From NCBI GenBank assembly GCA_009379995.1, contig WHSR01000015.1:1-64000 (forward strand): a DNA stretch of 64,000 nt, given 5' to 3'. The translations under genes were made by a program, and so were the position numbers. The notes under the pieces were generated by a model that was given only the letters and a program-made list of their open reading frames with translations, made no database searches and was not told the DNA's origin. Positions 1-64,000 of the stretch are shown here, in pieces. The stretch comes from Streptosporangiales bacterium (lineage in GTDB: Bacteria; Actinomycetota; Actinomycetes; Streptosporangiales; WHSR01). Each line of letters starts with the position of its first letter. Position 1 is the first letter of the stretch.

Positions 1-156
1 AGCCCAGGCAGATACGGAAAACAGCGAACAAGCGTGTATCTAGGCCGAACAGCGATTCCCACCAGCTGCCAGCCCGCCGACCTGCATCTTCACCCTCGAT
101 CGCGGCCCAGCACCCCGATTAGCTGCGGAACCCCGGTGACTTGGGGAGTTCATTAC

Positions 157-212
157 ATCTATGTTGTGGGGGTCGTTTTGTCCGGTTCGGACCCCCGCCA
201 GATAGATCTCGG
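157..212 (+). repeat. Dispersed palindrome, copy 1 (forms the 3' end of the PIN toxin gene)
   Basis: The left arm reads ATCTATGTTGTGGGGGTC, the loop GTTTTGTCCGGTTCG, and the right arm GACCCCCGCCAGATAGAT followed by CTCGG. The arms pair with a few mismatches. The same arms and loop recur near 7.6, 40.0 and 63.4 kb. This copy has lost the outer GCCGAG of its left arm. It lies inside the PIN-domain gene and supplies its last codons and its TAG stop. Confidence 0.85.
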
Positions 213-617
213 TGCCCACGGGTCGAGCAGCCGCACGCCGGTCCGCGCCACGTCGGCGGTGTTGCGGGTGACAAGCGTCCAGCCGCGCACCTTCGCGGTG
301 GCGGCCTGCAGCCCGTCGACGGCCGGCAGCCGGTCGGGTACGTTCATCCGCCCCCACTCGTCGGCGACGTCGGGCGTGATCGGGACGATGCGGTCGCGGA
401 AGTCCCGGACCAGGGTGCCGAGCCAGCGTTCGAGCACCTCGCTCTGGGCCGGGTCTCGGCGCCGCAGCCGCTCCACGCCCCGCCGGATCTCGCCGAGGAC
501 CAGCACGCTCAGGTACAACGCGCTGCCGGGCACCGATGCGAACCACGCCCGTACGTTCGGGTCGGCGGTACGCTTCCGGACCTCCGCGACCACGTTGGTG
601 TCCAGCAGGTAGCTCAT
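159..617 (-). CDS. vapC: PIN-domain toxin, VapC family
   Basis: A 152-residue PIN-domain protein, expected to be a Mg-dependent RNase toxin. Visible acidic residues fit the family: Asp6 in LLDTN, Glu43 in LGEIRRG and Asp101 in PAVDGLQAATA, followed by LVTRNTADV. It begins 3 bases after the stop of the antitoxin gene, the usual antitoxin-toxin order. Residues from about 136 to 152 (RSIWRGSEPDKTTPTT) are encoded by a dispersed palindromic repeat, so the original C-terminus was replaced or extended. The core ends at LLDPW as in related proteins, so activity may be kept. The specific RNA target cannot be read from sequence. Confidence 0.9.
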   Translation of the reverse strand: MSYLLDTNVVAEVRKRTADPNVRAWFASVPGSALYLSVLVLGEIRRGVERLRRRDPAQSEVLERWLGTLVRDFRDRIVPITPDVADEWGRMNVPDRLPAVDGLQAATAKVRGWTLVTRNTADVARTGVRLLDPWAPRSIWRGSEPDKTTPTT

Positions 618-620
618 GGG

Positions 621-866
621 TCAGCTCAGGTCGACGAAGCGGGCGGGCTCCCGGTCGCGTTCCAGCTCGAGTGCGTCGAAGTCTGGGCCGGAGGTCAGGA
701 ATTCCTTGAAGTCTCGGGCGGCACCGGTGAGGTGCCGGTACTCCGAAATATCGATCACGACGGCCACCTCCTCGCCGTGTCGGGTGACGATCTGTGGGCC
801 ATCGTCGTGCGCGCGCCGCAGGACCTCGCTGAAGCGCTGCTTGGCCTCCTGAAGCTGCCACGTCAT
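621..866 (-). CDS. Phd/YefM-type antitoxin
   Basis: An 81-residue antitoxin. The start is the ATG of MTWQLQEAKQRFSEVL, a classic Phd/YefM opening. It continues with DGPQIVTRHGEEVAVVIDI, the beta-strand region that dimerises and binds DNA, and ends in a charged tail (FDALELERDREPARF) expected to wrap the toxin. An upstream in-frame extension to 914 crosses the putative operator and is not favoured. It probably neutralises the adjacent PIN toxin and represses the pair through the palindrome just upstream. Assignment to Phd/YefM rather than another antitoxin class rests on the N-terminal motif. Confidence 0.88.
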   Translation of the reverse strand: MTWQLQEAKQRFSEVLRRAHDDGPQIVTRHGEEVAVVIDISEYRHLTGAARDFKEFLTSGPDFDALELERDREPARFVDLS

Positions 867-889
867 CACGGAGTGCTCTCTCGCGGTGC

Positions 890-907
890 TGTCTAGACAG
901 ACTAGAT
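890..907. promoter_or_regulatory. Candidate operator of the toxin-antitoxin pair
   Basis: TGTCTAGACA is a perfect 10-bp palindrome at 890-899, followed at once by a partial repeat, GACTAGA. It lies 24 bases upstream of the antitoxin ATG, where Phd-type antitoxins usually autoregulate. Binding is inferred, not shown. Confidence 0.5.
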
Positions 908-933
908 GATACACCGATTGGGCTTCGGCTGCC

Positions 934-3072
934 CTACCGCTTCAGGCGTTCGTCGACGTCGAACAGGACGCCGCAGCCGGGGCAGATCGACTCCACCAAC
1001 TCGAAGTTCGGGCTTCGTCCGTCCCACTTGACCGCCAGCCACGGACCGGCGTCGGCGAGGTCGGTGCGTCGGCGCAGCCCGTGATCTCGAGGATCTTCGT
1101 CTCCACCGCAGAGGACGTGGCCGCAGTTGCCGCAGCGCAGGACGGCGACGCCGTCGGATTCCGCCCGCTGTACGTTCTCTCCGATCCAGCGGGTCGGGTA
1201 CGGGCCGGTCCGCTCCGCGTCCGGCACGGCGTGGTGGGCGCTCCGCAGCCGCTCGGCGCGCCGGGCCGCACGCTCCGCCCGGGTCGCCTCCTCGTCGAGG
1301 AGGAGATCCTCCGACAGCAGCACACCGTAGTGGGCGAGGGCCGCCCTCCGCGACACGGCGCCGTCGAGCACGTCGGTGCGCACCCGCTGCGGATCGCGGT
1401 CCAGCGGATCGCCGTACCCGCCCCCTCCCGGCGGATAGAACACCAGGACGTCGTCGGGGCCGAGGTCGCGCTCCGCCTTGCTCGGCAGGTGCTCGATCTC
1501 CCCGCCGAGCTCGGCGTAGTCGAGGGGTATGTCGCCCGCGGTGAGCCGTTCCCAGACCTCGGTGTCGCGGACGACCGACACCTGCGATCCCGCGCCCGGA
1601 TAGCCGCCATGGATCCCTGCCGCGTTCGACTCGTCGGCACCGGCGGTGTTCTGGGACTTCAGCAGCAGGCTCCGCGCACCGTACGGTGCGAGCGCCGTCA
1701 CGGCGGTGAGTCCTCCCCGGTACATCCCCGGCCCGGCGGAGTCGGGAAGTCGGCGGCGATAGACGTAGAGGATCGGAAGCTTCCACTCCTGGCTCTCCAC
1801 GTCCGACATGTAGCTCAGGTACGAGAAGAGGGTTCCGGCGTGGTCGAACCCGTCGGCGAAGGAACGCGCCGCGGCCCCGCCGCCCCGGTGGTCGGACAGC
1901 AGCGCACCGACGAACTTGCCCTCGTCGGTCACCCCGAAGACGTTGTTGCCGTTGCAGGACACGAGCCAGGACGGACAGACCCGGTCCCGGTAGGTGTCCG
2001 AGCAGGACAGCATCTGCGCCACAACGCGGGACGCGGCGACCGAGGCCAGCCAGGAGAAACCGATCGAGCAGATGCTGACCGGCGCCGGGTGACGGGCGTT
2101 CATCACGGTTCCCTCGGGGGCGTCGACGTGAACGCTTCGCTTGACGCTGCCGTTCCAGTCGATCTCCGAGCCGCACAGGAACGTGTAGACGGGGGTAGTG
2201 GTGCCGGCGTAACAGGCGTGCAGGGTGGCGTTGACCGCACCCTGTGACTGCGGATCGGTGCCGGCGTAGTCGAAGAACAGCTCGTCTCCGCGCTTGTCCA
2301 GCCGGAGACACACCTTCAGGATTCGGTCCGAGCCCACCCGGTCGGTGTCCATGTACACCTCGGTGGACCAGCTTCCGTCCGGCAGCTCGCCGATGCGTTC
2401 GCGCAGCCGCCGGTCGGCGTGGTCGATCGAGCCGTCCATCACGGCCAGGACGGTTTCCACGCCTCGCTCGTCCACCAGTTCCTGAACACGCTGCCGCGCG
2501 ACGTTCAGCGCACCGACCTGGGCACGGAGGTCGAGCGCCACCATGTCGGGTAGCCGAGAATTCGTCACGATCGTCCGCTCGACGTCGCTCGCCAGACGCC
2601 CGCCGTGCGCGATCTTGAGAAAGTACCGGGGTGCCTCCTGGAAGACGTTCGAGGCGTTGATACAGAAGCTGCCCTCGTCGATCCCGGCCAGGTCGGCGTG
2701 ATGAAGCACGTTGCCGATCCACAGGATCGGCTCGCCGTCGTGGAAGAAGGGCGCGACGACGGCTATGTCGTTCTGGTGCAGCGCCCCCAGGTACGGGTCG
2801 TTGACCAGGAATATGTCCCCGTCCGCGAACTCTCCGGCCTCCCGGATGACGCTCTTGATGACCGCGTCCATCGTGGTGACGTGGTGGAGAACGTACGGGC
2901 CGGTCACCACGATGTCGCCGTCGCGGGTGAAGAGACCGACGTTGAAGTCGTTCCCTTCGACGACGATCGGTGAGGTCGAGATGGTCCGAATGGTGGCGCC
3001 CTGCTCGTCGGTTATCTGCCAGAGCCTGTGCTTGATGACCTCGAACGTCACGGGATCGAGCACGCCGTTCAC
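934..3072 (-). CDS. hyuB: Hydantoinase B/oxoprolinase-family subunit with C-terminal zinc-ribbon-like extension
   Basis: A 712-residue HyuB-type protein that starts DPVTFEVIKHRLWQITDEQG, typical of the ATP-dependent hydantoinase/oxoprolinase/acetone-carboxylase superfamily. It has the PGGGGYGDPLDRDP signature near residue 550. The gene starts with a GTG that overlaps the stop of hyuA (GTGA), so the two subunits are translationally coupled. Usual HyuB proteins end after the PGGGG region. Here about 110 more residues carry two Cys pairs (RCGNCGHVLC and ICPGCGVLF) resembling the small gamma subunit of acetone/acetophenone carboxylases. This hints at ATP-dependent carboxylation or ring opening of a carbonyl or cyclic-amide substrate. 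The substrate is unknown. Confidence 0.88.
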   Translation of the reverse strand: MNGVLDPVTFEVIKHRLWQITDEQGATIRTISTSPIVVEGNDFNVGLFTRDGDIVVTGPYVLHHVTTMDAVIKSVIREAGEFADGDIFLVNDPYLGALHQNDIAVVAPFFHDGEPILWIGNVLHHADLAGIDEGSFCINASNVFQEAPRYFLKIAHGGRLASDVERTIVTNSRLPDMVALDLRAQVGALNVARQRVQELVDERGVETVLAVMDGSIDHADRRLRERIGELPDGSWSTEVYMDTDRVGSDRILKVCLRLDKRGDELFFDYAGTDPQSQGAVNATLHACYAGTTTPVYTFLCGSEIDWNGSVKRSVHVDAPEGTVMNARHPAPVSICSIGFSWLASVAASRVVAQMLSCSDTYRDRVCPSWLVSCNGNNVFGVTDEGKFVGALLSDHRGGGAAARSFADGFDHAGTLFSYLSYMSDVESQEWKLPILYVYRRRLPDSAGPGMYRGGLTAVTALAPYGARSLLLKSQNTAGADESNAAGIHGGYPGAGSQVSVVRDTEVWERLTAGDIPLDYAELGGEIEHLPSKAERDLGPDDVLVFYPPGGGGYGDPLDRDPQRVRTDVLDGAVSRRAALAHYGVLLSEDLLLDEEATRAERAARRAERLRSAHHAVPDAERTGPYPTRWIGENVQRAESDGVAVLRCGNCGHVLCGGDEDPRDHGLRRRTDLADAGPWLAVKWDGRSPNFELVESICPGCGVLFDVDERLKR

Positions 3073-5177
3073 CTTGCCACCCCGATACGAAGGTTCCGGT
3101 ACGGGTCCACCCGCGCCACCTGGCCGACCGGTACGAAGACGCTGGTGTCCCGGCGCTCGACCACTGCCGGCCCCGGGATCTCGTGCCCCGGCCTGAGCAG
3201 GTCTCCGTCGTATATGTTCGTCCGGACGGTGCCCACGTCCCGGAGATAGATATCGCGGGTCGTCCGCAGCAGCGCGGACGGGTCCGGGTCGCCCTCCTCC
3301 TCGCGCCGCAGGACCGGCTTTTCGATCTCCTTGAGGGCGTCCACCCGGAACGTGATGATTTCCATGGGCGACTCTTTACGGCTGGTTCCCGCGCCGAAGC
3401 GCGTCTCGTAGCTCTCTTCGAAGATCCGCCGTATCTCCTGCGCGCCCTCGGCGGTCAACTCGCCCGGCCGCCAGTCGATGGTGATCTCGCTCATCTGGCC
3501 CTCGTAGCGAAGATCGAGCTTGCGGAGCAAGACGACTTCCTCGGGGGAGTAGCCGGACTCGGCCATGTCGGCCAGCGCTTGCTCCTCCAGGCCGCCGAAC
3601 ACGTCCCGAAAGGTCGCGAAGACCGGCTCGTTAGCTTCCAGCGTGGTCGGTTCGGACCGGGCGTACGAGTACGTGATGTCGGAGAGTGCGCAGCCGAGGG
3701 CGGAGAAGACCGACGAGCTGTACGGAACGACCACCTCCTTCGCGCCCAGCGCCGCCGAGTACAGGCACGCGTGGGCGGGTGCCGCCCCTCCGTAGGCGAA
3801 CACGACGAACTCCCGCGGGTCGTACCCGCTCTCCACGGTGGTCTTGCGGATAAGGTCGCCCATCTTGGCCGTGATGATCTCGTAGATCCCCGCCGCCGCC
3901 TCCCGGGCGGTCATTCCGAGCGGCCGGCCGACCCGATCGAGGATCGCCGCCTCGGCGGCCGAGCGGTCGAGCCTCTTTCGACCCCCGAAGAAGTTGTCCG
4001 GGTCCAGGAGGCCCAGCACCAGCAGGGCGTCGGTGACCGTCGGCTCCGTCCCGCCCATGCCGTAGCACGCCGGGCCCGGGTCGGCCCCCGCGCTCTGCGG
4101 CCCAACCATCAGCCGGTCACCGTCGGTCCATGCGATGCTCCCGCCGCCGGCTCCGATCGTGACCACCTGCGCCGACGGCACCTGTACCGGGATACCTTGG
4201 GCAACGAAGGGCATCTTCTCGGTCTCTTGCCTGCCCCGGTGGATGATCCCCACGTCGAAGCTGGTGCCGCCCATGTCGGTGGTGATGACGTTCTCGTATC
4301 CGAGCGCCGAACCCAGGTAGCGAGCCGCGACGAGGCCGCCCACGACGCCCGAGTTGACCAGCGACACCGCTTTCCTCTGTACGTTCGAGGACAGCGTCGC
4401 GCCCCCCGAGCACATCATCAGCTGGAGCGGCACCCGCAGCCCGCGCTCGGTCAACTGCTTGTGCAGGCGATCGACGTAGCGCACGAGGACCGGGCCGACG
4501 TACGCGTTGACGATGGTGGTCATGGTCCGCGGGAACTCACCCAGTACCGGCGAGATCTCGGCGGAGAGGCTCACCGACAGATCCGGGCTCGCTTCGCGTG
4601 CCAGCTCGGCGATGCGTCGCTCGTGCGCGTCGTTGCGCAGCGACCAGAGGCAGCAGATGGCGATGCTCTCCACTCCCTCGTCGAGGAGCTCCCGCACCGC
4701 CCGCCGGGCCTCGGCCTCGTTCAGAGGAGCGATCACCCGCCCGTCGACGGCGATGCGCTCGCCGACACCGCGGGTCAGAGCGCCGCCGACCAGGGGGGCG
4801 GGACGCTCGTTGTGCACGAAGTCCGTCGCCTGGACGTGCGGGATTCCGCCGTTCTTCCCCATCGGGCCGCGTCCGATGAGCGCGGTGTCCTCGAATCCCT
4901 TCGTCATGACGAGGCCGACCCGGGCGCCGCGCCTCTGGATGACCGCGTTGGTACCCACAGTCGTCCCGTGCGAGAAACGCAGAATCGACCCCGCGACCTC
5001 GCGTACGTCGCCGGCGACGAACTTGCTCGCGCTCTCCAGCGCGTTGAGGACCCCCTCGGAGGGATCGTTCGGGGTGGAGAATGCCTTGTCGAAGTGGATC
5101 CCTCCGGCGGAGTCGATGATCACGATGTCGGTGAACGTACCCCCGGTGTCCACCCCGACGACGTAGCCGCTCCCCAT
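3069..5177 (-). CDS. hyuA: Hydantoinase A/oxoprolinase-family subunit
   Basis: A 702-residue ATP-binding subunit of the hydantoinase/oxoprolinase superfamily. The start is the ATG of MGSGYVVGVDTGGTFTDIV, which places the ASKHA phosphate-1 loop at residues 8-19. The second phosphate loop is TTDMGGTSFDVGI and a glycine-rich GAGGGSIAW follows. A 32-residue upstream extension is low-complexity arginine-rich translation of the preceding gene's end and was rejected. The gene starts 2 bases after the MFS gene ends and overlaps hyuB by 4 bases, so the MFS carrier and both subunits form one operon. It should phosphorylate a carbonyl or amide substrate using ATP; the exact substrate is not visible. Confidence 0.9.
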   Translation of the reverse strand: MGSGYVVGVDTGGTFTDIVIIDSAGGIHFDKAFSTPNDPSEGVLNALESASKFVAGDVREVAGSILRFSHGTTVGTNAVIQRRGARVGLVMTKGFEDTALIGRGPMGKNGGIPHVQATDFVHNERPAPLVGGALTRGVGERIAVDGRVIAPLNEAEARRAVRELLDEGVESIAICCLWSLRNDAHERRIAELAREASPDLSVSLSAEISPVLGEFPRTMTTIVNAYVGPVLVRYVDRLHKQLTERGLRVPLQLMMCSGGATLSSNVQRKAVSLVNSGVVGGLVAARYLGSALGYENVITTDMGGTSFDVGIIHRGRQETEKMPFVAQGIPVQVPSAQVVTIGAGGGSIAWTDGDRLMVGPQSAGADPGPACYGMGGTEPTVTDALLVLGLLDPDNFFGGRKRLDRSAAEAAILDRVGRPLGMTAREAAAGIYEIITAKMGDLIRKTTVESGYDPREFVVFAYGGAAPAHACLYSAALGAKEVVVPYSSSVFSALGCALSDITYSYARSEPTTLEANEPVFATFRDVFGGLEEQALADMAESGYSPEEVVLLRKLDLRYEGQMSEITIDWRPGELTAEGAQEIRRIFEESYETRFGAGTSRKESPMEIITFRVDALKEIEKPVLRREEEGDPDPSALLRTTRDIYLRDVGTVRTNIYDGDLLRPGHEIPGPAVVERRDTSVFVPVGQVARVDPYRNLRIGVAR

Positions 5178-5179
5178 CG

Positions 5180-6646
5180 TCACCGTGCGGCACCTTCGCC
5201 CACCGGCCGGCCCGTGGGCTCGCCGGGCTCGTCGGATTCTTCGGTCTCGGACGTAGCGCCGGTCGGGTCCCACTTGACGAACAAAGCGATCAAGAAGCCG
5301 AACAGCGGTGCCAGGGCCAGGAGCAGCAGCGTGTTACCCAGGCCGAGCGGCGCCAGCAGCAGCGGGAAGACGTAGAAGCCCGCGATGGCACCTATCCGGC
5401 CCACCCCGTAGGAAAGCCCGGTCCCTCTCCCTCGCATCTCCGTCGGGTAGGACAGAACGGCGATGCTCACACCCGTCTGGGCGGGCCCGAGGGTGTGCGC
5501 CATCAGGAAGATGGCGAGTACGACGATGCCGACGAACGGCGGCATCCATCCCTGGACGACGCCGATACCGATGACCACCAGCGCCGGCACCTCCACGCCG
5601 AAGCCGATGAGCGTCTCCCGCCGCAGACCTACCCTGTTGGCGAACACCGAGGCGAACACGGCGCCGACCAGACCCGCGCATTGGACGGCCGCCGTTCCCA
5701 GCAGGGCGACGGCCGGGTCGTCGAACAGCACGCCGGCGGTGACCGGGAGATAGAAGCCAACCGCGAAGTAGACGAGCGACTGGAAGAAGTTGATTTCGGT
5801 GGAGAGGATCGTCCGCTTGAGGTACTTGCCGCGGAAGAAATAGGTGAAAGGTATGCGCCGTTCGGCGCGCGGCTGCGCCGGAGCCTCGATCGTCACCTTG
5901 ACGCCGTAGACCTTCTCGATGACGCCCGCGGCCGAGCGCAGGTGACCGCGGCTCGCCAGCCAGAACGCTGTCTCCTCGGCGACCGTCAGCCGAGTCACGA
6001 TGATGATGAAGGCGAGCACTCCGCCTATTGCCATCTGCCACCGCCACAGCGAGTTGCCGACTCCGCCGACCTCGAGGAGCAGCCAGCTGATGAGGTAGCT
6101 GCCGACGATGGCGTAATAGAAGAAGAGCATGTGCTGGTTGACGAAGGTGCGCTTCCGGCGGGTGTTGGTTTGTTCCGCGACCACGCTCATGGCGGCGGGG
6201 ACGTCGATGCCGATGCCGACACCCATGAGGAACCGCGCGACGACGACCATGGCGAAGTTGGGCGCGAGTGCCCCGATGATGGCCGCCACCACGAACAGCA
6301 CCATGTCTAGCAGGAACATGCGCAGCCGGCCGATGCGGTCCACCAGGTGGCCGCCGACGAAAGCGGCGAAGAGCATCCCGAAGCCGATGGAGGAGGTCAG
6401 CAGGCCGGTTTCGAAGGCGCTGAGCTCAAAGGTTTCCACCAGCGACGGGACGCCCGCGCTCAGGCCCGCCGTGTCCCAGCCGTCGACGAGCAGGCTGGCC
6501 AGCGCCGTGAAGATCATCAGGCGGTTTCTGGTCGCCTTCCTCGGCGTGTCGTTGATGAAGTTGTAGACATCGCGTGGGTTGCGGATGACGAGCGTCTCTC
6601 GGGCAGGCCCGGAGGGGTCTCGCCGATGCCGGCTTTCGGCTCCCAT
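5180..6646 (-). CDS. MFS transporter, sugar/aromatic-acid porter type
   Basis: A 488-residue carrier with about 12 hydrophobic helices. The loop 2-3 signature GGHLVDRIGRLRM follows helix 2, and VGIGIDVPAAMSVVAE lies in helix 4, as in the sugar-porter and aromatic-acid:H+ symporter branches. The C-terminal tail is long and acidic (ETEESDEPGE). The ATG is preceded by AAAGGGA at good spacing. It sits directly upstream of hyuA, so it is the likely importer or exporter of the substrate or product of the HyuAB enzyme. The SDR gene lies 24 bases upstream. Confidence 0.85.
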   Translation of the reverse strand: MGAESRHRRDPSGPARETLVIRNPRDVYNFINDTPRKATRNRLMIFTALASLLVDGWDTAGLSAGVPSLVETFELSAFETGLLTSSIGFGMLFAAFVGGHLVDRIGRLRMFLLDMVLFVVAAIIGALAPNFAMVVVARFLMGVGIGIDVPAAMSVVAEQTNTRRKRTFVNQHMLFFYYAIVGSYLISWLLLEVGGVGNSLWRWQMAIGGVLAFIIIVTRLTVAEETAFWLASRGHLRSAAGVIEKVYGVKVTIEAPAQPRAERRIPFTYFFRGKYLKRTILSTEINFFQSLVYFAVGFYLPVTAGVLFDDPAVALLGTAAVQCAGLVGAVFASVFANRVGLRRETLIGFGVEVPALVVIGIGVVQGWMPPFVGIVVLAIFLMAHTLGPAQTGVSIAVLSYPTEMRGRGTGLSYGVGRIGAIAGFYVFPLLLAPLGLGNTLLLLALAPLFGFLIALFVKWDPTGATSETEESDEPGEPTGRPVGEGAAR

Positions 6647-6670
6647 GTGTGGTCCCTTTCAGCTCTCCGG

Positions 6671-7441
6671 TCAGGGCTCCAGGCTCGCCACGGCCCCGCC
6701 GTCCACCAGCAGCTCGGCGCCGTCGACGAAGGTGGCTTCCGCGCCGGCTAGGAAGGCCACCGCCGCGGCCACGTCCTCGGGCCGGCCGTTTCTTCCCACG
6801 AGGTTCCGGACCTCACCCTCGTGGCGAGATTCGTCCATACCGACGGGAGAGCCGACCCGGTTCGGCGTGACGACGTTGACCCGGATGCGATAGGGGGCCA
6901 GTTGGATCGCCAGCGTCCGGGACAGGTTCAAAATGGCGGCCTTCGCGGCCGGGTACGCCGTCGCGTCCCTCCGCCCGAGATGCCCCGAGGTGGACGCGAT
7001 GTTGACGATCGCGCCGCCGTCCCCCTGCGCTTTCATCTGGGCCGCGACGAACTTCGTGCAGAGGAACGTGCTCTTCAGGGTGACCGACATCACCCGGTCC
7101 CACTCGTCTTCGGAAAGATCGAAGACCGTGCTGCGATCGGTGACCGCGACATTGTTGACGAGAATGTCCACCCGCCCCCAGGTGTCGACGGCCGTTCGCA
7201 CGAGGCCCTCGACCTGCTCGCCGTTCGAGGTGTCGCAGACCACCGAGGCCATCGTGCCGGCGCGAATCGCCTCGAGGCGCTCGCTCACCCGCTTCGCCCG
7301 GTCCCCGTCGATGTCCGCGCCCACCACCCGGACGCCCTCTTGGACGAAACGCTCGGCTATCGCCTCGCCGATGTTTCGGCCGATGCCGGTCACGACAGCG
7401 ACTTTTCCCCGAATCCCGGTCCCATCGATCGCAACCACCAC
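6671..7441 (-). CDS. SDR-family NAD(P)-dependent oxidoreductase
   Basis: A 256-residue classical short-chain dehydrogenase. The cofactor loop TGIGRNIG is at residues 18-25, NNVA follows, the catalytic YPAAK is present, and the substrate-side segment starts RVNVVTPNRVGSP. The GTG at 7441 is chosen because GAGAGG precedes it; a longer ORF to 7510 adds residues unlike an SDR. The catalytic-loop glycine is preceded by Ile rather than the usual Gly/Ala-Ser. It is the first gene of the SDR-MFS-hyuA-hyuB operon and probably oxidises or reduces an intermediate of that pathway. Confidence 0.85.
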   Translation of the reverse strand: MVVAIDGTGIRGKVAVVTGIGRNIGEAIAERFVQEGVRVVGADIDGDRAKRVSERLEAIRAGTMASVVCDTSNGEQVEGLVRTAVDTWGRVDILVNNVAVTDRSTVFDLSEDEWDRVMSVTLKSTFLCTKFVAAQMKAQGDGGAIVNIASTSGHLGRRDATAYPAAKAAILNLSRTLAIQLAPYRIRVNVVTPNRVGSPVGMDESRHEGEVRNLVGRNGRPEDVAAAVAFLAGAEATFVDGAELLVDGGAVASLEP

Positions 7442-7564
7442 TCGCCCTCTCGTCCCGGGGGACGGGTTATCAGCATGCGAGAAAGTCTGACTACTATGTA
7501 GAAAGCACAACGTAGTCTTCCCTGGTACAGGCGGTCAAGATCCCCTGTGGGCGCACGTAGATAT

Positions 7565-7628
7565 GCCGAGATCCATGTTGTGGGGGTCCAAACCGGACAA
7601 AACGACCCTCACAACATGGATCTCGGCG
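7565..7628 (-). repeat. Dispersed palindrome, copy 2 (inverted orientation)
   Basis: A 64-bp palindrome with arms GCCGAGATCCATGTTGTG and CACAACATGGATCTCGGC. Its loop reads CCAAACCGGACAAAACGA, the reverse complement of the loop in the other three copies, so this copy is inserted in the opposite direction. It lies between the 3' end of the ABC ATPase gene and the SDR gene, where it would form a strong RNA hairpin. Confidence 0.9.
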
Positions 7629-7647
7629 GGGTGGATCTCGGCGGGGT
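7618..7647. repeat. 15-bp tandem duplication at the end of the palindrome
   Basis: GGATCTCGGCGGGGT occurs twice in direct tandem (7618-7632 and 7633-7647). It extends the right arm of the dispersed palindrome up to the stop codon of the ABC ATPase gene. Confidence 0.85.
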
Positions 7648-7651
7648 GGGT

Positions 7652-8431
7652 CTAGGTCGCCGTCTCGGCGGGCTGCCTGCGCTTGATCGCCCGGAAGATG
7701 TGCGCGCGCATGTGGGTGAACTCGGGAAGCTCCTTGGTTTCCACCTGGTCGCGCGGTTCGGGGAGATCGACCTCGAGGATCTCGTGTACCTGGGTGGGCG
7801 CCGAGGTCAGGACGATCACCCGGTCGCCGAGGTAGACGGCCTCGTCGATGTCGTGGGTGACGAACAGGACGGTGACGCCGTACGCGGTACGTACCCGCAG
7901 GACCAGGTCCTCCAGGTCGGCACGGGTCTGCGCGTCGACCGACGCGAACGGCTCGTCCATCAGCAGGATCTCGGGCTGGTACGCGAGCGCGCGGGCGATG
8001 GCCACCCGCTGTTGCATACCGCCGGACAGCTCCCACGGGTAGTGGTCGATGAAGCCGGTCAGCCCCACCGAGCCCACCGCCTCCTCGACGTGCCGCGCCC
8101 GCTCGTTCTTGGTGAGGCGCTTGTGCCGCAGCGGGAGCGCTATGTTCTCGCGGACCGACATCCACGGCAGCAGCGAGCGGCTGTACTCCTGGAAGACGAA
8201 GCCCACCTGCTCGGGCGGACCATCGATCTGCCGCCCGTCGAGCAGGACCCGCCCCGCCGATGGCTGCAGCAGCCCGGACATGCACCTCAACAACGTGGTC
8301 TTGCCGCACCCAGAGGGCCCGACCACGCAGACGAATTCGCCCTCGTCGACCTTGAAGCTCACGTCCGCGATCGCGCGGGTGGCGCGTTCGCCCTCTCCGT
8401 AGGTCTTGCCGAGGCCCATGACTTCGAGCAT
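7652..8431 (-). CDS. ABC transporter ATP-binding protein, SsuB/TauB type
   Basis: A 259-residue ATPase of the nitrate/sulfonate/taurine importer group. It shows Walker [12 protein letters not shown], the Q-loop [13 protein letters not shown], the signature [15 protein letters not shown], Walker [12 protein letters not shown] and the switch VTHDIDEAV. It is the last of four tightly packed minus-strand genes (binding protein, two permeases, ATPase) and starts 19 bases after the preceding permease. It should power import of the ligand bound by the lipoprotein at 10012-11037. The neighbouring HyuAB locus suggests a nitrogen heterocycle or related acid, but this is inference. Confidence 0.92.
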
Positions 8432-8450
8432 GCGGATCTTCCTTACCGTC

Positions 8451-9233
8451 TCACTGGAGTGCGCTTGCCCGCGCCCCGCGGTGCCACCTGAGGACCCGTC
8501 GCTCCACCAGGGCGAACCCCGCGTTGAGCAGGTAGCCGAGCAAGCCGAGCAGCAGAATCCCCGTCCACATCTCCGGGATGTCGAACGAACGCTGCGATTG
8601 CAGGACGAAGTAGCCGATCCCGCGGGTGCTCGCCACCATCTCGCTGATCACCATAAGGATGAGAGCGAGGGACAAGCTAGTCCGCATCCCGGCGAAGATC
8701 TGCGGCAGCGCGGCGGGCCAGACGACCCGGCGGAGCCGCTCCAGCCCCCGCACCCGGTACACGCGTGCCGTCTCCAGCATGGTGTGATCCACCCCGCGCA
8801 CCCCGTCGATGGTGTTGAGCAGGACCGGCCACAGACAGACCACGGCGATGATGAAGATCTTCATCGTGTCGCCGACGCCGAGCACGAGGATCGCGAAGGG
8901 CAGCAGGGCCGGTGGCGGGATGGCCCGTACGAACTCGATGATCGGCTCGCTGACCCGCCGTACCACGGTGGACAGGCCGAGTACGGTCCCGAGCGGGATG
9001 CTCACCGCCACCGCGATGGCGAACCCGGCGCCGAGCCGGACGAGGCTCGGGACCACGTCGTTGCCTACCCGTTCGAACACCCAGGTGTCCGCGAACGTCC
9101 TCAGGATCTCGGCGAGTGGAGGGAAATAGAAGCTGTCCGCGTTCGCCGACCAGACCCACCAGGCGGCCACCACGGCCGCCGGCACGGCGACCTCGAGCAA
9201 GATCAACAGAACGCGCCGCAGCGGGTTCCTCAT
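8451..9233 (-). CDS. ABC transporter permease, SsuC type (second of two)
   Basis: A 260-residue membrane protein with about six hydrophobic segments and the BPD_transp_1 coupling region, [20 protein letters not shown] followed by AALPQIFAG. The start is the ATG that overlaps the stop of the previous permease gene (ATGA). The reading frame stays open far upstream, but that part is only a shadow of the neighbouring permease. It probably pairs with the other permease as a heterodimer, as two different permeases of equal length are encoded here. Confidence 0.9.
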
Positions 9234-10012
9234 AGCGCGCCTCCCTCGACCGTCCGCTGCGAGGGATGCCAGCGCAGCACCCGCCGCTCGGCCCGGGTGA
9301 AGAGGCCGTTCAGTCCCCAACCGATGAGGCCGGTGACGATGGTCAGCGCGTACATCAGCTCGGTGGCGCCGCCGGCGCGGGCCGCGTTGATCTCCCGCCC
9401 AAGCCCGGCGGAACCGATCACCAGCTCGGCGGTCACCGCGAGGATGAGCGCCACCGTCGAGGAGATCCGCAGGCCGGTCGCGACGTACGGCACCGCGCTC
9501 GGCAGCACCACCTTGGTCAGCCGCTCGGAACGGCGCAGCCCGAAGACCCGCGCCGTGTCGACGGCCACCGGGTCGATGTCCTGCATCCCGTACAGGGTCT
9601 GGATCATGAGCGGCCAGAACGCGGCGAAGGTCGCCAGGAAGACCTTGCTCTCCAGGCCCACCCCGTAGATGAGGATAGCCAGCGGGATCAGCGCAACCGA
9701 GGGGATCGGGCGCAGGAACTCGATCAGCACCCGGCACGCCCGGTAGCGCAGCCGGCTCGTGCCGATGGCGACCCCTACCGGGATCGCCAGCAGCGCCGCG
9801 AAGCCGAGCCCGAGCGCCCAACCCTCCAGGGTGTGCCCGACGGCCGCCCAGAAGCTACCTCGACCGAGCTGGCCGACGAGTGTGAGGAACGTCTGCGAGA
9901 TCGGCGGGAAGTAGCGGCTGGGCAGCACCTCGGTCCGCGACGCCAGTTCGGCGAGCGCGAGCACGACCACGACGCCAGCCCATGTCTGCGCCCATCCAAG
10001 GGTCCGTGTCAT
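9230..10012 (-). CDS. ABC transporter permease, SsuC type (first of two)
   Basis: A 260-residue permease starting MTRTLGWAQTWAGVVVVLAL. It has the family coupling segment VDTARVFGLRRSERLTKVVL and the ends of both permeases are similar (ERRVLRWH), showing they are paralogues. The ATG overlaps the stop of the substrate-binding protein gene (ATGA). An upstream extension to 10132 is charged and not membrane-like, and was rejected. Confidence 0.9.
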   Translation of the reverse strand: MTRTLGWAQTWAGVVVVLALAELASRTEVLPSRYFPPISQTFLTLVGQLGRGSFWAAVGHTLEGWALGLGFAALLAIPVGVAIGTSRLRYRACRVLIEFLRPIPSVALIPLAILIYGVGLESKVFLATFAAFWPLMIQTLYGMQDIDPVAVDTARVFGLRRSERLTKVVLPSAVPYVATGLRISSTVALILAVTAELVIGSAGLGREINAARAGGATELMYALTIVTGLIGWGLNGLFTRAERRVLRWHPSQRTVEGGAL

Positions 10013-11037
10013 CAGCTCCCGCCGGGCGTCCAGATCAGCTCGTCCACGTTCGGCTCCTCCTCGATGAGCCCGTACTTCTTGCTCAGCTGGCCCATGAGTT
10101 CGATCGACGGCTGGTTCAGGTCGGTGCTCCACTGTCCGAGAAGAACCTTGTCGATGAGCTCGTCAGGTATTTCGGTGTAGGAGCCAAGCGTGTCACGTAC
10201 CTCGTCCGGGTTGTTGGCCGCGTACTCCAGCGACTTGTTCATCGCTCGTACGAACCGCTCCACCACGTCCTCGTTCTGGGCGATGTACTGCTCGGTGGTG
10301 AAGTACGTGGCGACCGTCAAGCTGGGCTCGACCGTGTAGATAGAGGGAATGATGTCCCGGGCGCCGCTCTCCTCGGCGAGCGTGCCGAAGGGCTCGACGA
10401 CGGCCACCGCGTCGACGTCGCCCTGCTGCAGCGTCTGGACTGCCTCGGGGAAGGGCACCTCGGCGAACTTGAGCGTCGAGACGTCGACTCCGTGCTTCTC
10501 CAGTGCGGCCTTGGTCATCACGTCGTTGATGTTCTGCAGCGTGTTGATGCCGATCGTCTTGCCCTCGAGGTCCTTCGGCGAGCGGATGTCGCTGTCGCCG
10601 CGCACGTAGATGCGGGTCCACGCCTCCGACTCCGTAGCACCCTCCTGCACCCCCTGCGCGATGATCTGCACCGGCAGGCCCTTGCTGGCGGCGATGAGCA
10701 TAGACGTCGTGTTGGAGAACCCGATCTGTAGGTCGCCGCTCTGCACTGCGGGCAGGATCTCGGCGCCACCCGCGAACGTCTGCGGCTTGATGGTGAGGTT
10801 TTCTTCCTTGAAGAACCCCTTCTTCATTCCGAGATAGAGGGGGGCGACGTCGACGATCGGTATGACGCCGACGTTCAACGTCACCGGACCCTCGGCTTCT
10901 TCTCCCCCGCCCCCGCCCCCGCCTCCACCGCAGGCAGCCAGGACGCCGAGAGCGCCCGCGAGTGCCAGCGCAAGGAGGCGGCGGCGCGTGTTTCGCGGCC
11001 TCGTCACCGGGCCGGTTTGTGAAGGTAGCTGCGCCAT
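10012..11037 (-). CDS. Substrate-binding lipoprotein, NMT1/SsuA type
   Basis: A 341-residue lipoprotein. The start is ATG at 11037 with AAAGGGG upstream. The signal peptide has a twin-arginine-like RRR stretch and the lipobox LAAC at Cys36, followed by a run of nine glycines encoded by a near-homopolymeric (ggc/ggg) tract prone to slippage. The mature part begins VTLNVGVIPIVDVAPLYLGM and contains GFFKEENL and DLEGKTIGINTLQN, typical of NMT1/ThiY-like binding proteins. It is the first gene of the importer operon and faces the IclR regulator gene. Confidence 0.9.
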   Translation of the reverse strand: MAQLPSQTGPVTRPRNTRRRLLALALAGALGVLAACGGGGGGGGGEEAEGPVTLNVGVIPIVDVAPLYLGMKKGFFKEENLTIKPQTFAGGAEILPAVQSGDLQIGFSNTTSMLIAASKGLPVQIIAQGVQEGATESEAWTRIYVRGDSDIRSPKDLEGKTIGINTLQNINDVMTKAALEKHGVDVSTLKFAEVPFPEAVQTLQQGDVDAVAVVEPFGTLAEESGARDIIPSIYTVEPSLTVATYFTTEQYIAQNEDVVERFVRAMNKSLEYAANNPDEVRDTLGSYTEIPDELIDKVLLGQWSTDLNQPSIELMGQLSKKYGLIEEEPNVDELIWTPGGS

Positions 11038-11257
11038 CACGCACCCCTTTCGACCTTGCGTCACACCGGCAAGTACGTCCGTCGAGCTAAGTGTCACCCG
11101 ATTTGGGGGCGACGGTACAGCAATGAGTCCCAGACGTTACCGTCCGGTCGCGACATCTTTGTTCGTTGCTTCGCCGCTGGCGGCAGGACAGACCTTGACG
11201 GCCGAGCCTGACGTCGAGTATCAAGAGCGAAATCTCATGTGAACTTGGGTTCTTAAT
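11038..11257. promoter_or_regulatory. Divergent promoter region between importer operon and IclR gene
   Basis: This 220-bp gap separates two divergent starts, the arrangement in which IclR proteins usually regulate the facing operon. AT-rich TTCTTAATATG abuts the IclR start with no clear ribosome site, so that mRNA may be leaderless or nearly so. I found no convincing long palindrome. Confidence 0.5.
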
Positions 11258-12046
11258 ATGAAACAGGCCCAGCGACCAAAGTACTTCTCTCCGGCGGCGG
11301 ATCTGGCATCGCGGATCCTCGAGTTGCTCAGCCGCTACCGCACCAAGGAAGGCACGCTCACCGAGATCAGCAACGCTCTCGGCGCGAGCAAGGCCACCTG
11401 CCTGCGGGTGCTGAAGACGCTCGTGTGGCATCGGCTGGTCCGCTACGACGAACGGACCCGACGGTACTCGCTGGGCATCCAGTCGGTCGTCGTGGGCATC
11501 CGCGCGGAGGAGAACATCGACTACCTCCTCCAGTTGCGCCCGTACCTGCGCGAGGCGGCGGAGAAAACGGACATGACCGCCGTGCTCGTCCAGCAGGTCA
11601 GCTACGACCGGATGATGTACGTCGCCAAGCAGGAGAGCGACTCGCGGGCACGGGTCACGGTGTCGGTCGGCAACCGCTTCCCGATCACCGGCGTCTCGTA
11701 CGGCAAGTGGCTGCTCGCGTACGCCTCGGCGGAGGAACGCGAGGCGGTGCTCGCCGAGGGGTTGCGCCAGCACACCGAGGCCACGGTGACCGACCTGGAC
11801 GACTACCGGGCCCAGCTCAAGGCGATCCGCGACGCCGGCGTCCTGATCAGCCGCGAGGAGTACGTGCCGGGGATCTGCGCGGTGTCCTGCCCGGTGCTCG
11901 ACCACGAGGGACGGTTCCTGGGGGTCATCGCCGTCCTCGGCTTTGCCTCCGCCTGTGACGACGACATGCTCGCATCGGTCGTGGAGACGATGCGGGAGAT
12001 CGGTCAGCGGTATTCGCAGGGGGGCGGCGACGTAGACCGCGTCTAG
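11258..12046 (+). CDS. IclR-family transcriptional regulator
   Basis: A 262-residue regulator. The N-terminal winged helix-turn-helix spans residues 15-75 (ASRILELLSRYR, LTEISNALGASKATCLRVLK) and the C-terminal effector domain ends GRFLGVIAVLGFASACDDDM. It is transcribed away from the ABC importer/HyuAB side and lies just before the Liv-type importer genes, so either or both may be targets. The ribosome site is weak. The effector is unknown. Confidence 0.9.
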   Translation: MKQAQRPKYFSPAADLASRILELLSRYRTKEGTLTEISNALGASKATCLRVLKTLVWHRLVRYDERTRRYSLGIQSVVVGIRAEENIDYLLQLRPYLREAAEKTDMTAVLVQQVSYDRMMYVAKQESDSRARVTVSVGNRFPITGVSYGKWLLAYASAEEREAVLAEGLRQHTEATVTDLDDYRAQLKAIRDAGVLISREEYVPGICAVSCPVLDHEGRFLGVIAVLGFASACDDDMLASVVETMREIGQRYSQGGGDVDRV

Positions 12047-12093
12047 CGTCACCGCCAGTCTTACCCGATAGTCCTGAACAGTCGAGGAGCGAC

Positions 12094-13317
12094 ATGGTGC
12101 ACAGGAGCCCTCGTCGCCGCCTCACCACGGTGCTGGGCGTGACGTTGGGCCTGGTCGCCGTGCTGGGGGCGGCCTGCGGCGGCGGAGACGGATCCGGCGC
12201 GCCGGGAGGGGGCGGCGGAACCCTCAAGGTCGGCGCGCTGTACGCGATGACCGGTTCCGGGTCCTTCTACGGCAAGGTGATGAGCGCGGGGTCCGAGCTC
12301 GCCGCGTTCGAGGTCAACGGCTCCGGGGGAGCGCAGAACTACAAGTTTGAGCTGATGGTCGAGGACCACCAAAGCGGAGACGCGGACGTCGCGGTGTCCG
12401 CCTCCCGCAAGCTCATCCAGGTCAACAGCGTGCCCGTGATCCTCAGCTCGTTCACCGCGCCGACCGTGGCCGTCCAGTCGGTGGCCAAGACACAGGGCGT
12501 GCTTGTCTTCAACGGCGGCGGGGTCGGTGCCGACCTGGTCGGCAAGGAGAACCTCTACAACACCCGGATGCTCGGGTCCCAGCTCATGCCGGCCCTCGTG
12601 CAGCACGCGTCGAAGGAGGAGGGCGCGACCCGGCTCGCCACCATCTTCTGGAACGACGCGGCCGGCCGCTCGATCAACAAGGTCACCAAGGATGCCTGCG
12701 GGCAGGCCGGCTGCGAGGTGGTCGCCGAGGAGCCGCACGAGATCGGCGCCACGAACTTCTCCGCGCAGCTCGCCCGCATCAAGGCGCGCGACCCGCAGAT
12801 GTTGGTGCTCGGCTCGTACGGCAACGACGTCGGCTACATCGTCCAGCAGGCACGCCGGCTGGGCTTGAACATCCCGATCATCGGCAACGAGTGGACCCCG
12901 GACGCGGCCAAGATCGCCGGTGACTCGTTGGAGGGCTACACGGTCATCATGGACCGGTTCGAACCTTCCTCCGACGACCCCGAGGCCAAACAGTTCGTCG
13001 CCGCCTACCAGAAGAAGAACAAGGACAAGCCGGAGTTCTACGCGGCGAACTACTACGACCTCGTCCGCTACGTCGTACCCGACCTGATCGCGATGGCGAC
13101 CAAGGCCGGCGAGGACCCGACCGCCAAGGGCGTTCTCGTCGACCAGATGGCCGCCGCGGTGAAGGCCAAGCACCAGTTCAAGACCGTGTACGGCGACGCC
13201 ATGGTGTTCAGCCAGGACGGCACGGTGAACAAGCCGGCCGCGGTGTTCGAGGTCCGAGACGGCGAGTTGGTCCGTACCCTCGGCTTCGAGGACGGCCAGC
13301 TCACCCAGGCCGGCTAG
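12094..13317 (+). CDS. livJ: Liv-type substrate-binding lipoprotein
   Basis: A 407-residue periplasmic-binding-protein-type-1 lipoprotein. The signal peptide ends in the lipobox GAAC (Cys28) and a Gly/Ser-rich linker precedes LKVGALYAMTGSGSFYG, the standard opening of LivJ/LivK-like proteins. The body carries DVAVSASRKLIQVNSVPVI and PIIGNEWTPDAAKI. The stop codon is immediately followed by the next ATG, and the five-gene order binding protein, two permeases, two ATPases is the complete hydrophobic amino-acid transporter set. Many actinobacterial members carry aromatic or short acids rather than amino acids, so the ligand is open. Confidence 0.9.
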   Translation: MVHRSPRRRLTTVLGVTLGLVAVLGAACGGGDGSGAPGGGGGTLKVGALYAMTGSGSFYGKVMSAGSELAAFEVNGSGGAQNYKFELMVEDHQSGDADVAVSASRKLIQVNSVPVILSSFTAPTVAVQSVAKTQGVLVFNGGGVGADLVGKENLYNTRMLGSQLMPALVQHASKEEGATRLATIFWNDAAGRSINKVTKDACGQAGCEVVAEEPHEIGATNFSAQLARIKARDPQMLVLGSYGNDVGYIVQQARRLGLNIPIIGNEWTPDAAKIAGDSLEGYTVIMDRFEPSSDDPEAKQFVAAYQKKNKDKPEFYAANYYDLVRYVVPDLIAMATKAGEDPTAKGVLVDQMAAAVKAKHQFKTVYGDAMVFSQDGTVNKPAAVFEVRDGELVRTLGFEDGQLTQAG

Positions 13318-14190
13318 ATGGAACTGGACGCGATCCCGCAGCTCGTCCTGGATGGATTGCTGACCGGCAGCTTCTACGCGATGCTCGCGGTCAGCTTCGG
13401 CCTCATCTTCGCCACCACCCGGACGTTCCACTTCGCGCACGCGCTCACCCTCACCGCTGGTGCGTACGCGGCGGTGGTCGTCGGTGAGCGGGGTCTGCCG
13501 TTCGTCTTGGCCCTGCTCGCAGCCGGTGCCGTCGGCGGCGCGGTCGGCTGGCTGACCGACGCCGGCCTCTACCGCCCGCTGCGCCGCCGTGGCGCCCTCT
13601 CCCTCAACATCTTCCTGGCCTCCCTCGGTTTGCTGATCGCCGGGGAGGCGGTGATCCAGTTCGTATTCGGGCCGAACTCGAGGCCGCTGCGCGGGTTCAC
13701 CGCCGCCGGGCTGCAGGCGGGGCCGATCGCCACCGGCACCGTCCAGGTGGTGATGGCAGGCGTGAGCTGGGGCCTGGTGATCTTGGTCGCCTGCTTCCTG
13801 CACTTCACCCGGTACGGGCTGGCGGTCCGTGGGGTGGAGAGCAACGCATTCCTCGCCGAGGCCTTCGGCATCGACAGGGGACGGATCTTCGGCCTGGTCT
13901 TCGCGATCGGGTCGGTCATGGCGGGTGTGGGCGGGGCGCTGCTCGCGCTGCAGGACACCGCGACGCCGACCATGGGGCTCGCCCCTATCCTCGCCGCGTT
14001 CATCGCGGTGTTCATCGGCGGGATCGGCAGCGTGGCCGGCGCGGTGATCGGCGGGGTCCTCCTCGGCCTGCTGGAGCACCTCGGCGGCATCGTGCTGCCC
14101 GGGTACCTGCAGACCATCGTCGCCTTCGTGCTCCTGTTCGTCGTGCTGCTGGTGCGGCCGAGCGGGCTGGTCGCCCGGGCTCGAGGGTAG
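13318..14190 (+). CDS. livH: Liv-type ABC permease, LivH
   Basis: A 290-residue permease with about eight hydrophobic segments. LLTGSFYAMLAVSFGLIF and AFIAVFIGGIGSVAGAVIGG are family hallmarks; the latter is the C-terminal conserved loop. The ATG directly abuts the stop codon of livJ with no spacer, so coupling is likely. LivM follows after 18 bases. Confidence 0.9.
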   Translation: MELDAIPQLVLDGLLTGSFYAMLAVSFGLIFATTRTFHFAHALTLTAGAYAAVVVGERGLPFVLALLAAGAVGGAVGWLTDAGLYRPLRRRGALSLNIFLASLGLLIAGEAVIQFVFGPNSRPLRGFTAAGLQAGPIATGTVQVVMAGVSWGLVILVACFLHFTRYGLAVRGVESNAFLAEAFGIDRGRIFGLVFAIGSVMAGVGGALLALQDTATPTMGLAPILAAFIAVFIGGIGSVAGAVIGGVLLGLLEHLGGIVLPGYLQTIVAFVLLFVVLLVRPSGLVARARG

Positions 14191-14208
14191 GCGGGGCGGA
14201 GGGTAGGC

Positions 14209-15171
14209 GTGCAGTTCTACATCGACATCGTCAACGCCGCACTGATCGTCGCGGTCCTCGGCTTCTCGGTGAACCTGCTCGTCGGCTACACCGGGCTGGT
14301 CTCGATGGCGCAGGGCGCGGTGTACGGGGTGGGCTCGTACGCCGCGGCGGTCGCCGCCACCAAGGCCGGGCTGCCGTTCCCGCTGACGATCCTGGCCTCC
14401 ATCGCGGCCGCGACGCTGGTGTCCGTCCTCATGTCGTGGCCGGCGCTCCGGGTGAAGGGCGAGTACCTCATCCTGCTCACCCTGGCGGTCCAGCTCGTGC
14501 TGAGCGGGGTGTACGAGGCGTGGGTGCCGGTCACCGGGGGTACCTCCGGCATCGCCGGCATACCGCAGCCGGCCTTCGGTGCCGAGTTCCCCGGCCCGGG
14601 GACGCTGCTGCCGTTCGTGCTGGCAGTTTTCGTGGTCGGGTTCGGCGTGTCGCTGTGGGTCGGTCACTCGCCGTTCGGCCGGACACTGCGGGTGATCCGG
14701 GAGGACGAGAGCGCCGCCGAGAGCGTGGGCAAGCACGTCACCTACTACAAGGTGGCCGTGTTCGCGCTGGCGGGCGCGCTCGCCGGGCTGGCCGGCGGCA
14801 CGTACGCGCACTACCAGGCGTTCGTGAACCCGGTCAGCTTCTCGCTCGACCAGTCGATCTTCCTCATGGCGGTGGTCGTGCTCGGCGGCGCGGGAAACCT
14901 GTTCGGCACGGTGATCGGCGCCGCGGTGCTCGCCTCGTTCCCTCAGCTGTTGTTGCTGGCGAACTTCGACAACCAGGTAGCGGCGGTGGCGCAGCGGTTC
15001 CTGTACGGGCTGCTGTTGGTGCTGTTCATGCTCTACCGGCCGCAGGGACTGGTACCGGAATACTTCCGGCTGCGCCGGCGTACTCCTGGTCGTCCCCTTG
15101 GCCGTGATCTTGCAGAAATTCAAATCACGGATTTGAATTTCTGCAAGATCACGGCCAAGGGGGGGTCGGTT
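14209..15171 (+). CDS. livM: Liv-type ABC permease, LivM (frame continues into LivG)
   Basis: The permease has about ten hydrophobic segments, NLLVGYTGLVSMAQGAVYGV near the N-terminus and VVLGGAGNLFGTVIGAAV near the end. The start is GTG at 14209. The permease part ends about residue 295 at LVPEYFRLRRRTPG. There is no stop codon there: the frame runs through the 69-bp palindrome (23 codons, LGRDLAEIQITDLNFCKITA) straight into LivG, giving one 579-residue ORF ending at 15948. I list the permease part here with an arbitrary end at the LivG GTG. Either a LivM-LivG fusion is made, or LivG is also started independently. Confidence 0.82.
15094..15162. repeat. Perfect 69-bp palindrome at the LivM/LivG junction
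   Basis: Two perfectly complementary 33-base arms (15094-15126 and 15130-15162) flank the 3-base loop ACG. The left arm begins CCCCTTGGCCGTGATCTTGC and the right arm ends GCAAGATCACGGCCAAGGGG. It is AT-richer than its surroundings at the centre. Its 69 bases are exactly 23 sense codons. Its right end supplies an AAGGGG-type ribosome site before a GTG at 15172. Confidence 0.97.
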
Positions 15172-15948
15172 GTGTTGCGCGCCACCGACCTGCACAAGAG
15201 CTTCGACGGGGTCAAGCCGGCCGACGGGCTGTCCATGGTGCTGCCGGCGGGCCGGATCACCGCGCTGGTCGGACCGAACGGCGCCGGCAAGACGACCGTG
15301 TTCAACCTGCTGACCGGCTTCGTGCCGCCCGACAGGGGTCGGGTCACACTGCACGCCGAGGACATCACGCACCTGCCGACCTGGCAGCGGGCTCGGCGCG
15401 GGCTCGTCCGCTCCTTCCAGGACGTACGCATCTGCGAGGGCTTGTCGGTGCTGGACAACGTGCGCACCGCCATCCCGCGGCAGGCCGGGGAAACGGTTGG
15501 CTCACTCCTTCTCGCCCCGGCGGTGATCCGGGCACGGCGTGCGCATGTCGAGGCGGCGATGTCGTACCTGGAGTTCGTCGGGCTGGCCGGCCGGGCGAAC
15601 GAGCCGGCGGCGGCGCTGCCGTTCGGCGAGCACAAGCTGCTGGCCATCGCCCGGCTGTTGGCGACCGAGGCGGACGTGCTGCTGCTGGACGAGCCGGCCT
15701 CCGGCGTCGATAGGGCGTGGGCGGAACGGGTGCTTGACCTCATCCGGCGGCTCGCCGACGAAGGTAAGACGATCTGCCTTGTCGAGCACAACCTCGATGT
15801 CGTGCGGGCCCTGGCGGACCGCGCCTACTTCATGGACGCGGGGCGGATCATCGCCGAGGGCACGCCGGAGGAGCTGATGGCCGATGAGCACCTCGCCGCC
15901 GTCTACTTCGGCACCCGATCGGGGAGGCCGGGCCATGCTGGAGGTTGA
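15172..15948 (+). CDS. livG: Liv-type ABC ATPase, LivG
   Basis: The ATPase has Walker A GPNGAGKTTVFNLLTGF, the LivG-type insert and switch region LVEHNLDVVRALADRAYFM, and Walker B VLLLDEPASGVD. The usual LSGGQ signature is altered to ALPFGEHKLLAIARLL, as in some LivG relatives. I place an independent start at GTG 15172 (258 residues), with AAGGGGGG about seven bases upstream. That ribosome site is contributed by the palindrome. The same frame is also open from livM, so a fused permease-ATPase is equally possible. The end overlaps livF by 14 bases. Confidence 0.85.
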   Translation: MLRATDLHKSFDGVKPADGLSMVLPAGRITALVGPNGAGKTTVFNLLTGFVPPDRGRVTLHAEDITHLPTWQRARRGLVRSFQDVRICEGLSVLDNVRTAIPRQAGETVGSLLLAPAVIRARRAHVEAAMSYLEFVGLAGRANEPAAALPFGEHKLLAIARLLATEADVLLLDEPASGVDRAWAERVLDLIRRLADEGKTICLVEHNLDVVRALADRAYFMDAGRIIAEGTPEELMADEHLAAVYFGTRSGRPGHAGG

Positions 15949-16645
15949 CGGGCTGCGCACCGGCTACCGCGGCCGGCCGGCGGTGTTCGACGCCTCGCTG
16001 TCGGTGGCCGAGGGTGAGATCGTCGCCCTCGTCGGCCACAATGGCGCCGGAAAGACGACGACGCTGAAGTCGGTGGTGGGGCTGCTGCCGGCCTGGCAGG
16101 GCGGGGTGCGGTTTCGCGAGGAGGACATCAGCCGGTCCCGTGCCGCCGACAACGTGCGCCGCGGCCTGTGCTTCCTGCCCGAGGACGACTTCGTGTTCAC
16201 CGATCTCACCGTCGAGGACAACCTCACGCTGGCCCGCTTCGGCGTGGGCAGCCAGGGCCGGGCGTCACGGGACGCGGATGCGGTACGGGCGGAGATCTTC
16301 GAGGTACTGCCGGTCCTCCGGGAGCGGAGCAAGCAGCGGGCGGGCACGCTGTCCGGCGGCGAACGGAGGATGCTGAGCATCGGCATGGCGCTGGCCGCCG
16401 AGCCACGGATGCTGCTGGTGGACGAGCCGTCCCTGGGCCTGGCCCCGGTGCTGGTCGAGCGGGTGATGGACTTGCTGGCCGAGCTGGTGCGGCGCAAGGG
16501 GCTGAGCGTCCTCATGGTGGAGCAGAACGTCGACCAGGCGCTGCGCATCGCGGACCGTTGCTACGTCATGCGGGCCGGCCGCATCGTGATGGAGGAAAGC
16601 GCCGCACGGCTCGCGGCCCGCGACCAGTGGTGGGACCTCTTCTAG
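15935..16645 (+). CDS. livF: Liv-type ABC ATPase, LivF
   Basis: A 236-residue ATPase starting MLEVDGLRTGYRGRPAVF. Walker A is GHNGAGKTTTLKSVVG, signature LSGGERRMLSIGMALA, Walker B MLLVDEPSLGLAP, switch MVEQNVDQAL. GLAP after the Walker B is typical of LivF. The ATG at 15935 is inside the last codons of livG, which indicates coupled translation. It completes the importer operon; the next gene is convergent. Confidence 0.92.
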   Translation: MLEVDGLRTGYRGRPAVFDASLSVAEGEIVALVGHNGAGKTTTLKSVVGLLPAWQGGVRFREEDISRSRAADNVRRGLCFLPEDDFVFTDLTVEDNLTLARFGVGSQGRASRDADAVRAEIFEVLPVLRERSKQRAGTLSGGERRMLSIGMALAAEPRMLLVDEPSLGLAPVLVERVMDLLAELVRRKGLSVLMVEQNVDQALRIADRCYVMRAGRIVMEESAARLAARDQWWDLF

Positions 16646-16660
16646 TTTCTCGCCTGTGCG

Positions 16661-17503
16661 TCATGCCACGTGCTCGGCGTACGAGTCGAGGCAGCGCGCG
16701 AGCACCTGCCGGCCGGGCTGTGCCCAGATCTCCTCGTTGAAGATCTCGACCTCCACCGGGCCGCGGTGTCCGGCCGCGTCGACCGCGACCCTCAGCCGTC
16801 GCAGATCTATGCAGCCGTCACCCATCATGCCTCGCCCGGTTAGCACGCCGGCCGGCAGCGGAGTGACCCAGTCGCACACCTGAAAGGCGGCGATCCGGCC
16901 GTCCGCGCCGGCGCGGGCGATCCCCTCGTACACCTGGGGATCCCACCACACGTGGTAGACGTCGACCACGACGCCGACCTGCTCGGCCGGGAACGGCGCC
17001 GCCAGGTCGAGGGCCTGGGCGAGCGAGGTCACGACGCAGCGGTCCGAGCAGAACATCGGGTGCAGCGGTTCGATCGCGAGCCGTACCCCGCGCTCGCCCG
17101 CGTACGGGGCAAGCTCGGCGAGCGCGTCGGCCACCTGGGCGCGGGCGCGGTCGAGGTCGCGGGACCCCGGCGGCAGTCCGCCGGAGACGAGCACGAGAAT
17201 CGGGCTGCCCAGCTCGGCGGCCTCGTCGATCGCGCCCCGGTTGTCGTCGAGCACCCGGCCGCGCTCGGCCGGGTCGGCGCAGGTGAAGAAGCCGGCGCGA
17301 CACAGCGAGGTGACGGCGAGCTCCGCCGAGGAGACCAGCCGCGCGGCGCGCGCCAGCCCGTACTCGGCGACCGGCTCCCGCCACAGCCCGACGCCGCCCA
17401 CACCGGCGTCGGCGCAGCCGGCGACCAGGTCGGGGAGCGGCCAGTACCGGGTCGTCCACTGGTTCAGGCTGAACCGTCGCAGCATCTCCGGCGGCCAGCT
17501 CAC
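16661..17503 (-). CDS. Sugar phosphate isomerase/epimerase-type TIM-barrel protein
   Basis: A 280-residue AP-endonuclease-2-like TIM barrel. Metal-ligand candidates are visible as LAIEPLHP (Glu), VVDVYHVWWD (Asp/His), and GPVEVEIFNE (Glu) near the C-terminus. The GTG start overlaps the stop of the DUF993 gene (GTGA). It is last in the Gfo/Idh-DUF993-isomerase operon, so the substrate is probably a keto-sugar or inositol-like compound, by analogy with myo-inositol loci. That link is inference only. Confidence 0.82.
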   Translation of the reverse strand: MSWPPEMLRRFSLNQWTTRYWPLPDLVAGCADAGVGGVGLWREPVAEYGLARAARLVSSAELAVTSLCRAGFFTCADPAERGRVLDDNRGAIDEAAELGSPILVLVSGGLPPGSRDLDRARAQVADALAELAPYAGERGVRLAIEPLHPMFCSDRCVVTSLAQALDLAAPFPAEQVGVVVDVYHVWWDPQVYEGIARAGADGRIAAFQVCDWVTPLPAGVLTGRGMMGDGCIDLRRLRVAVDAAGHRGPVEVEIFNEEIWAQPGRQVLARCLDSYAEHVA

Positions 17504-18666
17504 TGGGCCACCCCGGCGAGCGCCAGGTAGTGGCGCATGCGGGATGCTGCCAGCTCGGGATCGACCAGCAGCCCGGCCCGGTCGGCCAGCTCGAACAGCT
17601 CGACCAGGTGCAGCGTGGACCGCCCGCTCTCCAGGCCGCCGACCATGCGGAAGTGGGTCTGGTGCCCGGCGAGCCAGGCGAGGAAGGTGATCCCCGTCTT
17701 GTAGTAGTACGTGGGCGTGCCGAACATGTGGCGGGCGAGCGGCACGGTCGGGGCGAGTATCTCGTCGTACCCGTCGAGGTCGCCGGCATCGAGGGCGGAC
17801 AGCGCCGCCGAGGCGGCGGGTGCTATCGCGTCGAAGATGCCGAGCAGTGCGTCGCTCCAGCCGTCGCCGTTGCCCTTGATCAGCTCCGGGTAGCCGAAGT
17901 CGTCGCCGGTGTAGAGCCGCACCCCGGGCGGCAGGCGGCGCCGCAGCTTCACCTCGCGCTCGGCGTCCAGCAGCGACACCTTGATCCCGTCGACCTTGTC
18001 GGCGTGGTCGCCGATGATGGTGAGGCAGTGCTCGGCGGCCGTGTCCAGGTCGTCGGATCCCCAGTAGCCGGCGAGGGCGGGGTCGAACATCGGCCCGAGC
18101 CAGTGCAGCACGACGGGCTCGCGCACCTGCGCCAGCAGCCGGCCGTACACGTGGACGTAGTCGCCCGGTCCGGAGGCGATCGCGGCCAGCTGGCGGCTCG
18201 CCATCAGCACCGCCCGCGCGCCGGCCTCCTCGATCACGCCGAGCTGCTCCTCGTAGGCGGCGACCACCTCCGCCAGCGAGGAGGCACGCGGCGGCAGTTG
18301 GTCGGTGCCGGCGCCGCATACCAGCGGTCCGCCCCCTGTCGAAAGCGACTCGGCGGCGGTACGCCGGATCAGTTCGTAGGTCGTCGCGGGGTCGAGGCCC
18401 ATGCCGCGCTGCGCGGTGTCCATCGCCTCCGCCACCCCGAGCCCGTACGACCACAGGTGGCGGCGGAAGGCGAGGGTGGCCTCCCAGTCCAGCGCCGCCG
18501 GGCTGCCCGGCGTGTTGTCAGCGAGTGGGTCGGCGACGACGTGCACAGCGGCGTACGCTGTCCGGCTCTGCGGCCGACGGCCGGGCGTCGGGTACGGCCG
18601 GGGCGCGCCGAGCTGGTACGGGGCGAGCGAACCGTCCGGCCGGGGCAGTCTCAGCGTGGTGCTCAT
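17500..18666 (-). CDS. DUF993 family protein
   Basis: A 388-residue protein of a family annotated DUF993, related to dihydrodipicolinate-synthase-like TIM barrels. Recognisable segments are TFAFRRHLW-like ATLAFRRHLWSYGLGVAEAM near residue 70 and HWLGPMFDPALAGYWGSDDL near residue 200, followed by KVDGIKVSLLDAEREV, which holds a candidate Schiff-base lysine (GIKVS). The function is not known. It is always tempting to link it to the flanking Gfo/Idh and isomerase genes, which overlap or abut it here. Confidence 0.75.
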   Translation of the reverse strand: MSTTLRLPRPDGSLAPYQLGAPRPYPTPGRRPQSRTAYAAVHVVADPLADNTPGSPAALDWEATLAFRRHLWSYGLGVAEAMDTAQRGMGLDPATTYELIRRTAAESLSTGGGPLVCGAGTDQLPPRASSLAEVVAAYEEQLGVIEEAGARAVLMASRQLAAIASGPGDYVHVYGRLLAQVREPVVLHWLGPMFDPALAGYWGSDDLDTAAEHCLTIIGDHADKVDGIKVSLLDAEREVKLRRRLPPGVRLYTGDDFGYPELIKGNGDGWSDALLGIFDAIAPAASAALSALDAGDLDGYDEILAPTVPLARHMFGTPTYYYKTGITFLAWLAGHQTHFRMVGGLESGRSTLHLVELFELADRAGLLVDPELAASRMRHYLALAGVAQ

Positions 18667-18682
18667 CAGCCTCCTCCGGTGC

Positions 18683-19846
18683 CTACAGGGTCAGCTCGTC
18701 GATCTCGACGCGGCGGCCCTCCCGCCACGACCTGAGACCCGACTCGGCGAGCTGCACGCCCTTGGCGCCGGACAGGAAGTCCCAGGGGAACGGGGCGGCC
18801 GGGTCCCCGGGCGCGACCACATGCCGCAGGAAGTGCTCCCATTGCGTCCGGAAGGCGTTGCCGAACTCGGCGTTGTCGGGCACCTCGGCCCATCCGGCGC
18901 GGAAGTCCTCGGTCGCGGGGACGTCGGGGTTCCACACCGGTCGGGGGGTCATCGAGCGGTGCTGCACCCGGCACCGCCGCAGCCCCGCCACGGCGCTGCC
19001 CTCGGTGCCGTCGACCTGGAACTCGACCAGCTCGTCGCGGAACACCCGTACGCACCACGAGGAGTTGACCTGGGCGATGACCCCGTCGTCCAGCTCGAAG
19101 ATCGCGTACGCCGCGTCGTCGGCGGTGGCGGGGTACGGCGTGCCGGTCTCGTCCACGCGTTCCGGGATGTGCGTCGCGCCGACGCACTGGACGGAGCGGG
19201 CGGGTCCGACGAGGTACGACAGCACGTACTGCCAGTGGCAGAGCATGTCGAGGATGATCCCGCCGCCGTCCTCGGCGCGGTAGTTCCATGAGGGCCGCTG
19301 GGCGTCCTGCCAGTCACCCTCGAAGACCCAGTAGCCGAACTCGCCGCGTACCGACAGGATCCGGCCGAAGAAGCCGCCCTCGATCAAGCGCCTCAGCTTG
19401 CGCAGCCCGGGCAGAAAGATCTTGTCGTGCACCACGCCGTTCCCGATGCCGGCCTCGCGGGCCAGCCGGGCCAGCTCCAGTGCCTTATCCACGGTCTCGG
19501 CCAGCGGCTTTTCGGTGTAGACGTGCTTGCCGGCGTCGATGGCCCGCCGGATCGTCTTCTCCCGCAGCGAGGTGACCTGGGCGTCGAAGTAGATCTCGGC
19601 GTCCGGGGCGGCCAGTGCCTCGTCAAGGTCGGTCGTCCAGCGCCGCAGGCCGTGTCGGGCCGCGATCTCGGCGAGCTTGCCGGCGTTGCGCCCGACCAGG
19701 ATCGGCTCCGGCCAGATCACCGTGTCGTCCCCGGCCGGCAGGCCGCCGTCCTCCTGGATGGCGAGGATCGACCGGAGCAGGTGCTGGCGGTAGCCCATTC
19801 GCCCGGTGACCCCGTTCATCACCACGCCAACGGATCGCTTCTCCAA
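18683..19846 (-). CDS. Gfo/Idh/MocA-family oxidoreductase
   Basis: A 387-residue NAD(P)-dependent sugar/inositol-type dehydrogenase. The nucleotide-binding N-terminus reads VGVVMNGVTGRMGYRQ, EKP of the catalytic motif is in YTEKPLAETVDKAL, and the second domain starts near VHDKIFLPGL. A TTG at 19846 with GGAGG nine bases upstream is preferred; the frame is open to 19915 but that stretch covers the operator. It is the first gene of a three-gene operon and probably under control of the LacI-type operator at 19871-19886. Confidence 0.85.
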   Translation of the reverse strand: MEKRSVGVVMNGVTGRMGYRQHLLRSILAIQEDGGLPAGDDTVIWPEPILVGRNAGKLAEIAARHGLRRWTTDLDEALAAPDAEIYFDAQVTSLREKTIRRAIDAGKHVYTEKPLAETVDKALELARLAREAGIGNGVVHDKIFLPGLRKLRRLIEGGFFGRILSVRGEFGYWVFEGDWQDAQRPSWNYRAEDGGGIILDMLCHWQYVLSYLVGPARSVQCVGATHIPERVDETGTPYPATADDAAYAIFELDDGVIAQVNSSWCVRVFRDELVEFQVDGTEGSAVAGLRRCRVQHRSMTPRPVWNPDVPATEDFRAGWAEVPDNAEFGNAFRTQWEHFLRHVVAPGDPAAPFPWDFLSGAKGVQLAESGLRSWREGRRVEIDELTL

Positions 19847-19870
19847 CGTGACGCTCCTCCCTCCCGGTCC

Positions 19871-19886
19871 GAGAAAACGCTTTCTC
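19871..19886. promoter_or_regulatory. LacI-type operator upstream of the Gfo/Idh operon
   Basis: GAGAAAACGCTTTCTC has perfect 6-base arms (GAGAAA/TTTCTC) around a CG-containing centre, the usual LacI/GalR operator form. It lies about 25 bases upstream of the TTG start of the minus-strand operon and about 95 bases upstream of the plus-strand monooxygenase. A near match occurs in the leader of the LacI gene at 26539. Confidence 0.7.
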
Positions 19887-19979
19887 ACGCTAGGGCAAAG
19901 GGCACTTCTCGGCAAGGTCGGGTTATCCTGGAGAAGTCATATCTCAACTAATGCTGAATTACTGCTTCCGGGGGCGGCC

Positions 19980-21239
19980 ATGGAACGGACGACATGTTGC
20001 GTCGTCGGCGGCGGACCTGCGGGGATGGTTTGCGGCCTTCTGCTCGCCAGGGCCGGTGTCGACGTGACCGTACTGGAGAAGCACGGGGACTTTCTGCGCG
20101 ACTTCCGTGGCGACACCGTGCACCCCACCACCATCGAGCTGCTGGATGACCTTGGGCTGGGCGAGGAGTTCGCCCGGCTCCCGCAGAGCCGGCTTGAGCA
20201 GGTGTTGGTGCCGACGCGTGGCCGAATCCTGCGGGTGGGCAACATGCGGGCGTTGCCGGGGAAGTACAAGTACGTCGCGATGGTGCCGCAATGGGATTTC
20301 CTCGACCTGCTGGCCGTCGCGGGCAGCGCCGAGTCGCATTTCACCCTGCGGATGAACACCGAGGCCACCGGCCTGATCCCGGAAGACGGCAAGGTCGGGG
20401 GTGTGGAGTATCGGGTCCGGGACGGCCGCGACGGGGTGCACGGCCGGCTCCACGCCGACCTTGTGGTGGCCTGCGACGGCCGTCACTCGATCCTGCGGGC
20501 GGCGGCCGCGCTGCCGACCAGGGAGTGGCGGACGCCGATGGACGTGTGGTGGTTCAGGCTGCCCCGCCGCGACTCCGATCCACGAGGACTGCTCCCGGTG
20601 ATCACCAGAGGTCGCCCGATGATCATGATCGATCGGGGTGACTACTGGCAGTGCGCCACGATCATCCGCAAGGGCAGCGACGCAGAGTATCGCCAGAGGC
20701 CGATCTCCGAACTGCTCGACACGATCGCTGAGGCCGTACCGTGGCTGGCCGACCGGGCCGACGCGCTGCGATCGTGGGACGAGGTGAAGCTGCTCGACGT
20801 ACGGCTCGACAGGTTGCGTCGCTGGCACACCGACGGCCTGCTGTGCATCGGCGACGCGGCGCACGCGATGTCACCCGTCGGGGGGGTCGGCATCAACCTC
20901 GCCGTACAGGACGCGGTCGCCGCGGCCCGGCTGCTCGCGACGCCGCTGCGGCGTGGCGCTGTTACCGCCGCGGACCTGGCCAAGGTACGGCGCCGGCGGT
21001 TGCCGGCCACCGTGCTTATCCAGGGGATGCAGCGGTTCCTGCATCCGGCCGCGCTGCGGCCCGCGCTCGAGGGCAGAATCGAGGTGGTACGGGCGGCCAA
21101 ACCGCCGAAGATGATACGGGTCGTGACGCGTGTGCCGTGGCTGCAGCGGATACCCGCGTACCTCGTCGCCAGGGGCGTACGACCGGAACGGGCCCCCGAG
21201 TTCGCCCGCCGCGCACCGATCAGTTCGGGACTCGGGTGA
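19980..21239 (+). CDS. FAD-dependent monooxygenase, group A flavoprotein
   Basis: A 419-residue flavin hydroxylase. The Rossmann motif is CVVGGGPAGMVCG at residues 6-18, the DG motif VVACDGRHSILR, and the GD motif LCIGDAAHAMSPVGGVGIN. The start ATG at 19980 gives the motif its usual N-terminal position; the longer ORF from 19806 is read through the divergent promoter region. It should hydroxylate an aromatic or polyketide-like substrate with NAD(P)H. Its 3' end overlaps the convergent methyltransferase gene by 20 bases. The partner pathway is not clear. Confidence 0.88.
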   Translation: MERTTCCVVGGGPAGMVCGLLLARAGVDVTVLEKHGDFLRDFRGDTVHPTTIELLDDLGLGEEFARLPQSRLEQVLVPTRGRILRVGNMRALPGKYKYVAMVPQWDFLDLLAVAGSAESHFTLRMNTEATGLIPEDGKVGGVEYRVRDGRDGVHGRLHADLVVACDGRHSILRAAAALPTREWRTPMDVWWFRLPRRDSDPRGLLPVITRGRPMIMIDRGDYWQCATIIRKGSDAEYRQRPISELLDTIAEAVPWLADRADALRSWDEVKLLDVRLDRLRRWHTDGLLCIGDAAHAMSPVGGVGINLAVQDAVAAARLLATPLRRGAVTAADLAKVRRRRLPATVLIQGMQRFLHPAALRPALEGRIEVVRAAKPPKMIRVVTRVPWLQRIPAYLVARGVRPERAPEFARRAPISSGLG

Positions 21240-22035
21240 CGGCGAGGAGGTGGCTGCTCAGGCCGAGCAGGGTGGGCTCGCTTTCGATGACCCGGGCGGC
21301 GCGCAGGATGACCTCCCGATCGGCGGGGGCACGCCAGCGGTCGGCCAGGTGCGACAGCCAGCCGGCAAGCCCTTCGATACCTACCACTTCGATCACCTGA
21401 AGATCGGCCTGGATGCACTCGTCGCGCAGCTCGTCGGGGTGGTGGAAGTAGGCGGTGGTGAACCAGTGCGGACGATTGCTCGGATTGCGGTGCTGTCCGG
21501 TGGCCAGGTCCGCCTCCGCGATGGCCCGAAACTCCGCGTCGAACAGGAACCCGCGGGCCAGCCCGACGAAGAGGGAGGCGAAGCGGGAGATCGCCGCGAC
21601 GAAGATCAGCCCGTCCGGCCGTACCGCACGGCCGGCCTCCCGCAACGCCGCGAGCCGATCGGAACGATCAGTGAGGTGGTAGAGCGGCCCCAACACCAGC
21701 GCGGCGTCGAAGCTGGCGTCCGCCACCGGCAGCGCCCGGGCATCGCCGATGGACGCGACGATCGCGGGCGTTCTCGCCGCGAGTTCCTGGGCCGCCCGTA
21801 CGTGCTCGGGCACCACGTCGAACAGCACGACACGATGCCCGTCGACAGCCAGCCAGGCGGCGTGGACCCCGGTCGCTCCGCCGACGTCGAGGACGCGCAG
21901 CGGCCCCGCCGGCAGATGCCGCCGCACGATCTCCTGGGTGCGAAGCAGTTCGAGCTCGCCGTAACCGTCGGTGATGCGAGCGCCCTCGTCGATCGACCGA
22001 TAGTGCTGGAGTATCTCGGCCGGGATGTGGGTCAT
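21220..22035 (-). CDS. SAM-dependent class I methyltransferase
   Basis: A 271-residue methyltransferase. Motif I is VLDVGGATGVHAAWLA, the acidic residue of motif II is in VVLFDVVPEHV, and motif IV-like ALVLGPLYHLTDR follows. The C-terminal part SHLLAVTRVPN ends in the overlap with the flavin monooxygenase. The ATG start lies near 22035. The substrate is unknown; small-molecule methylation is the most common role of this subfamily. Confidence 0.85.
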   Translation of the reverse strand: MTHIPAEILQHYRSIDEGARITDGYGELELLRTQEIVRRHLPAGPLRVLDVGGATGVHAAWLAVDGHRVVLFDVVPEHVRAAQELAARTPAIVASIGDARALPVADASFDAALVLGPLYHLTDRSDRLAALREAGRAVRPDGLIFVAAISRFASLFVGLARGFLFDAEFRAIAEADLATGQHRNPSNRPHWFTTAYFHHPDELRDECIQADLQVIEVVGIEGLAGWLSHLADRWRAPADREVILRAARVIESEPTLLGLSSHLLAVTRVPN

Positions 22036-22262
22036 GCGGGACGACAGTACGGCTCCCGCCGTTGGCCACGCACCTGCATATTCTTGCGACCATGAACCTC
22101 ACGGAGATTCCTGACTTGGCTCACGATCGCGGGTTCTGGCTGAGCGTAGGCCGTTGACCTGTGGCTTCGTCGCAGAGGCTGGGTGGGTGTGCGCACTAAG
22201 CGAGCGTCTTTAGGCTGTCGGCGTGGCCCCGTGTCCTCCGAACTCTTCGCGCCAAGCTGTTA
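22036..22262. other. Intergenic, no feature seen
   Basis: About 230 bases between the methyltransferase and the second candidate immunity gene. I see no ORF with coding character, no tRNA-like cloverleaf and no strong hairpin. Confidence 0.6.
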
Positions 22263-22478
22263 TCACCGCATGGCCTGTTCTTCGCTGATCTCTACGAAAT
22301 CCCCATCCGTGTGGCCGAGCCAGTAACGGCGAAGGAACTCCGTCGGATGCCACTGCAGGTCCCGGCGGAGCGCCTCATCGGTAGGAACCGGCTCGGTGTG
22401 GATCCGCCGCATAAGACCGGCCGGGTTCTCTGGAGGATGGGTGTCGGTTATGCGTGCATAGTAGGTGATCTTCGGCAT
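22263..22478 (-). CDS. Candidate immunity protein 2 (paralogue of the 22632-22964 gene)
   Basis: A 71-residue protein. It aligns with the gene at 22632-22964 along its whole length: KITYY at the start, GLMRRI versus GLLRRRI, W-PTEF (WHPTEFLRRYWLGHTDGDF versus WEPTEFFKLYRLGHDDDQY), then EISEEQA versus EITEEEA. The ATG is preceded by AGGAGGA. It lies 45 bases after a short remnant of a toxin tail, matching the toxin-immunity order next door. It stops about 30 residues earlier than its paralogue. The immunity role is inferred only from context. Confidence 0.6.
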   Translation of the reverse strand: MPKITYYARITDTHPPENPAGLMRRIHTEPVPTDEALRRDLQWHPTEFLRRYWLGHTDGDFVEISEEQAMR

Positions 22479-22519
22479 GGAAACGTCCTCCTAGCTGGGT
22501 CGCCGCAGGTCCTGTGCTC

Positions 22520-22600
22520 TTGTGGGGTACTGACCCTGTCGAAGATCTCTCGTTGCTGCCTCTCCAGACGCGCTACCTCACCAGCGGAGGTTCCGAGGAG
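22520..22600 (-). pseudogene. Remnant of a second toxin C-terminus (orphan cassette)
   Basis: Within an 84-residue frame at 22448-22702 the segment TSAGEVARLERQQREIFDRV is similar to the tail of the toxin at 22988-24583 (SDPAEIARLEAEQAKIFRRV). It starts just after the stop of immunity gene 1 and ends shortly before the ATG of immunity gene 2. Only the last about 25 codons of the toxin domain remain; no start or catalytic motifs are left. The arrangement matches the orphan toxin/immunity cassettes of polymorphic-toxin loci. Confidence 0.65.
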
Positions 22601-22631
22601 TTGAGGCCATTCTGGCTTGCGAGCAGGTGGT

Positions 22632-22964
22632 TCAGTCAGTAGCTTCTTTGGAGCTGTCGGAGCGATCGGCTTCGGATGGGGACCGATAGAACTTGACCAC
22701 ATCGCGTAGTTCTGGGTGCTGTCGAAACTTCTCCTCAGTACGAGCGATGAACGCCTGTGCTTCTTCCTCGGTTATTTCTTCGTATTGGTCGTCGTCGTGG
22801 CCGAGTCGGTACAGCTTGAAGAACTCGGTAGGTTCCCACCTGAGCTCCCGCGTGAACTCCTCCTCGTGGACGACGCCGTCGACGATGCGTCGGCGCAACA
22901 GCCCTTTCGGCTTCTTCAGCTTGTCGTCCCAACTTCGTATGAAGTAGTAGGTAATCTTCTCCAC
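22632..22964 (-). CDS. Candidate immunity protein 1
   Basis: A 110-residue acidic protein with GTG start and GGGAGG upstream. It reads VEKITYYFIRSWDDKLKKPK at the start, then a conserved WEPTEFFKLYRLGHDDDQY and EEITEEEAQAFI. I do not recognise a named family. It lies 23 bases after the toxin gene and has a paralogue one cassette further on, which is the position and pattern expected of an immunity protein. Direct evidence of binding is lacking. Confidence 0.65.
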   Translation of the reverse strand: MEKITYYFIRSWDDKLKKPKGLLRRRIVDGVVHEEEFTRELRWEPTEFFKLYRLGHDDDQYEEITEEEAQAFIARTEEKFRQHPELRDVVKFYRSPSEADRSDSSKEATD

Positions 22965-22987
22965 CAGCTATCCACCTCCCTCGCCGA

Positions 22988-24583
22988 CTAGTCGAGACTT
23001 ATCGAATCCACATCAGGTGGAACCTCCACCCGACGGAATATCTTTGCCTGCTCCGCTTCCAGCCTAGCGATCTCGGCAGGGTCCGATGCGACCCGCTGCG
23101 CCTGGTACAGTTTGCGAGACGCGTCTTTCGCAGCAAAGCTTTGTGGTGTGTGGAACTGCAGTTCGAACACCTGGCCGGTCTCTGAGTCCTGCCAGGCGGT
23201 GTTGAGACCCTTATAACCCTCCGGATTTCCCCAAGCACGCCCCGGATCGGGGAACTTGACGTTCTCGAACCCGCGTGCCTGGAGCTCACGAACGGCGTGC
23301 TGTACGGCGCTGGCGTAGTGGTCCGGTGGTGTCGCCATGGTGTAGCGTACTGCGTCTTTGATATCACTCACCGCCTCGTCTGGAGTCAGGTCACTGTCCG
23401 GCCTCAGTTCCGAGGCGATCTTTCGCTTCAGCGATTCCTCGCCCTTCAGACTCTTTTCCAGCCCTTCCGGATATGAGTGTCCGCTTTCCTTGATGACGGA
23501 CTGGACCTCGCGGGTGATGCGGGGCTGGGCTTCGGTGGCCTGGTGCATGATGCGCTCCACGGCCGCGTTGACATCGGGGTCCAGGTGGAACTGGACTCCG
23601 TGCTCCTCACCGATCCAGCTTCCGTCAGGCTGGTTGCCGAGCGGTCGATCGGTGCTCAGGCGGTCGGCGGTGCGGGCGGCGTCGGCGGCTTCGTCGGTGG
23701 CCTTCCTGAATCGGTTGGCGGCGGCGCCGCCCGCGCCGGCTCCGGCGGTGGCCGCAGCCAGCAGAGCTTCGGGTCCGAGGCGTCCGAAGGCGCGGGCGGG
23801 GTCGGTTTTCCAGGTGTCCAAGTCGATGATGGCCTTGCCGAACTCCACAGGATGCTGGGCGCCCCAGATCAGCCCGCTGGCGAGGCTGGTGCTGTGCTCG
23901 ATGTATCCGGCCGGGTCGATCATTGCGTACTGGGGTTGCACCTTCAGGGCGAACTCGCCCAGCTCCACGGTGGCTTCGCCGAATCCGGTCCAGAAGCTCT
24001 TGGTGCCCTCCCAGTAGGCGCGGATGTTGTCCCCGACGAAGCTGCGGGTGTCCGGGGCTTGGCCAGCGCCCTCGTTGAGCACGGCCGCGGTGGTGGCGGC
24101 GACGTCTTCGACCTGGGCGACGGCGTTCTCCAGAAGACGCTGGGCTTCGGCCATGGTGCCTTCGCCGGGGCTGGTGGCCGATGGGCGCGGGCCGGGATCG
24201 CCGCCAGCCTGGACCGCCTGGTTGTAGGCGTTGATTTGCTGCTGCCAGGCGGCGTGCTGCTGTTCGGCTTGCTGGGCGAGTTCGATGGACCGCTGGGCCT
24301 GTTGCTGTCCGTTGCGTAGCGCCTCGGCGTAGTCCTGCAGCGCGCCCGAAGCGGACACGAACGCCTCCACGCCACGTTCCAGCTTGTCTGGCAGCTCGGC
24401 GAGCTTGGCGCGGAACTGATCGGCCGCATCGCCGGACCACCGGTCGTCGTTCACGTTGCGGAGCTCCTGGGCGTTCTCGGCGGCACCGGCGGCGTACTGC
24501 CGCAGCTCCTCCGCCAACCTGTCGGCCGCCGCGGGATCGCCGGGAATCAGGTCGCGCGGTGACGCGGCTGCGAGGCTGGTCAT
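22988..24583 (-). CDS. Putative WXG100-type secreted polymorphic toxin with RelA/SpoT-like C-terminal domain
   Basis: A 531-residue protein. Residues 1-125 are helical and alanine/glutamine-rich with a W49-S-G WXG motif, as in type VII secretion substrates. Residues 126-290 form a linker with a Pro/Gly patch and a hydrophobic glycine-rich segment. The C-terminal about 170 residues carry, in order, SLKRKI (384-389), SDIKDAVRY with Asp407, GYKGLNTAW (456-464) and FELQFHT with Glu474. This order and spacing match the ATP/GDP-binding, Mg-binding Asp, GYRSLH and EIQIRT elements of RelA/SpoT synthetase domains. No hydrolase domain is present. The family includes the (p)ppApp-synthetase effector Tas1 and toxSAS toxins. 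The ATG overlaps the WXG gene's stop (ATGA). Confidence 0.72.
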   Translation of the reverse strand: MTSLAAASPRDLIPGDPAAADRLAEELRQYAAGAAENAQELRNVNDDRWSGDAADQFRAKLAELPDKLERGVEAFVSASGALQDYAEALRNGQQQAQRSIELAQQAEQQHAAWQQQINAYNQAVQAGGDPGPRPSATSPGEGTMAEAQRLLENAVAQVEDVAATTAAVLNEGAGQAPDTRSFVGDNIRAYWEGTKSFWTGFGEATVELGEFALKVQPQYAMIDPAGYIEHSTSLASGLIWGAQHPVEFGKAIIDLDTWKTDPARAFGRLGPEALLAAATAGAGAGGAAANRFRKATDEAADAARTADRLSTDRPLGNQPDGSWIGEEHGVQFHLDPDVNAAVERIMHQATEAQPRITREVQSVIKESGHSYPEGLEKSLKGEESLKRKIASELRPDSDLTPDEAVSDIKDAVRYTMATPPDHYASAVQHAVRELQARGFENVKFPDPGRAWGNPEGYKGLNTAWQDSETGQVFELQFHTPQSFAAKDASRKLYQAQRVASDPAEIARLEAEQAKIFRRVEVPPDVDSISLD

Positions 24584-25002
24584 CCCAGCACGTCCCGTAT
24601 CGTGTCGATACCGTCGCGCATCGCGTCGGCGACGCCCTCAGGGTTCGGCATCGTTCTGTCGGTGAGGAAGTCCCGGGCGACCTGAGGGGCCTTCGTCAGT
24701 CCGCTGGCGAGGCTGCCCATCGCGTCGACGACACCCTGTTCCACGTCGGCATACACCTCGGCGCACGCCCGCAACCCGTCGGCCGCCCAGCTAGTGTCGT
24801 CGTCGATTAGCCGCACGCCGTAGCCCCAGCGCTCCAGGAAGCCTCGGGCCGCCTGCTGGACCGGGGGCGCCCCGAGCGTCGCCACCTCGCCGCGCAAAGC
24901 ATCGGCTCGTTGTTGCATCTGGCGGGCCAGCGTCACCGCCTCGCCCACCTCACCCGCCGTGTCCGCCAACAACCCGAGGTCAGCGTCGAAGCCCCAGCTC
25001 AT
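24580..25002 (-). CDS. WXG100-like/ESX-type helical protein
   Basis: A 140-residue, mostly helical alanine-rich protein starting MSWGFDADLGLLADTAGEV. It has RWGYGVRLIDDDTSW in the middle and an even spread of Asp/Ala. It resembles the small excreted virulence/WXG100-like components paired with type VII secretion toxins. Its stop overlaps the ATG of the toxin gene and its ATG overlaps the SseB-like gene's stop, so all three are one operon. It probably forms a complex with the toxin's N-terminus for secretion. Confidence 0.7.
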   Translation of the reverse strand: MSWGFDADLGLLADTAGEVGEAVTLARQMQQRADALRGEVATLGAPPVQQAARGFLERWGYGVRLIDDDTSWAADGLRACAEVYADVEQGVVDAMGSLASGLTKAPQVARDFLTDRTMPNPEGVADAMRDGIDTIRDVLG

Positions 25003-25430
25003 GACGATCCCCCAGACCTGACGGAAGACGATCGCGAAACATGGATCGTCGGCCGGCGCTGCCAGGCATGCCGGCGCAGCCGCAGGGCATGGTCACTGGC
25101 TGGATTCAGCAACAGGTCGTAGCCGTCCGGCAGCAGACCCAGCAGGTCGCGCCCGATGGTGGAGAACCAGTCGCAGCCCGTGCGCTGGTAGGCCGGGCGG
25201 CGGGCCGCGTACGCGGCCAGCTCCTCCATGGAGCTAAACACCGGGATAATCCCGTCACCGGGCCCACCCACCGCCAGAAAACCCGGCCGATCCGGGCGCT
25301 CGCAGAACACCGTGGCCGCGAGGAACGCCTCGAACAACTCCTCCGGCCCCGCGTCACCGCCGACGACCCTGGCGGCTAAGTCAGACAGACGCCACTTCGC
25401 CGAGACATCAGATCCATCTCCCCGTTTCAT
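24999..25430 (-). CDS. SseB-domain protein
   Basis: A 143-residue SseB N-terminal-domain protein. The core is FEAFLAATVFCERPDRPGFL, then GIIPVFSSMEELAAYA and LLGLLPDGYDLLLNP, a standard SseB pattern. I use ATG 25430; an upstream GTG at 25448 is possible, and neither has a good ribosome site. SseB-domain proteins accompany WXG100/ESX-type effectors in actinomycetes, and this gene overlaps the WXG-like gene by 4 bases. It is probably a chaperone or adaptor of the secretion unit, but its role is not known. Confidence 0.78.
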   Translation of the reverse strand: MKRGDGSDVSAKWRLSDLAARVVGGDAGPEELFEAFLAATVFCERPDRPGFLAVGGPGDGIIPVFSSMEELAAYAARRPAYQRTGCDWFSTIGRDLLGLLPDGYDLLLNPASDHALRLRRHAWQRRPTIHVSRSSSVRSGGSS

Positions 25431-25487
25431 GGGCGATACGGTAACCACACAACTACGCTCCGACTACCCCTTCAACTGAAGAGATCC

Positions 25488-26431
25488 TCAGGAGGGAAGG
25501 GCCGTCTCGAGGACGAGCAACCGGGTGCCGCCGGGCTCCTCCTGGTCGTCGGGTGCGGCCCGCATGCGCAGCCGGTCGCCGGTCACCTCGAGGTGGACCG
25601 GGTTGCGGGTGACGACGTGTCGGTTCGGTGAGAGTACGGTCACCGGAACCTCGTGCCCGACCGTGCCGCCGGGCAGGTCGACGACGGCGATGCCGCCGAG
25701 GTCGAACCGGCCGTCGGGCCCGACCGGATACTCCACCAGGCCGGTGCAGACCGCCTTGCCCGTGCCCGCGGCCGCGCAGTCCTAGAAGTCGACGTAGTGG
25801 CTTTCGTTGAGGCCGCGGCGCAGCGTCCGGCCGTCCGCGGTCCAGGTGTACAGGCACCGGGAGCCCCAGGAGACCCCGTGTACGAGCCCGCCGACGTGGT
25901 CGGAGAAGCGGAACGCCTCGGTCGCCCGGAGCGTGCGCGGGTCTACCCGGTAGACGACCGACCGGGAGTCCGGGCGGTACTCGGCCACCCGGCACCCACA
26001 GGTTGCGGCCGTCGTAGTCGATGCCTCCCGGGTGGTACATGGTTCCCTCGCCCAGGGTTACCTGCCGCAGCAGGTTGCCGGACAGGTCGAGCTCGAAAGG
26101 TGGCCGACGCCCTTACCTGGGCTGCGGTCGTAGCCGTCCACCGGCTCCGGGTACCGGACCGGGGGCTCGATCACCTCGACGCTGGACAGGAACAGCCGGT
26201 TGCCCACCCGGGCCATGCCCTGCGGGTGATAGGTGGGGAACCGGAGGGTGAGCTGCCGGACGAATCGCCATTCGGCGGACCGGTCCAGCCCTTGCACGGC
26301 GGACACGACCGGGTCCACCGTCCGCCGATGGTCGGGTCCCTGGTCGGCCGACGCGGGACCCGCGGTCGTGACGCCGACGAGGGCAGCGGCCACGGGCCGC
26401 GAGAGCAACTGGGCGCATGGCCATCCGCCAT
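25488..26431 (-). pseudogene. Broken secreted protein gene, DUF6454-like
   Basis: Three frames together encode one protein. The N-terminal frame has a signal peptide (AAALVGVTTAGPASADQ) then TLRFPTYHPQGMARVGNRLF up to GVGHL. A 1-base loss near 26099 shifts to LDLSGNLLRQVTLGEGTMY and GGIDYDGRNLWV. A 1-base gain near 25992 shifts back to AEYRPDSRSVVYRVDPRTL. An in-frame TAG at 25782-25784 then interrupts before GRFDLGGIAVVDLPG and the end at 25490. Intact relatives are secreted DUF6454 proteins of unknown role. The start codon is uncertain. The gene diverges from a LacI gene with an operator between. Confidence 0.75.
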
Positions 26432-26497
26432 GGAAGAGCACGGTGACGAAACGAGTCACTCTCCGGTGAACAGTCGGTGACTCCTGGCCCGCTATGC

Positions 26498-26514
26498 TGA
26501 GAAAGCGGTTTCCA
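26498..26514. promoter_or_regulatory. LacI-type operator in the leader of the LacI gene
   Basis: TGAGAAAGCGGTTTCCAG overlaps an earlier in-frame ATG at 26494, arguing that this ATG is not the real start. It resembles the operator at 19871-19886 (GAGAAA-CG-TTTC) with degenerate right arm. It lies between the divergent secreted-protein pseudogene and the regulator, consistent with autoregulation. Confidence 0.6.
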
Positions 26515-26538
26515 GCGGCAAAGGGCAGGCGGCCGATC

Positions 26539-27558
26539 GTGGCGACTCTCGAGGATGTGGCCCGGCGTGCCGGTGTGTCGTTGGCCACGGCCTCGCGCGT
26601 CATCAACGGCACGTCCCACTCGGTCGCCGACGAGCTGCGCGCGCGGGTCCTCGCCGCGGTCGAGGAGCTGCAGTACGTACCGAATGCCCACGCGCAGATG
26701 CTGGCCCGGTCGCGCCGGGCAACGGTCGGCGTGATCGTCCACGATGTCAGCGACCCGTACTTCGCCGAGATCACCCGGGGTCTGCAGCGCGTCGCCACCG
26801 ACAGCGGGCTGCTGCTGATGATCTGCAACAGCTACCGGGACCCAGAGCGTGAGGTCGCCTACGTCGAGCTGCTGCACGCCCACCAGGTGGCCGCCGTGAT
26901 CCTGGCCGGCAGCGGATACCGCTCGGCCGACGTCACCCGGGCGATCAACGCCAAGCTGACGGCGTACGCGCGCTCCGGCGGGCGGGTCGCCGTGATCGGG
27001 CGGCACGAGCTGGCCGGCGATGCCGTGATGCCGGAGAACGAGAGCGGCGGGTACGTGATCGCCGAGGCGTTGCTCGACCTCGGGCACGAGCGGATCGGCG
27101 TGATCGGCGGCCCGGAGGAGCTCACCACCACCGCTGACCGGCTTGGCGGCGTCCGCCGGGCGTTCCGGACCCGCGGGCGTGCGCTCCCCGGGCGGAGCGT
27201 CACCTACGGGGACTTCACCTGCGACGGCGGCGAGAGAGCCGCGGCCGAGCTGCTCGATCGCGATCCCGACCTCACAGCGCTCCTCGCGCTCAACGACGAG
27301 ATGGCGGTGGGTGCGCTGATGTCGTTGCGGGCGCGCGGAGTCCGGGTGCCCGAGCAGGTGTCCGTCGCCGGCTTCGACGACATGCCGGTCGCCCGGCAGG
27401 TGACCCCGGCGCTGACCACAGTCCACCTGCCGATGGTCGAGATGGGTGCGCTCGCGATGCGGCTGGCGCTGCAGCCGCCCGCCGACGGGCAGCGCGTCGA
27501 GCGCATCCCGGCACGGATCGTGCACCGGGAGAGCGCCGCTCGGCCGCCCGGCGTCTAG
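26539..27558 (+). CDS. LacI-family transcriptional regulator (1)
   Basis: A 339-residue LacI/GalR protein. The start is GTG 26539 (VATLEDVARRAGVSLATASR), which places the helix-turn-helix at the very N-terminus as the family requires. The hinge helix and sugar-binding domain follow (ARSRRATVGVIVHDVSDPYF, ALNDEMAVGALMSLRARG, SVAGFDDMPVARQVTPALTT). It is likely to repress itself and the pseudogene next to it, and possibly the Gfo/Idh operon whose operator is similar. Its 3' end overlaps the convergent recD2 by 4 bases. Confidence 0.9.
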   Translation: MATLEDVARRAGVSLATASRVINGTSHSVADELRARVLAAVEELQYVPNAHAQMLARSRRATVGVIVHDVSDPYFAEITRGLQRVATDSGLLLMICNSYRDPEREVAYVELLHAHQVAAVILAGSGYRSADVTRAINAKLTAYARSGGRVAVIGRHELAGDAVMPENESGGYVIAEALLDLGHERIGVIGGPEELTTTADRLGGVRRAFRTRGRALPGRSVTYGDFTCDGGERAAAELLDRDPDLTALLALNDEMAVGALMSLRARGVRVPEQVSVAGFDDMPVARQVTPALTTVHLPMVEMGALAMRLALQPPADGQRVERIPARIVHRESAARPPGV

Positions 27559-29792
27559 AGGTCTGCCCAGTCGCGGCTTCGCCCGAGGCGGTGACCCAGC
27601 GCGGTGTGCCGGCGCCCGGCGCCCGCGGTGCGTACGGCGGCGGCCAGGGCGCGGCGGGAGCCGACGAGCACCACCAGCTTCTTGGCGCGGGTGACGCCGG
27701 TGTAGAGCAGATTGCGCCGCAGCATGGTCCACGAGCTGGTGGTCAGCGGGATGACCACCGCCGGGTATTCGCTGCCCTGGGAGCGGTGGACGGTGACGGC
27801 GTAGGCGTGCGCGAGTTCGTCCAGCTCGTCGAAGCCGTAGTCGACTGATTCGTCCTCGTCCGTGAGCACCGTCAGCTTTTGGTCCTCCAGTGACAGGTCG
27901 GTCACCACGCCGACCGTGCCGTTGAACACCCCTGTCGCGCCCTTGTCGTAGTTGTTGCGCAGCTGGGTGACCTTGTCGCCGACGCGGAACACCCGGCCGC
28001 CGTAGCGGCGCTCGGGTTGCCCCTCCCGGTGAGGGGTGAGCGCCTGCTGCAGCAGTGTGTTGAGGTTGCCCGCGCCGGCCGGGCCGCGGTGCATGGGGGT
28101 TAGCACCTGGATGTCGCGGCGCGGCTCCAGCCCGAACTTCCTCCGGATGCGGTAGGCCACGATGTCGACGGTGAGTTCCGCGGTCGCCTCGGGATCGTCG
28201 CACCCGAACAGGAAGAAGTCCGGGAAGCCGGCCGTGTGCGGGGAGAGTCCCTGGTTGACGCGGTGCGCGTTGACCACGATCCCGGACCGCTCGGCCTGCC
28301 GGAAGATCTTGGTGAGGCGAACCCGGGGGATCACCTCCGCGGCGCCGAGGAGGTCGCGCAATATCTCGCCCGGCCCGACCGACGGAAGCTGGTCCACGTC
28401 TCCGACCAGCAGCAGGTGGGCGCCGCGAGGTATCGCTTTGACCAGCTTGTTGGCGAGGATCACGTCCACCATGGAGGACTCGTCCACCACCACCAGGTCG
28501 GCGTCCAGCGGGTTGTCCCGGTCGAAGGACGGCTCGCCGCCTGGCCGCAGCTCCAGCAGCCGGTGCACGGTGGCGGCCTCGTGCCCGGACAGTTCGGCCA
28601 ACCGCTTGGCCGCCCGCCCGGTAGGCGCCACCAACACGATCTTGGCCTTCTTGGCCGCGGCCAGCTCCACGACGGACCGTACGGTGAAGCTCTTGCCGCA
28701 GCCCGGCCCTCCGGTCAGCACCGCTACCTTGCGGGTGAGCGCCAGGCGCACCGCCTCCTCCTGCTCCGGGGCGAGCTCGGCGCCGGTCCGCTCGCGCAGC
28801 CAACCCAGCGCCCTGTCCCAGTCGACCTGCGCGAACGCGGCCAGCCGGTCCTCGCGGGCGTGCAGCAGCTCCAGCAGGCCGGCAGCCAGCGAGCCCTCCG
28901 CACGGTGGAACGGCACCAGATAGACGGCGGGGACGGTTCCTTCCCCGGCGTTCTCCCGGGCGGGCACGGGCTCGCGTACGACCCGCTCGTCGGCGATCAG
29001 TTCGTCCAGGCAGGGGTCGATCAGTTCGCGGGGTACGTCCAGGACCTTCGCCGCCTCGGTGATGAGGTTGGGCTCGGGCAGGAAGCAATGGCCGTCCTCG
29101 GCGGCCTCGGACAGGGTGTACTGCAGCCCCGCCTTGATCCGCTCCGGGCTGTCGTGCGGGATGCCGGCCGAGCGGGCCAGCGTGTCGGCGGTCTTGAAGC
29201 CGATGCCCCAGACGTCGGCCGCCAGCCGATACGGCTCGTTCTTGACCACCGAGATGGAGGCGTCCCCGTACTGCTTGTAGATGCGCACCGCCAGCGAGGT
29301 GGACACCCCGACGCCTTGGAGGAAGACCATCACCTCCTTGATCGCCTTCTGCTCCTCCCAGGCGTCGGCGATCATCGTCGAGCGTTTCGGGCCGAGGCCG
29401 TACACCTCGGTCAGCCGGTCCGGTTGCTCCTCGATGACGCGGAGGATGTCGGTGCCGAAGTGGTCGACCATGCGCTCGGCCATCTTCGGGCCGATTCCCT
29501 TGATCAGCCCCGAGCCGAGGTAACGCCGGATGCCCTGAATCGTCGCGGGCAGCACCGTCGTGTAGGAGTGCACCTCGAACTGCGTGCCGTACTTCGGGTG
29601 CGACCGCCACCGGCCGGTCAGCCGCAGGCTCTCGCCCACCTGCGCGCCGAGCAGCGGACCTACAACGGTCAGCAGATCATCCCGGCCGCTGCGCTCGGTC
29701 GCCACCCGGGCGACCGTGTAGCCGGTCTCCTCGTTGGCGTAGGTGATGCGCTCCAGCACGGCTTCGAGCGCGCTGTCCCGTGGGGAGTTCAC
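27555..29792 (-). CDS. recD2: RecD2-type superfamily 1B DNA helicase
   Basis: A 745-residue helicase. An N-terminal OB-fold (YTVARVATERSGRDDLLTVV) and helix-hairpin-helix pairs (GLIKGIGPKMAERMVDHFG, YGLGPKRSTMI, VWGIGFKTADTLA) precede the motor. Walker A is LTGGPGCGKSFTV, motif II VVDESSMVD, then LVGDVDQLPSVGPG, and the C-terminus has AYAVTVHRSQGSEYPAVVIP. This is the stand-alone RecD2 architecture, not the RecBCD subunit. The GTG overlaps the stop of the acyl-CoA ligase (GTGA). Housekeeping DNA repair is likely; co-transcription with the ligase looks incidental. Confidence 0.93.
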   Translation of the reverse strand: MNSPRDSALEAVLERITYANEETGYTVARVATERSGRDDLLTVVGPLLGAQVGESLRLTGRWRSHPKYGTQFEVHSYTTVLPATIQGIRRYLGSGLIKGIGPKMAERMVDHFGTDILRVIEEQPDRLTEVYGLGPKRSTMIADAWEEQKAIKEVMVFLQGVGVSTSLAVRIYKQYGDASISVVKNEPYRLAADVWGIGFKTADTLARSAGIPHDSPERIKAGLQYTLSEAAEDGHCFLPEPNLITEAAKVLDVPRELIDPCLDELIADERVVREPVPARENAGEGTVPAVYLVPFHRAEGSLAAGLLELLHAREDRLAAFAQVDWDRALGWLRERTGAELAPEQEEAVRLALTRKVAVLTGGPGCGKSFTVRSVVELAAAKKAKIVLVAPTGRAAKRLAELSGHEAATVHRLLELRPGGEPSFDRDNPLDADLVVVDESSMVDVILANKLVKAIPRGAHLLLVGDVDQLPSVGPGEILRDLLGAAEVIPRVRLTKIFRQAERSGIVVNAHRVNQGLSPHTAGFPDFFLFGCDDPEATAELTVDIVAYRIRRKFGLEPRRDIQVLTPMHRGPAGAGNLNTLLQQALTPHREGQPERRYGGRVFRVGDKVTQLRNNYDKGATGVFNGTVGVVTDLSLEDQKLTVLTDEDESVDYGFDELDELAHAYAVTVHRSQGSEYPAVVIPLTTSSWTMLRRNLLYTGVTRAKKLVVLVGSRRALAAAVRTAGAGRRHTALGHRLGRSRDWADL

Positions 29793-31351
29793 AATAGCGG
29801 GAGGATACGGTCCCGCAGCCGACCCTTCTGTACCTTCCCGCTCTCGGTCAGCGGCATCTCTTCGACGAAGAGAACCCGCTTGGGCAGCTTGTAGCCGGCG
29901 AGGTTGGCGCTCAGCCGCTTGATCAGCTCGTCCTCCGAGCCGCCGGAGCCGCCGGTGTCTCGGCCCGAGGGTACGACGACGGCGACCGGGACCTGGCCGT
30001 AGCGGTCGTCCTCGATCGGCAGCACCGCGGCCAGTTCGACGCCGCCGAGGGCGTAGATGGCGTTCTCCACCTCGGCGCAGGAGATGTTCTCCCCGCCCAT
30101 CCGCACGATGTCCTTGATCCGGCCGGCGAACTCCAGGTACCCGTCCGGCCGCATCCGGCCCAGATCCCCGGTGTGCAGGTAGCCGCCGCGCAGCGCCTCC
30201 GCGGTCTCCTCGGGCCTGCGGTAGTACCCCTGCATGAGCCCCGGACCGCGGACGAGGATCTCCCCGGTCTCACCCGGCTGCACCGCGCGTTCCCGCGCGT
30301 CGTCCCAGATCACGACGGTGGTCTGCGGCTGCGGCCGGCCGACGGTCTCCAGCCGGTGCTCCGGTGTGTCCCGCCAGGGCGAGATCGTGACGTTCGGCGA
30401 CGCCTCGGAGATCCCGTAGACCCCGATGACCCCCGGCACCCCGATGTCCTCGGCGATGGTGTGCAGGACCGCGGGGGTTCCGGTGGACCAGCCGGTACGG
30501 ACCGAGGAGAGCCGGCTCGGGGCGAACCGCGGGCTGTCGGCCAGCCGGAGGAACAGCGTCTCGATGCCGTTGTAGATGGTCGGTCGGGTCTCCTCGACGA
30601 AGTCGAGGACACCGTCGGGGTCGAAGCTCGGGGTGGACAGGGCGGGTATCCCGTACAGGCCGGCGAGCAGGACGTGCAGGGTGAGGCCGCCGGAGTGGAA
30701 GAAGGGGCCGGCGGAGAAGATCTGGTCGGACTCCCGCAGCCCGAAGCTCCGGCCGACGTGGTGCGCGTTGCGGACCACCGAGCCGTGGCCGAGCATCACG
30801 CCCTTCGGCAAAGCCGTGGTGCCCGAGGTGTAGATGATGACCGCCGTGTCCTCTTCGGCCGGTTCCGGCGCTGGTTCGGCGGGAGGAGGAACGTCGACCC
30901 ACTCGCCCCAGGGGACGGTCCCGGCCGGTGCGTCGTCGCCGGCCCAGACGATCTCGACCACCACATCGGCTCCGCCTGCCGCTTCCAACACCGCCGGCCG
31001 CCTCCGTTCGCGCTCCGCGCGTCCGACGGGCCCGGCGAGCACTACGGCGCAGTCCGCCTGTTCGATCTGATAGCGCAGCTCGCTCTCGGTGAGCTGCGGG
31101 TTGAGCAGGACCGCGGTGCGCCCCGCCAGCGCCGTTCCGTAAAGACCCGCCACCCATTGGGCGGAGTTGCCGAGCACCAGGGCGACATGCCGCGCCTCCG
31201 GGTGGTGCACCTGAAGCGCAGTGGCGACCCCGCCCGCGGCCTCCCACAGCTCCGCGTAGCTGACGGGGGCCTCGCCGGCGACATGTACGGCGGTCCGGTC
31301 CGCCCGGTGGATTGCGGCATTACGGAGAACCTCGACGAACGTGGCCGACAT
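29789..31351 (-). CDS. Acyl-CoA synthetase, AMP-binding family
   Basis: A 520-residue adenylating enzyme. The ATP loop is IIYTSGTTALPKGVMLGHGS, then YGISEASPNVTIS, the hinge region reads FAGRIKDIVRMGGENISCAE, and the A10 lysine is in TESGKVQKGRLRD. The SD-like GGAAGA precedes the ATG. It activates a carboxylic acid as an acyl-CoA. A gap of 46 bases separates it from the LacI gene upstream, and recD2 overlaps it downstream. Confidence 0.9.
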   Translation of the reverse strand: MSATFVEVLRNAAIHRADRTAVHVAGEAPVSYAELWEAAGGVATALQVHHPEARHVALVLGNSAQWVAGLYGTALAGRTAVLLNPQLTESELRYQIEQADCAVVLAGPVGRAERERRRPAVLEAAGGADVVVEIVWAGDDAPAGTVPWGEWVDVPPPAEPAPEPAEEDTAVIIYTSGTTALPKGVMLGHGSVVRNAHHVGRSFGLRESDQIFSAGPFFHSGGLTLHVLLAGLYGIPALSTPSFDPDGVLDFVEETRPTIYNGIETLFLRLADSPRFAPSRLSSVRTGWSTGTPAVLHTIAEDIGVPGVIGVYGISEASPNVTISPWRDTPEHRLETVGRPQPQTTVVIWDDARERAVQPGETGEILVRGPGLMQGYYRRPEETAEALRGGYLHTGDLGRMRPDGYLEFAGRIKDIVRMGGENISCAEVENAIYALGGVELAAVLPIEDDRYGQVPVAVVVPSGRDTGGSGGSEDELIKRLSANLAGYKLPKRVLFVEEMPLTESGKVQKGRLRDRILPLL

Positions 31352-31397
31352 ATCGAGTATTTTCTTCCAGTCGCGCGGGCTCTTTCATGCGGTTTGC

Positions 31398-32438
31398 TCA
31401 TACCGTTCTCGGCGGCCCGCAAGTATCTCTGATTACCAGTTCGGTGGGCAGCACGTGCGGCCGCTCGGCCGCCGAAGGGTCGGCGTCCTCGAGGAGCATG
31501 GTCATCGCTGTGTGGCCGATCCGGTAGGACGGGACCGCGACCGTGGTGAGCGCGGGGCGTAGGTACGACGCGATCGACACGTCGTCGAAGCCGACCAGCG
31601 ACACGTCCTCGGGCACCCGCAGCCCGAGGTCGGCGAGGGCGGCCATCGCGCCGAACGCCATCCTGTCGTTAGCCGCGACGATCCCCGTCGGCCCCTGGCC
31701 GTCCTCTATCAGGGCGCGGGTCGCCGCGTACCCGCTCGGCTCCTGGAAGTCACCTTCCCGAACCAGGCCCTCCTCCGCCGGCACCCCGTCTTCGGCGAGC
31801 GCGGCCCGGTAGCCGGCCAGCCGGTCCTGCACCGTGTGCGACACCAGCGGTCCGGCGATGAAGGCGATCCGCCGGTGCCCCAGCGAGGTCAGATGCCTGG
31901 TCGCCTCCCGCGCAGCGCCGACGTTGTCGATCTGCACCGAGGGGTACGGGAGGTCGTGCCGGCCGACGAGCACGATCTTCGTTCCGTACGGCTCGAAGAG
32001 CTGGGGAGACAACGTCCCGGCGGCGCCTTTCCGGCCCCCCTGCCCTTCGGGCCCACCCCCCATGCCGCCGCCGGCCACGACTATGCCGTCCGCCCGGCTC
32101 TTCACGAGAGTGTCGAGGTAAGCGTCCATCTTCTCGACGTCCCGGTCGGTGTTGCACAGCACCACCCGGTAGCCGGCGGCCGACGCCGCGTCCTCGACGC
32201 CGCGGACGACCGCCGGGTAGTAGGGGTTGGAGATGTCGGGTACCACCAGCCCGACTACGTTTGTTCGGCGCTGCAGCAGCGCCCGCGCCAGGTCGTTGGG
32301 GCGGTACCCGAGCCGTTCGATCGCCTCGATCACCCGTTGGCGGGTCTCCGGGCGTACCGGATCCGAGGTCGGGTTGAGCACGCGCGACACCGTGGCGACC
32401 GACACCCCGGCCGCCGCGGCAACGTCACGAATGTTCAT
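31398..32438 (-). CDS. LacI-family transcriptional regulator (2)
   Basis: A 346-residue LacI/GalR protein starting [20 protein letters not shown], so the recognition helix is at the N-terminus. The effector domain contains [20 protein letters not shown] and [20 protein letters not shown]; a glycine-rich insertion ([16 protein letters not shown]) sits near residue 130. It abuts the RidA-like gene with no spacer, so it belongs to the catabolic operon that includes an ABC importer. The creatininase promoter holds two LacI-like sites and is a plausible target. Confidence 0.9.
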
Positions 32439-32930
32439 CTAGACGAAGAAGAGTCCGTACGGGCCGGCGAGGTCGCCGGCCAGCTCTGCGTCGCCGTCGT
32501 TCCCGGGGCAGCTACGTAGCGCGGCCACCGCCTCGATTTCCACGCTGTCCCCCTGGTTCAAGGCGCTGACCTCGACGATCGTCCTGGTCGGGAGATCGGG
32601 GCCGAAGAACCGCTGGTAGGCGTCGTTCACCGGCGGCCGCAGCCGAGCCATGTCGGTCACGTACACCCTGGTCGCCAGGACGTCCCGGCTCGAACACCCG
32701 TGATGACACAGGATCCGGCCGAGGTGGTCGAAGATGAGGCGCAGCCGATCGTCGTCGCGTTCGACCGGGACGCCGGTGGCCGGGTCGATTCCGCGCAGCC
32801 CGGAGATGCACAGCAGCCGTCCCCAGGTGACCGCCCACGAGTACGGCCCGGTCGGCTCCGGCAGCCCGTCCACCGACCGGGTCCGTTCGATCCGCTCCCC
32901 TTGGAGCCCGCTCTCAGCCGAGGAACTCAT
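32439..32930 (-). CDS. RidA-family protein
   Basis: A 163-residue member of the YjgF/YER057c/UK114 family. The core is RLLCISGLRGIDPATGVPV followed by IFDHLGRILCHHGCSSRDVL and VYVTDMARLRPPVNDAY, with RTIVEVSALNQGDSVEIEAV at the end. It has a 15-residue extra N-terminus and a tail after the fold. RidA proteins deaminate enamine/imine intermediates, and the catalytic Arg fits RTIVEV. It overlaps the importer's binding-protein gene by 17 bases and abuts the LacI gene. Confidence 0.88.
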   Translation of the reverse strand: MSSSAESGLQGERIERTRSVDGLPEPTGPYSWAVTWGRLLCISGLRGIDPATGVPVERDDDRLRLIFDHLGRILCHHGCSSRDVLATRVYVTDMARLRPPVNDAYQRFFGPDLPTRTIVEVSALNQGDSVEIEAVAALRSCPGNDGDAELAGDLAGPYGLFFV

Positions 32931-34008
32931 TGGTGTAGTAGTCGCCGAGCGGTCGCTTGTCGTCGATGACGCCGGCGTCGGCGAGCAGCTGCAGATGTCT
33001 CTGCCACTGCTGCTCGGTGGCCTGGCCCAGGGCGGGCTCCCGCAGGAGGAGCTCGATCATGTTCTCCACCTGCCCCTTGATGACGTCGCCGCCGAGGCGG
33101 TCGCCGTGGAGCCGGGTCATGATGTCGGCCGCCTCCTGGGGGTTGTTGGCCGTCAGCTCGAAGCCCTTCATCGTCGCCCGGACGAACCGCCGCACCAGGT
33201 CGGGGTCGCGGTCGGCCAGCGAGCCGTTGACGACCAGCTGGTAGCCGAGCGGGTCGAAGTCCAGGTCGGACAGCCTCAGCAGGTTCAGCTTCTCGCCGGC
33301 CTTCTCCCGCAGGATCACGTAGTCGTTGGCGTAGAAGATGTCGGCCATGATGTCGAGCTTGTGCCGGAGGAACAGCCCGACCCGGGCCGACGGGTCCGGC
33401 TGCACGACCTCGATCTTGCTCTTGTCCAGGCCGAACTTCTCCTGGAAGGCCGGCCATACCTGGAAGAACGTCGACGACGCCGACACCGAGACCCGGTTGC
33501 CTTCCAGCGCCTTCGGCGCGTCCAGCGGAACGTCCGGCCACGACGCCCAGCACATGCCGGTGTACTGACCAAAGGTCGCAACCGTCTTGACAGGTACGTC
33601 CTTGTTGACACCCTGGGTCACCTGGATGGATGGGATGTAGCCGAAATGGTCCTGCCCGGTGCCGACGACCTGGACGGCCTGGGTGCCGCTCTTGCCCTCG
33701 AGCAGCTTGACGCTGATGCCCTCCTGGTCGTAGTAGCCCTTCTCACGGGCGACGAAGAACGGCGTGAACTCGCCCTTGATCGTCCAGTTGAACCGGAGCG
33801 ACACCTCGCTCTTGCCGCCGGACTCCTGCACGGATGCCCCGCCCGCGCACGCGGACAGAAGCGGGTAGGCCAGCCCGCCGGCGGTCAGCGCGAGGCCGCC
33901 GCGCAGCAGGCTGCGCCGGTCGAGGGGCCGGTCGAGGGGCCGGTCGAGGGGCCGGTCGAGGGGCCGGTCGAGGCCCGGGGGGTCGGCGGAATTACCTCGA
34001 TGTATCAC
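32914..34008 (-). CDS. Substrate-binding lipoprotein, NMT1/SsuA type, with LDRP repeats
   Basis: About 364 residues with GTG start and AGGAG upstream. The N-terminus before the signal peptide holds four tandem LDRP units. Then comes a twin-arginine-like DRRSLLRGG, a hydrophobic segment and the lipobox LSAC. The body begins VSLRFNWTIKGEFTPFFVAR, typical of NMT1-like binding proteins, and includes NPQEAADIMTRL. It follows the ATPase gene by 21 bases and is the fourth importer part (permease, ATPase, binding protein). RidA follows. The ligand may be an aminated or pyrimidine-like compound, suggested only by RidA and creatininase neighbours. Confidence 0.88.
   Translation of the reverse strand: MIHRGNSADPPGLDRPLDRPLDRPLDRPLDRRSLLRGGLALTAGGLAYPLLSACAGGASVQESGGKSEVSLRFNWTIKGEFTPFFVAREKGYYDQEGISVKLLEGKSGTQAVQVVGTGQDHFGYIPSIQVTQGVNKDVPVKTVATFGQYTGMCWASWPDVPLDAPKALEGNRVSVSASSTFFQVWPAFQEKFGLDKSKIEVVQPDPSARVGLFLRHKLDIMADIFYANDYVILREKAGEKLNLLRLSDLDFDPLGYQLVVNGSLADRDPDLVRRFVRATMKGFELTANNPQEAADIMTRLHGDRLGGDVIKGQVENMIELLLREPALGQATEQQWQRHLQLLADAGVIDDKRPLGDYYTNEFLG
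33917..33976. repeat. 12-bp tandem repeat in the binding-protein leader
   Basis: CGGTCGAGGGGC occurs four times exactly at 33917-33964 with a fifth, diverged copy. On the coding (minus) strand it encodes Leu-Asp-Arg-Pro units, each adding four residues before the twin-arginine signal. It is a likely slippage-variable minisatellite. Confidence 0.9.
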
Positions 34009-34029
34009 TTCTTTCACTCCTATCTCAGG

Positions 34030-34845
34030 TCAGACCAGGCCCATGGAGTGGAAGGCGGAGCGGATGTCGTCCACCAGCGCGTGGAAGCGCGGCTCGGACC
34101 GCGTCGCCAACGTCCGCGGCTTGGGAAGATCGTTGCCGATGAGTCGGAGGATCTTTCCCGGCCGCGGACTCATCACCAGGATCTGGTCGGAGAGCAGCAC
34201 CGCTTCCTCGATGCTGTGCGTAACGAATACGACAGTCGTCCCACGACCCGTCTGTGACTCCGCGGTGAGCCGAAGCAGGTCGAAGTTGAGCTTCTCTCGG
34301 GTGAGCGCGTCGACTGCGGCGAAGGGCTCGTCCATGAGGAGGAGCCGTGGTTCGTGGATGAGCGACCGGCAGATGGCCACGCGCTGGCGCATGCCGCCGG
34401 ACAGCTCGCCGGGGTAGAAGCCCTCGAAGCCGGTCAACCCGACCAGTTCGAGGAGCCGCGTGGCCCGGTCCCGGTACTTCTTCTTGTCCAGGCGTTTGAC
34501 CTCGATCGGGAGCAGCACGTTGTCCCAGACGGTGCGCCACTCCAGCAGCGCGTCGCGCTGGAACACCACGCCGAGGGCGTCCCACGGGCGGACTACCTGC
34601 TCCTCGTCGATGGTGATGCGGCCGGTCGTAGGCCGGTACAGCCCGGCGATGAGCATCAGGAACGTGCTCTTGCCGCATCCGCTCGGCCCCACCAGGCCGC
34701 AGAACGCGCCCGGCGGCAGGTCCAGGCTCACGTCCGCGAGGGCACGCAGCTCGGCGCCGTCCGGCGCCGGGAAGACCATGGAGACCTCTTCGGCCCGAAC
34801 GGCGGCCGCCGGAGGGTCGGTTACCAGGGTGTCGTTGGCGCTCAT
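34030..34845 (-). CDS. ABC transporter ATP-binding protein, SsuB/TauB type (2)
   Basis: A 271-residue ATPase. Walker A is GPSGCGKSTFLMLIAG, signature LSGGMRQRVAICRSL, Walker [12 protein letters not shown] and the switch VTHSIEEAVLLSD. The ATG overlaps the permease stop (ATGA), so it is in the permease-ATPase-binding-protein unit. Confidence 0.92.
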   Translation of the reverse strand: MSANDTLVTDPPAAAVRAEEVSMVFPAPDGAELRALADVSLDLPPGAFCGLVGPSGCGKSTFLMLIAGLYRPTTGRITIDEEQVVRPWDALGVVFQRDALLEWRTVWDNVLLPIEVKRLDKKKYRDRATRLLELVGLTGFEGFYPGELSGGMRQRVAICRSLIHEPRLLLMDEPFAAVDALTREKLNFDLLRLTAESQTGRGTTVVFVTHSIEEAVLLSDQILVMSPRPGKILRLIGNDLPKPRTLATRSEPRFHALVDDIRSAFHSMGLV

Positions 34846-35738
34846 GCGTTCGCTCCCGGATCGAGCCTGCGCTGACTGCGCCGGAGCGGGCGGGGCAGCA
34901 GGATCGCCTCGGCGGCCTCGACGGCGTAGAAGAGGACGCTGCTCATCACCGCGAGGACCACCACCACGGCGAAGAGCATCGGCGTGTCCAGGTTGTTGTT
35001 GGCGACCAGCAGGAGATACCCGAGGCCGCTGTTGGAGGCGATGAACTCACCCACGACGGCGCCGACCACGGCGAGAGTAATCCCGATCTTCAGCCCGCCG
35101 AAGATGTACGGGGCGGCGACCGGCAGCCTGGCCTTGATGAAGATCTGCCACGGCGACGCGCGGAGCGACCGCATCAGGTAGAGCATCTCCCGCGGTGCCT
35201 GGCCCATCCCGATGACCGTGTTGATCACGATCGGGAAGGCCGCCGTCACCAGCGCGAGCACCACCTTCGAGGTGAGGCCGAACCCGAACCACACGACGAG
35301 GATGGGAGCGAGCGCCACCTTCGGGATCGCCTGGAAGGCCACCAGGGACGGGTAGACGAGGCGCTCCAGGAGCCTGGAGTAGATCAGGAGCATCCCGAGC
35401 GGGATGCTGATGGCCGCGGCGAGCAGGAAGCCGCCGACCACCTCCTGGAGCGTCACCGAGGTGTGCGTCGCCAGCACGCTGGGTTCCTCGGCCGCGCTGG
35501 CCAGGATGGTCAGCGGTGAGGGCAGGATAAAGGTCGGAATCGCGAAGACCCGGCTGGCCACCTCCCAGAGCACGAAGGCCAGCAGGTAGAGGCCGATGAC
35601 TATGCCGTTGAAGCGGAGCCAGCGCAGTGCCACGCCGCGCAGCCGTACGGCCCGCGGCGGCGGCGACTCGGATACGACGGGCCTTGCCGATTCCGTCGCC
35701 GGCGGGCCCTGCTCCCGCGTGGACGCCGAACCGTGCAC
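34842..35738 (-). CDS. ABC transporter permease, SsuC type (3)
   Basis: About 298 residues. A long hydrophilic N-terminus precedes the first hydrophobic helix (GIVIGLYLLAFVLWEVASR), and the coupling loop is LMRSLRASPWQIFIKARLP. It belongs to the NitT/TauT-type group. I use the GTG at 35738 since GAGGG is eight bases upstream; an adjacent GTG at 35747 is possible. It is the first gene of the importer block and lies just downstream of the alcohol dehydrogenase gene. Confidence 0.88.
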   Translation of the reverse strand: MHGSASTREQGPPATESARPVVSESPPPRAVRLRGVALRWLRFNGIVIGLYLLAFVLWEVASRVFAIPTFILPSPLTILASAAEEPSVLATHTSVTLQEVVGGFLLAAAISIPLGMLLIYSRLLERLVYPSLVAFQAIPKVALAPILVVWFGFGLTSKVVLALVTAAFPIVINTVIGMGQAPREMLYLMRSLRASPWQIFIKARLPVAAPYIFGGLKIGITLAVVGAVVGEFIASNSGLGYLLLVANNNLDTPMLFAVVVVLAVMSSVLFYAVEAAEAILLPRPLRRSQRRLDPGANA

Positions 35739-35750
35739 GTCGCACACCCT

Positions 35751-35796
35751 CTTTCGTTTACGGCGCGATGACGCGCTTTCGTTATGGCGCGATGAC
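35751..35796. repeat. Imperfect direct repeat at the alcohol-dehydrogenase 3' end
   Basis: CTTTCGTTTACGGCGCGATG at 35751-35770 is repeated as CTTTCGTTATGGCGCGATG at 35776-35794; both continue AC. The second copy encodes the end of the dehydrogenase and its stop (VVIAP-stop); the first encodes a matching VIAP-stop tail outside the gene. It looks like a short tandem duplication of the gene's end. Confidence 0.8.
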
Positions 35797-36903
35797 TACC
35801 TTCATCGGGTCACCCTCCCGCTCCCGGAGCACCCGGAACGCCTCGGCGATGTCGTCCAGGGCGAACCGGTGGGTGACGAGCTGTTCCCCGCGCAGCTTCC
35901 CGGCTCCGGCCATGGCGACGGCGCGTTTCACATTGTTGCCACCCTCGCCGCGGGAGGTGTACAGGGTGATGTCCTTGCGCACCATGGCGCTGAGGTCGAA
36001 GGTCACGTCCGTCGGGTAGAACGCGACGACGAGGATCTTGCCGCCGCGCTTCGTGATCTCGACGCACTGCTGTGGGGTCGCGGGGCCGCCGGACGCCTCG
36101 ATCGCCATGTCGACGCCTTGGCCGTCGGTGAGGTCGAGGACGGCGCGGACCGGGTCGACCTCGCCCGCGTTGACGACGTGGTCGGCGCCGAGCTCGGCGC
36201 CCAGCTCCAGCCGGGACGGCCGGGTGCCGACCAGGATGACCTGCCTGGCCGCGAGCTGCTTGCAGGCCTGCACGGTCATCAGCCCGACAGGGCCCGGCCC
36301 GAGCACCGCGACGTCCTGGCCGGCGATGTACGCGCCGGCGACGTCCAGCCCGTACAGCCCGGTGCCGGCGGTGGTGACCAGCACAGCGTCGGCGAAGGAG
36401 ACGTTGGCCGGCAGCGGGTACAGGGCCCGCACGTGGTGGACCGCGTACTCGGCGAACCCGCCGTTGGCGGTCATGCCGGTGGCCCGGTGCGCCTTGGCGG
36501 CGTTCCCGTAGTTGAGGCACGCCGTGTACCGGCCGGTGATGCAGTTGTCGCAGCGGCCGCATCCGCTGTGCGCCTCGATGCATACCCGGTCGCCGACGGC
36601 GAACTCGTCGACGGTCTCGCCGACGGCCGCGACGGTCCCGGTCCACTCGTGCCCCGGGGTGAACTCGCCGAACGGCGGCGTCAGCGGGAAGTGGCCGTCG
36701 AAGATCTTCAGGTCGGTGCCGCAGGTGCCGCACATCGCCACCCGGACGAGCACCTCACCCGGGCCGGGCCTCGGCACCGGACGCTGTACGACCCTGATGT
36801 CACCGGGCCCGAACAGGACCGCGGCGCGCATCGTCTCCGGTACCGCCTCGCCCGTCCCCTGCTCGGTGCCCGTCTCGGTCGCGTGTCCCAGTACCTGGCT
36901 CAT
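35782..36903 (-). CDS. Zinc-dependent alcohol dehydrogenase, MDR family
   Basis: About 373 residues of a medium-chain dehydrogenase. Catalytic-zinc residues are in MCGTCGTDLKIFDGHFP and GHEW; the structural zinc is held by the four Cys of SGCGRCDNCITGRYTAC. The cofactor region is VAVLGPGPVGLMTVQACK. Start ATG 36903 is favoured as AAGGGG lies just upstream. It overlaps the 3' part of the Tm-1-like gene by about 104 bases. It probably oxidises a polyol or sugar alcohol within this operon. Confidence 0.9.
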   Translation of the reverse strand: MSQVLGHATETGTEQGTGEAVPETMRAAVLFGPGDIRVVQRPVPRPGPGEVLVRVAMCGTCGTDLKIFDGHFPLTPPFGEFTPGHEWTGTVAAVGETVDEFAVGDRVCIEAHSGCGRCDNCITGRYTACLNYGNAAKAHRATGMTANGGFAEYAVHHVRALYPLPANVSFADAVLVTTAGTGLYGLDVAGAYIAGQDVAVLGPGPVGLMTVQACKQLAARQVILVGTRPSRLELGAELGADHVVNAGEVDPVRAVLDLTDGQGVDMAIEASGGPATPQQCVEITKRGGKILVVAFYPTDVTFDLSAMVRKDITLYTSRGEGGNNVKRAVAMAGAGKLRGEQLVTHRFALDDIAEAFRVLREREGDPMKVVIAP

Positions 36904-38191
36904 CGGCAACCCCTTCACTGGAGAGGAAATCGAGCATCGTTTCGGCCGCCGCGGCGGCGAAGGCCGGGTCGTTGATCGTGCTGTCCAGCTCCCGCAGCGC
37001 GACCCGCGGAGGTAGGGCGCGGCGCAGCGCGTCGACGAAGGCCGCGTTCGCCGCGGGGTCGTGCAGAACGCCGCCGGGGCTGCCGACCTCCGACCACCCC
37101 CGGCGGGGTATCAGCACGGCGACCGGACCGGCCGCCGTGCCCAGCCGGCGGGCCATCTCCTCGGCGACGGCGACGAGTTCCTCCGCGCTGGCCCGAACGT
37201 TGGTGTTGTTCGCGTTGTGGTGGTGCGTCGGCCGGGCGCGGAGGGCGGCGGGGATCGTGTCGGCGGCGGCGAAGCAGTGGTACTCCAGCCCGCCCGGTGC
37301 GACGACCTGGGGTACGCCGCGGCGGCCGGCCGCCGTCAGCCGCCCCGGCCGTACCGGCGCGTAGATGTCCGCCGGGTACAGCTCGCCGAGCAGCTCGTGC
37401 GTGGTGAGGTCGAGCACCCCGACGAACGTCCCCTCGTCGATCAGCCGTTCCATGGCGGAGCCGGAGGCTCCCGAGGCGTGGAACGGCACGGTCTCGACGC
37501 CCGCCCCGGCGAGTCGCTCCATGGCGGCGGTGACCGCGGCGTGCGTGTTGCCGAACGCGGTCACCGCGACGACCGGCCCCCGCGCGGCGGGGCTCTCCCG
37601 CGCGTCTGGGGCGAGAGCTTCCGCCATTCCGGCGACCGCCCCGGCCGCCTGGCGCAGCACCCGGGCGGTGACCGGGTTCGGGCCTCCCAGCAGGTCGCCG
37701 ACGGAGAAGAGCACGGCGATGTCGCTGTCGGCGATGAACCCGCGGATGTCACCGGACGCCACCGTCGACACGACGAGCTTGGGCACGCCGAGCGGCAGCT
37801 CGCGCATGGCGCCGGCGGTGATCGCGGTGCCCTGGTTGCCGCCGAGGCCCACCGCGCCGGCGAGGTCACCGCGGCGGTACCAGTCGGCGAGCAGCCGGCC
37901 AGCGCCCTCGGCCATGGCCGCCATCGCCTCGTCCCGGCGGGCCCGGTCACGTAGCTGGGCAAGCCGTTGGCCAGCGGCCCGGGCCACCTGCTCCGCGGGC
38001 ACGTCGGGATGAATGGGCCATTCACCCGCTAGGTCCGGGTGAGTGGACCATTCATCGGCAGAAGTCAGGCCGACGTCGACCACCCGCACCGGCCAGCCGC
38101 GGCGGCGAAGCTCGTCGCGCAGGAACGCCGCCTCCGCTCCCTTGGTGTCGGCGGTGGCGAGGACCGCTATCGGTGGCCGGTCTTGGGTCAT
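36800..38191 (-). CDS. Tm-1-like ATP-binding domain protein (UPF0261)
   Basis: A 463-residue protein of the Tm-1/UPF0261 family. It shows IAVLATADTKGAEAAFLRDE, LGGNQGTAITAGAMRELPLG, VSTVASGDIRGF and the C-terminal IPRRGWSEVGSPGGVLHDP. The last about 45 residues after LDFLSSEG are low-complexity and read through the start of the alcohol dehydrogenase gene, which suggests loss of an earlier stop. A 30-bp duplication near the N-terminus repeats a D/E-EW-x2-HPD unit. Its ATG overlaps the aldolase stop. A role in sugar-acid or lactone catabolism is likely but the activity is not established. Confidence 0.85.
   Translation of the reverse strand: MTQDRPPIAVLATADTKGAEAAFLRDELRRRGWPVRVVDVGLTSADEWSTHPDLAGEWPIHPDVPAEQVARAAGQRLAQLRDRARRDEAMAAMAEGAGRLLADWYRRGDLAGAVGLGGNQGTAITAGAMRELPLGVPKLVVSTVASGDIRGFIADSDIAVLFSVGDLLGGPNPVTARVLRQAAGAVAGMAEALAPDARESPAARGPVVAVTAFGNTHAAVTAAMERLAGAGVETVPFHASGASGSAMERLIDEGTFVGVLDLTTHELLGELYPADIYAPVRPGRLTAAGRRGVPQVVAPGGLEYHCFAAADTIPAALRARPTHHHNANNTNVRASAEELVAVAEEMARRLGTAAGPVAVLIPRRGWSEVGSPGGVLHDPAANAAFVDALRRALPPRVALRELDSTINDPAFAAAAAETMLDFLSSEGVADEPGTGTRDRDGHRAGDGRGGTGDDARRGPVRAR
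38009..38054. repeat. Two palindromes 30 bp apart inside the Tm-1-like gene
   Basis: TGAATGGGCCATTCA (centre near 38017) is a perfect inverted repeat with seven-base arms, and TGAGTGGACCATTCA, one mismatch, follows exactly 30 bases away. They translate to the duplicated EW-x2-HPD unit, so the repeat may be only a coding duplication. The 30-base spacing is about three helical turns, so an operator pair within the 5' coding region is another reading. Confidence 0.55.
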
Positions 38192-38871
38192 CCGGTGACC
38201 TCGGCGTACGGGGCGGTGTCCCGGGCGAGCGGGAGCCGACCGGGGGAGACGCCTCTGATCTGCGCGGCGAGCAGCGCGACCTTGGCGGTGTCCTCCAGGT
38301 ACTCCGTACGGTAGTAGGCCGTGCGCAGGTCGGGGCCGACGGTGATCGTGCCGTGTTCACGCATCAGCGCCGCCCGTACCTCGCGGTCCGCGAAGAGCTC
38401 GGTGACCGCGTCGGCCAGCTCCTGCGACCCGGCGGGCAGCAGCTCGACGTCCTCCACCGTACGCAGGTGGGCCCGACCCGCCGTGTGCACCAGCAGCGGA
38501 ACCTGGTCCGCGACCGCGAAGGCGACCGCGTACGGGGGATGCAGGTGCACGATGCCGCCGACGTCGGGCCGGATCCGGTAGACGCCGAGGTGCCAGCGCC
38601 ACTCCTTGGAGGGCGTGCGTCCCTCGTCCAACACCTGGCCGTCCATGTCCATGAGCACGGTGTCGGCCGTATCCATCTCACCCTGGCAGCCCCCGGTGGC
38701 CTTGATGAGTACCAGGTCCGTCCCCGGCACCCGGAGGCTGTTGTTGCCGCTCACCCCGACGACGAGGCCGCGCTCGTAACCCCGCCGAGAGATCGCCACC
38801 AGGTCCTCGCGGAGCAGCCGCAGCACGGCGTGATCGATGTCTCGATGACGGTTGGGATGGGTACTGGACAT
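38188..38871 (-). CDS. Class II aldolase/adducin-family protein
   Basis: A 227-residue aldolase-like protein. The metal-binding histidines are in HLHPPYAVAF, and other family segments are VVGVSGNNSLRVPGTDLVLI and REHGTITVGPDLRTAYYRTE. It lies upstream of and overlaps the Tm-1-like gene by 4 bases. It should cleave or decarboxylate a phosphorylated or free sugar acid with Zn2+. No sugar specificity is visible. Confidence 0.88.
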   Translation of the reverse strand: MSSTHPNRHRDIDHAVLRLLREDLVAISRRGYERGLVVGVSGNNSLRVPGTDLVLIKATGGCQGEMDTADTVLMDMDGQVLDEGRTPSKEWRWHLGVYRIRPDVGGIVHLHPPYAVAFAVADQVPLLVHTAGRAHLRTVEDVELLPAGSQELADAVTELFADREVRAALMREHGTITVGPDLRTAYYRTEYLEDTAKVALLAAQIRGVSPGRLPLARDTAPYAEVTG

Positions 38872-38894
38872 GTGTCCTCCTGTGCCCTGACGGC

Positions 38895-38966
38895 AGGGCC
38901 CGGACGGCTCGTCCGCGCGAGGGGGGTACGCGTGGGGTGGGTACGCGGACGAGCCGCCCGGGCCCT
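38895..38966. terminator. Strong inverted repeat between creatininase and aldolase genes
   Basis: AGGGCCCGGACGGCTCGTCC (first 20 bases of a 23-base left arm, 38895-38917) pairs with the right arm at 38944-38966 with a single mismatch. The loop of 26 bases is GC-rich. Located between the creatininase stop and the aldolase start on the minus strand, it may terminate creatininase transcription or attenuate the operon. There is no U-tract. Confidence 0.55.
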
Positions 38967-38976
38967 ACCCGCGCCG

Positions 38977-39870
38977 CTAGGCGCGCTCCGGGAAGTCGCT
39001 CGACGTGATTTCCACCTTGAAACGGCGTACTTCCTGGACGTAGGCGGCCAGATGGTCCGCCATCCGCTCGAGCATGGCAAGCCCCTTCTCCCTGGTGGCG
39101 CGGAACGGGTTGCCGATGACCGCCGTGTCGCAGTACTCGTGGTGCTCCATCGGCACCCAGATGTTCTCCGAGCCGCGGAACTTCACGGTCGCCGTTCCGT
39201 CGATCTTGGAGAACGCGTCGGTCATGTAGGCAGGCGCGTGCGCGGAGTCCTGGACGGCCCGATCCATGTTCACCAGACCGTCGGCGGTCGCCATGATCAC
39301 GGACGTCTCCAGCTCGCTGGAGTGCCAGCCGGGCGTCTCCTCCGGCGGGTTGTCGAACAGGTCCGCCACAACCGACGCGTCCCGCTCGGTTGGCGTCTTG
39401 TAATACGAGATGAAGGCACCGGTCGTATACCGGAGCTGGCGCATGATCTCGTCGATCGGCTTGGTGTTCGAGCCGTGGTGGCTGACGAAGACGAGCTTGG
39501 TGAATCCGTGGTAGATGAGGCTGCGGGCGATGTCGTGCATCACCCGGCGGTACGTCTCCGCACGGAGGGTGATGGTCCCCGCTCCCTCGAGGTGTCGGCC
39601 CATGTGGTGGGGTGAGTACCCGAACGGTACGAGCGGCGTGTACATCACGTCCGCCGCCCGGGCCACCCGCTCGACGACCTCCATCGTCACGTAGCTGTCG
39701 GTGCCGAGGGGTATGTGCGCGCCGTGCTTCTCGCTGCTGCCGAGGGGGACCAGGGCGACGTCCTGGCCCTCCTCACCCAGGCGTTCGGCCACCTCCGCGT
39801 ACGACATGGCGAGGAGGTTGCGCTTGCGGCCCTCCTCGACGTCGGCGTCGACGTAGTCCTTCTCGGTCAA
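38977..39870 (-). CDS. Creatininase-family amidohydrolase
   Basis: A 297-residue member of the creatininase/MftE family. It shows VALVPLGSSEKHGAHIPLGT with metal-binding Glu and His, FVSHHGSNTKPIDEIMRQ and a C-terminal EVEITSSDFPER-like end. Its start is preceded by LacI-type sites at 39903-39927. It could hydrolyse a cyclic or linear amide or lactone in the same pathway as the ABC importer and RidA. Mycofactocin MftE is a related family member, but no mycofactocin genes are present. Confidence 0.85.
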   Translation of the reverse strand: MTEKDYVDADVEEGRKRNLLAMSYAEVAERLGEEGQDVALVPLGSSEKHGAHIPLGTDSYVTMEVVERVARAADVMYTPLVPFGYSPHHMGRHLEGAGTITLRAETYRRVMHDIARSLIYHGFTKLVFVSHHGSNTKPIDEIMRQLRYTTGAFISYYKTPTERDASVVADLFDNPPEETPGWHSSELETSVIMATADGLVNMDRAVQDSAHAPAYMTDAFSKIDGTATVKFRGSENIWVPMEHHEYCDTAVIGNPFRATREKGLAMLERMADHLAAYVQEVRRFKVEITSSDFPERA

Positions 39871-39902
39871 CGAGGCTCCCCTTGGTCCCTTGGTGCGACT
39901 AT

Positions 39903-39927
39903 GTAACGCTTTTCAGTAACGCTTTAC
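39903..39927. promoter_or_regulatory. Two LacI-type sites upstream of the creatininase gene
   Basis: GTAACGCTTT occurs twice (39903-39912 and 39916-39925), 13 bases apart. The second continues to GTAACGCTTTAC, a near-palindrome with arms GTAA/TTAC and a central CG. They sit about 35-55 bases upstream of the minus-strand creatininase start. Confidence 0.55.
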
Positions 39928-39992
39928 GCGGGACGGTACGGACACCGCCAAGCCGTGTCAAGGGGGGTCCCCGTCCAGTAGGAACCGGAAGC

Positions 39993-40056
39993 GCCGAGAT
40001 CTATGTTGTGGGGGTCATTTTGTCCGGTTCGGTGGCCCCACAACATGGATCTCGGC
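39993..40056 (+). repeat. Dispersed palindrome, copy 3
   Basis: Arms GCCGAGATCTATGTTGTGGG and CCCCACAACATGGATCTCGG (with one extra C at the end), loop TCATTTTGTCCGGTTCGGTG. It lies in the 5' region of the GH4 gene, ending 30 bases upstream of its ATG, and just beyond the creatininase promoter. Confidence 0.9.
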
Positions 40057-40086
40057 GGAGGGGAGGGGAGGGAAGGGAAGAGAAGC

Positions 40087-41346
40087 ATGAAGCTTACGGT
40101 GATCGGCGGAGGGTCGACCTATACACCCGAGCTCGTCGAGGGTCTGGCCCGGATGTTTGGCAGCCTGACCGTGGACGAGCTCGTCCTCGTCGATCCGGCC
40201 GCGGAACGGTTGGAGATCGTCGGCGGCCTCGCGCGCCGGATCCTCTCCCGCGCGGGGTACCCGGGCGCCCTGCGCTGCACGTCCCGGCCCGACGAGGGTC
40301 TCGACGGCGCCGATGCCGTGGTCCTCCAGCTACGGGTGGGCGGGCAGCGGGCCCGCATCGGCGACGAGACCATCCCGCTCGGCTACGGGTGCGTCGGCCA
40401 GGAGACCACGGGCGCCGGAGGGCTGGCGAAGGCGCTGCGCACGGTGCCGGTGGCCCTCGACATCGCCCGCCGGGCCCGCGAGCGCGCGCCCGGCGCGTGG
40501 ATCATCGACTTCACCAACCCCGTCGGCATCGTCACCCGCGCGCTGCTCGACGACGGCCACCGGGCAGTCGGGCTGTGCAACACCGCCATCGACCTGCAGC
40601 GCTATTTCGCCGGGCTGCTCGGCACCGATCCCTCCGCGGTGTCCCTCGACCACGTCGGTCTGAACCACCTGACGTGGGAACGGGCGGTCCTGGTCGACGG
40701 CGTCGACGTGCTCCCGCGGCTGCTCGACCGGCACGGGGAGCAGATCGCCGCACGGGTGGGGCTGCCCGTCCGGCTGCTGCGCCTGCTCGGCGCGGTGCCG
40801 TCCGGCTATCTGCGCCACTACTACGCCCACGACGAGGTCCTCCGGGAGCAGCGACGGTACGGAGCGACCAGGGGTCAGCGGGTCGCCGAGATCGAACGGG
40901 AGCTCCTGGACCGGTACGCGGACCCGGCCCTGTGTACGGTGCCGGATCTGCTGTCCCAGCGCGGCGGCGCGTACTACTCGCACGCCGCCCTCGGCCTGAT
41001 GGCGTCGCTGTACGGCGAGGAAAGCGGCGTGCACGTGCTCGACGTACGCAACGAGGGCACGCTGCCGTTCCTGAGCGACCCGGCCGTCGTGGAGGTGCCC
41101 TGTGTCGTCGGGCGCGACGGCGTGCGGCCGCGGCCGTGCGCACCGGTAGCGCCGGAGGTCGCCGGCCTGATCGCCCACGTGGCGGCCTACGAGGAGCTGG
41201 CCGTCGAGGCGGCCGTGCGCGGAGGCCGGGATCGGGTGTTCCGGGCGCTGCTGGCCCATCCGCTGATCGCCCGAGCCGACCTCGCGGACCGGCTCGCCGA
41301 CCACCTCGTCGGGGCCAACGCTCACTACCTCCGGTGGGCGCGATGA
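40087..41346 (+). CDS. GH4-family glycosidase (6-phospho-beta-glucosidase type)
   Basis: A 419-residue GH4 enzyme, NAD- and metal-dependent. The N-terminus MKLTVIGGGSTYTPELVEGL is the family cofactor site. DFTNPVGIVTRALLDDG and VGLCNTAIDLQRYFAGLL hold the metal-binding Cys/Asn region, and VSLDHVGLNHLTWERAV is the conserved His segment. The ATG at 40087 is preceded by purine-rich GGGAAGAGAAG; an upstream open frame is the repeat. It overlaps the kinase gene (ATGA) and acts on a phosphorylated or free glycoside, which fits with the kinase. Confidence 0.9.
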   Translation: MKLTVIGGGSTYTPELVEGLARMFGSLTVDELVLVDPAAERLEIVGGLARRILSRAGYPGALRCTSRPDEGLDGADAVVLQLRVGGQRARIGDETIPLGYGCVGQETTGAGGLAKALRTVPVALDIARRARERAPGAWIIDFTNPVGIVTRALLDDGHRAVGLCNTAIDLQRYFAGLLGTDPSAVSLDHVGLNHLTWERAVLVDGVDVLPRLLDRHGEQIAARVGLPVRLLRLLGAVPSGYLRHYYAHDEVLREQRRYGATRGQRVAEIERELLDRYADPALCTVPDLLSQRGGAYYSHAALGLMASLYGEESGVHVLDVRNEGTLPFLSDPAVVEVPCVVGRDGVRPRPCAPVAPEVAGLIAHVAAYEELAVEAAVRGGRDRVFRALLAHPLIARADLADRLADHLVGANAHYLRWAR

Positions 41347-42332
41347 CCGAACGGCTGATTCTGGCCGTGGACGGCGGCAACAGCAAGACCGACGTCGCCC
41401 TGGTCACCGACGAGGGCGAGCTACTCGGCCACGTACGCGGGCCGGGCTCGTCCCCGCACGTGCTCGGGGTGGATGGTGCGGTACGGCTGCTGGGCGCCAC
41501 GGTGTGGAGGGTGCGTGTCGACGCCGGACGGGACGACGCTGGCCCGGTGGCCCGCGCCGAGGTGTATCTCGCGGGCGCGGACCTGCCCGCAGAGGTCGAA
41601 CTGCTCCGGAAGCAGGTCGCCAGGACCGGATGGGCAACCGCCTCGACCGTGGACAACGACGGGTACGCACTGCTCCGGGCCGGCACCGAACGGCGGGACG
41701 CGGTAGCCGTCGTCTGCGGCGCCGGCATCGGCTGCGTGGGGCGCCGATCCGACGGGCGTCGGGCCAGGCTCCCCGCGCTGGGCCGTACCACCGGAGATTG
41801 GGGTGGCGGCGCGCAGGTCGGCTACGAGGCGCTGTGGCTCGCCGCACGCGCCGAAGACGGGCGGGGCCAGCCGACGGCCCTCCGGGAGGCGGTCGCCGCG
41901 CACTTCGGTCGCGCGAGCGTGGCTGAGGTGGGCGAGGCGATGCACGTCGGTGCGATCCCCGAACGGCGCGCCGCCGAGCTCGCCGCGGTCCTCTTCGCCG
42001 TCGCCGCGGCCGGCGACGAGCTGGCCCGAACCGTCGTTGACCGCCTCGCCACGGAGATCGTCCTGATGGCGAGGGTCGTCCTAGGCCGGCTGGAGCTACT
42101 TCGGGTACCGGCGGCCCTCGTCCTCGGCGGCGGGGTGGTGCGGGCGCAGCACGCCGTCCTTCGTCCGCTGGTACGGAGCCGGCTACGGGAAGCGGCGCCC
42201 GAAGCGCAGCTCGTGGTCGTCACCGATCCACCAGTGCTCGGCGCCGCGCTCGCCGGGCTCGACGCGCTGGGCGCGACCGACCGCGCGAAGCGGCGTCTGA
42301 CCGGCGAGGTACGGCGGCACGTCGGTGTATGA
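41343..42332 (+). CDS. BadF/BadG/BcrA/BcrD-type sugar kinase (N-acetylglucosamine kinase-like)
   Basis: A 329-residue ASKHA kinase. Phosphate-1 is LAVDGGNSKTDVALV; VVCGAGIGCVG and GRTTGDWGGGAQVGYEAL follow, then VLGGGVVRAQ near the C-terminus. It resembles actinobacterial GlcNAc kinases. It starts inside the last codon of the GH4 gene (ATGA), so the pair should be co-translated. The likely role is phosphorylation of a sugar released or handled by the GH4 enzyme. Confidence 0.88.
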   Translation: MTERLILAVDGGNSKTDVALVTDEGELLGHVRGPGSSPHVLGVDGAVRLLGATVWRVRVDAGRDDAGPVARAEVYLAGADLPAEVELLRKQVARTGWATASTVDNDGYALLRAGTERRDAVAVVCGAGIGCVGRRSDGRRARLPALGRTTGDWGGGAQVGYEALWLAARAEDGRGQPTALREAVAAHFGRASVAEVGEAMHVGAIPERRAAELAAVLFAVAAAGDELARTVVDRLATEIVLMARVVLGRLELLRVPAALVLGGGVVRAQHAVLRPLVRSRLREAAPEAQLVVVTDPPVLGAALAGLDALGATDRAKRRLTGEVRRHVGV

Positions 42333-42356
42333 TCGGACGAGCGCGGGGCCAGGGGC

Positions 42357-43679
42357 CTATCTGGGTGGCGCCGCCGCGCTGGCGGCGGGCGCGGCCGCCG
42401 CCCGCCGCCTGCCCGCCCTGTGGGCCCGGTAGACGAGAACGAGCACCGGGATGGGGAGCGCCGCGGCGAGCGCGTTGAGCACGCCGTACCCGGCGAGTCC
42501 GATCACCAGGCCGCCGGCCGCGCTGCCGGCGGCTCCGCAGAACGCCATGATCGAGTCGGCCGCGCCCTGCACCAGCGGCCTGTCGGCCGTCGGTACCGAC
42601 TCGGTGAGCAGCGTCGACCCGGCGACCAGACCGCAGGACCAGGCCAGACCGAGCAGGAACATGGCGCCGCCAATCGCGACCGTCGCGTGCGGCGGCGCGG
42701 TGCCCGCGAGGAGGAGCGACAGCAGCAGCGTCGCCTGCCCGCCCAGGATGACCGCGATCCGCCCGAACCGGTCGGAGAGCCAGCCGACGACCGGAGACAG
42801 CGCGTACATGCCCGCGACGTGGCCGCTGATCACCAGGCCGATCACCTGGAGCGTGGCACCGTACTGGCCCATGTGCACGGGGGTCAGCGCCATCACGGCG
42901 ATCATGGCGGTGTGACCGGTCGCGACGGCGGCGAGGCCGAGCGAGGCGCCCGGTGACCGCCGGATCGTGCCGAGTGCCGCGCGCAGCGAGCGCCGGGTGC
43001 GCGGGCTCGCCTCCCCGCCGTGCTCCTCCTCGGCGGCCCGCGCGACGAGCAGCGGGTCCGGGCGCAGCAGGGCGAGGATGACCAGGCCGCCGAGCAGAAA
43101 CACGACGGCGGAGACGACGAACCCGCCGGCGAGGGCGGGAATCCCCAGCGCTCCGCTGAGCCGTCCCGCCGGTTCGGCCAGGTTGGGTCCGGCCACCGCG
43201 CCGAGCGTGGTGGCCCAGACCACCATGGACAGTGCCTGCCCGCGGCGTTCCGGCGTCGCCAGGTCGGCGGCCGCGTACCGGGCCTGCAGGTTGGTAGCGG
43301 TTCCGGAGCCGAAGGCCAGCATTCCCACCAGCAGCAGCGGGTACAGCCCCGCCGTTCCGGCGACTACCGCGATGACGGCGCCAGCGGCCGCGAGCAGGTA
43401 GCCGAACGTGAGCCCGGCCCGACGTCCCCGCGCCGCGATCAGCCGGGAGATCGGCGCCACCACGACTGCCGCCCCCAGCACCGTGGCGGTCTGCGCGAAC
43501 CCGGCCACGTCGGCGGAGGCCACCTGTTCGGCGAGGAGCGTCGACACCGCGATGCCGAGGGCCACACCGATCCCGCCGAGTATCTGGGTGCCGAACAGGA
43601 CCGTGAGGGTGCGCCGCTGGACCCGGGTGCGGTCGGGAAAGCCGGTACGAGCCGTAAGGGCCACATGGGCACCATACAA
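42357..43679 (-). CDS. MFS transporter
   Basis: A 440-residue 12-helix carrier. Loop 2-3 reads ISRLIAARGRRAG and the second half has VGWLSDRFGRIAVILGGQAT. The start is uncertain: TTG 43679, or GTG about 43664, with a poor ribosome site for either. No operon partner is obvious and its substrate is unknown; its C-terminus is alanine/arginine-rich. Confidence 0.8.
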   Translation of the reverse strand: MYGAHVALTARTGFPDRTRVQRRTLTVLFGTQILGGIGVALGIAVSTLLAEQVASADVAGFAQTATVLGAAVVVAPISRLIAARGRRAGLTFGYLLAAAGAVIAVVAGTAGLYPLLLVGMLAFGSGTATNLQARYAAADLATPERRGQALSMVVWATTLGAVAGPNLAEPAGRLSGALGIPALAGGFVVSAVVFLLGGLVILALLRPDPLLVARAAEEEHGGEASPRTRRSLRAALGTIRRSPGASLGLAAVATGHTAMIAVMALTPVHMGQYGATLQVIGLVISGHVAGMYALSPVVGWLSDRFGRIAVILGGQATLLLSLLLAGTAPPHATVAIGGAMFLLGLAWSCGLVAGSTLLTESVPTADRPLVQGAADSIMAFCGAAGSAAGGLVIGLAGYGVLNALAAALPIPVLVLVYRAHRAGRRRAAAAPAASAAAPPR

Positions 43680-43730
43680 ATTACATCCGGTGGTGGCGGT
43701 GTGCGGTTCGTCACCGTCCGCCCGATGGTG

Positions 43731-44630
43731 TCACCGGGTGAAGGTGCGGCCGGTCCATTGCTCCCACAGCCTGGCGACGGAGGCGTAGTCGTCCCGGCCG
43801 AGACCTTGTGCGAGCGCGATCTCGTAGACGGTGTGGGCCCCTTGGATCGCGAACAGCGGGACGCCCTGCTGCTGCGCCAGGGCGAGCGCCAGCGTCGAAT
43901 CCTTGCGTGCCGCCTCGGTGGGCATGCCTCCCTCGTACGCGCCGGGCAGCACGCGCTCGACGAAGCGGTGGGTGAGCGGGCGGGACAGCCCGGCCTCTGG
44001 GTCTGCGAGCAGCTCCGCCAGTTGTTCGCCGGACACGCCGGAGGCGACCGCCATGGCTCCCGCCTCGGCGAGCATCACCATGACGGCGTGGGCCACGGCG
44101 TTGTTGATGACCTTCGCGGCCATGCCGGAGCCGACGTCGCCGAACCGGATCCGCCGCCGTCCGAGCACCTCCAGGATCGGGGCGGCCCGGGCCAGGTCGG
44201 CCTCGTCGCCGCCGAGCAGGAGCGTGGCACTCCCGGCCTCCATCTGGGCGACTCCGGACAGGATCGCGGCGTCGACCACGCGAACGGAACGCGGAGCGCA
44301 GAGGTCCCGCAGCCGCCACATGTCGGTGGGGTTGACGGTGCTGGTTTCCAGGATGAGCGCCCCCGTACCCATCAGCGGCGCCAAGGTGTGGCACACCTCG
44401 ACGGAGGTCTCCGGCGAGGGCAGGGACAACACGACGACGTCCGCGGCAGCCACCTCGGCCAACTCGGTCGCCCCGGCGATGCCGTGACGGTCGACCGCTT
44501 CGTCTAGGCGTCGGTTATCCGGGTCGTAGCCGATGACCCGGGTGAGGGCCGCGAGCCGACCCGCGATGGCGCCGCCCATGTTGCCGAGGCCGCACAGTCC
44601 TACGGTGGTGTCCACGTGTTCGGAGTTCAT
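43731..44630 (-). CDS. NAD(P)-dependent 3-hydroxyisobutyrate-dehydrogenase-like oxidoreductase
   Basis: A 299-residue beta-hydroxyacid dehydrogenase. VGLCGLGNMGGAIAGRLA is the nucleotide site, then the substrate motif VDAAILSGVAQMEAGSATLLLG-like (split: DAAILSGVAQMEAG) and the catalytic Lys in GMAAKVINNAVAHAVMV. The ATG overlaps the hydrolase stop (ATGA). Together with the hydrolase and MFS gene it may degrade a short branched or aldonic acid. Confidence 0.9.
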   Translation of the reverse strand: MNSEHVDTTVGLCGLGNMGGAIAGRLAALTRVIGYDPDNRRLDEAVDRHGIAGATELAEVAAADVVVLSLPSPETSVEVCHTLAPLMGTGALILETSTVNPTDMWRLRDLCAPRSVRVVDAAILSGVAQMEAGSATLLLGGDEADLARAAPILEVLGRRRIRFGDVGSGMAAKVINNAVAHAVMVMLAEAGAMAVASGVSGEQLAELLADPEAGLSRPLTHRFVERVLPGAYEGGMPTEAARKDSTLALALAQQQGVPLFAIQGAHTVYEIALAQGLGRDDYASVARLWEQWTGRTFTR

Positions 44631-45919
44631 CGCCCCTCCCTCTCGATCTCGTCGAATGCCGCGATCAGGTATTCGGCGAAGGCCGGCGGATTCTCCGCCA
44701 TCGGGAAGTGCCCGAGGTCCGCCATCATCCGGAAGGTCGCTCCAGGGATGCGCTCGGCGGTGCTCTGCGACATCTCCGGCGTGCACGAGTAGTCGTACTC
44801 GCCGGTCAGCATCACCACCGGGCAGCGGGCCGTGTCGATGTACGGGACCCGGTCCCGCCCGTCCCAGTCGCCGCTGTAGAAGAGAATGTCGCCGAAGAAG
44901 GTGCCGAAGCCGCCCTGTGAGTAGCCCCACCACACCTCCCTGCGGTACTCCGCCGGGCTTTGCGGCGCCATCAGTCCGTCGACCCATTCCGGCACGAACA
45001 ACGCCTGGTTGACCTCGGGATGGCGCGCCCAGGCAACCTGCCGGCCGGGAACCCGATCGCTGGCCTCGCAGGCGACGACACCGCCGAGCCGATCCGGAGA
45101 CCGGTAGGCCAGCTCGAGGCAGATCTGCCCGCCCATCGAGGAGCCGACCACGATTGGCCGCTCCAGGCGTAGCGCGTCGACGATGGCGATCACCACCTCG
45201 GCGTAGCCGTCGGTGGTCAGCGCGTGTCCGCCGGGAACGGCGCCGGCCGGCGGGAAGGAACGGCCGTGCCACGGGAGGTCGAAGGCCACCATGCGACACC
45301 GGTCGAGCAGCCGCCTGTCGTTCATCAGGTGGTGGAACTGCCGTCCGTCCGCCCCGGCGGTGTGCAGGAAGAGAACGTCCCTGCCGCTGCCCGCCTCCTC
45401 GTAGAACACCCTCAGCCGTTCGCCCCGCACCACCAGATGGCGGTACCGACCGACGACGGGCTCGGGATCGGCCGGCGCGCCCTGGGCGGGGCCCGCCGTC
45501 TGGGCCGCGCCCGCGGTCTGGGTCGTCGGGCCCGTTTCGGCGGCGACGCCGCGCCCGATCTCCAGTACCCGCCGCACCACGTGCGCGTACTGGGCGAACC
45601 GCAGCTCGTCGCCGGCCACCCGGGTGCCCGGCACGAGCCTGAGCATCCCGAAGAAGCTCTGGTACGGCGGGCGGGGCACCGCCCGGAAGAAGCGGCTCCA
45701 CTCCTCCGGCGCCGCGACGACCTCGAACTCGGCGGCCGCGGGTTCGTCGATGAGTTGGCCCGCCCGGAAGCCGAAGAGGACGGCGTCCCCGCCGCTGCGT
45801 ACCCCGAAGGTGACGGTGCCGCCCGTGGCCAGGTGACGCAGCTCCGGGTCGGCGGCACAGGCGGCCCGCCACGCCGCCGTGAACCGCTCGGACGGAGCCC
45901 AAGCTGGGTCTGGTTGCAT
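44627..45919 (-). CDS. Two-domain alpha/beta hydrolase with SCP2-like N-terminus
   Basis: A 430-residue protein. Residues 1-110 resemble a sterol-carrier/SCP2-like fold (LATGGTVTFGVRSGGDAVLF and RFAQYAHVVRRVLEIGRG). After a Thr/Ala/Gln linker, an alpha/beta hydrolase has the nucleophile in VVGSSMGGQICLE, Asp in GEYDYSCTPEMS and His in DLGHFPMAENP. GGAGG lies seven bases before the ATG at 45919. It faces an MFS gene across a shared promoter. C-C or ester bond hydrolysis of a lipophilic substrate is likely. Confidence 0.88.
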   Translation of the reverse strand: MQPDPAWAPSERFTAAWRAACAADPELRHLATGGTVTFGVRSGGDAVLFGFRAGQLIDEPAAAEFEVVAAPEEWSRFFRAVPRPPYQSFFGMLRLVPGTRVAGDELRFAQYAHVVRRVLEIGRGVAAETGPTTQTAGAAQTAGPAQGAPADPEPVVGRYRHLVVRGERLRVFYEEAGSGRDVLFLHTAGADGRQFHHLMNDRRLLDRCRMVAFDLPWHGRSFPPAGAVPGGHALTTDGYAEVVIAIVDALRLERPIVVGSSMGGQICLELAYRSPDRLGGVVACEASDRVPGRQVAWARHPEVNQALFVPEWVDGLMAPQSPAEYRREVWWGYSQGGFGTFFGDILFYSGDWDGRDRVPYIDTARCPVVMLTGEYDYSCTPEMSQSTAERIPGATFRMMADLGHFPMAENPPAFAEYLIAAFDEIEREGR

Positions 45920-46058
45920 ACAACCTCCTCCGGATACCGCCCTGTGGAGGGCCAAGAGTCGCACTCGGACCATTGCACACCCTTGATCAGATACATACGA
46001 TCGCATGCAACTTTCGCTCACCGACCCTCGCCCGCCCCCGGGAGACGGAGGTTGCCCC
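45920..46058. promoter_or_regulatory. Divergent promoter region of hydrolase and MFS genes
   Basis: GTTGCATACAAC at 45913-45924 (arms GTTG/CAAC) overlaps the hydrolase start, and GCATGCAAC recurs at 46005-46013 near the MFS start. The shared half-sites may be regulator binding sites. No regulator gene is adjacent. This is weak evidence. Confidence 0.4.
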
Positions 46059-47393
46059 ATGGGAGAGCACCCGGTGAAGTCCGCTCCGCCGTCGCCGTCC
46101 TCGTCGTCGATGAGACAGGTTGTCGCGGCCAGCTTCATTGGCACCGCCATCGAGTGGTACGACTTCTTCCTCTACGGAACCGCCGCCGCGCTCGTCTTCA
46201 GCAAGCTCTTCTTCCCCAACTTCTCCGAGCTCGCCGGAACCCTGGCCGCCTTTGCCACCTTCGCCGCCGGATTCCTGGCGCGCCCGCTCGGCGGCATCGT
46301 CTTCGGGCACTTCGGTGACCGGATCGGGCGGAAATCCATGCTGGTCGTCACCCTGTTGGTGATGGGGGTGGCCACGTTCCTCATCGGATTGTTGCCCACC
46401 TACGCCACCATCGGCGTCGCCGCGCCTACGTTGCTCGTCCTCATGCGACTGCTGCAGGGCTTCGCCGTCGGCGGTGAGTGGGGTGGGGCGGTCCTGATGA
46501 CCGTCGAGCATTCCCCGAAGGCCAGGCGGGGCTTCTACGGTAGCTGGCCCCAGTCCGGGGCGCCCTGCGGCCTCGTACTCGCCACCGGAGCGTTCGCCGC
46601 CTTCTCCGCCCTGCCGGACGAGCAGTTCCTCGCCTGGGGCTGGCGGGTCCCGTTCCTGCTGAGCGCGGTGCTGGTGGCCGTCGGCCTGTTCGTACGGCTG
46701 CGGCTGTTGGAGACCCCCGACTTCGCGCAGGTCAAGGAGGCTCGCGAGGAGGCGCGCCTGCCACTGGTCGAGGCGATCAAGGGTCACCCCAAGAACGTCC
46801 TGCTCGCCTTCGGCGCGTGCATGGCGCCGTTCCTCAACTTCTACCTGCTCGCCGTGTTCGTGCTTACCTACGCCACCAGCAATCTCGGCATCGAGGAGGG
46901 CACGGCGCTGGTGGTGGTCGCCGTCGCCTCGGCGATCGAGGTCGTCGCCATCCCCGGCTACGCGGCGCTGTCCGACCGGCTCGGCCGCCGCGCGGTGTTC
47001 ATCGGTGGTGCCGTCGCCTTCGGCCTCTTCGCCTACCCCTTCTTCCTCGTCACGGCCGGGGGATCGGTGGCGGCATTCGCGGCCATGACCATCCTCGGCC
47101 TCTCGATCATCCATCCCGCGATGTACGGCCCGCTGGCGGCTCTGTTCGCGGAGATGTTCAGCGCGCGTGTCCGGTACAGCGCCGCCTCCCTCGGCTACCA
47201 GATCGGCGGCGTGCTCGGCGGCGGTTTCGCGCCCTTCATCCTTACCTCCCTGCTGGCGGCCGCGGGCGGCAAGCCGTGGGCCATCCCGCCCTACATGATC
47301 GGTGCTGCCCTCGTGACAGTGGCCGCCGTCTACTTCGCGACCGAAGCCGGGGCTGGGCGCCGGGGGGCGCCCGAGGCCGCCGGGGTTGGGTAA
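46059..47393 (+). CDS. MFS metabolite:H+ symporter
   Basis: About 444 residues; ATG 46059 has GGAGG seven bases upstream, so the in-frame ATG at 46005 is not needed. Signature regions are IGTAIEWYDFFLYGTAAALV, then FGHFGDRIGRKSMLVVTLLV (A-motif) and LQGFAVGGEWGGAVLM, typical of the ShiA/KgtP/benzoate-metabolite symporter group. It is divergent from the hydrolase and dehydrogenase genes, so it may import their substrate. Confidence 0.9.
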   Translation: MGEHPVKSAPPSPSSSSMRQVVAASFIGTAIEWYDFFLYGTAAALVFSKLFFPNFSELAGTLAAFATFAAGFLARPLGGIVFGHFGDRIGRKSMLVVTLLVMGVATFLIGLLPTYATIGVAAPTLLVLMRLLQGFAVGGEWGGAVLMTVEHSPKARRGFYGSWPQSGAPCGLVLATGAFAAFSALPDEQFLAWGWRVPFLLSAVLVAVGLFVRLRLLETPDFAQVKEAREEARLPLVEAIKGHPKNVLLAFGACMAPFLNFYLLAVFVLTYATSNLGIEEGTALVVVAVASAIEVVAIPGYAALSDRLGRRAVFIGGAVAFGLFAYPFFLVTAGGSVAAFAAMTILGLSIIHPAMYGPLAALFAEMFSARVRYSAASLGYQIGGVLGGGFAPFILTSLLAAAGGKPWAIPPYMIGAALVTVAAVYFATEAGAGRRGAPEAAGVG

Positions 47394-47399
47394 GCCGCC

Positions 47400-47427
47400 C
47401 GGCGGGCCGGGAACAGCCGGCCCGCCG
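47400..47427 (+). terminator. Rho-independent-like hairpin after the MFS gene
   Basis: CGGCGGGCCGG (47400-47410) pairs with CCGGCCCGCCG (47417-47427) around the loop GAACAG. It lies just after the MFS stop. There is no long U-tract, as is common in high-GC genomes. Confidence 0.7.
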
Positions 47428-47534
47428 CCGGTGTTTGACCCTTACGGCGAGAGCGAATACTCTCGTCTTATTCCTCCCCGTCCTCCTCCGGGCGTGACGG
47501 GGAGTTTGTCGTACCTGGGCACTATGAATGAGTA

Positions 47535-48148
47535 ATGCAGCAGGCCGCCCGGGTCGTCGTTTTCGTCGACTATCAAAACGTCCACTTCGGGGCCCTGCGC
47601 GCCTTCTGGCCGCCGAACACTTCTCCGGCTCAGGGGCATGTCAACCCGCGGGCCCTCGGCGACCTGCTCGTCGCCAAGCGCACCGCGAATGGCTTACCGT
47701 CCGAGCTTGTCGAGGTACGCGTCTACCGCGGATATCCCAACCGGCTTCGACAGCCTGCTGCGGCCGCAGCGAGCGACCGGCAGGCGGACGCATGGTCGAG
47801 GCTGGGCGGCGTGCGGGTGATCCGCCGCCCGCTGCGCTACCCGCACAAGTGGCCGGTCGAGCCCGCACAGGAGAAAGGCATCGACGTTGCGCTCGCGGTC
47901 GACCTGGTCCGGCTGGCCATCGAGCGTGTCTACGACGTCGGCGTCGTCGTCAGTGCCGATTCCGATCTCCTCCCCGCGCTGGAGGCGGTCGTCGAGCTCG
48001 GCGCCGCACATGTCGAGGTCGCCGCGTGGAAACGCCAGGCTCGGCTTCGGTTCAGCGACCCCAATGCCGCCTGTGGTGTCACTACCTGCTCGAAGACGAC
48101 TACCGGGCGGTGTCCGACCCCCTCGATTACGCCCGGCCACCGGCCTGA
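47535..48148 (+). pseudogene. NYN-domain protein with a C-terminal frameshift
   Basis: About 205 residues if the frame is corrected. The NYN (PIN-like RNase) fold shows VVVFVDYQNVHFGALR with the acidic Asp, KGIDVALAVDLVRLAIERVY and VVVSADSDLLPAL. After RLRFSDPNAA the frame is lost near 48073. The +1 frame continues with the family end LWCHYLLEDDYRAVSDPLDY, ending at 48148. A one-base deletion explains this; a sequencing error is possible. As written the product runs on in an unrelated frame, replacing the C-terminus. Confidence 0.72.
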
Positions 48149-48163
48149 GGGCGACCACTGCGA

Positions 48164-49306
48164 TCAACCCGTGTGGGCGAGCTGGACGTCGTGGGATTCC
48201 GCGTTGGCTGCGGCGAACGCGAGCAGCCGGGTGCCTTCCTCTGTGACGGCCGCGGTGTCCGGCCTGGACAGGGGCTGGAAGGGCCGGACGAGCAGAACCG
48301 CGGCCCCGCTCTTTCGGGTGATCTTCCAGGTTCCGCGGACGAAGCCGTCGACGAGCACGGTCCCGAGGACCTGGTTGCCGCTGAAGATTCTCTTGCGATC
48401 GTCGTCGGCGACGACCCGCGTACGGTCGGCGTGGGAAAACAGCAAGTTGTCGTACTCGGGAAGGAAACGCGGCGGCGCCGGGGTGTCCGGGTCGGGCAGC
48501 GGGGCGTCGGGCAGGTCGAACAGCTCGCGGCCACGCTCGTCCCGGAAGGTACGCAGGCCGTCGCCGTCCCGCCGTAGCCGCTCGACGACCTCGCGCAGGC
48601 CGTTCAGGCCCGACCAGGTCTGAACGTCGGCGACGGTCGCCGGCCCGAACGCCGACAGGTACCGCAGGACCATCCCGTCCGGGCCGGGGTCCGGGTCGAC
48701 GCCCCGGCCGAGCCACGCTTCGACGGTGGTCAACGCTGGCTGCCCGCCCGCACCCCAGATCCCCCGGGGCGGTACGTGCACCAGCGGGAGCAGGTTCCGA
48801 ACGGCGTACGCCAGCGCCGCGGGATCACGGACCGGCCACCGCGGGCCGAGCAGCTCGCGGAGCTCGGCGTTGGTCCGCGGCCTCTCCTCCACCAGCGCCC
48901 GCCCGGCCGCAAGGACCGCCTCCATGTCCAGGCCGGCCAGACGCTCCCGGCCGTACGTGACGTTGCGGTACACGTCGCGCTCCAGCACCGGTTGCACCAC
49001 GGGACGCAGGGCCAGGCAGTCGTTGCCGGTGACCAGGTGGATGGTCGCCCGCATCAGGGAGGCACGCACCGCGGTCCGGTTGGTGATCAACTCGACCAGT
49101 TCGTCCGGCCGAAAGCCGTCCAGCCGGGTCCAGAGCCCGACGTACGGCGCGTTGGGCGCCTGCGCCTGCATGCCGACGAGTCGCTCGATCGCCTCGGCGG
49201 CGGGCAGCTTCTCCCTGCGCAGCAGCATCTGCCGCTCGAGCAGGGCGCGGCCGAGGGCGCGCCGACCGAGCGGGGTGGCCGACCCGCGCCCCGTGCCTGT
49301 CTCCAT
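48164..49306 (-). CDS. Winged-helix DNA-binding protein, AlkZ/YcaQ-like
   Basis: A 380-residue protein of the HTH_42/AlkZ-like family with three winged-helix parts. The catalytic-type QAQ motif is at residues 47-49 (VGMQAQAPNAPYVGLWTRL). LLPLVHVPPRGIWG and FLPEYDNLLFSHADRTRVV are family segments. The start is ATG 49306; a longer frame upstream is not coding. AlkZ relatives unhook DNA crosslinks or remove alkylated bases. Which subfamily this belongs to is unclear. Confidence 0.82.
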   Translation of the reverse strand: METGTGRGSATPLGRRALGRALLERQMLLRREKLPAAEAIERLVGMQAQAPNAPYVGLWTRLDGFRPDELVELITNRTAVRASLMRATIHLVTGNDCLALRPVVQPVLERDVYRNVTYGRERLAGLDMEAVLAAGRALVEERPRTNAELRELLGPRWPVRDPAALAYAVRNLLPLVHVPPRGIWGAGGQPALTTVEAWLGRGVDPDPGPDGMVLRYLSAFGPATVADVQTWSGLNGLREVVERLRRDGDGLRTFRDERGRELFDLPDAPLPDPDTPAPPRFLPEYDNLLFSHADRTRVVADDDRKRIFSGNQVLGTVLVDGFVRGTWKITRKSGAAVLLVRPFQPLSRPDTAAVTEEGTRLLAFAAANAESHDVQLAHTG

Positions 49307-49363
49307 GCCGACACGGTACGGGTCTTTGCCGACAGTCCCCGTTCTCCACTGGTCTCCGGAAGA

Positions 49364-50896
49364 ATGAACGGCCGTGATGAGCAGGGACGGGGCAGGGACG
49401 GCAGGGACGTGACGGAATCGGCCGAGAAGAGGGAGATCCAGGTGGTACTCGCCGGTGAGAGGGGCCGGCCCGGTGGAGTGGCGGCGCTCGACGACGACGG
49501 CAGGGTGCCCGAGTCGCAGCTTCCGGCCAGGCTCACCGAGGTCCGCCACCCGACGATCACGCTCGACGAGTTGACCTGTCCGCTGTACATCCCGCACCGG
49601 GGTGGTGCGAAAATCGCGCCGGAGAACACGATCGACGCCCTGCGCGCCGCGGTGGAGCTGGGGTTCAAGCTCGTCGAGGTGGACTGCTCCCTGCTGCGCG
49701 ACGGCGGGCTCATGGTGATGCACGACGCGACCCCGAACCGCACGTCCAACCTGCACGGCACACCGGACCGGCTGACGACCCAGGCGGTGCTGCGTGGGCG
49801 GATCAACGCCGGAGAGTGGTTCTGCCCGTCCTGGCCTTCGGACCTGCTCATCCCGGCGCTCAGCGACGTGCTGCGCGAGGTCGGCAACCATATCTGCCTG
49901 CTCATCGAGGTGAAGAACGCCGGCAGCGGCCGCGCCGCCGTCGATCTCGTCACCCGCTCGGAGCTCGGCCACTCTGTGATCATCGAGTCGTTTCGCAGGG
50001 AGGAGCTGGACGCCGGGATCGAGGCGGGACTGCCGGTCGGGCTGGTCCACGAGACCGGGGAGGTCGATCCCGCCCGGCTACGCGCCGAGGGTGTCGACTA
50101 CCTGGCGGTCCTCAACGGCGCGCCGGAGGCCAACATCACCGCGGCGGTGGAGGCGGGGCTCTGCGTCTTCGTGTACGACGTCGACCGCCGGTACCAGCAC
50201 GATCGGCTCGCCGCTCTCGGCGTGGGCGGGTTCATCACCGACGACCCCATGTACCTGTCGGGACGGCTGTCCGCGTTCGGTACCGACCCGTACGTAGGTC
50301 AGACGTTCTGGCACGGCTGCCTGCCCTCCGAGGCCGGTGAGCGCGGTAGGTTCACCCCGCCCGACTGGTGGGGGTATCCCTCGGACCGACCCGGTTACCG
50401 CGGTGCGCTGCAGGGCTGGGGTTGCCCGGTCCCGATGCCCGGACCGGACGACCCGCCGGGACGGGTGACCACCATCGGCTTCGATGTCGTCGTCGACTCG
50501 GTCGGCGACGACGACACCACCCACTGGGCCTCCATCTTCTTCGGCTCGCGCGACGACCGGCCGTTCTCGGACCGCGGCGATCCCGGCGCGCCCGGCGGCT
50601 ACCACGCCCTGCTGCGGGCCGACGGTGAGCTGGCGCTGTACCGCGTGGACGCGGGGGAGGCGGATCTCCTCGGGTCGGTACGGACCCCGCCTCTGGAGCT
50701 GGGCAGGACGGTGAGCCGCCTCGAGGTCCGCGTCGGCCCGGCCGAGGTCGCGGTGACCCGCGTCGACGCCGGGCCCGACGCCGGTATCGGCGCGGCGGAC
50801 ACCACCTACCGCGGGGGGTACTTCCAGTTCGGCAGGGACGGTGCCGCGGCGCGGTTCCGCAACGCGGCGATCACCCGCGCCGAGGGGGACCGATAA
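49364..50896 (+). CDS. Glycerophosphodiester phosphodiesterase-family protein with phage-tail-like N-terminus
   Basis: About 510 residues. Residues 36-54 read PGGVAALDDDGRVPESQLP, a motif usual in phage tail-fibre and collar proteins. The GDPD domain begins IPHRGGAKIAPENTIDALRA and contains KLVEVDCSLLRDGGLMVMHD, with HRG, E and D catalytic residues. The last about 180 residues are a beta-sandwich-like region (HWASIFFGSRDDRPFS). The start is uncertain (ATG 49364 or GTG 49409). The end overlaps the convergent PHP gene by 26 bases. Confidence 0.82.
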   Translation: MNGRDEQGRGRDGRDVTESAEKREIQVVLAGERGRPGGVAALDDDGRVPESQLPARLTEVRHPTITLDELTCPLYIPHRGGAKIAPENTIDALRAAVELGFKLVEVDCSLLRDGGLMVMHDATPNRTSNLHGTPDRLTTQAVLRGRINAGEWFCPSWPSDLLIPALSDVLREVGNHICLLIEVKNAGSGRAAVDLVTRSELGHSVIIESFRREELDAGIEAGLPVGLVHETGEVDPARLRAEGVDYLAVLNGAPEANITAAVEAGLCVFVYDVDRRYQHDRLAALGVGGFITDDPMYLSGRLSAFGTDPYVGQTFWHGCLPSEAGERGRFTPPDWWGYPSDRPGYRGALQGWGCPVPMPGPDDPPGRVTTIGFDVVVDSVGDDDTTHWASIFFGSRDDRPFSDRGDPGAPGGYHALLRADGELALYRVDAGEADLLGSVRTPPLELGRTVSRLEVRVGPAEVAVTRVDAGPDAGIGAADTTYRGGYFQFGRDGAAARFRNAAITRAEGDR

Positions 50897-51512
50897 GACC
50901 CAAGGGCGCGTGGTCGCGCAGCTCGCCGACCACCCGGGCTTCGCCCAGCTTGGCGAGGAAGTCGGCCGGCCCGTCGAAGTCCGGCATCTCCAGGTACGCC
51001 GCGCCGACGCCGACCGGATCGTGCGCGTCCGACCCGGCGCCGGCGGGTAGCCCGTACCGCCGCGCCGCCTCGGCGGCGAGCCTGTTGTGCTCGGGATCGG
51101 AGACCTTGGCGTTGAACACCTCGACGATGTCGAGGTCGCCGCGTTCGGCGAGACGCCCCAGCATCGCGTCACCCAGGCTCGACCGAACCGGGTCGAACGG
51201 ATGCGGTGCGTACACCAGCGCGCCCTGTGCCCGGATCCGGGTGACCACCTCGTCGACGGGCAGCACGTACGGGATCCGCTCGGCCAGGAACAGCCCGATG
51301 AGCTCGCCGGCCGTCGTCCTGATCTCCTCACCGACGATCACGCGCGCGCCTATGTCCCGGGCCAGCGCCTCGGCGGCGCCCTGCACCGAGTGGTGGTCGG
51401 TGACGCAGACCACATCCAGCCCGGTCTCGGCCACCCGCTCGGCGAGCTGGTCGATGGTGGTGACCGCGTCGCCGGAGTACACGGTGTGCAGGTGGCAGTC
51501 GACCCGGATCAA
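50871..51512 (-). CDS. PHP-domain phosphoesterase
   Basis: A 213-residue PHP protein. Metal motifs are VDCHLHTVYSGDA, VCVTDHHSVQGA, and YAPHPFDPVRSSLGDAML, with VEVFNAKV and GAGSDAHDPV near the end. The start is a TTG with GGGAGG upstream. It follows the MaoC gene by 29 bases on the same strand and probably belongs to that transcript, although a PHP enzyme is not a usual beta-oxidation partner. Confidence 0.85.
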   Translation of the reverse strand: MIRVDCHLHTVYSGDAVTTIDQLAERVAETGLDVVCVTDHHSVQGAAEALARDIGARVIVGEEIRTTAGELIGLFLAERIPYVLPVDEVVTRIRAQGALVYAPHPFDPVRSSLGDAMLGRLAERGDLDIVEVFNAKVSDPEHNRLAAEAARRYGLPAGAGSDAHDPVGVGAAYLEMPDFDGPADFLAKLGEARVVGELRDHAPLGLIGPPRRG

Positions 51513-51541
51513 CCTGGAGCCTCCCGGAGGTCGCTCGGAGA

Positions 51542-52405
51542 TCAGCGGAACCGCACCCGCCCCCGGTCGATGACGACGGTGCCGTCCTCGGTGGCGGTCT
51601 GGAAGAGCGCGCTGTTGCTCGCCGGGGTGCCGTCGACCCACATCGAGATCACCAGCGTGTCGCCGGGCAGCACCGGGGCGCTGAACCGGCCCTCCATGGA
51701 CACGAACCGCGCCGGATCGGAGCCGCACAGCGTGTGCAGCAGGGCCCGGCCGGTGAACCCGTACGTACACAGTCCGTGCAGGATCGGACGGGAGAACCCG
51801 GCCCGGGCGGCGAACTTCGGGTCGGAGTGCAGCGGGTTGCGGTCCCCGGACAGCCGGTACAGCAGCGCCTGCTCCGGCCGGGTTGGGTAGCTCACCCGGT
51901 GGTCCGGCGGCCGGTCCGGCCGCTCCCACGCGCTCGACGGGCCGCGGTCGCCGCCGAATCCGCCTTCGCCCCGGATGAAGACCGACGAGCGGGAGGTGAC
52001 CAGCGGCGCGGCGGCCGAGTCGCCGGCCTCGACCGCCCGCGACTCGGTGGCGACGAGCGCACCCGAACCCTTGTCGTAGATGCCGGTCACCGTCGAGGTG
52101 ACCCGTACGGTGCCCTCGACCGGCAGCGGCCGGTGCAGCTCGAACGCCTGCTCGGCGTGGACGAGCATCGCCGGGTCGAAGTCACCGAGGCGTCGTCCGG
52201 TACGGGCGCGGGTGGCCAGCACCCCGAACGTCGGCAGCACCTGCTGCTCGACGTCCTGGGAGTTCTCGGTGGTGAACGGCAGCTCCTGAAGAGGGTCGCC
52301 GAGCCCGGCGCCGACCCCGAGCGCGTACAGGATCGCATCGGTGGAGGTCCACGAGAGCTCGGTCGGCTCGCTTTCCACACCGATGGCGCTGTGGTCGAGC
52401 GACAT
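51542..52405 (-). CDS. MaoC-type (R)-enoyl-CoA hydratase
   Basis: A 287-residue double hot-dog hydratase 2 protein. The catalytic motif is in RLSGDRNPLHSDPKFAARAG and FSRPILHGLCTYGFTGRALL near residues 185-220, with an N-terminal inactive-like hot-dog half (DFDPAMLVHAEQAFELHRPL). This is the architecture of actinobacterial ChsH/HsaD-like fatty/sterol-acyl-CoA hydratases. The start is ATG 52405, 11 bases after the SDR gene's stop. Confidence 0.88.
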   Translation of the reverse strand: MSLDHSAIGVESEPTELSWTSTDAILYALGVGAGLGDPLQELPFTTENSQDVEQQVLPTFGVLATRARTGRRLGDFDPAMLVHAEQAFELHRPLPVEGTVRVTSTVTGIYDKGSGALVATESRAVEAGDSAAAPLVTSRSSVFIRGEGGFGGDRGPSSAWERPDRPPDHRVSYPTRPEQALLYRLSGDRNPLHSDPKFAARAGFSRPILHGLCTYGFTGRALLHTLCGSDPARFVSMEGRFSAPVLPGDTLVISMWVDGTPASNSALFQTATEDGTVVIDRGRVRFR

Positions 52406-52416
52406 CTCAGCCTTCC

Positions 52417-53334
52417 TCAGCTCGGGATTCGTCCGCGCATGTCGGCGTTCGGCGCCGCCTTGTCTACCAGCCCGGGTATGACCGAGCCCAGCTCGGCCGG
52501 GTCCCAGCGAGCATCCTTGTCGACGCCGGGGCCGGCGTGCCAGCCCTCGGCCACGCTGATCTGCCCGCCCCGCACGTTGAACACCCGCCCGGTGATCTCG
52601 CGGGCCTCTGCGCTGGCCAGCCACACCACCAGCGGCGCGATGTTGTCGGCGGAGCGCTCGTCGAACTTCTTCTCTTCCTCGGATTCGTCGGCCCACCGGG
52701 CGAGCGACTCGGTCATCCGGGTCCGGGCGCCGGGGGCTACCGCGTTGACGGTGACGCCGTACCGGCCCAGCTCCTGGGCGGCTATCACGGTGAACGCGGC
52801 GATCCCCGCCTTGGCCGCGCCGTAGTTGGTCTGGCCCATGTTTCCGTAGATGCCGGACGCGGAGGTGGTGTTGATGACGCGCCCGTCCACCGGCTGGCCG
52901 GCCTTGCTCAGGCCGCGCCAGTACGTCGCCGCATGCCGCGCCGGAGCGAAGGTGCCCCTCAGGTGCACCCGGAGGACGGCGTCCCACTCCTCCGGGGTCA
53001 TGTTGACGAGCATCCGGTCCCGCAGGATCCCGGCGTTGTTGACGAGCACGTGCAGCTCGCCGTAGGTGTCGATCGCCGTCTGGACCAGCCGCTGCGCGCC
53101 GTCCCAGTCACCGACGTCCTCACCGTTCGCGATGGCCTCGCCGCCCATCGCGCGGATCTGCTCGACCACCTCGCCGGCCGGCCCGGTCGACGATCCGGTG
53201 CCGTCGACCTCCGCACCCAGGTCGTTCACGATCACCTTCGCGCCCTGCCGGGCGAACTCCAGGGCGTGGCCGTGGCCGATGCCCCGGCCCGCTCCGGTCA
53301 CGATCACCACCCGACCGTCGCAGATTCCTGCCAT
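52417..53334 (-). CDS. SDR-family beta-hydroxyacyl-CoA dehydrogenase
   Basis: A 305-residue SDR. It has VTGAGRGIGHGHALEFARQG, NNAGILRDRMLVNMTPEEWD and the YGAAK catalytic motif in GQTNYGAAKAGIAAFTVI. It most resembles the dehydrogenase part of peroxisomal multifunctional enzyme type 2 (FabG-like, (3R)-hydroxyacyl-CoA). It is the first gene of the SDR-MaoC(-PHP) operon, directly under the promoter with AGAA-N5-TTCT sites. Confidence 0.9.
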   Translation of the reverse strand: MAGICDGRVVIVTGAGRGIGHGHALEFARQGAKVIVNDLGAEVDGTGSSTGPAGEVVEQIRAMGGEAIANGEDVGDWDGAQRLVQTAIDTYGELHVLVNNAGILRDRMLVNMTPEEWDAVLRVHLRGTFAPARHAATYWRGLSKAGQPVDGRVINTTSASGIYGNMGQTNYGAAKAGIAAFTVIAAQELGRYGVTVNAVAPGARTRMTESLARWADESEEEKKFDERSADNIAPLVVWLASAEAREITGRVFNVRGGQISVAEGWHAGPGVDKDARWDPAELGSVIPGLVDKAAPNADMRGRIPS

Positions 53335-53353
53335 GTGGCACTCCCATTATTTC

Positions 53354-53366
53354 AGAACCAGTTTCT
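53354..53366. promoter_or_regulatory. AGAA-N5-TTCT site 1
   Basis: AGAACCAGTTTCT lies about 20 bases upstream of the SDR start on the minus strand. It contains AACCAGTT, the core form (AACnnGTT) of KstR-type TetR operators, although flanking bases differ. A second site with equal geometry is 107 bases away. Confidence 0.55.
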
Positions 53367-53460
53367 AAAACGAATCTCTCGGCCGTCACCTCAAATGTCA
53401 ACCCCCGGACCGGGCGGGCTCCCCATTGACAGGCCGGTCGTCGCGGTGTCTCATCGTTGT

Positions 53461-53473
53461 AGAACTGCATTCT
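53461..53473. promoter_or_regulatory. AGAA-N5-TTCT site 2
   Basis: AGAACTGCATTCT lies about 43 bases upstream of the first acyl-CoA dehydrogenase start on the plus strand. The four-base arms are palindromic and the spacing equals that of site 1, giving one site per divergent promoter. Confidence 0.6.
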
Positions 53474-53515
53474 AAGATTTGAGCTCCACGCCTGGTCTGC
53501 GCGGAGGTGAGCGCC

Positions 53516-54790
53516 GTGGTCGAGACCCCAGAGAGGGACCAGATCGGTGCACAGGCGCTGGCCTGGCTCGAACAGAACTGGGACCCCGAGTTCACCGTAC
53601 GGGAATGGTGGGCGAGGCTCGCCGAGTCGGGCTGGGGGTTCCCGACGTGGCCGCGGGAGTGGTTCGGCCGCGGCCTTCCCGCCGAGTCGGCGGCGGCCGT
53701 GCGCGAGGCGTTCACGAAGGTCGGTGCCCTCGGTCCGCCGGCGAGCCTCGGCCAGTTGCTTGGCGGACCGACGCTGCTCACCCACGCGAGCGACGAGCAG
53801 CGGGCCCGGTTCCTGCCCGCCCTGGCGCGCGGCGAGGAGTTCTGGTGCCAGTTCTTCTCCGAGCCGAGCTCGGGATCCGACCTGGCCAGCCTTCGGACCC
53901 GTGCCGTCCGCCGGGACGACGGATGGGTGGTGAACGGGCAGAAGGTGTGGACCTCCGGGGCGCAGTTCGCCGACCGAGGGATGCTCGCCGCCCGTACCGA
54001 TCCCGACGTGCCGAAACACCGCGGCATCACGTACTTCATCATCGACCTCGACCAGCCGGGCGTCGAGGTCCGCCCGTTGCACCAGATGAGCGGCGCGCAC
54101 GGTTTCAACGAGGTCTTCTTCACCGATGCGTGGGTCGCCGACGACCGCATCGTCGGCGAACTGGGCGGAGGCTGGGCCGTCGCGACGACGACGCTGATGT
54201 TCGAGCGGTTCATGACCTCGCTTCCGTCGGCGTCTCCCGGTCGCCATTCCGCACACCTGGACCTGCGTGCCGGTGACGTGGCCGACGGGAAGGTGAAGCT
54301 CGAGCGGGAGGGTTCGCCGTACGCCAGCGCCTCGAAGGTGATCCTCGACGTGGCCAGCAGGCTGGGTAAGACGGCCGACCCGGTCACCCGGGGGCGGCTC
54401 GCCGCGTTGCTGCTGCTGGAGCGCACCAACGCGTACTCCGGGATGCGTCAGGCCGATGCGGTGCGAGCCGGGCGGAGGCCGGGGGCGGAGGGGTCGGCAC
54501 GCAAGATCACGCGCTCGAACCTCGCCCGGACCGCGCGGGACGTCGGCATGGACACGCTCGGCGCGTACGGAATGCTCGCCGGCGAGGACACCCCGGGCGG
54601 GGGTGCCGTGCAGGACATCGCGCTGTCCAGCCCCGGCGCGTCGATCGCCGGAGGCACCGACGAGATCCAGCGGAACATCATCGGCGAGCGGGTCCTCGGG
54701 CTGCCCAAGGAGCCCCGCATCGACCGGGACGTGCCGTTCCGCGACCTCACGGTAGGCACCGCGGAGACCGAGAAACCGGACAAACCGTAG
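53516..54790 (+). CDS. Acyl-CoA dehydrogenase (1)
   Basis: About 424 residues. FAD-binding/acyl-CoA features include FSEPSSGSDLASLRTRAVRR, GWVVNGQKVWTSGAQFADRG and the C-terminal ISG-type IAGGTDEIQRNIIGERVLGL. I use GTG 53516 as GGAGG is eight bases upstream; GTG 53507 overlaps that site. It pairs with the next dehydrogenase gene after 22 bases; such pairs often form heteromers in sterol side-chain pathways. Confidence 0.88.
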   Translation: MVETPERDQIGAQALAWLEQNWDPEFTVREWWARLAESGWGFPTWPREWFGRGLPAESAAAVREAFTKVGALGPPASLGQLLGGPTLLTHASDEQRARFLPALARGEEFWCQFFSEPSSGSDLASLRTRAVRRDDGWVVNGQKVWTSGAQFADRGMLAARTDPDVPKHRGITYFIIDLDQPGVEVRPLHQMSGAHGFNEVFFTDAWVADDRIVGELGGGWAVATTTLMFERFMTSLPSASPGRHSAHLDLRAGDVADGKVKLEREGSPYASASKVILDVASRLGKTADPVTRGRLAALLLLERTNAYSGMRQADAVRAGRRPGAEGSARKITRSNLARTARDVGMDTLGAYGMLAGEDTPGGGAVQDIALSSPGASIAGGTDEIQRNIIGERVLGLPKEPRIDRDVPFRDLTVGTAETEKPDKP

Positions 54791-54812
54791 AGACCGGAGG
54801 GGAGACCCAGCC

Positions 54813-56033
54813 GTGCAGCTCGATCTTGGCCCGGAGGTGGCCGCCTTCCGGATAGAGATGCGTTCCTGGATCCGGGACAACGTTCCCGAGGGCCTCGCCG
54901 ACGTCGTCAACTGGCACGCCCCTCCGGTGACCGGGGCGGACCGCGAGGAGTGGGACCGTGCCCTCGACCATCCGCTGTACCGGGAGTGGGACCGCCGATT
55001 GACGCGCGCCCGCCTCATCTGTCCGCGGTGGCCGGAGTCCGTCGGCGGCCGTGGCTGGGACGCCGTGCAGATGTCGGTCTGGGCGGAGGAGTGCCACCGG
55101 GCAGGCGTCCCGGTGGTCACGCGCGGCATGGGCGAGGCGTTCGTCGGGCCGTCGATCATCGTGCACGGCACCGAGGAGCAGAAGGCGTACTTCCTGCCCC
55201 GGATCATCTCCGGCGAGGACGTGTACTGCCAGGGCTTCTCCGAGCCGAACCAGGGATCCGATCTGGCCGGCGTGCGGACCCGCGGCGTGGTCGAGGGCGA
55301 GGAGATCGTGGTCACCGGCCAGAAGGTGTGGACCTCGGGCGCCCACCGGGCGAGCATGATCTTCGTTCTGTGCCGTACCGACCCGAACGTTCCCAAGCAC
55401 CGCGGCCTGTCGTACGTGCTCGTACCGATGCGCGACAACAACATCGAGATCCGTCCCCTTCCGCAGATGTCCGGGGCGGCGGAGTTCTACGAGGACTTCC
55501 TCGACGGTGCCCGGGCGCCGCTGTTCAACGTCATCGGAGGGCTGGGCGGCGGCTGGCGGGTGGCCATGACCACCCTGGGCCACGAGCGCGGCGGCCGGGC
55601 GTCCACCGCCCACCTGGCCCACGAGCGGGAGTTCTGGGAGCTGGTGGACACCGCCCGCAAGTACGGCAGGGACACCGACCCGCTCATCCGGCAGCAGCTC
55701 GCCTGGGCCTACACCCAGGTGCAGCTCATGCGGTTCGCCGGGCTGCGGACGCTCGCCCGGCTGGCGGGCGGCCGGGAACCGGGCCCGGAGGCCTCGATCA
55801 CCAAGCTGTTCTGGAGCGAGTACCACCGCAGGCTCGGCGAGATCGCGATGGACATCGTCGGATCGGATGCGATGGTCCGGCCCGACGGCCCCGGCTACCC
55901 GACCGACGGCTGGCAGAGCGTCTTCCTCGCCAGCAGGGCCGGGACCATCTACTCCGGCACCAGCGAGATCCAGCGCAACATCCTCGGGGAACGCGCGCTG
56001 GGGCTGGCCAAGGAACCCCGCGTGGAGGGCTAG
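54813..56033 (+). CDS. Acyl-CoA dehydrogenase (2)
   Basis: A 406-residue flavoprotein with GTG start and GGAGGGG upstream. It shows GFSEPNQGSDLAGVRTRGVV, GQKVWTSGAHRASMIFVLCR and IYSGTSEIQRNILGERALGL. It resembles dehydrogenase (1) in the N-terminal half. The next gene starts four bases after its stop. Confidence 0.9.
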   Translation: MQLDLGPEVAAFRIEMRSWIRDNVPEGLADVVNWHAPPVTGADREEWDRALDHPLYREWDRRLTRARLICPRWPESVGGRGWDAVQMSVWAEECHRAGVPVVTRGMGEAFVGPSIIVHGTEEQKAYFLPRIISGEDVYCQGFSEPNQGSDLAGVRTRGVVEGEEIVVTGQKVWTSGAHRASMIFVLCRTDPNVPKHRGLSYVLVPMRDNNIEIRPLPQMSGAAEFYEDFLDGARAPLFNVIGGLGGGWRVAMTTLGHERGGRASTAHLAHEREFWELVDTARKYGRDTDPLIRQQLAWAYTQVQLMRFAGLRTLARLAGGREPGPEASITKLFWSEYHRRLGEIAMDIVGSDAMVRPDGPGYPTDGWQSVFLASRAGTIYSGTSEIQRNILGERALGLAKEPRVEG

Positions 56034-56036
56034 CGG

Positions 56037-58232
56037 ATGAACGTCCCGTTCACCACGACAGAACGGGGCCGGCTGGTCAGCCCCGCACGGCTGCGCGAGT
56101 TCTTCGCGCCGACGAGCGTGGCGGTGGTCGGCGCCTCCGACACCTCCGCATGGTCCCGCAACATCTTCACCAGCCTGCGGACCGCGGGGTTCGACGGGCG
56201 GGTCGTGCCGGTGCACCCTCGCCACGAGACGGTCTTCGACCTTCCGGCCGTGCCCGGCCTGCGCGACCTGGACGACCCGGTCGACCTGGCGTTCGTACTG
56301 GTGCCCACGCACGCGGTCGAGGGTGTGGTGGACGACGCGGCGGCCGCCGGCGTACGCAACCTGATAGTCCTGGCCGCCGACTACGCGGAGGCCGGCGAGG
56401 ACGGTCGGGGGCGGGAGCGGCGGCTCGTCGACCAGGCGGCGGCGAGCGGGATCACCCTGCTCGGCCCGAACTGCTTGGGCTACCTCAACGCGCACGCCAA
56501 GGCGGCGCCGTACGGCCTGGTGATCAACCCTCCGCTGCTGACCGGTCCGGTCGGCATCGTGCTGCAGAGCGGCGCGCTGGCCGCCGCCGTCCTGGGCTTC
56601 GCCCGGGCCCGGGCGATCGGGATCAGCCTGCTCGCCTCCATGGGCAACGAGGGGATGATCACGGCGCCTGACGTGCTCGATTACCTGCTGGAGGACGAGA
56701 ACACCAAGGTCATCGCGCTGTTCCTGGAGGGGATCCGGCAACCCCAGCGGTTCGCCGAGCTCGCCGGCAAGGCCCTCGAGGTGGGCAAGCCGATAGTGGC
56801 GCTGAAGGTGGGCCGCAGCGAGGGCGGCCAGCGGGCGGCGCTGGCGCACACCGGTGCGGTGGCGGGCGACGACGCAGTCGTCGACGCGGCGCTTCGGCAG
56901 TTCGGCGTGATCCGGGTGGACAGCCTGGAGGAGCTGCTGGTCACCGCCGGGCTGCTCGGCTACGCGCCCAGACTGCCGGCCGGCAGGCGGATGGGCGTGG
57001 TCACCGCCTCGGGCGGCGCCTGCGACATCATCGCCGACCGGGCCGACGACAAGGGGATCGAGATCCCGGAGTTCGCCCCGTCGACGACTGCCGCGCTGCG
57101 CGAGGTGGTGCCGCCGTTCGCCGGGGTGCGCAACCCGCTTGACGTCACCGGGTACGCGCTCGCCGACGTGCGGGCCCGCCCGGCCACGCCGGCGGAGGAC
57201 GCGCTCGACGTGGTGACCAAAGACCCGGGGATCGACTTCGTGCTCTGCATGCTGACGGTGCCCGAGGCGCCGCCGCCCGACTCCTCGGTGCGCGCCATGC
57301 AGGAACGCCGGATCTCGACGGTGGCGGCCATCGTCGAGCGCTCGCCGATCCCGGTGATCACGATGGGCACCACCTGCAGCGACGTCAGCCCGTACGCCCG
57401 TGATCTGCTGGGCTCGCACGGGTTGCACGTGGTCGGCGGCATCGAGCTCGGCATGACCGCGCTGGGCGATGCGGTGGCCTGGGCCGAGCGTCGGGAGCGG
57501 CACGCCCTCCGCGGATCCCCGGCTGTCGTTCCTCCGCCGCGGCGCTCGGCCGTGGTCGAGCGCCACGGCGGAGGCCCGTGGCCGGAGGACGTGGCCCGCG
57601 AGTTCGTCGCCGAGGCCGGCGTGCCGGTGGTGTCCGCCGAACTGGTCACCTCCGCGACCGAGGCGGCCCTGGCGGCCAAGCGGCTGGGCTGGCCGGTCGC
57701 GCTCAAGGTGTGCTCGGCGGAGATCACCCACAAGTCCGACATCGGCGGTGTGGCGCTGGGGCTGACCTCCGCCGCGCAGGTCCGCCGGGAGTATTCGCGG
57801 ATCCGCCGGGCCGCCGACGCGGTACCCGACGCGCAGGTGAAGGGCGTTCTGGTGAGCCCGATGCGCACCGGCGGCGTCGAGCTGCTGGCCGGTGTGACCG
57901 CCGACCCGGTCTTCGGCCCGATCGTCGCCGTCGGGTTGGGCGGCATCTTCGTCGAGGTTCTCCGGGACACGAGGCTGCGGTTGCTCCCGGTGGACGAGGC
58001 GGAGGTACGGCGGATGCTCGGCGAGCTGCGCGGCGCTCCGCTGCTGCGCGGAGCGCGCGGCGGGCGGCCCGTCGACCTGGACAAGGTGGCCAGGGTCGTC
58101 GTCCGGCTGGCCGCCTCGGCGCAGGCACTGGGCGAGGAGTTGGAGGCCGTCGAGGTCAACCCGCTGTGGGCCGACGGCGACCGGGTGGAAGCGCTGGACG
58201 TGCTGGTCGTGACCAAGAAGAGGGGCTCGTGA
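56037..58232 (+). CDS. NDP-forming acyl-CoA synthetase (acetate-CoA ligase family)
   Basis: A 731-residue protein. Residues 18-150 are a CoA-binding domain (SVAVVGASDTSAWSRNIFTS), then a succinyl-CoA-ligase-like domain (VGIVLQSGALAAAVLGFARA, ALKVGRSEGGQRAALAHTGA) with catalytic His, and a C-terminal ATP-grasp (ALKVCSAEITHKSDIGGVAL, VGLGGIFVEVL). It can activate an organic acid with CoA by an acyl-phosphate route. It overlaps the next gene (TGATG). Confidence 0.88.
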   Translation: MNVPFTTTERGRLVSPARLREFFAPTSVAVVGASDTSAWSRNIFTSLRTAGFDGRVVPVHPRHETVFDLPAVPGLRDLDDPVDLAFVLVPTHAVEGVVDDAAAAGVRNLIVLAADYAEAGEDGRGRERRLVDQAAASGITLLGPNCLGYLNAHAKAAPYGLVINPPLLTGPVGIVLQSGALAAAVLGFARARAIGISLLASMGNEGMITAPDVLDYLLEDENTKVIALFLEGIRQPQRFAELAGKALEVGKPIVALKVGRSEGGQRAALAHTGAVAGDDAVVDAALRQFGVIRVDSLEELLVTAGLLGYAPRLPAGRRMGVVTASGGACDIIADRADDKGIEIPEFAPSTTAALREVVPPFAGVRNPLDVTGYALADVRARPATPAEDALDVVTKDPGIDFVLCMLTVPEAPPPDSSVRAMQERRISTVAAIVERSPIPVITMGTTCSDVSPYARDLLGSHGLHVVGGIELGMTALGDAVAWAERRERHALRGSPAVVPPPRRSAVVERHGGGPWPEDVAREFVAEAGVPVVSAELVTSATEAALAAKRLGWPVALKVCSAEITHKSDIGGVALGLTSAAQVRREYSRIRRAADAVPDAQVKGVLVSPMRTGGVELLAGVTADPVFGPIVAVGLGGIFVEVLRDTRLRLLPVDEAEVRRMLGELRGAPLLRGARGGRPVDLDKVARVVVRLAASAQALGEELEAVEVNPLWADGDRVEALDVLVVTKKRGS

Positions 58233-59347
58233 TGGAACTGGTCTTCACCGAGGAGCAGGAGGAGCTGCGCCGGACGCTTCGGGACTTCTGCGCCGACAAG
58301 GCACCCAGCTCAGAGGTCCGCCGGCTGATGGAGGCCACCGAGGGTTACGACCCAGCGGTGTGGTCGCAGATGGCCGACCAGCTCGGGCTGCAGTCGCTGG
58401 CGATTCCCGAGCAGTACGGCGGCGCCGGGTTCGGTTTCGTCGAACTGGCGATCGTGCTGGAGGAGATGGGCGCGGCGCTGCTGCCTTCCCCGTACTTCGC
58501 CAGCGCCGTCCTCGCCGCCACCGCCCTGCTGACCTGCTCCGACGAGGCGGCGAAGAAGGACCTGCTGCCGGGTATCGCCGCCGGTACCACGATCGGCACG
58601 CTCGCCTTCACCGAGGAGAACGGCCGCTGGGACGCGGACGGCATCGGCCTGGCCGCCCGCCGCGGCGACGGGGGTTGGGTTCTCGACGGCACGAAGATGT
58701 TCGTGTTGGACGGGCACGTAGCGGATCTCGTCCTCGTCGTCGCCCGTACCGCTGCCGGCCTCTCGCTGTTCGCTGTCGAGGGCGGCGCGGCCGGGCTGAC
58801 CCGCACGCCGCTCCCGACCCTCGACCAGACCCGCAAGCTGGCCCGGCTGGACTTCGCCGGGGTCCCGGCGCGGCTCGTCGGTGCCGACGGCGAGGGCGGG
58901 GCGATCCTCGCGGGCACCCTCGACCGGGCGGCCGTCGCGCTCGCCGCCGAGCAGCTGGGTGGGGCGCAGCGCGTGCTCGACATGAGCGTGGAGTACGCCA
59001 AGGTGCGCTACCAGTTCGGCCGCCCCATCGGCAGCTTCCAGGCCATCAAGCACAAGTGCGCGGACATGCTCGTCGAGGTGGAGTCCGCCCGTTCGGCGGT
59101 GTACTACGCGGCCTGGGCGGTCGCCGAGGACTCGAGCGAGCTGCCGGTCGTCGCCAGCCTGGCCAAGGCGTACTGCTCGGACGCGTACTTCCACGCGGCG
59201 GCCGAGAACATCCAGATCCACGGCGGCATCGGGTTCACCTGGGAACACGACGCCCACCTGTACTTCAAGCGGGCCAAGTCGTCCCAGCTGTTCCTCGGCG
59301 ACTCCAGCTACCACCGGGAGCAGCTCGCCCAGCGGGTCGGAATCTAG
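58232..59347 (+). CDS. Acyl-CoA dehydrogenase (3)
   Basis: A 371-residue acyl-CoA dehydrogenase starting MELVFTEEQEELRRTLRDFC. It has GGWVLDGTKMFVLDGHVADL, YAKVRYQFGRPIGSFQAIKH and IQIHGGIGFTWEHDAHLYFK. It is closer to the FadE17/FadE20-like branch than to dehydrogenases (1) and (2). Its ATG overlaps the synthetase stop. Confidence 0.9.
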   Translation: MELVFTEEQEELRRTLRDFCADKAPSSEVRRLMEATEGYDPAVWSQMADQLGLQSLAIPEQYGGAGFGFVELAIVLEEMGAALLPSPYFASAVLAATALLTCSDEAAKKDLLPGIAAGTTIGTLAFTEENGRWDADGIGLAARRGDGGWVLDGTKMFVLDGHVADLVLVVARTAAGLSLFAVEGGAAGLTRTPLPTLDQTRKLARLDFAGVPARLVGADGEGGAILAGTLDRAAVALAAEQLGGAQRVLDMSVEYAKVRYQFGRPIGSFQAIKHKCADMLVEVESARSAVYYAAWAVAEDSSELPVVASLAKAYCSDAYFHAAAENIQIHGGIGFTWEHDAHLYFKRAKSSQLFLGDSSYHREQLAQRVGI

Positions 59348-59458
59348 GCTTACCGGTGGCGCGGCGCTCCCGTCGTTGGCGCACCCTCGAGGAGGTATCA
59401 CGGTAGCTGGCACCGGGGGCGCGTGAGAGAACTGTGAAAGACGGGAGGAGTGAGGCGC
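59348..59458. other. Short intergenic gap, no feature seen
   Basis: A 111-base GC-rich gap between the third dehydrogenase and the SDR gene. It has no clear promoter; the GGGAGGAG at its end is the SDR ribosome site. Confidence 0.6.
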
Positions 59459-60280
59459 GTGGGTGTGCTCGAGGGCAAGACGGCGATCGTCACCGGCGCC
59501 AGCCGGGGAATCGGGGCGGAGATAGCCATGCGGCTGGCCGAGGAGGGGGCGCGGGTGGCCGTGGCGGCGCGAACCACCGAGGCCGGCGACGCGCGGCTGC
59601 CCGGGACCATCCACGACACGGCCGCCACGATCCGGTCGGCCGGCGGCACAGCCGTCGCGGTGGCCGCCGACCTGTCCCGCGCCGACGACCGGGAGCGGCT
59701 GGTGGCAGACGTCCGGTCCGAGCTCGGCCCGATCGACATCTGCGTCAACAACGCGGCCGTCACGTACTTCGTCCCGGTCGAGCAGTTCAACCTGCGCCGC
59801 TACGACCTCATGTTCGAGGTCCAGGTGAAGGCGGCGGTACACCTCGCCCAGCTGGTCCTGCCGGAGATGCGCGAGCGGGGCGGCGGCTGGATCCTGAACA
59901 TCTCCTCGATCGCCGCCGTGCATCCGCGGCTGCCGCCCTCCGAGCGGGCGACGCGCGGCGGCACCGTCTACGGGATGTGCAAGGCGGCGCTGGAGCGCTT
60001 CACCACCGGGCTGGCGGCGGAGGTGTACGCGGACGGGATCATGGTGAACGCGCTGTCGCCGAACCGGGTGGTGCCGACGCCCGGCACCCTCTTTCACAGC
60101 CTCACCACCTCGGACGACCCGAACGCCGAGCCGCCGGCGGTGATGGCCGAGGCGGCCCTGGTCCTGTGCGGAGGCGGGGCGACGAGCGGCGCGACGAACC
60201 TGACCGGCCGCATCGCCTACTCCCAGGACCTCCTGGACGAACTCGGGATACCGGTGCCGACCACCCAGCGCACGCCTTGA
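59459..60280 (+). CDS. SDR-family oxidoreductase
   Basis: A 273-residue SDR. VTGASRGIGAEIAMRLAEEG, CVNNAAVTYFVPVEQF and the YGMCKAALERF catalytic motif are present. The GTG at 59459 is preferred as GGGAGGAG is 8-10 bases upstream, although an in-frame GTG at 59450 is closer to it. It probably acts on a hydroxyacyl-CoA or alcohol intermediate. The MFS start overlaps its stop. Confidence 0.88.
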   Translation: MGVLEGKTAIVTGASRGIGAEIAMRLAEEGARVAVAARTTEAGDARLPGTIHDTAATIRSAGGTAVAVAADLSRADDRERLVADVRSELGPIDICVNNAAVTYFVPVEQFNLRRYDLMFEVQVKAAVHLAQLVLPEMRERGGGWILNISSIAAVHPRLPPSERATRGGTVYGMCKAALERFTTGLAAEVYADGIMVNALSPNRVVPTPGTLFHSLTTSDDPNAEPPAVMAEAALVLCGGGATSGATNLTGRIAYSQDLLDELGIPVPTTQRTP

Positions 60281-61761
60281 GGCACGAGGCGCTGGCGCAG
60301 GGCCCGAGCCCTGCCGGCGGCGAATGCGTCCGGTACGCCTGGCGGGCGCTGTCGGTGGTGAGTTTGGCGTGCGTGCTCATCGCCCTCAACATGAACACGC
60401 TCAACGTGGCGCTGCCCGAGGTGGTGCGTCACTTCGAGGCCGGGCCGGTCGCGGCGAGCTGGATTCTGTTGGGGTACATGCTCGCGAACACCGTCCTGCT
60501 GGTCGTGTTCGGCCGGCTCGCGGACATGTTCGGCCGCCGGGAGATGTACCTGGCCGGAATGGGCGTGTTCACCGCGGCGAGCCTGCTGCTGGGCCTGGCG
60601 CCGAACGTGTGGGTACTGGTCGCGCTGCGCGTCGTGCAGGCCGCCGGGGGAGCGATGATCCTGGTGAACAGCGCGGCCATCGTCACCGACGCCTTTCCGA
60701 GCCGGCTGCTCAACCGAGGGCTGGGCGTTTACATGGCGTCGTTCTCCGCGGCCGCCCTGCTCGGACCGTCGGTGGGCGGCTTCGTGGCCGCGGCCGCCGG
60801 CTGGCGGTGGGTGTTCTGGTTCAACGTGCCGGTGGGCGTGCTCTGCGTGGTGTGTGGCGCCGCCGTTTTGCGGAAGGTGCCCCGCGCCCCGGTCCGCGAG
60901 CGGCTCGACCTGCCCGGAAACCTGCTGCTCCTGGTCGGCCTGTGCGGGTTGCTGCTCGGGCTCTCCCAGGCGCAGACGGGCGGATGGGTCCAGGCGGGTG
61001 TGCTCGGCGGCGTCGTCGGCTTCACCGCGCTGCTGCCGGTGTTCCTGTTCGTCGAGCGGCGGGTGCCGCATCCCGTACTGGACCTCGAGCTGTTCCGCGA
61101 CCGGTCGTTCTCCCTGTCGATCGCCTCCGCGTTCGTCAACACCATGTCCCGGTTCTCCGTGGTGTTGCTGGTCGCGCTGTTCTTCCAGGCCGCCTACGGC
61201 GACGACTCGTTCCAGGCCGGGCTCAAGGTGCTGCCGCTGCCGATCGCCACGATGGTCGCGTCCTCGGCCGTCGGCCTCATGGAGCGGTTCGCCGGGCCGC
61301 GGGGGCTCGCCGTCGCCGGCTCGGCGGTGACCACCGCCGGCCTGCTCGCGCTTGTCGTCACGATCTCCGCCGGGGCGTCGTACGCCTTCGTCGCCGTCGC
61401 GCTGGCGCTCATCGGCCTCGGTGGTGGGATATTCCTGCCGTCCAACACCACCGCGATCATGCTGGGGATCCCACGAGACCGGGTGGGGCTGGTCAACGCG
61501 CTGCGCCTGATGCTGCAGAACGTCGGCCTCATGGTGGGCACCGCCGTCTCGCTCCCGCTGATCACCGGACCGCTCCCGGCAACCATCGCGCGGGAGGTCT
61601 TCGCCGGCACCGTTTCCGAGATCTCCTCGGCAGCGGTTCACGCTCTCGTCGCCGGCTACCGGCATGCGCTGCTTCTGCTCGCTGCGGTGTCCCTGGCGGG
61701 TACCGTCGCCGCCCTGGCCAGCCGCATGGTAGAGGCGCGCGCCGAGGCCGCCGGAGGTTGA
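60277..61761 (+). CDS. DHA2-family MFS transporter
   Basis: About 494 residues with 14 hydrophobic segments. It has VLIALNMNTLNVALPEVVRH, then GRLADMFGRREMYLAG and the motif C-like GPSVGGFVAAAAGWRWVFWF. This is the 14-helix drug-antiporter type. I place the start at a TTG that overlaps the SDR stop (TTGA), because no better start is in the 5' part; it could be later. It may export an intermediate or product. Confidence 0.8.
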   Translation: MRHEALAQGPSPAGGECVRYAWRALSVVSLACVLIALNMNTLNVALPEVVRHFEAGPVAASWILLGYMLANTVLLVVFGRLADMFGRREMYLAGMGVFTAASLLLGLAPNVWVLVALRVVQAAGGAMILVNSAAIVTDAFPSRLLNRGLGVYMASFSAAALLGPSVGGFVAAAAGWRWVFWFNVPVGVLCVVCGAAVLRKVPRAPVRERLDLPGNLLLLVGLCGLLLGLSQAQTGGWVQAGVLGGVVGFTALLPVFLFVERRVPHPVLDLELFRDRSFSLSIASAFVNTMSRFSVVLLVALFFQAAYGDDSFQAGLKVLPLPIATMVASSAVGLMERFAGPRGLAVAGSAVTTAGLLALVVTISAGASYAFVAVALALIGLGGGIFLPSNTTAIMLGIPRDRVGLVNALRLMLQNVGLMVGTAVSLPLITGPLPATIAREVFAGTVSEISSAAVHALVAGYRHALLLLAAVSLAGTVAALASRMVEARAEAAGG

Positions 61762-61786
61762 TGTCAATGGAGGAAAGGGGAAGCTG

Positions 61787-62206
61787 ATGTCCAGCAAACC
61801 TGTGCCGAAGCCGACACCGGAGACCCAGCCGTTCTGGGACGGCTGCTCCGCCGGCGAGCTCCGCATCCAGCGGTGCAAGCCGTGCGACGCGGCGTACTTC
61901 TACCCACGGCCGTTCTGCCCGCGCTGCGGGTCGGACGAGGTGGAGTGGTTCCGGGCGAGCGGCCGGGCGCGGCTGTACTCCTACGTCATCAACCACCGGC
62001 CGGGACCGGGCTTCGACGAGGACGCACCGTACGCGATAGCGGTGGTCGAGCTCGAGGAGGGCCCCAGGATGATGACGAACATCGTCGGGGTGGAGAACAC
62101 GCCGGAGAACCTCGTGCTCGACATGCCGTTGCAGGTGACGTTCGAGCGGCGGGACGAGATGGCGGTCCCGGTGTTCCAGCCGGCCGTCGAGGGAGGGACC
62201 CGATGA
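61787..62206 (+). CDS. DUF35/OB-fold zinc-ribbon acyl-CoA-associated protein
   Basis: A 139-residue two-domain protein. A rubredoxin-like zinc ribbon holds CKPC and CPRCG (residues 30-50) and an OB-fold follows (LYSYVINHRPGPGFDEDAP). DUF35 proteins partner thiolases (ChsH2-type) and bind acyl-CoA. The ATG has GGGGAAGC upstream and its stop overlaps the thiolase ATG (ATGA), which supports a DUF35-thiolase complex. Confidence 0.88.
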   Translation: MSSKPVPKPTPETQPFWDGCSAGELRIQRCKPCDAAYFYPRPFCPRCGSDEVEWFRASGRARLYSYVINHRPGPGFDEDAPYAIAVVELEEGPRMMTNIVGVENTPENLVLDMPLQVTFERRDEMAVPVFQPAVEGGTR

Positions 62207-63351
62207 CTGCGAAGCAGGCCAACCAGGTAGCGATCGTCGGAGCCGCCGAGACCAACGAGGTCGGCAAGCTTCCGGGCGTGTCCGCGATTCAGCTGCACGC
62301 CGAGGCGGCCCGTAACACCCTCGCCGACTGCGGGCTGACCCCGGCCGACGTCGACGGGGTCGCCGCCGCAGGTATTTCACCCATCGAGGTGGCCCACTAC
62401 CTCGGCGTCACGCCCATCTGGATCGACAACACCGCCATCGGCGGCTGCTCGTTCCTGGTACACGTGCGGCACGCGGCCGCGGCCATCGCATCCGGCAAGG
62501 CGCGGACCGTTCTCATCACGCACGGTCAGTCCGGCCGCTCCAGGGTGGGCCAGCCGTCGATGCCGGCCAGCCCGCAGAGCATCCAGGGCCAGTTCGAGGC
62601 GCCGTACGGGGTGCTCGGCCCGCCGACCGCCTTCACCATCCCGGTGCTGCGCTACATGAAGGAGTACGGACTTACCCACGAACAGCTCGCCTATGTCGCG
62701 GTGGCGCAGCGGAAGTGGGCGCAGCGCAACCCTCGGGCGATGATGCGCGACCCCATCACCGTCGACGACGTCTTCGCCTCCCGGGTGATCGCCTACCCGT
62801 TCCACCTGCTGGAGTGCTGCCTGGTCACCGACGGGGGCGGGGCCCTGGTAGTGGTGTCCGCCGAGCGGGCCCGGGACTTCCCGAAGCGGCCCGTCTACGT
62901 GCTCGGCACCGGTGAGGCCTGCGAGTCGCCGATCGTGTCGCAGATGGAGGACGTCACCACCTCCAAGGCGTTCCGGCTGTCCAGCAGGGAGGCGTTCGCC
63001 GAGGCCGGGATCGGACCCGCCGACGTCGACCACCTGATGGTCTACGACGCCTTCGCCCACCTGCCCCTGTACGGGCTGGAGGACCTGGGCTTCGTGGGGC
63101 GGGGCGAGGCCGGCGCGTTCGTGGCCGAGGGCAACACCGAACCCGGCGGGCGGCTGCCGATGAACACCAGCGGGGGTGGGCTCTCCTACACCCATACCGG
63201 GATGTACGGGATGTTCGCCATCCAGGAATCGGTCCGTCAGCTCCGCGGCGAGGCTGCCGCCCAGGTCGAAGGCGTTGAGGTCGGCTTCGTTCAGGGGGTC
63301 GGCGGGATGTTCATGGCCGCCGGTTCCCTGGTGCTCAGCAACGCCTCGTAG
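62203..63351 (+). CDS. Thiolase-family protein (acetyl-CoA acetyltransferase, SCP2 type)
   Basis: A 382-residue thiolase. The Cys site is in AIGGCSFLVHVRHAAAAI, and the later motif reads NTSGGGLSYTHTGMYG where normal thiolases have a GHP-type segment. GGGALVVVSAERARDF and FVQGVGGMFMAAGSLVLSN are conserved. Such DUF35-linked thiolases act in retro-aldol or thiolytic steps of sterol or branched-chain acyl-CoA breakdown. It is last in the operon; the palindrome follows. Confidence 0.87.
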   Translation: MTAKQANQVAIVGAAETNEVGKLPGVSAIQLHAEAARNTLADCGLTPADVDGVAAAGISPIEVAHYLGVTPIWIDNTAIGGCSFLVHVRHAAAAIASGKARTVLITHGQSGRSRVGQPSMPASPQSIQGQFEAPYGVLGPPTAFTIPVLRYMKEYGLTHEQLAYVAVAQRKWAQRNPRAMMRDPITVDDVFASRVIAYPFHLLECCLVTDGGGALVVVSAERARDFPKRPVYVLGTGEACESPIVSQMEDVTTSKAFRLSSREAFAEAGIGPADVDHLMVYDAFAHLPLYGLEDLGFVGRGEAGAFVAEGNTEPGGRLPMNTSGGGLSYTHTGMYGMFAIQESVRQLRGEAAAQVEGVEVGFVQGVGGMFMAAGSLVLSNAS

Positions 63352-63358
63352 CCCCCAA

Positions 63359-63422
63359 CGCCGAAATCCATGTTAGGGGGTCGTTTTGTCCGTTAGGTGC
63401 CCCACAACATAGATCTCGGCGG
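63359..63422 (+). repeat. Dispersed palindrome, copy 4
   Basis: Arms CGCCGAAATCCATGTTAGGG and CCCCACAACATAGATCTCGG, loop TCGTTTTGTCCGTTAGGTG. It begins 7 bases after the thiolase stop, where it would be a hairpin at the 3' end of the operon. Arms are slightly degenerate. A further partial arm, ATATATGTTGTGCC, lies near 63458. Confidence 0.88.
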
Positions 63423-63573
63423 TGGGAGACCCACGTCCACGTGTCCTATACCAGCGCATATATGTTGTGCCAATCCCCGCGGCGGGGCCGTCCCGTCGAT
63501 ACAGTCGCTTTCCTACCGGTGCGGCCGAGGGCATCGGTACTTCTGACGAGCCTAGGAGGATCAAGATCTCTCG

Positions 63574-64000
63574 GTGGATAGGATTCCTAGCGTGACCGGG
63601 TCGCCGCCGAGGTCGGCATCGCACCTCACCCAGCTGGGCACGTTCATGCTGGACCGCGCCGGCCACATCACGCACTGGAGCGCCGGGGCAGAGCTGCTGT
63701 TCGGCCGTCCGGCCGCGGACGTCCTCGGGCAGGACGTCCAAGATCTCCTCTCCGGGGATCAGGCTCCCGAGGCGGTCGAGGAGGCGCTCGCGGAGATTTC
63801 TCGCGGCCGTACCTGGACGGGTGTGCTGGGCGCCGAGTGTGCCGACGGCCAGGTCCAGGATGTGCGGTTTCGCCTGGAACCTCTGCTGGGCGCCGGCTCT
63901 CCGTCTCTGGTCATCGTGAACGCCTTGGTGGTACCGGACGACGCCCGAACCGCACCCGGTGAGGGCGTGGCGTGGGAGGGACTAGCCCTTTTACACGAGG
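63574..64000 (+). CDS. PAS-domain signalling protein (5' part only)
   Basis: The gene runs off the window; 142 codons are visible. It starts at GTG 63574 (or GTG 63592), with GGAGGA 12 bases upstream. LTQLGTFMLDRAGHITHWSA then GAELLFGRPAADVLGQDVQD is a standard PAS core, and TWTGVLGAECADGQVQDVRF completes the sheet. In actinomycetes such N-terminal PAS domains often lead to a SpoIIE phosphatase or histidine kinase, but the output domain lies outside. Confidence 0.8.
   Translation, partial: MDRIPSVTGSPPRSASHLTQLGTFMLDRAGHITHWSAGAELLFGRPAADVLGQDVQDLLSGDQAPEAVEEALAEISRGRTWTGVLGAECADGQVQDVRFRLEPLLGAGSPSLVIVNALVVPDDARTAPGEGVAWEGLALLHE

Follow-up and report, generated by a model that had tools for sequence, protein, structure and literature searches.

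The LivM-LivG reading frame considered here, from a Streptosporangiales bacterium, passes from a permease to an ATPase through a perfect palindrome. The question raised by this locus is what the palindrome is, and whether it made the fusion, regulates it, or came to it as one copy of something mobile. The window, that is the whole stretch of DNA analysed, comprises 64,000 nucleotides of contig WHSR01000015.1 of a draft genome (5.8 Mb, 168 contigs, 94% complete). We consider it probable that the palindrome belongs to a dispersed, high-copy family of REP-like repeats of the Streptosporangiales, usually hairpins at gene 3' ends, and that this copy lies in-frame in a linker and is translated within a fused permease-ATPase. 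The features concerned are as follows.

13318..14190, + strand: ORF upstream within the operon, assigned as a LivH-type permease (an inference from operon order and sequence)
14209..15948, + strand: LivM-LivG permease-ATPase reading frame, 579 codons, with the element in its inter-domain linker
15094..15162, no strand assigned: palindromic repeat copy, arms 15094-15126 and 15130-15162, loop ACG, in-frame product PLGRDLAEIQITDLNFCKITAKG
15103..15153, no strand assigned: element core CGTGATCTTGCAGAAATTCAAATC-ACG-GATTTGAATTTCTGCAAGATCACG, the portion common to other copies
15157..15165, + strand: purine tract AAGGGGGGG at the palindrome's right-hand end, a possible, hairpin-masked ribosome site for GTG 15172
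15935..16645, + strand: ORF of a LivF-type ATPase, downstream in the same operon (name likewise inferred from operon order and sequence)

The palindrome and its reading frame

The two arms are exact reverse complements of 33 bases each around a 3-nt loop, ACG, just as a first-pass annotation of this DNA had described (69 bp, 33/3/33, zero mismatches). No other perfect inverted repeat in the 64 kb window is as long; the runner-up has 26-nt arms at 92%. As RNA, the palindrome has a predicted fold of -70.5 kcal/mol, with z = -11 against shuffles. Further long inverted repeats are found near gene ends at 38892-38969 and 38008-38056, with arms of 26 nt at 92% and of 21 nt at 90%.

Read from the GTG at 14209, the 69 bases fall in phase, and the ORF 14209-15948 is stop-free, which bears out the claim that 23 in-frame codons (PLGRDLAEIQITDLNFCKITAKG) keep a 579-residue permease-ATPase frame open. 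By Pfam, BPD_transp_2 covers residues 5-273 and ABC_tran residues 339-497; the palindrome-encoded residues, ~296-318, fall between the two. Judged from its sequence, a fused LivM-LivG permease-ATPase protein is likely, and the product, if fused, would span the peptide stretch RDLAEIQITDLNFCK.

The right arm had also been said to make a ribosome site for a GTG at 15172. This GTG is indeed preceded by a AAGGGGGG tract, made in part of the right end of the palindrome. However, the AAGGGG is paired within the predicted hairpin (RNA fold), so that such a ribosome site would be at best masked, and this pairing argues for translation of LivG by read-through of the fused frame.

A dispersed repeat family

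With at most 3 mismatches allowed, the 27-base arm has 77 + 63 genomic matches, and the paired pattern CGTGATCTT-N18-48-AAGATCACG occurs at at least 134 genomic places versus 0 for the reversed control. Multiple exact genomic copies were what the first-pass annotation had named as the sign of simple mobility against its other readings, and these were found: the arm recurs exactly at several unrelated loci, and the paired hairpins share the core. Several interiors occur within the family (ATTCAAATC, ATTTCAAGACC and ATGTTCGAA, plus a hybrid left arm, ACGGAGAAAGACAAAGCGG), each of which, hybrids excepted, is mirrored on the opposite side by a largely complementary sequence. One core of 52 bases and one of 53 recur identically at five unrelated loci each with differing flanks, which suggests duplicative spread.

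Relative to re-dealt arms, arm covariation reaches z = 12 at the outer positions 1-3, beyond the core, and is lower at the inner positions 18-25 (z = 5-7); the core itself is nearly invariant and is therefore uninformative on covariation, either way. In tandem copies, G-U and A-C mismatches occur with equal frequency (53 vs 59) and gave no signal of RNA-level selection. No Rfam family was matched at gathering score, either here or in the arrays of the relatives described below; the only matches were sub-threshold and microRNA-like, which is what any perfect hairpin would yield. A single motif of the DNA-uptake type was considered and rejected: exact single cores in 575 kb are almost all half-elements, and hence there is no free-standing motif. 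Chance or an assembly artefact, for which the draft state of the genome in 168 contigs might speak, has a negligible probability, since it is already refuted by the copy number; the copies also lie within contigs and at unrelated genes, and the element recurs in independently sequenced genera.

Another dispersed family of palindromes, CCGAGATCTATGTTGTGGGG...CCCCACAACATAGATCTCGG, of 60-62 bp, is represented in the window by two copies (7566-7626 and 39994-40055). The genome has 74 paired copies of this second family, which was absent from 120 other genomes of the order; the 25 copies examined include 12 convergent, 10 tandem and 1 divergent.

Position of the copies relative to genes

For 94 paired copies with flanks, genes were called by a codon-usage script. 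The copies were found between convergent genes in 54 cases, tandem genes in 28 and divergent genes in 5, with 5 more inside ORFs and 2 at the edge of a contig. The 492 pairs of neighboring genes in this DNA are convergent in 86 cases, tandem in 318 and divergent in 88, so that copies are strongly enriched at convergent pairs (54/94 copies vs 86/492 gene pairs, Fisher p = 1e-16). At convergent pairs the core has a median distance of 15-16 nt from each stop codon, and all but one of the tandem copies (27/28) are nearer the upstream stop, with medians of 20 nt to that stop and 107.5 nt to the next start. A TGA in the arm is the stop codon of the gene in 23 cases. The usual site of the element is thus at the 3' ends of genes, above all between convergent genes, where the arm often supplies the TGA stop codon and the hairpin most likely ends or protects transcripts from both sides.

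At one locus (L178:2262-4180, G000:C117), a palindrome marks the point where an aldehyde dehydrogenase gene is truncated, and an alcohol-dehydrogenase-like gene follows, an arrangement that suggests a deletion or rearrangement ending at the repeat.

In-frame copies and the origin of the fused frame

In-frame copies were also observed in three other proteins. In an AdnB helicase-nuclease the element coincides with a gap of 21 residues in the alignment with PDB 6ppu; in CbiG it stands between CbiG_mid and CbiG_C; and in a glycosyltransferase it falls within an N-terminal extension. Two further copies lie at gene ends, one in the tail of a GGDEF protein and one at which the aldehyde dehydrogenase is cut at profile position 217 of 461. 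The LivM-LivG copy belongs to the in-frame minority: its inter-domain linker probably tolerates 23 extra residues, and the palindrome would be translated as part of the fused permease-ATPase.

Palindrome-free LivM-LivG frames are common in the order Streptosporangiales, for example G024:C44 with 618 open codons, G003:C115 with 622 and also G057, and one is found elsewhere in the same genome (C33:70983, 667 open codons). For this reason the palindrome probably did not create the LivM-LivG architecture, and as far as the sequences tell it is not needed for it; the suggestion that it fused two subunits is not supported, and of the three options offered by the first-pass annotation the interruption of a native fusion is the best. 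The aligned palindrome-free linkers are diverse and mostly >25 residues long. The linker here, minus the palindrome, has ~19 residues between PQGL and LRATDL and is shorter than those of the relatives, so native linker sequence may have been replaced; by the same token, an origin from two separate genes has to be taken seriously as a rival. We favor insertion into, or partial replacement of, the inter-domain linker, as for the AdnB and CbiG copies.

Under the rival arrangement, the palindrome would have inserted between two distinct genes, with loss or overrunning of the LivM stop, and would thereby have given the fusion, and LivG may still start at GTG 15172 by way of the purine tract of the right arm. 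The short palindrome-less linker, the existing spacing between AAGGGGGG and the GTG, and the many LivG homologues of the order that are encoded as separate genes are in its favor, but the palindrome-free frames in the order and in this very genome count against it, as do the upstream stop that precedes the element in 24/28 tandem copies and the pairing of the ribosome site in the predicted hairpin; we regard it as unlikely, though of appreciable weight. Much more improbable is a locus-specific regulatory hairpin selected for tuning LivG expression. Its great stability and its position over the possible LivG ribosome site would suit such a role, but copies of the same element stand at so many unrelated genes, the tandem intergenic copies lie mostly behind the upstream stop and far from the next start (median 107.5 nt), and, with an open frame running through the palindrome, ribosomes would unfold the hairpin. 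The earlier proposal of such tuning found no positive support, the AAGGGG itself being hairpin-paired, and hairpin control of LivG is a possible, unsupported reading.

Relatives in other genera

The pattern CGTGATCTTGC-N12-40-GCAAGATCACG is present in 22/299 genomes of the order, and the named genomes with the core are those of Sphaerimonospora, Microbispora, Actinomadura, Nocardiopsis, Streptosporangiaceae assemblies and a few scattered others. The interiors vary by genus yet stay largely self-complementary, and the copies in these other genera include 26 convergent, 26 tandem and 0 divergent. A mirror array is centered on the core in Sphaerimonospora and Microbispora, its TGATCTTG motif returning 53 and 106 bases away in either direction; no such array was found around the copies in the genome of the window. 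Four loci of these two genera (L116, L143, L158 and L125) carry mirror-symmetric arrays of ~300 bp with a 53-bp period, between convergent genes and with the same CGTGATCTTG foot.

A broader proposal, which we offer tentatively and with more doubt than belief, is that of a palindrome superfamily extending over the Streptosporangiales. Its CGTGATCTTGC foot would be invariant and its interior free to drift as long as it stays self-complementary; it would spread without RAYT, and would serve as the shared 3'-end hairpin of convergent genes, occasionally entering a frame as a ready-made protein linker and forming mirror arrays in Sphaerimonospora and Microbispora, whose 53-bp (five-turn) period would suggest a DNA-binding partner.

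The question of a mover

No match to PF01797, the Y1/RAYT transposase, was found in the 94% complete genome. Among relatives, RAYT is present in 7/14 genomes and none of the 8 genes fetched is flanked by the core, and RAYT was rejected as the mover on these grounds. Another possibility is that the element is a MITE, an insertion sequence that has lost its interior and is mobilized by a DDE transposase with specificity for CGTGATCTTGC ends. The conserved inverted ends, the variable interior and the many copies, some of them identical, are what a MITE would have; against it, no full-length element with these ends lies in ~575 kb around the copies, no constant direct repeat is seen by eye in their flanks, and the sole insertion sequence found between half-elements has different ends and occurs once. 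We therefore think a MITE origin rather improbable, at a somewhat lower level than the two-gene history of LivM-LivG. The insertion sequence in question (L092:2029-3013, G000:C145) is degenerate, ISL3-like and single copy in the genome, and each of the two half-elements around it is without the foot on the side of the insertion sequence; with its single copy and different ends it was rejected as a mover.

Comparison with known elements

REP elements are described between convergent genes within ~20 bp of 3' ends, where they supply stop codons, and intragenic copies are known in UvrD/Rep and RecBCD genes (PMC3733652). The present family is like REP/BIME elements in its high copy number, its hairpin, its mostly convergent or co-directional intergenic sites near 3' ends (54 convergent, 28 tandem, 5 divergent) and its termini giving stop codons. 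Some REP copies are likewise in frame in repair genes of the UvrD/RecBCD type (PMC3733652), as is the AdnB copy here, and CGTC REPs are also without a dedicated transposase (PMC3733652). The family differs from REP/BIME in having no GTAG/CGTC tag, no Y1/RAYT gene of the kind that GTAG-class repeats flank, and a host in the Actinomycetota, which are not among the phyla listed for REP elements (PMC3733652). Its stems are ~25-33 bp compared with 5-13 bp. REP units are 20-40 bp and often head-to-head dimers; the elements here are single palindromes of 45-70 bp, and in Sphaerimonospora and Microbispora they form mirror arrays with a 53-bp period. Within 14 nt of the core, GTAG/CTAC occur in 2 and 3 and CGTC/GACG in 6 and 8 of 94 copies, which does not amount to a tag. 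Because tags and Y1/RAYT are absent, we file the family as REP-like in behavior and position, outside the tagged REP classes.

Rickettsia palindromic elements also lie in-frame within unrelated proteins (PMC10969869), as seen here for LivM-LivG, AdnB, CbiG and the glycosyltransferase. However, they are ~150 bp long and nearly half intragenic (PMC10969869), compared with 45-70 bp and about 6 of 95 known copies here, and by description their feet set them apart from this family; their CGTC end is not a mark of the present copies (CGTC/GACG in 6 and 8 of 94). Bidirectional intrinsic terminators at convergent genes share the position, symmetry and stem stability, but the copies of this family have no U tract after the hairpin in their flanks, and they are dispersed and share sequence. 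Bacterial MITEs are similarly small, non-coding and present in many copies with inverted repeats; here, in contrast, there is no parent element in ~575 kb around the copies. The open-access literature yielded nothing relevant on the core sequence or on actinobacterial REP families.

Significance

The family described here would be a REP-like one in the Actinomycetota, the abundant REP-like families in the literature surveyed having been described outside that phylum. It has no known tag or transposase, its foot stays constant from genus to genus as its interior varies with compensating changes, and it shows in-frame insertions within conserved proteins. An untagged family without a known transposase is the interesting part, and it may provide a test case both for the spread of palindromic repeats and for the question of whether they terminate transcripts of convergent genes when no U tract is present.
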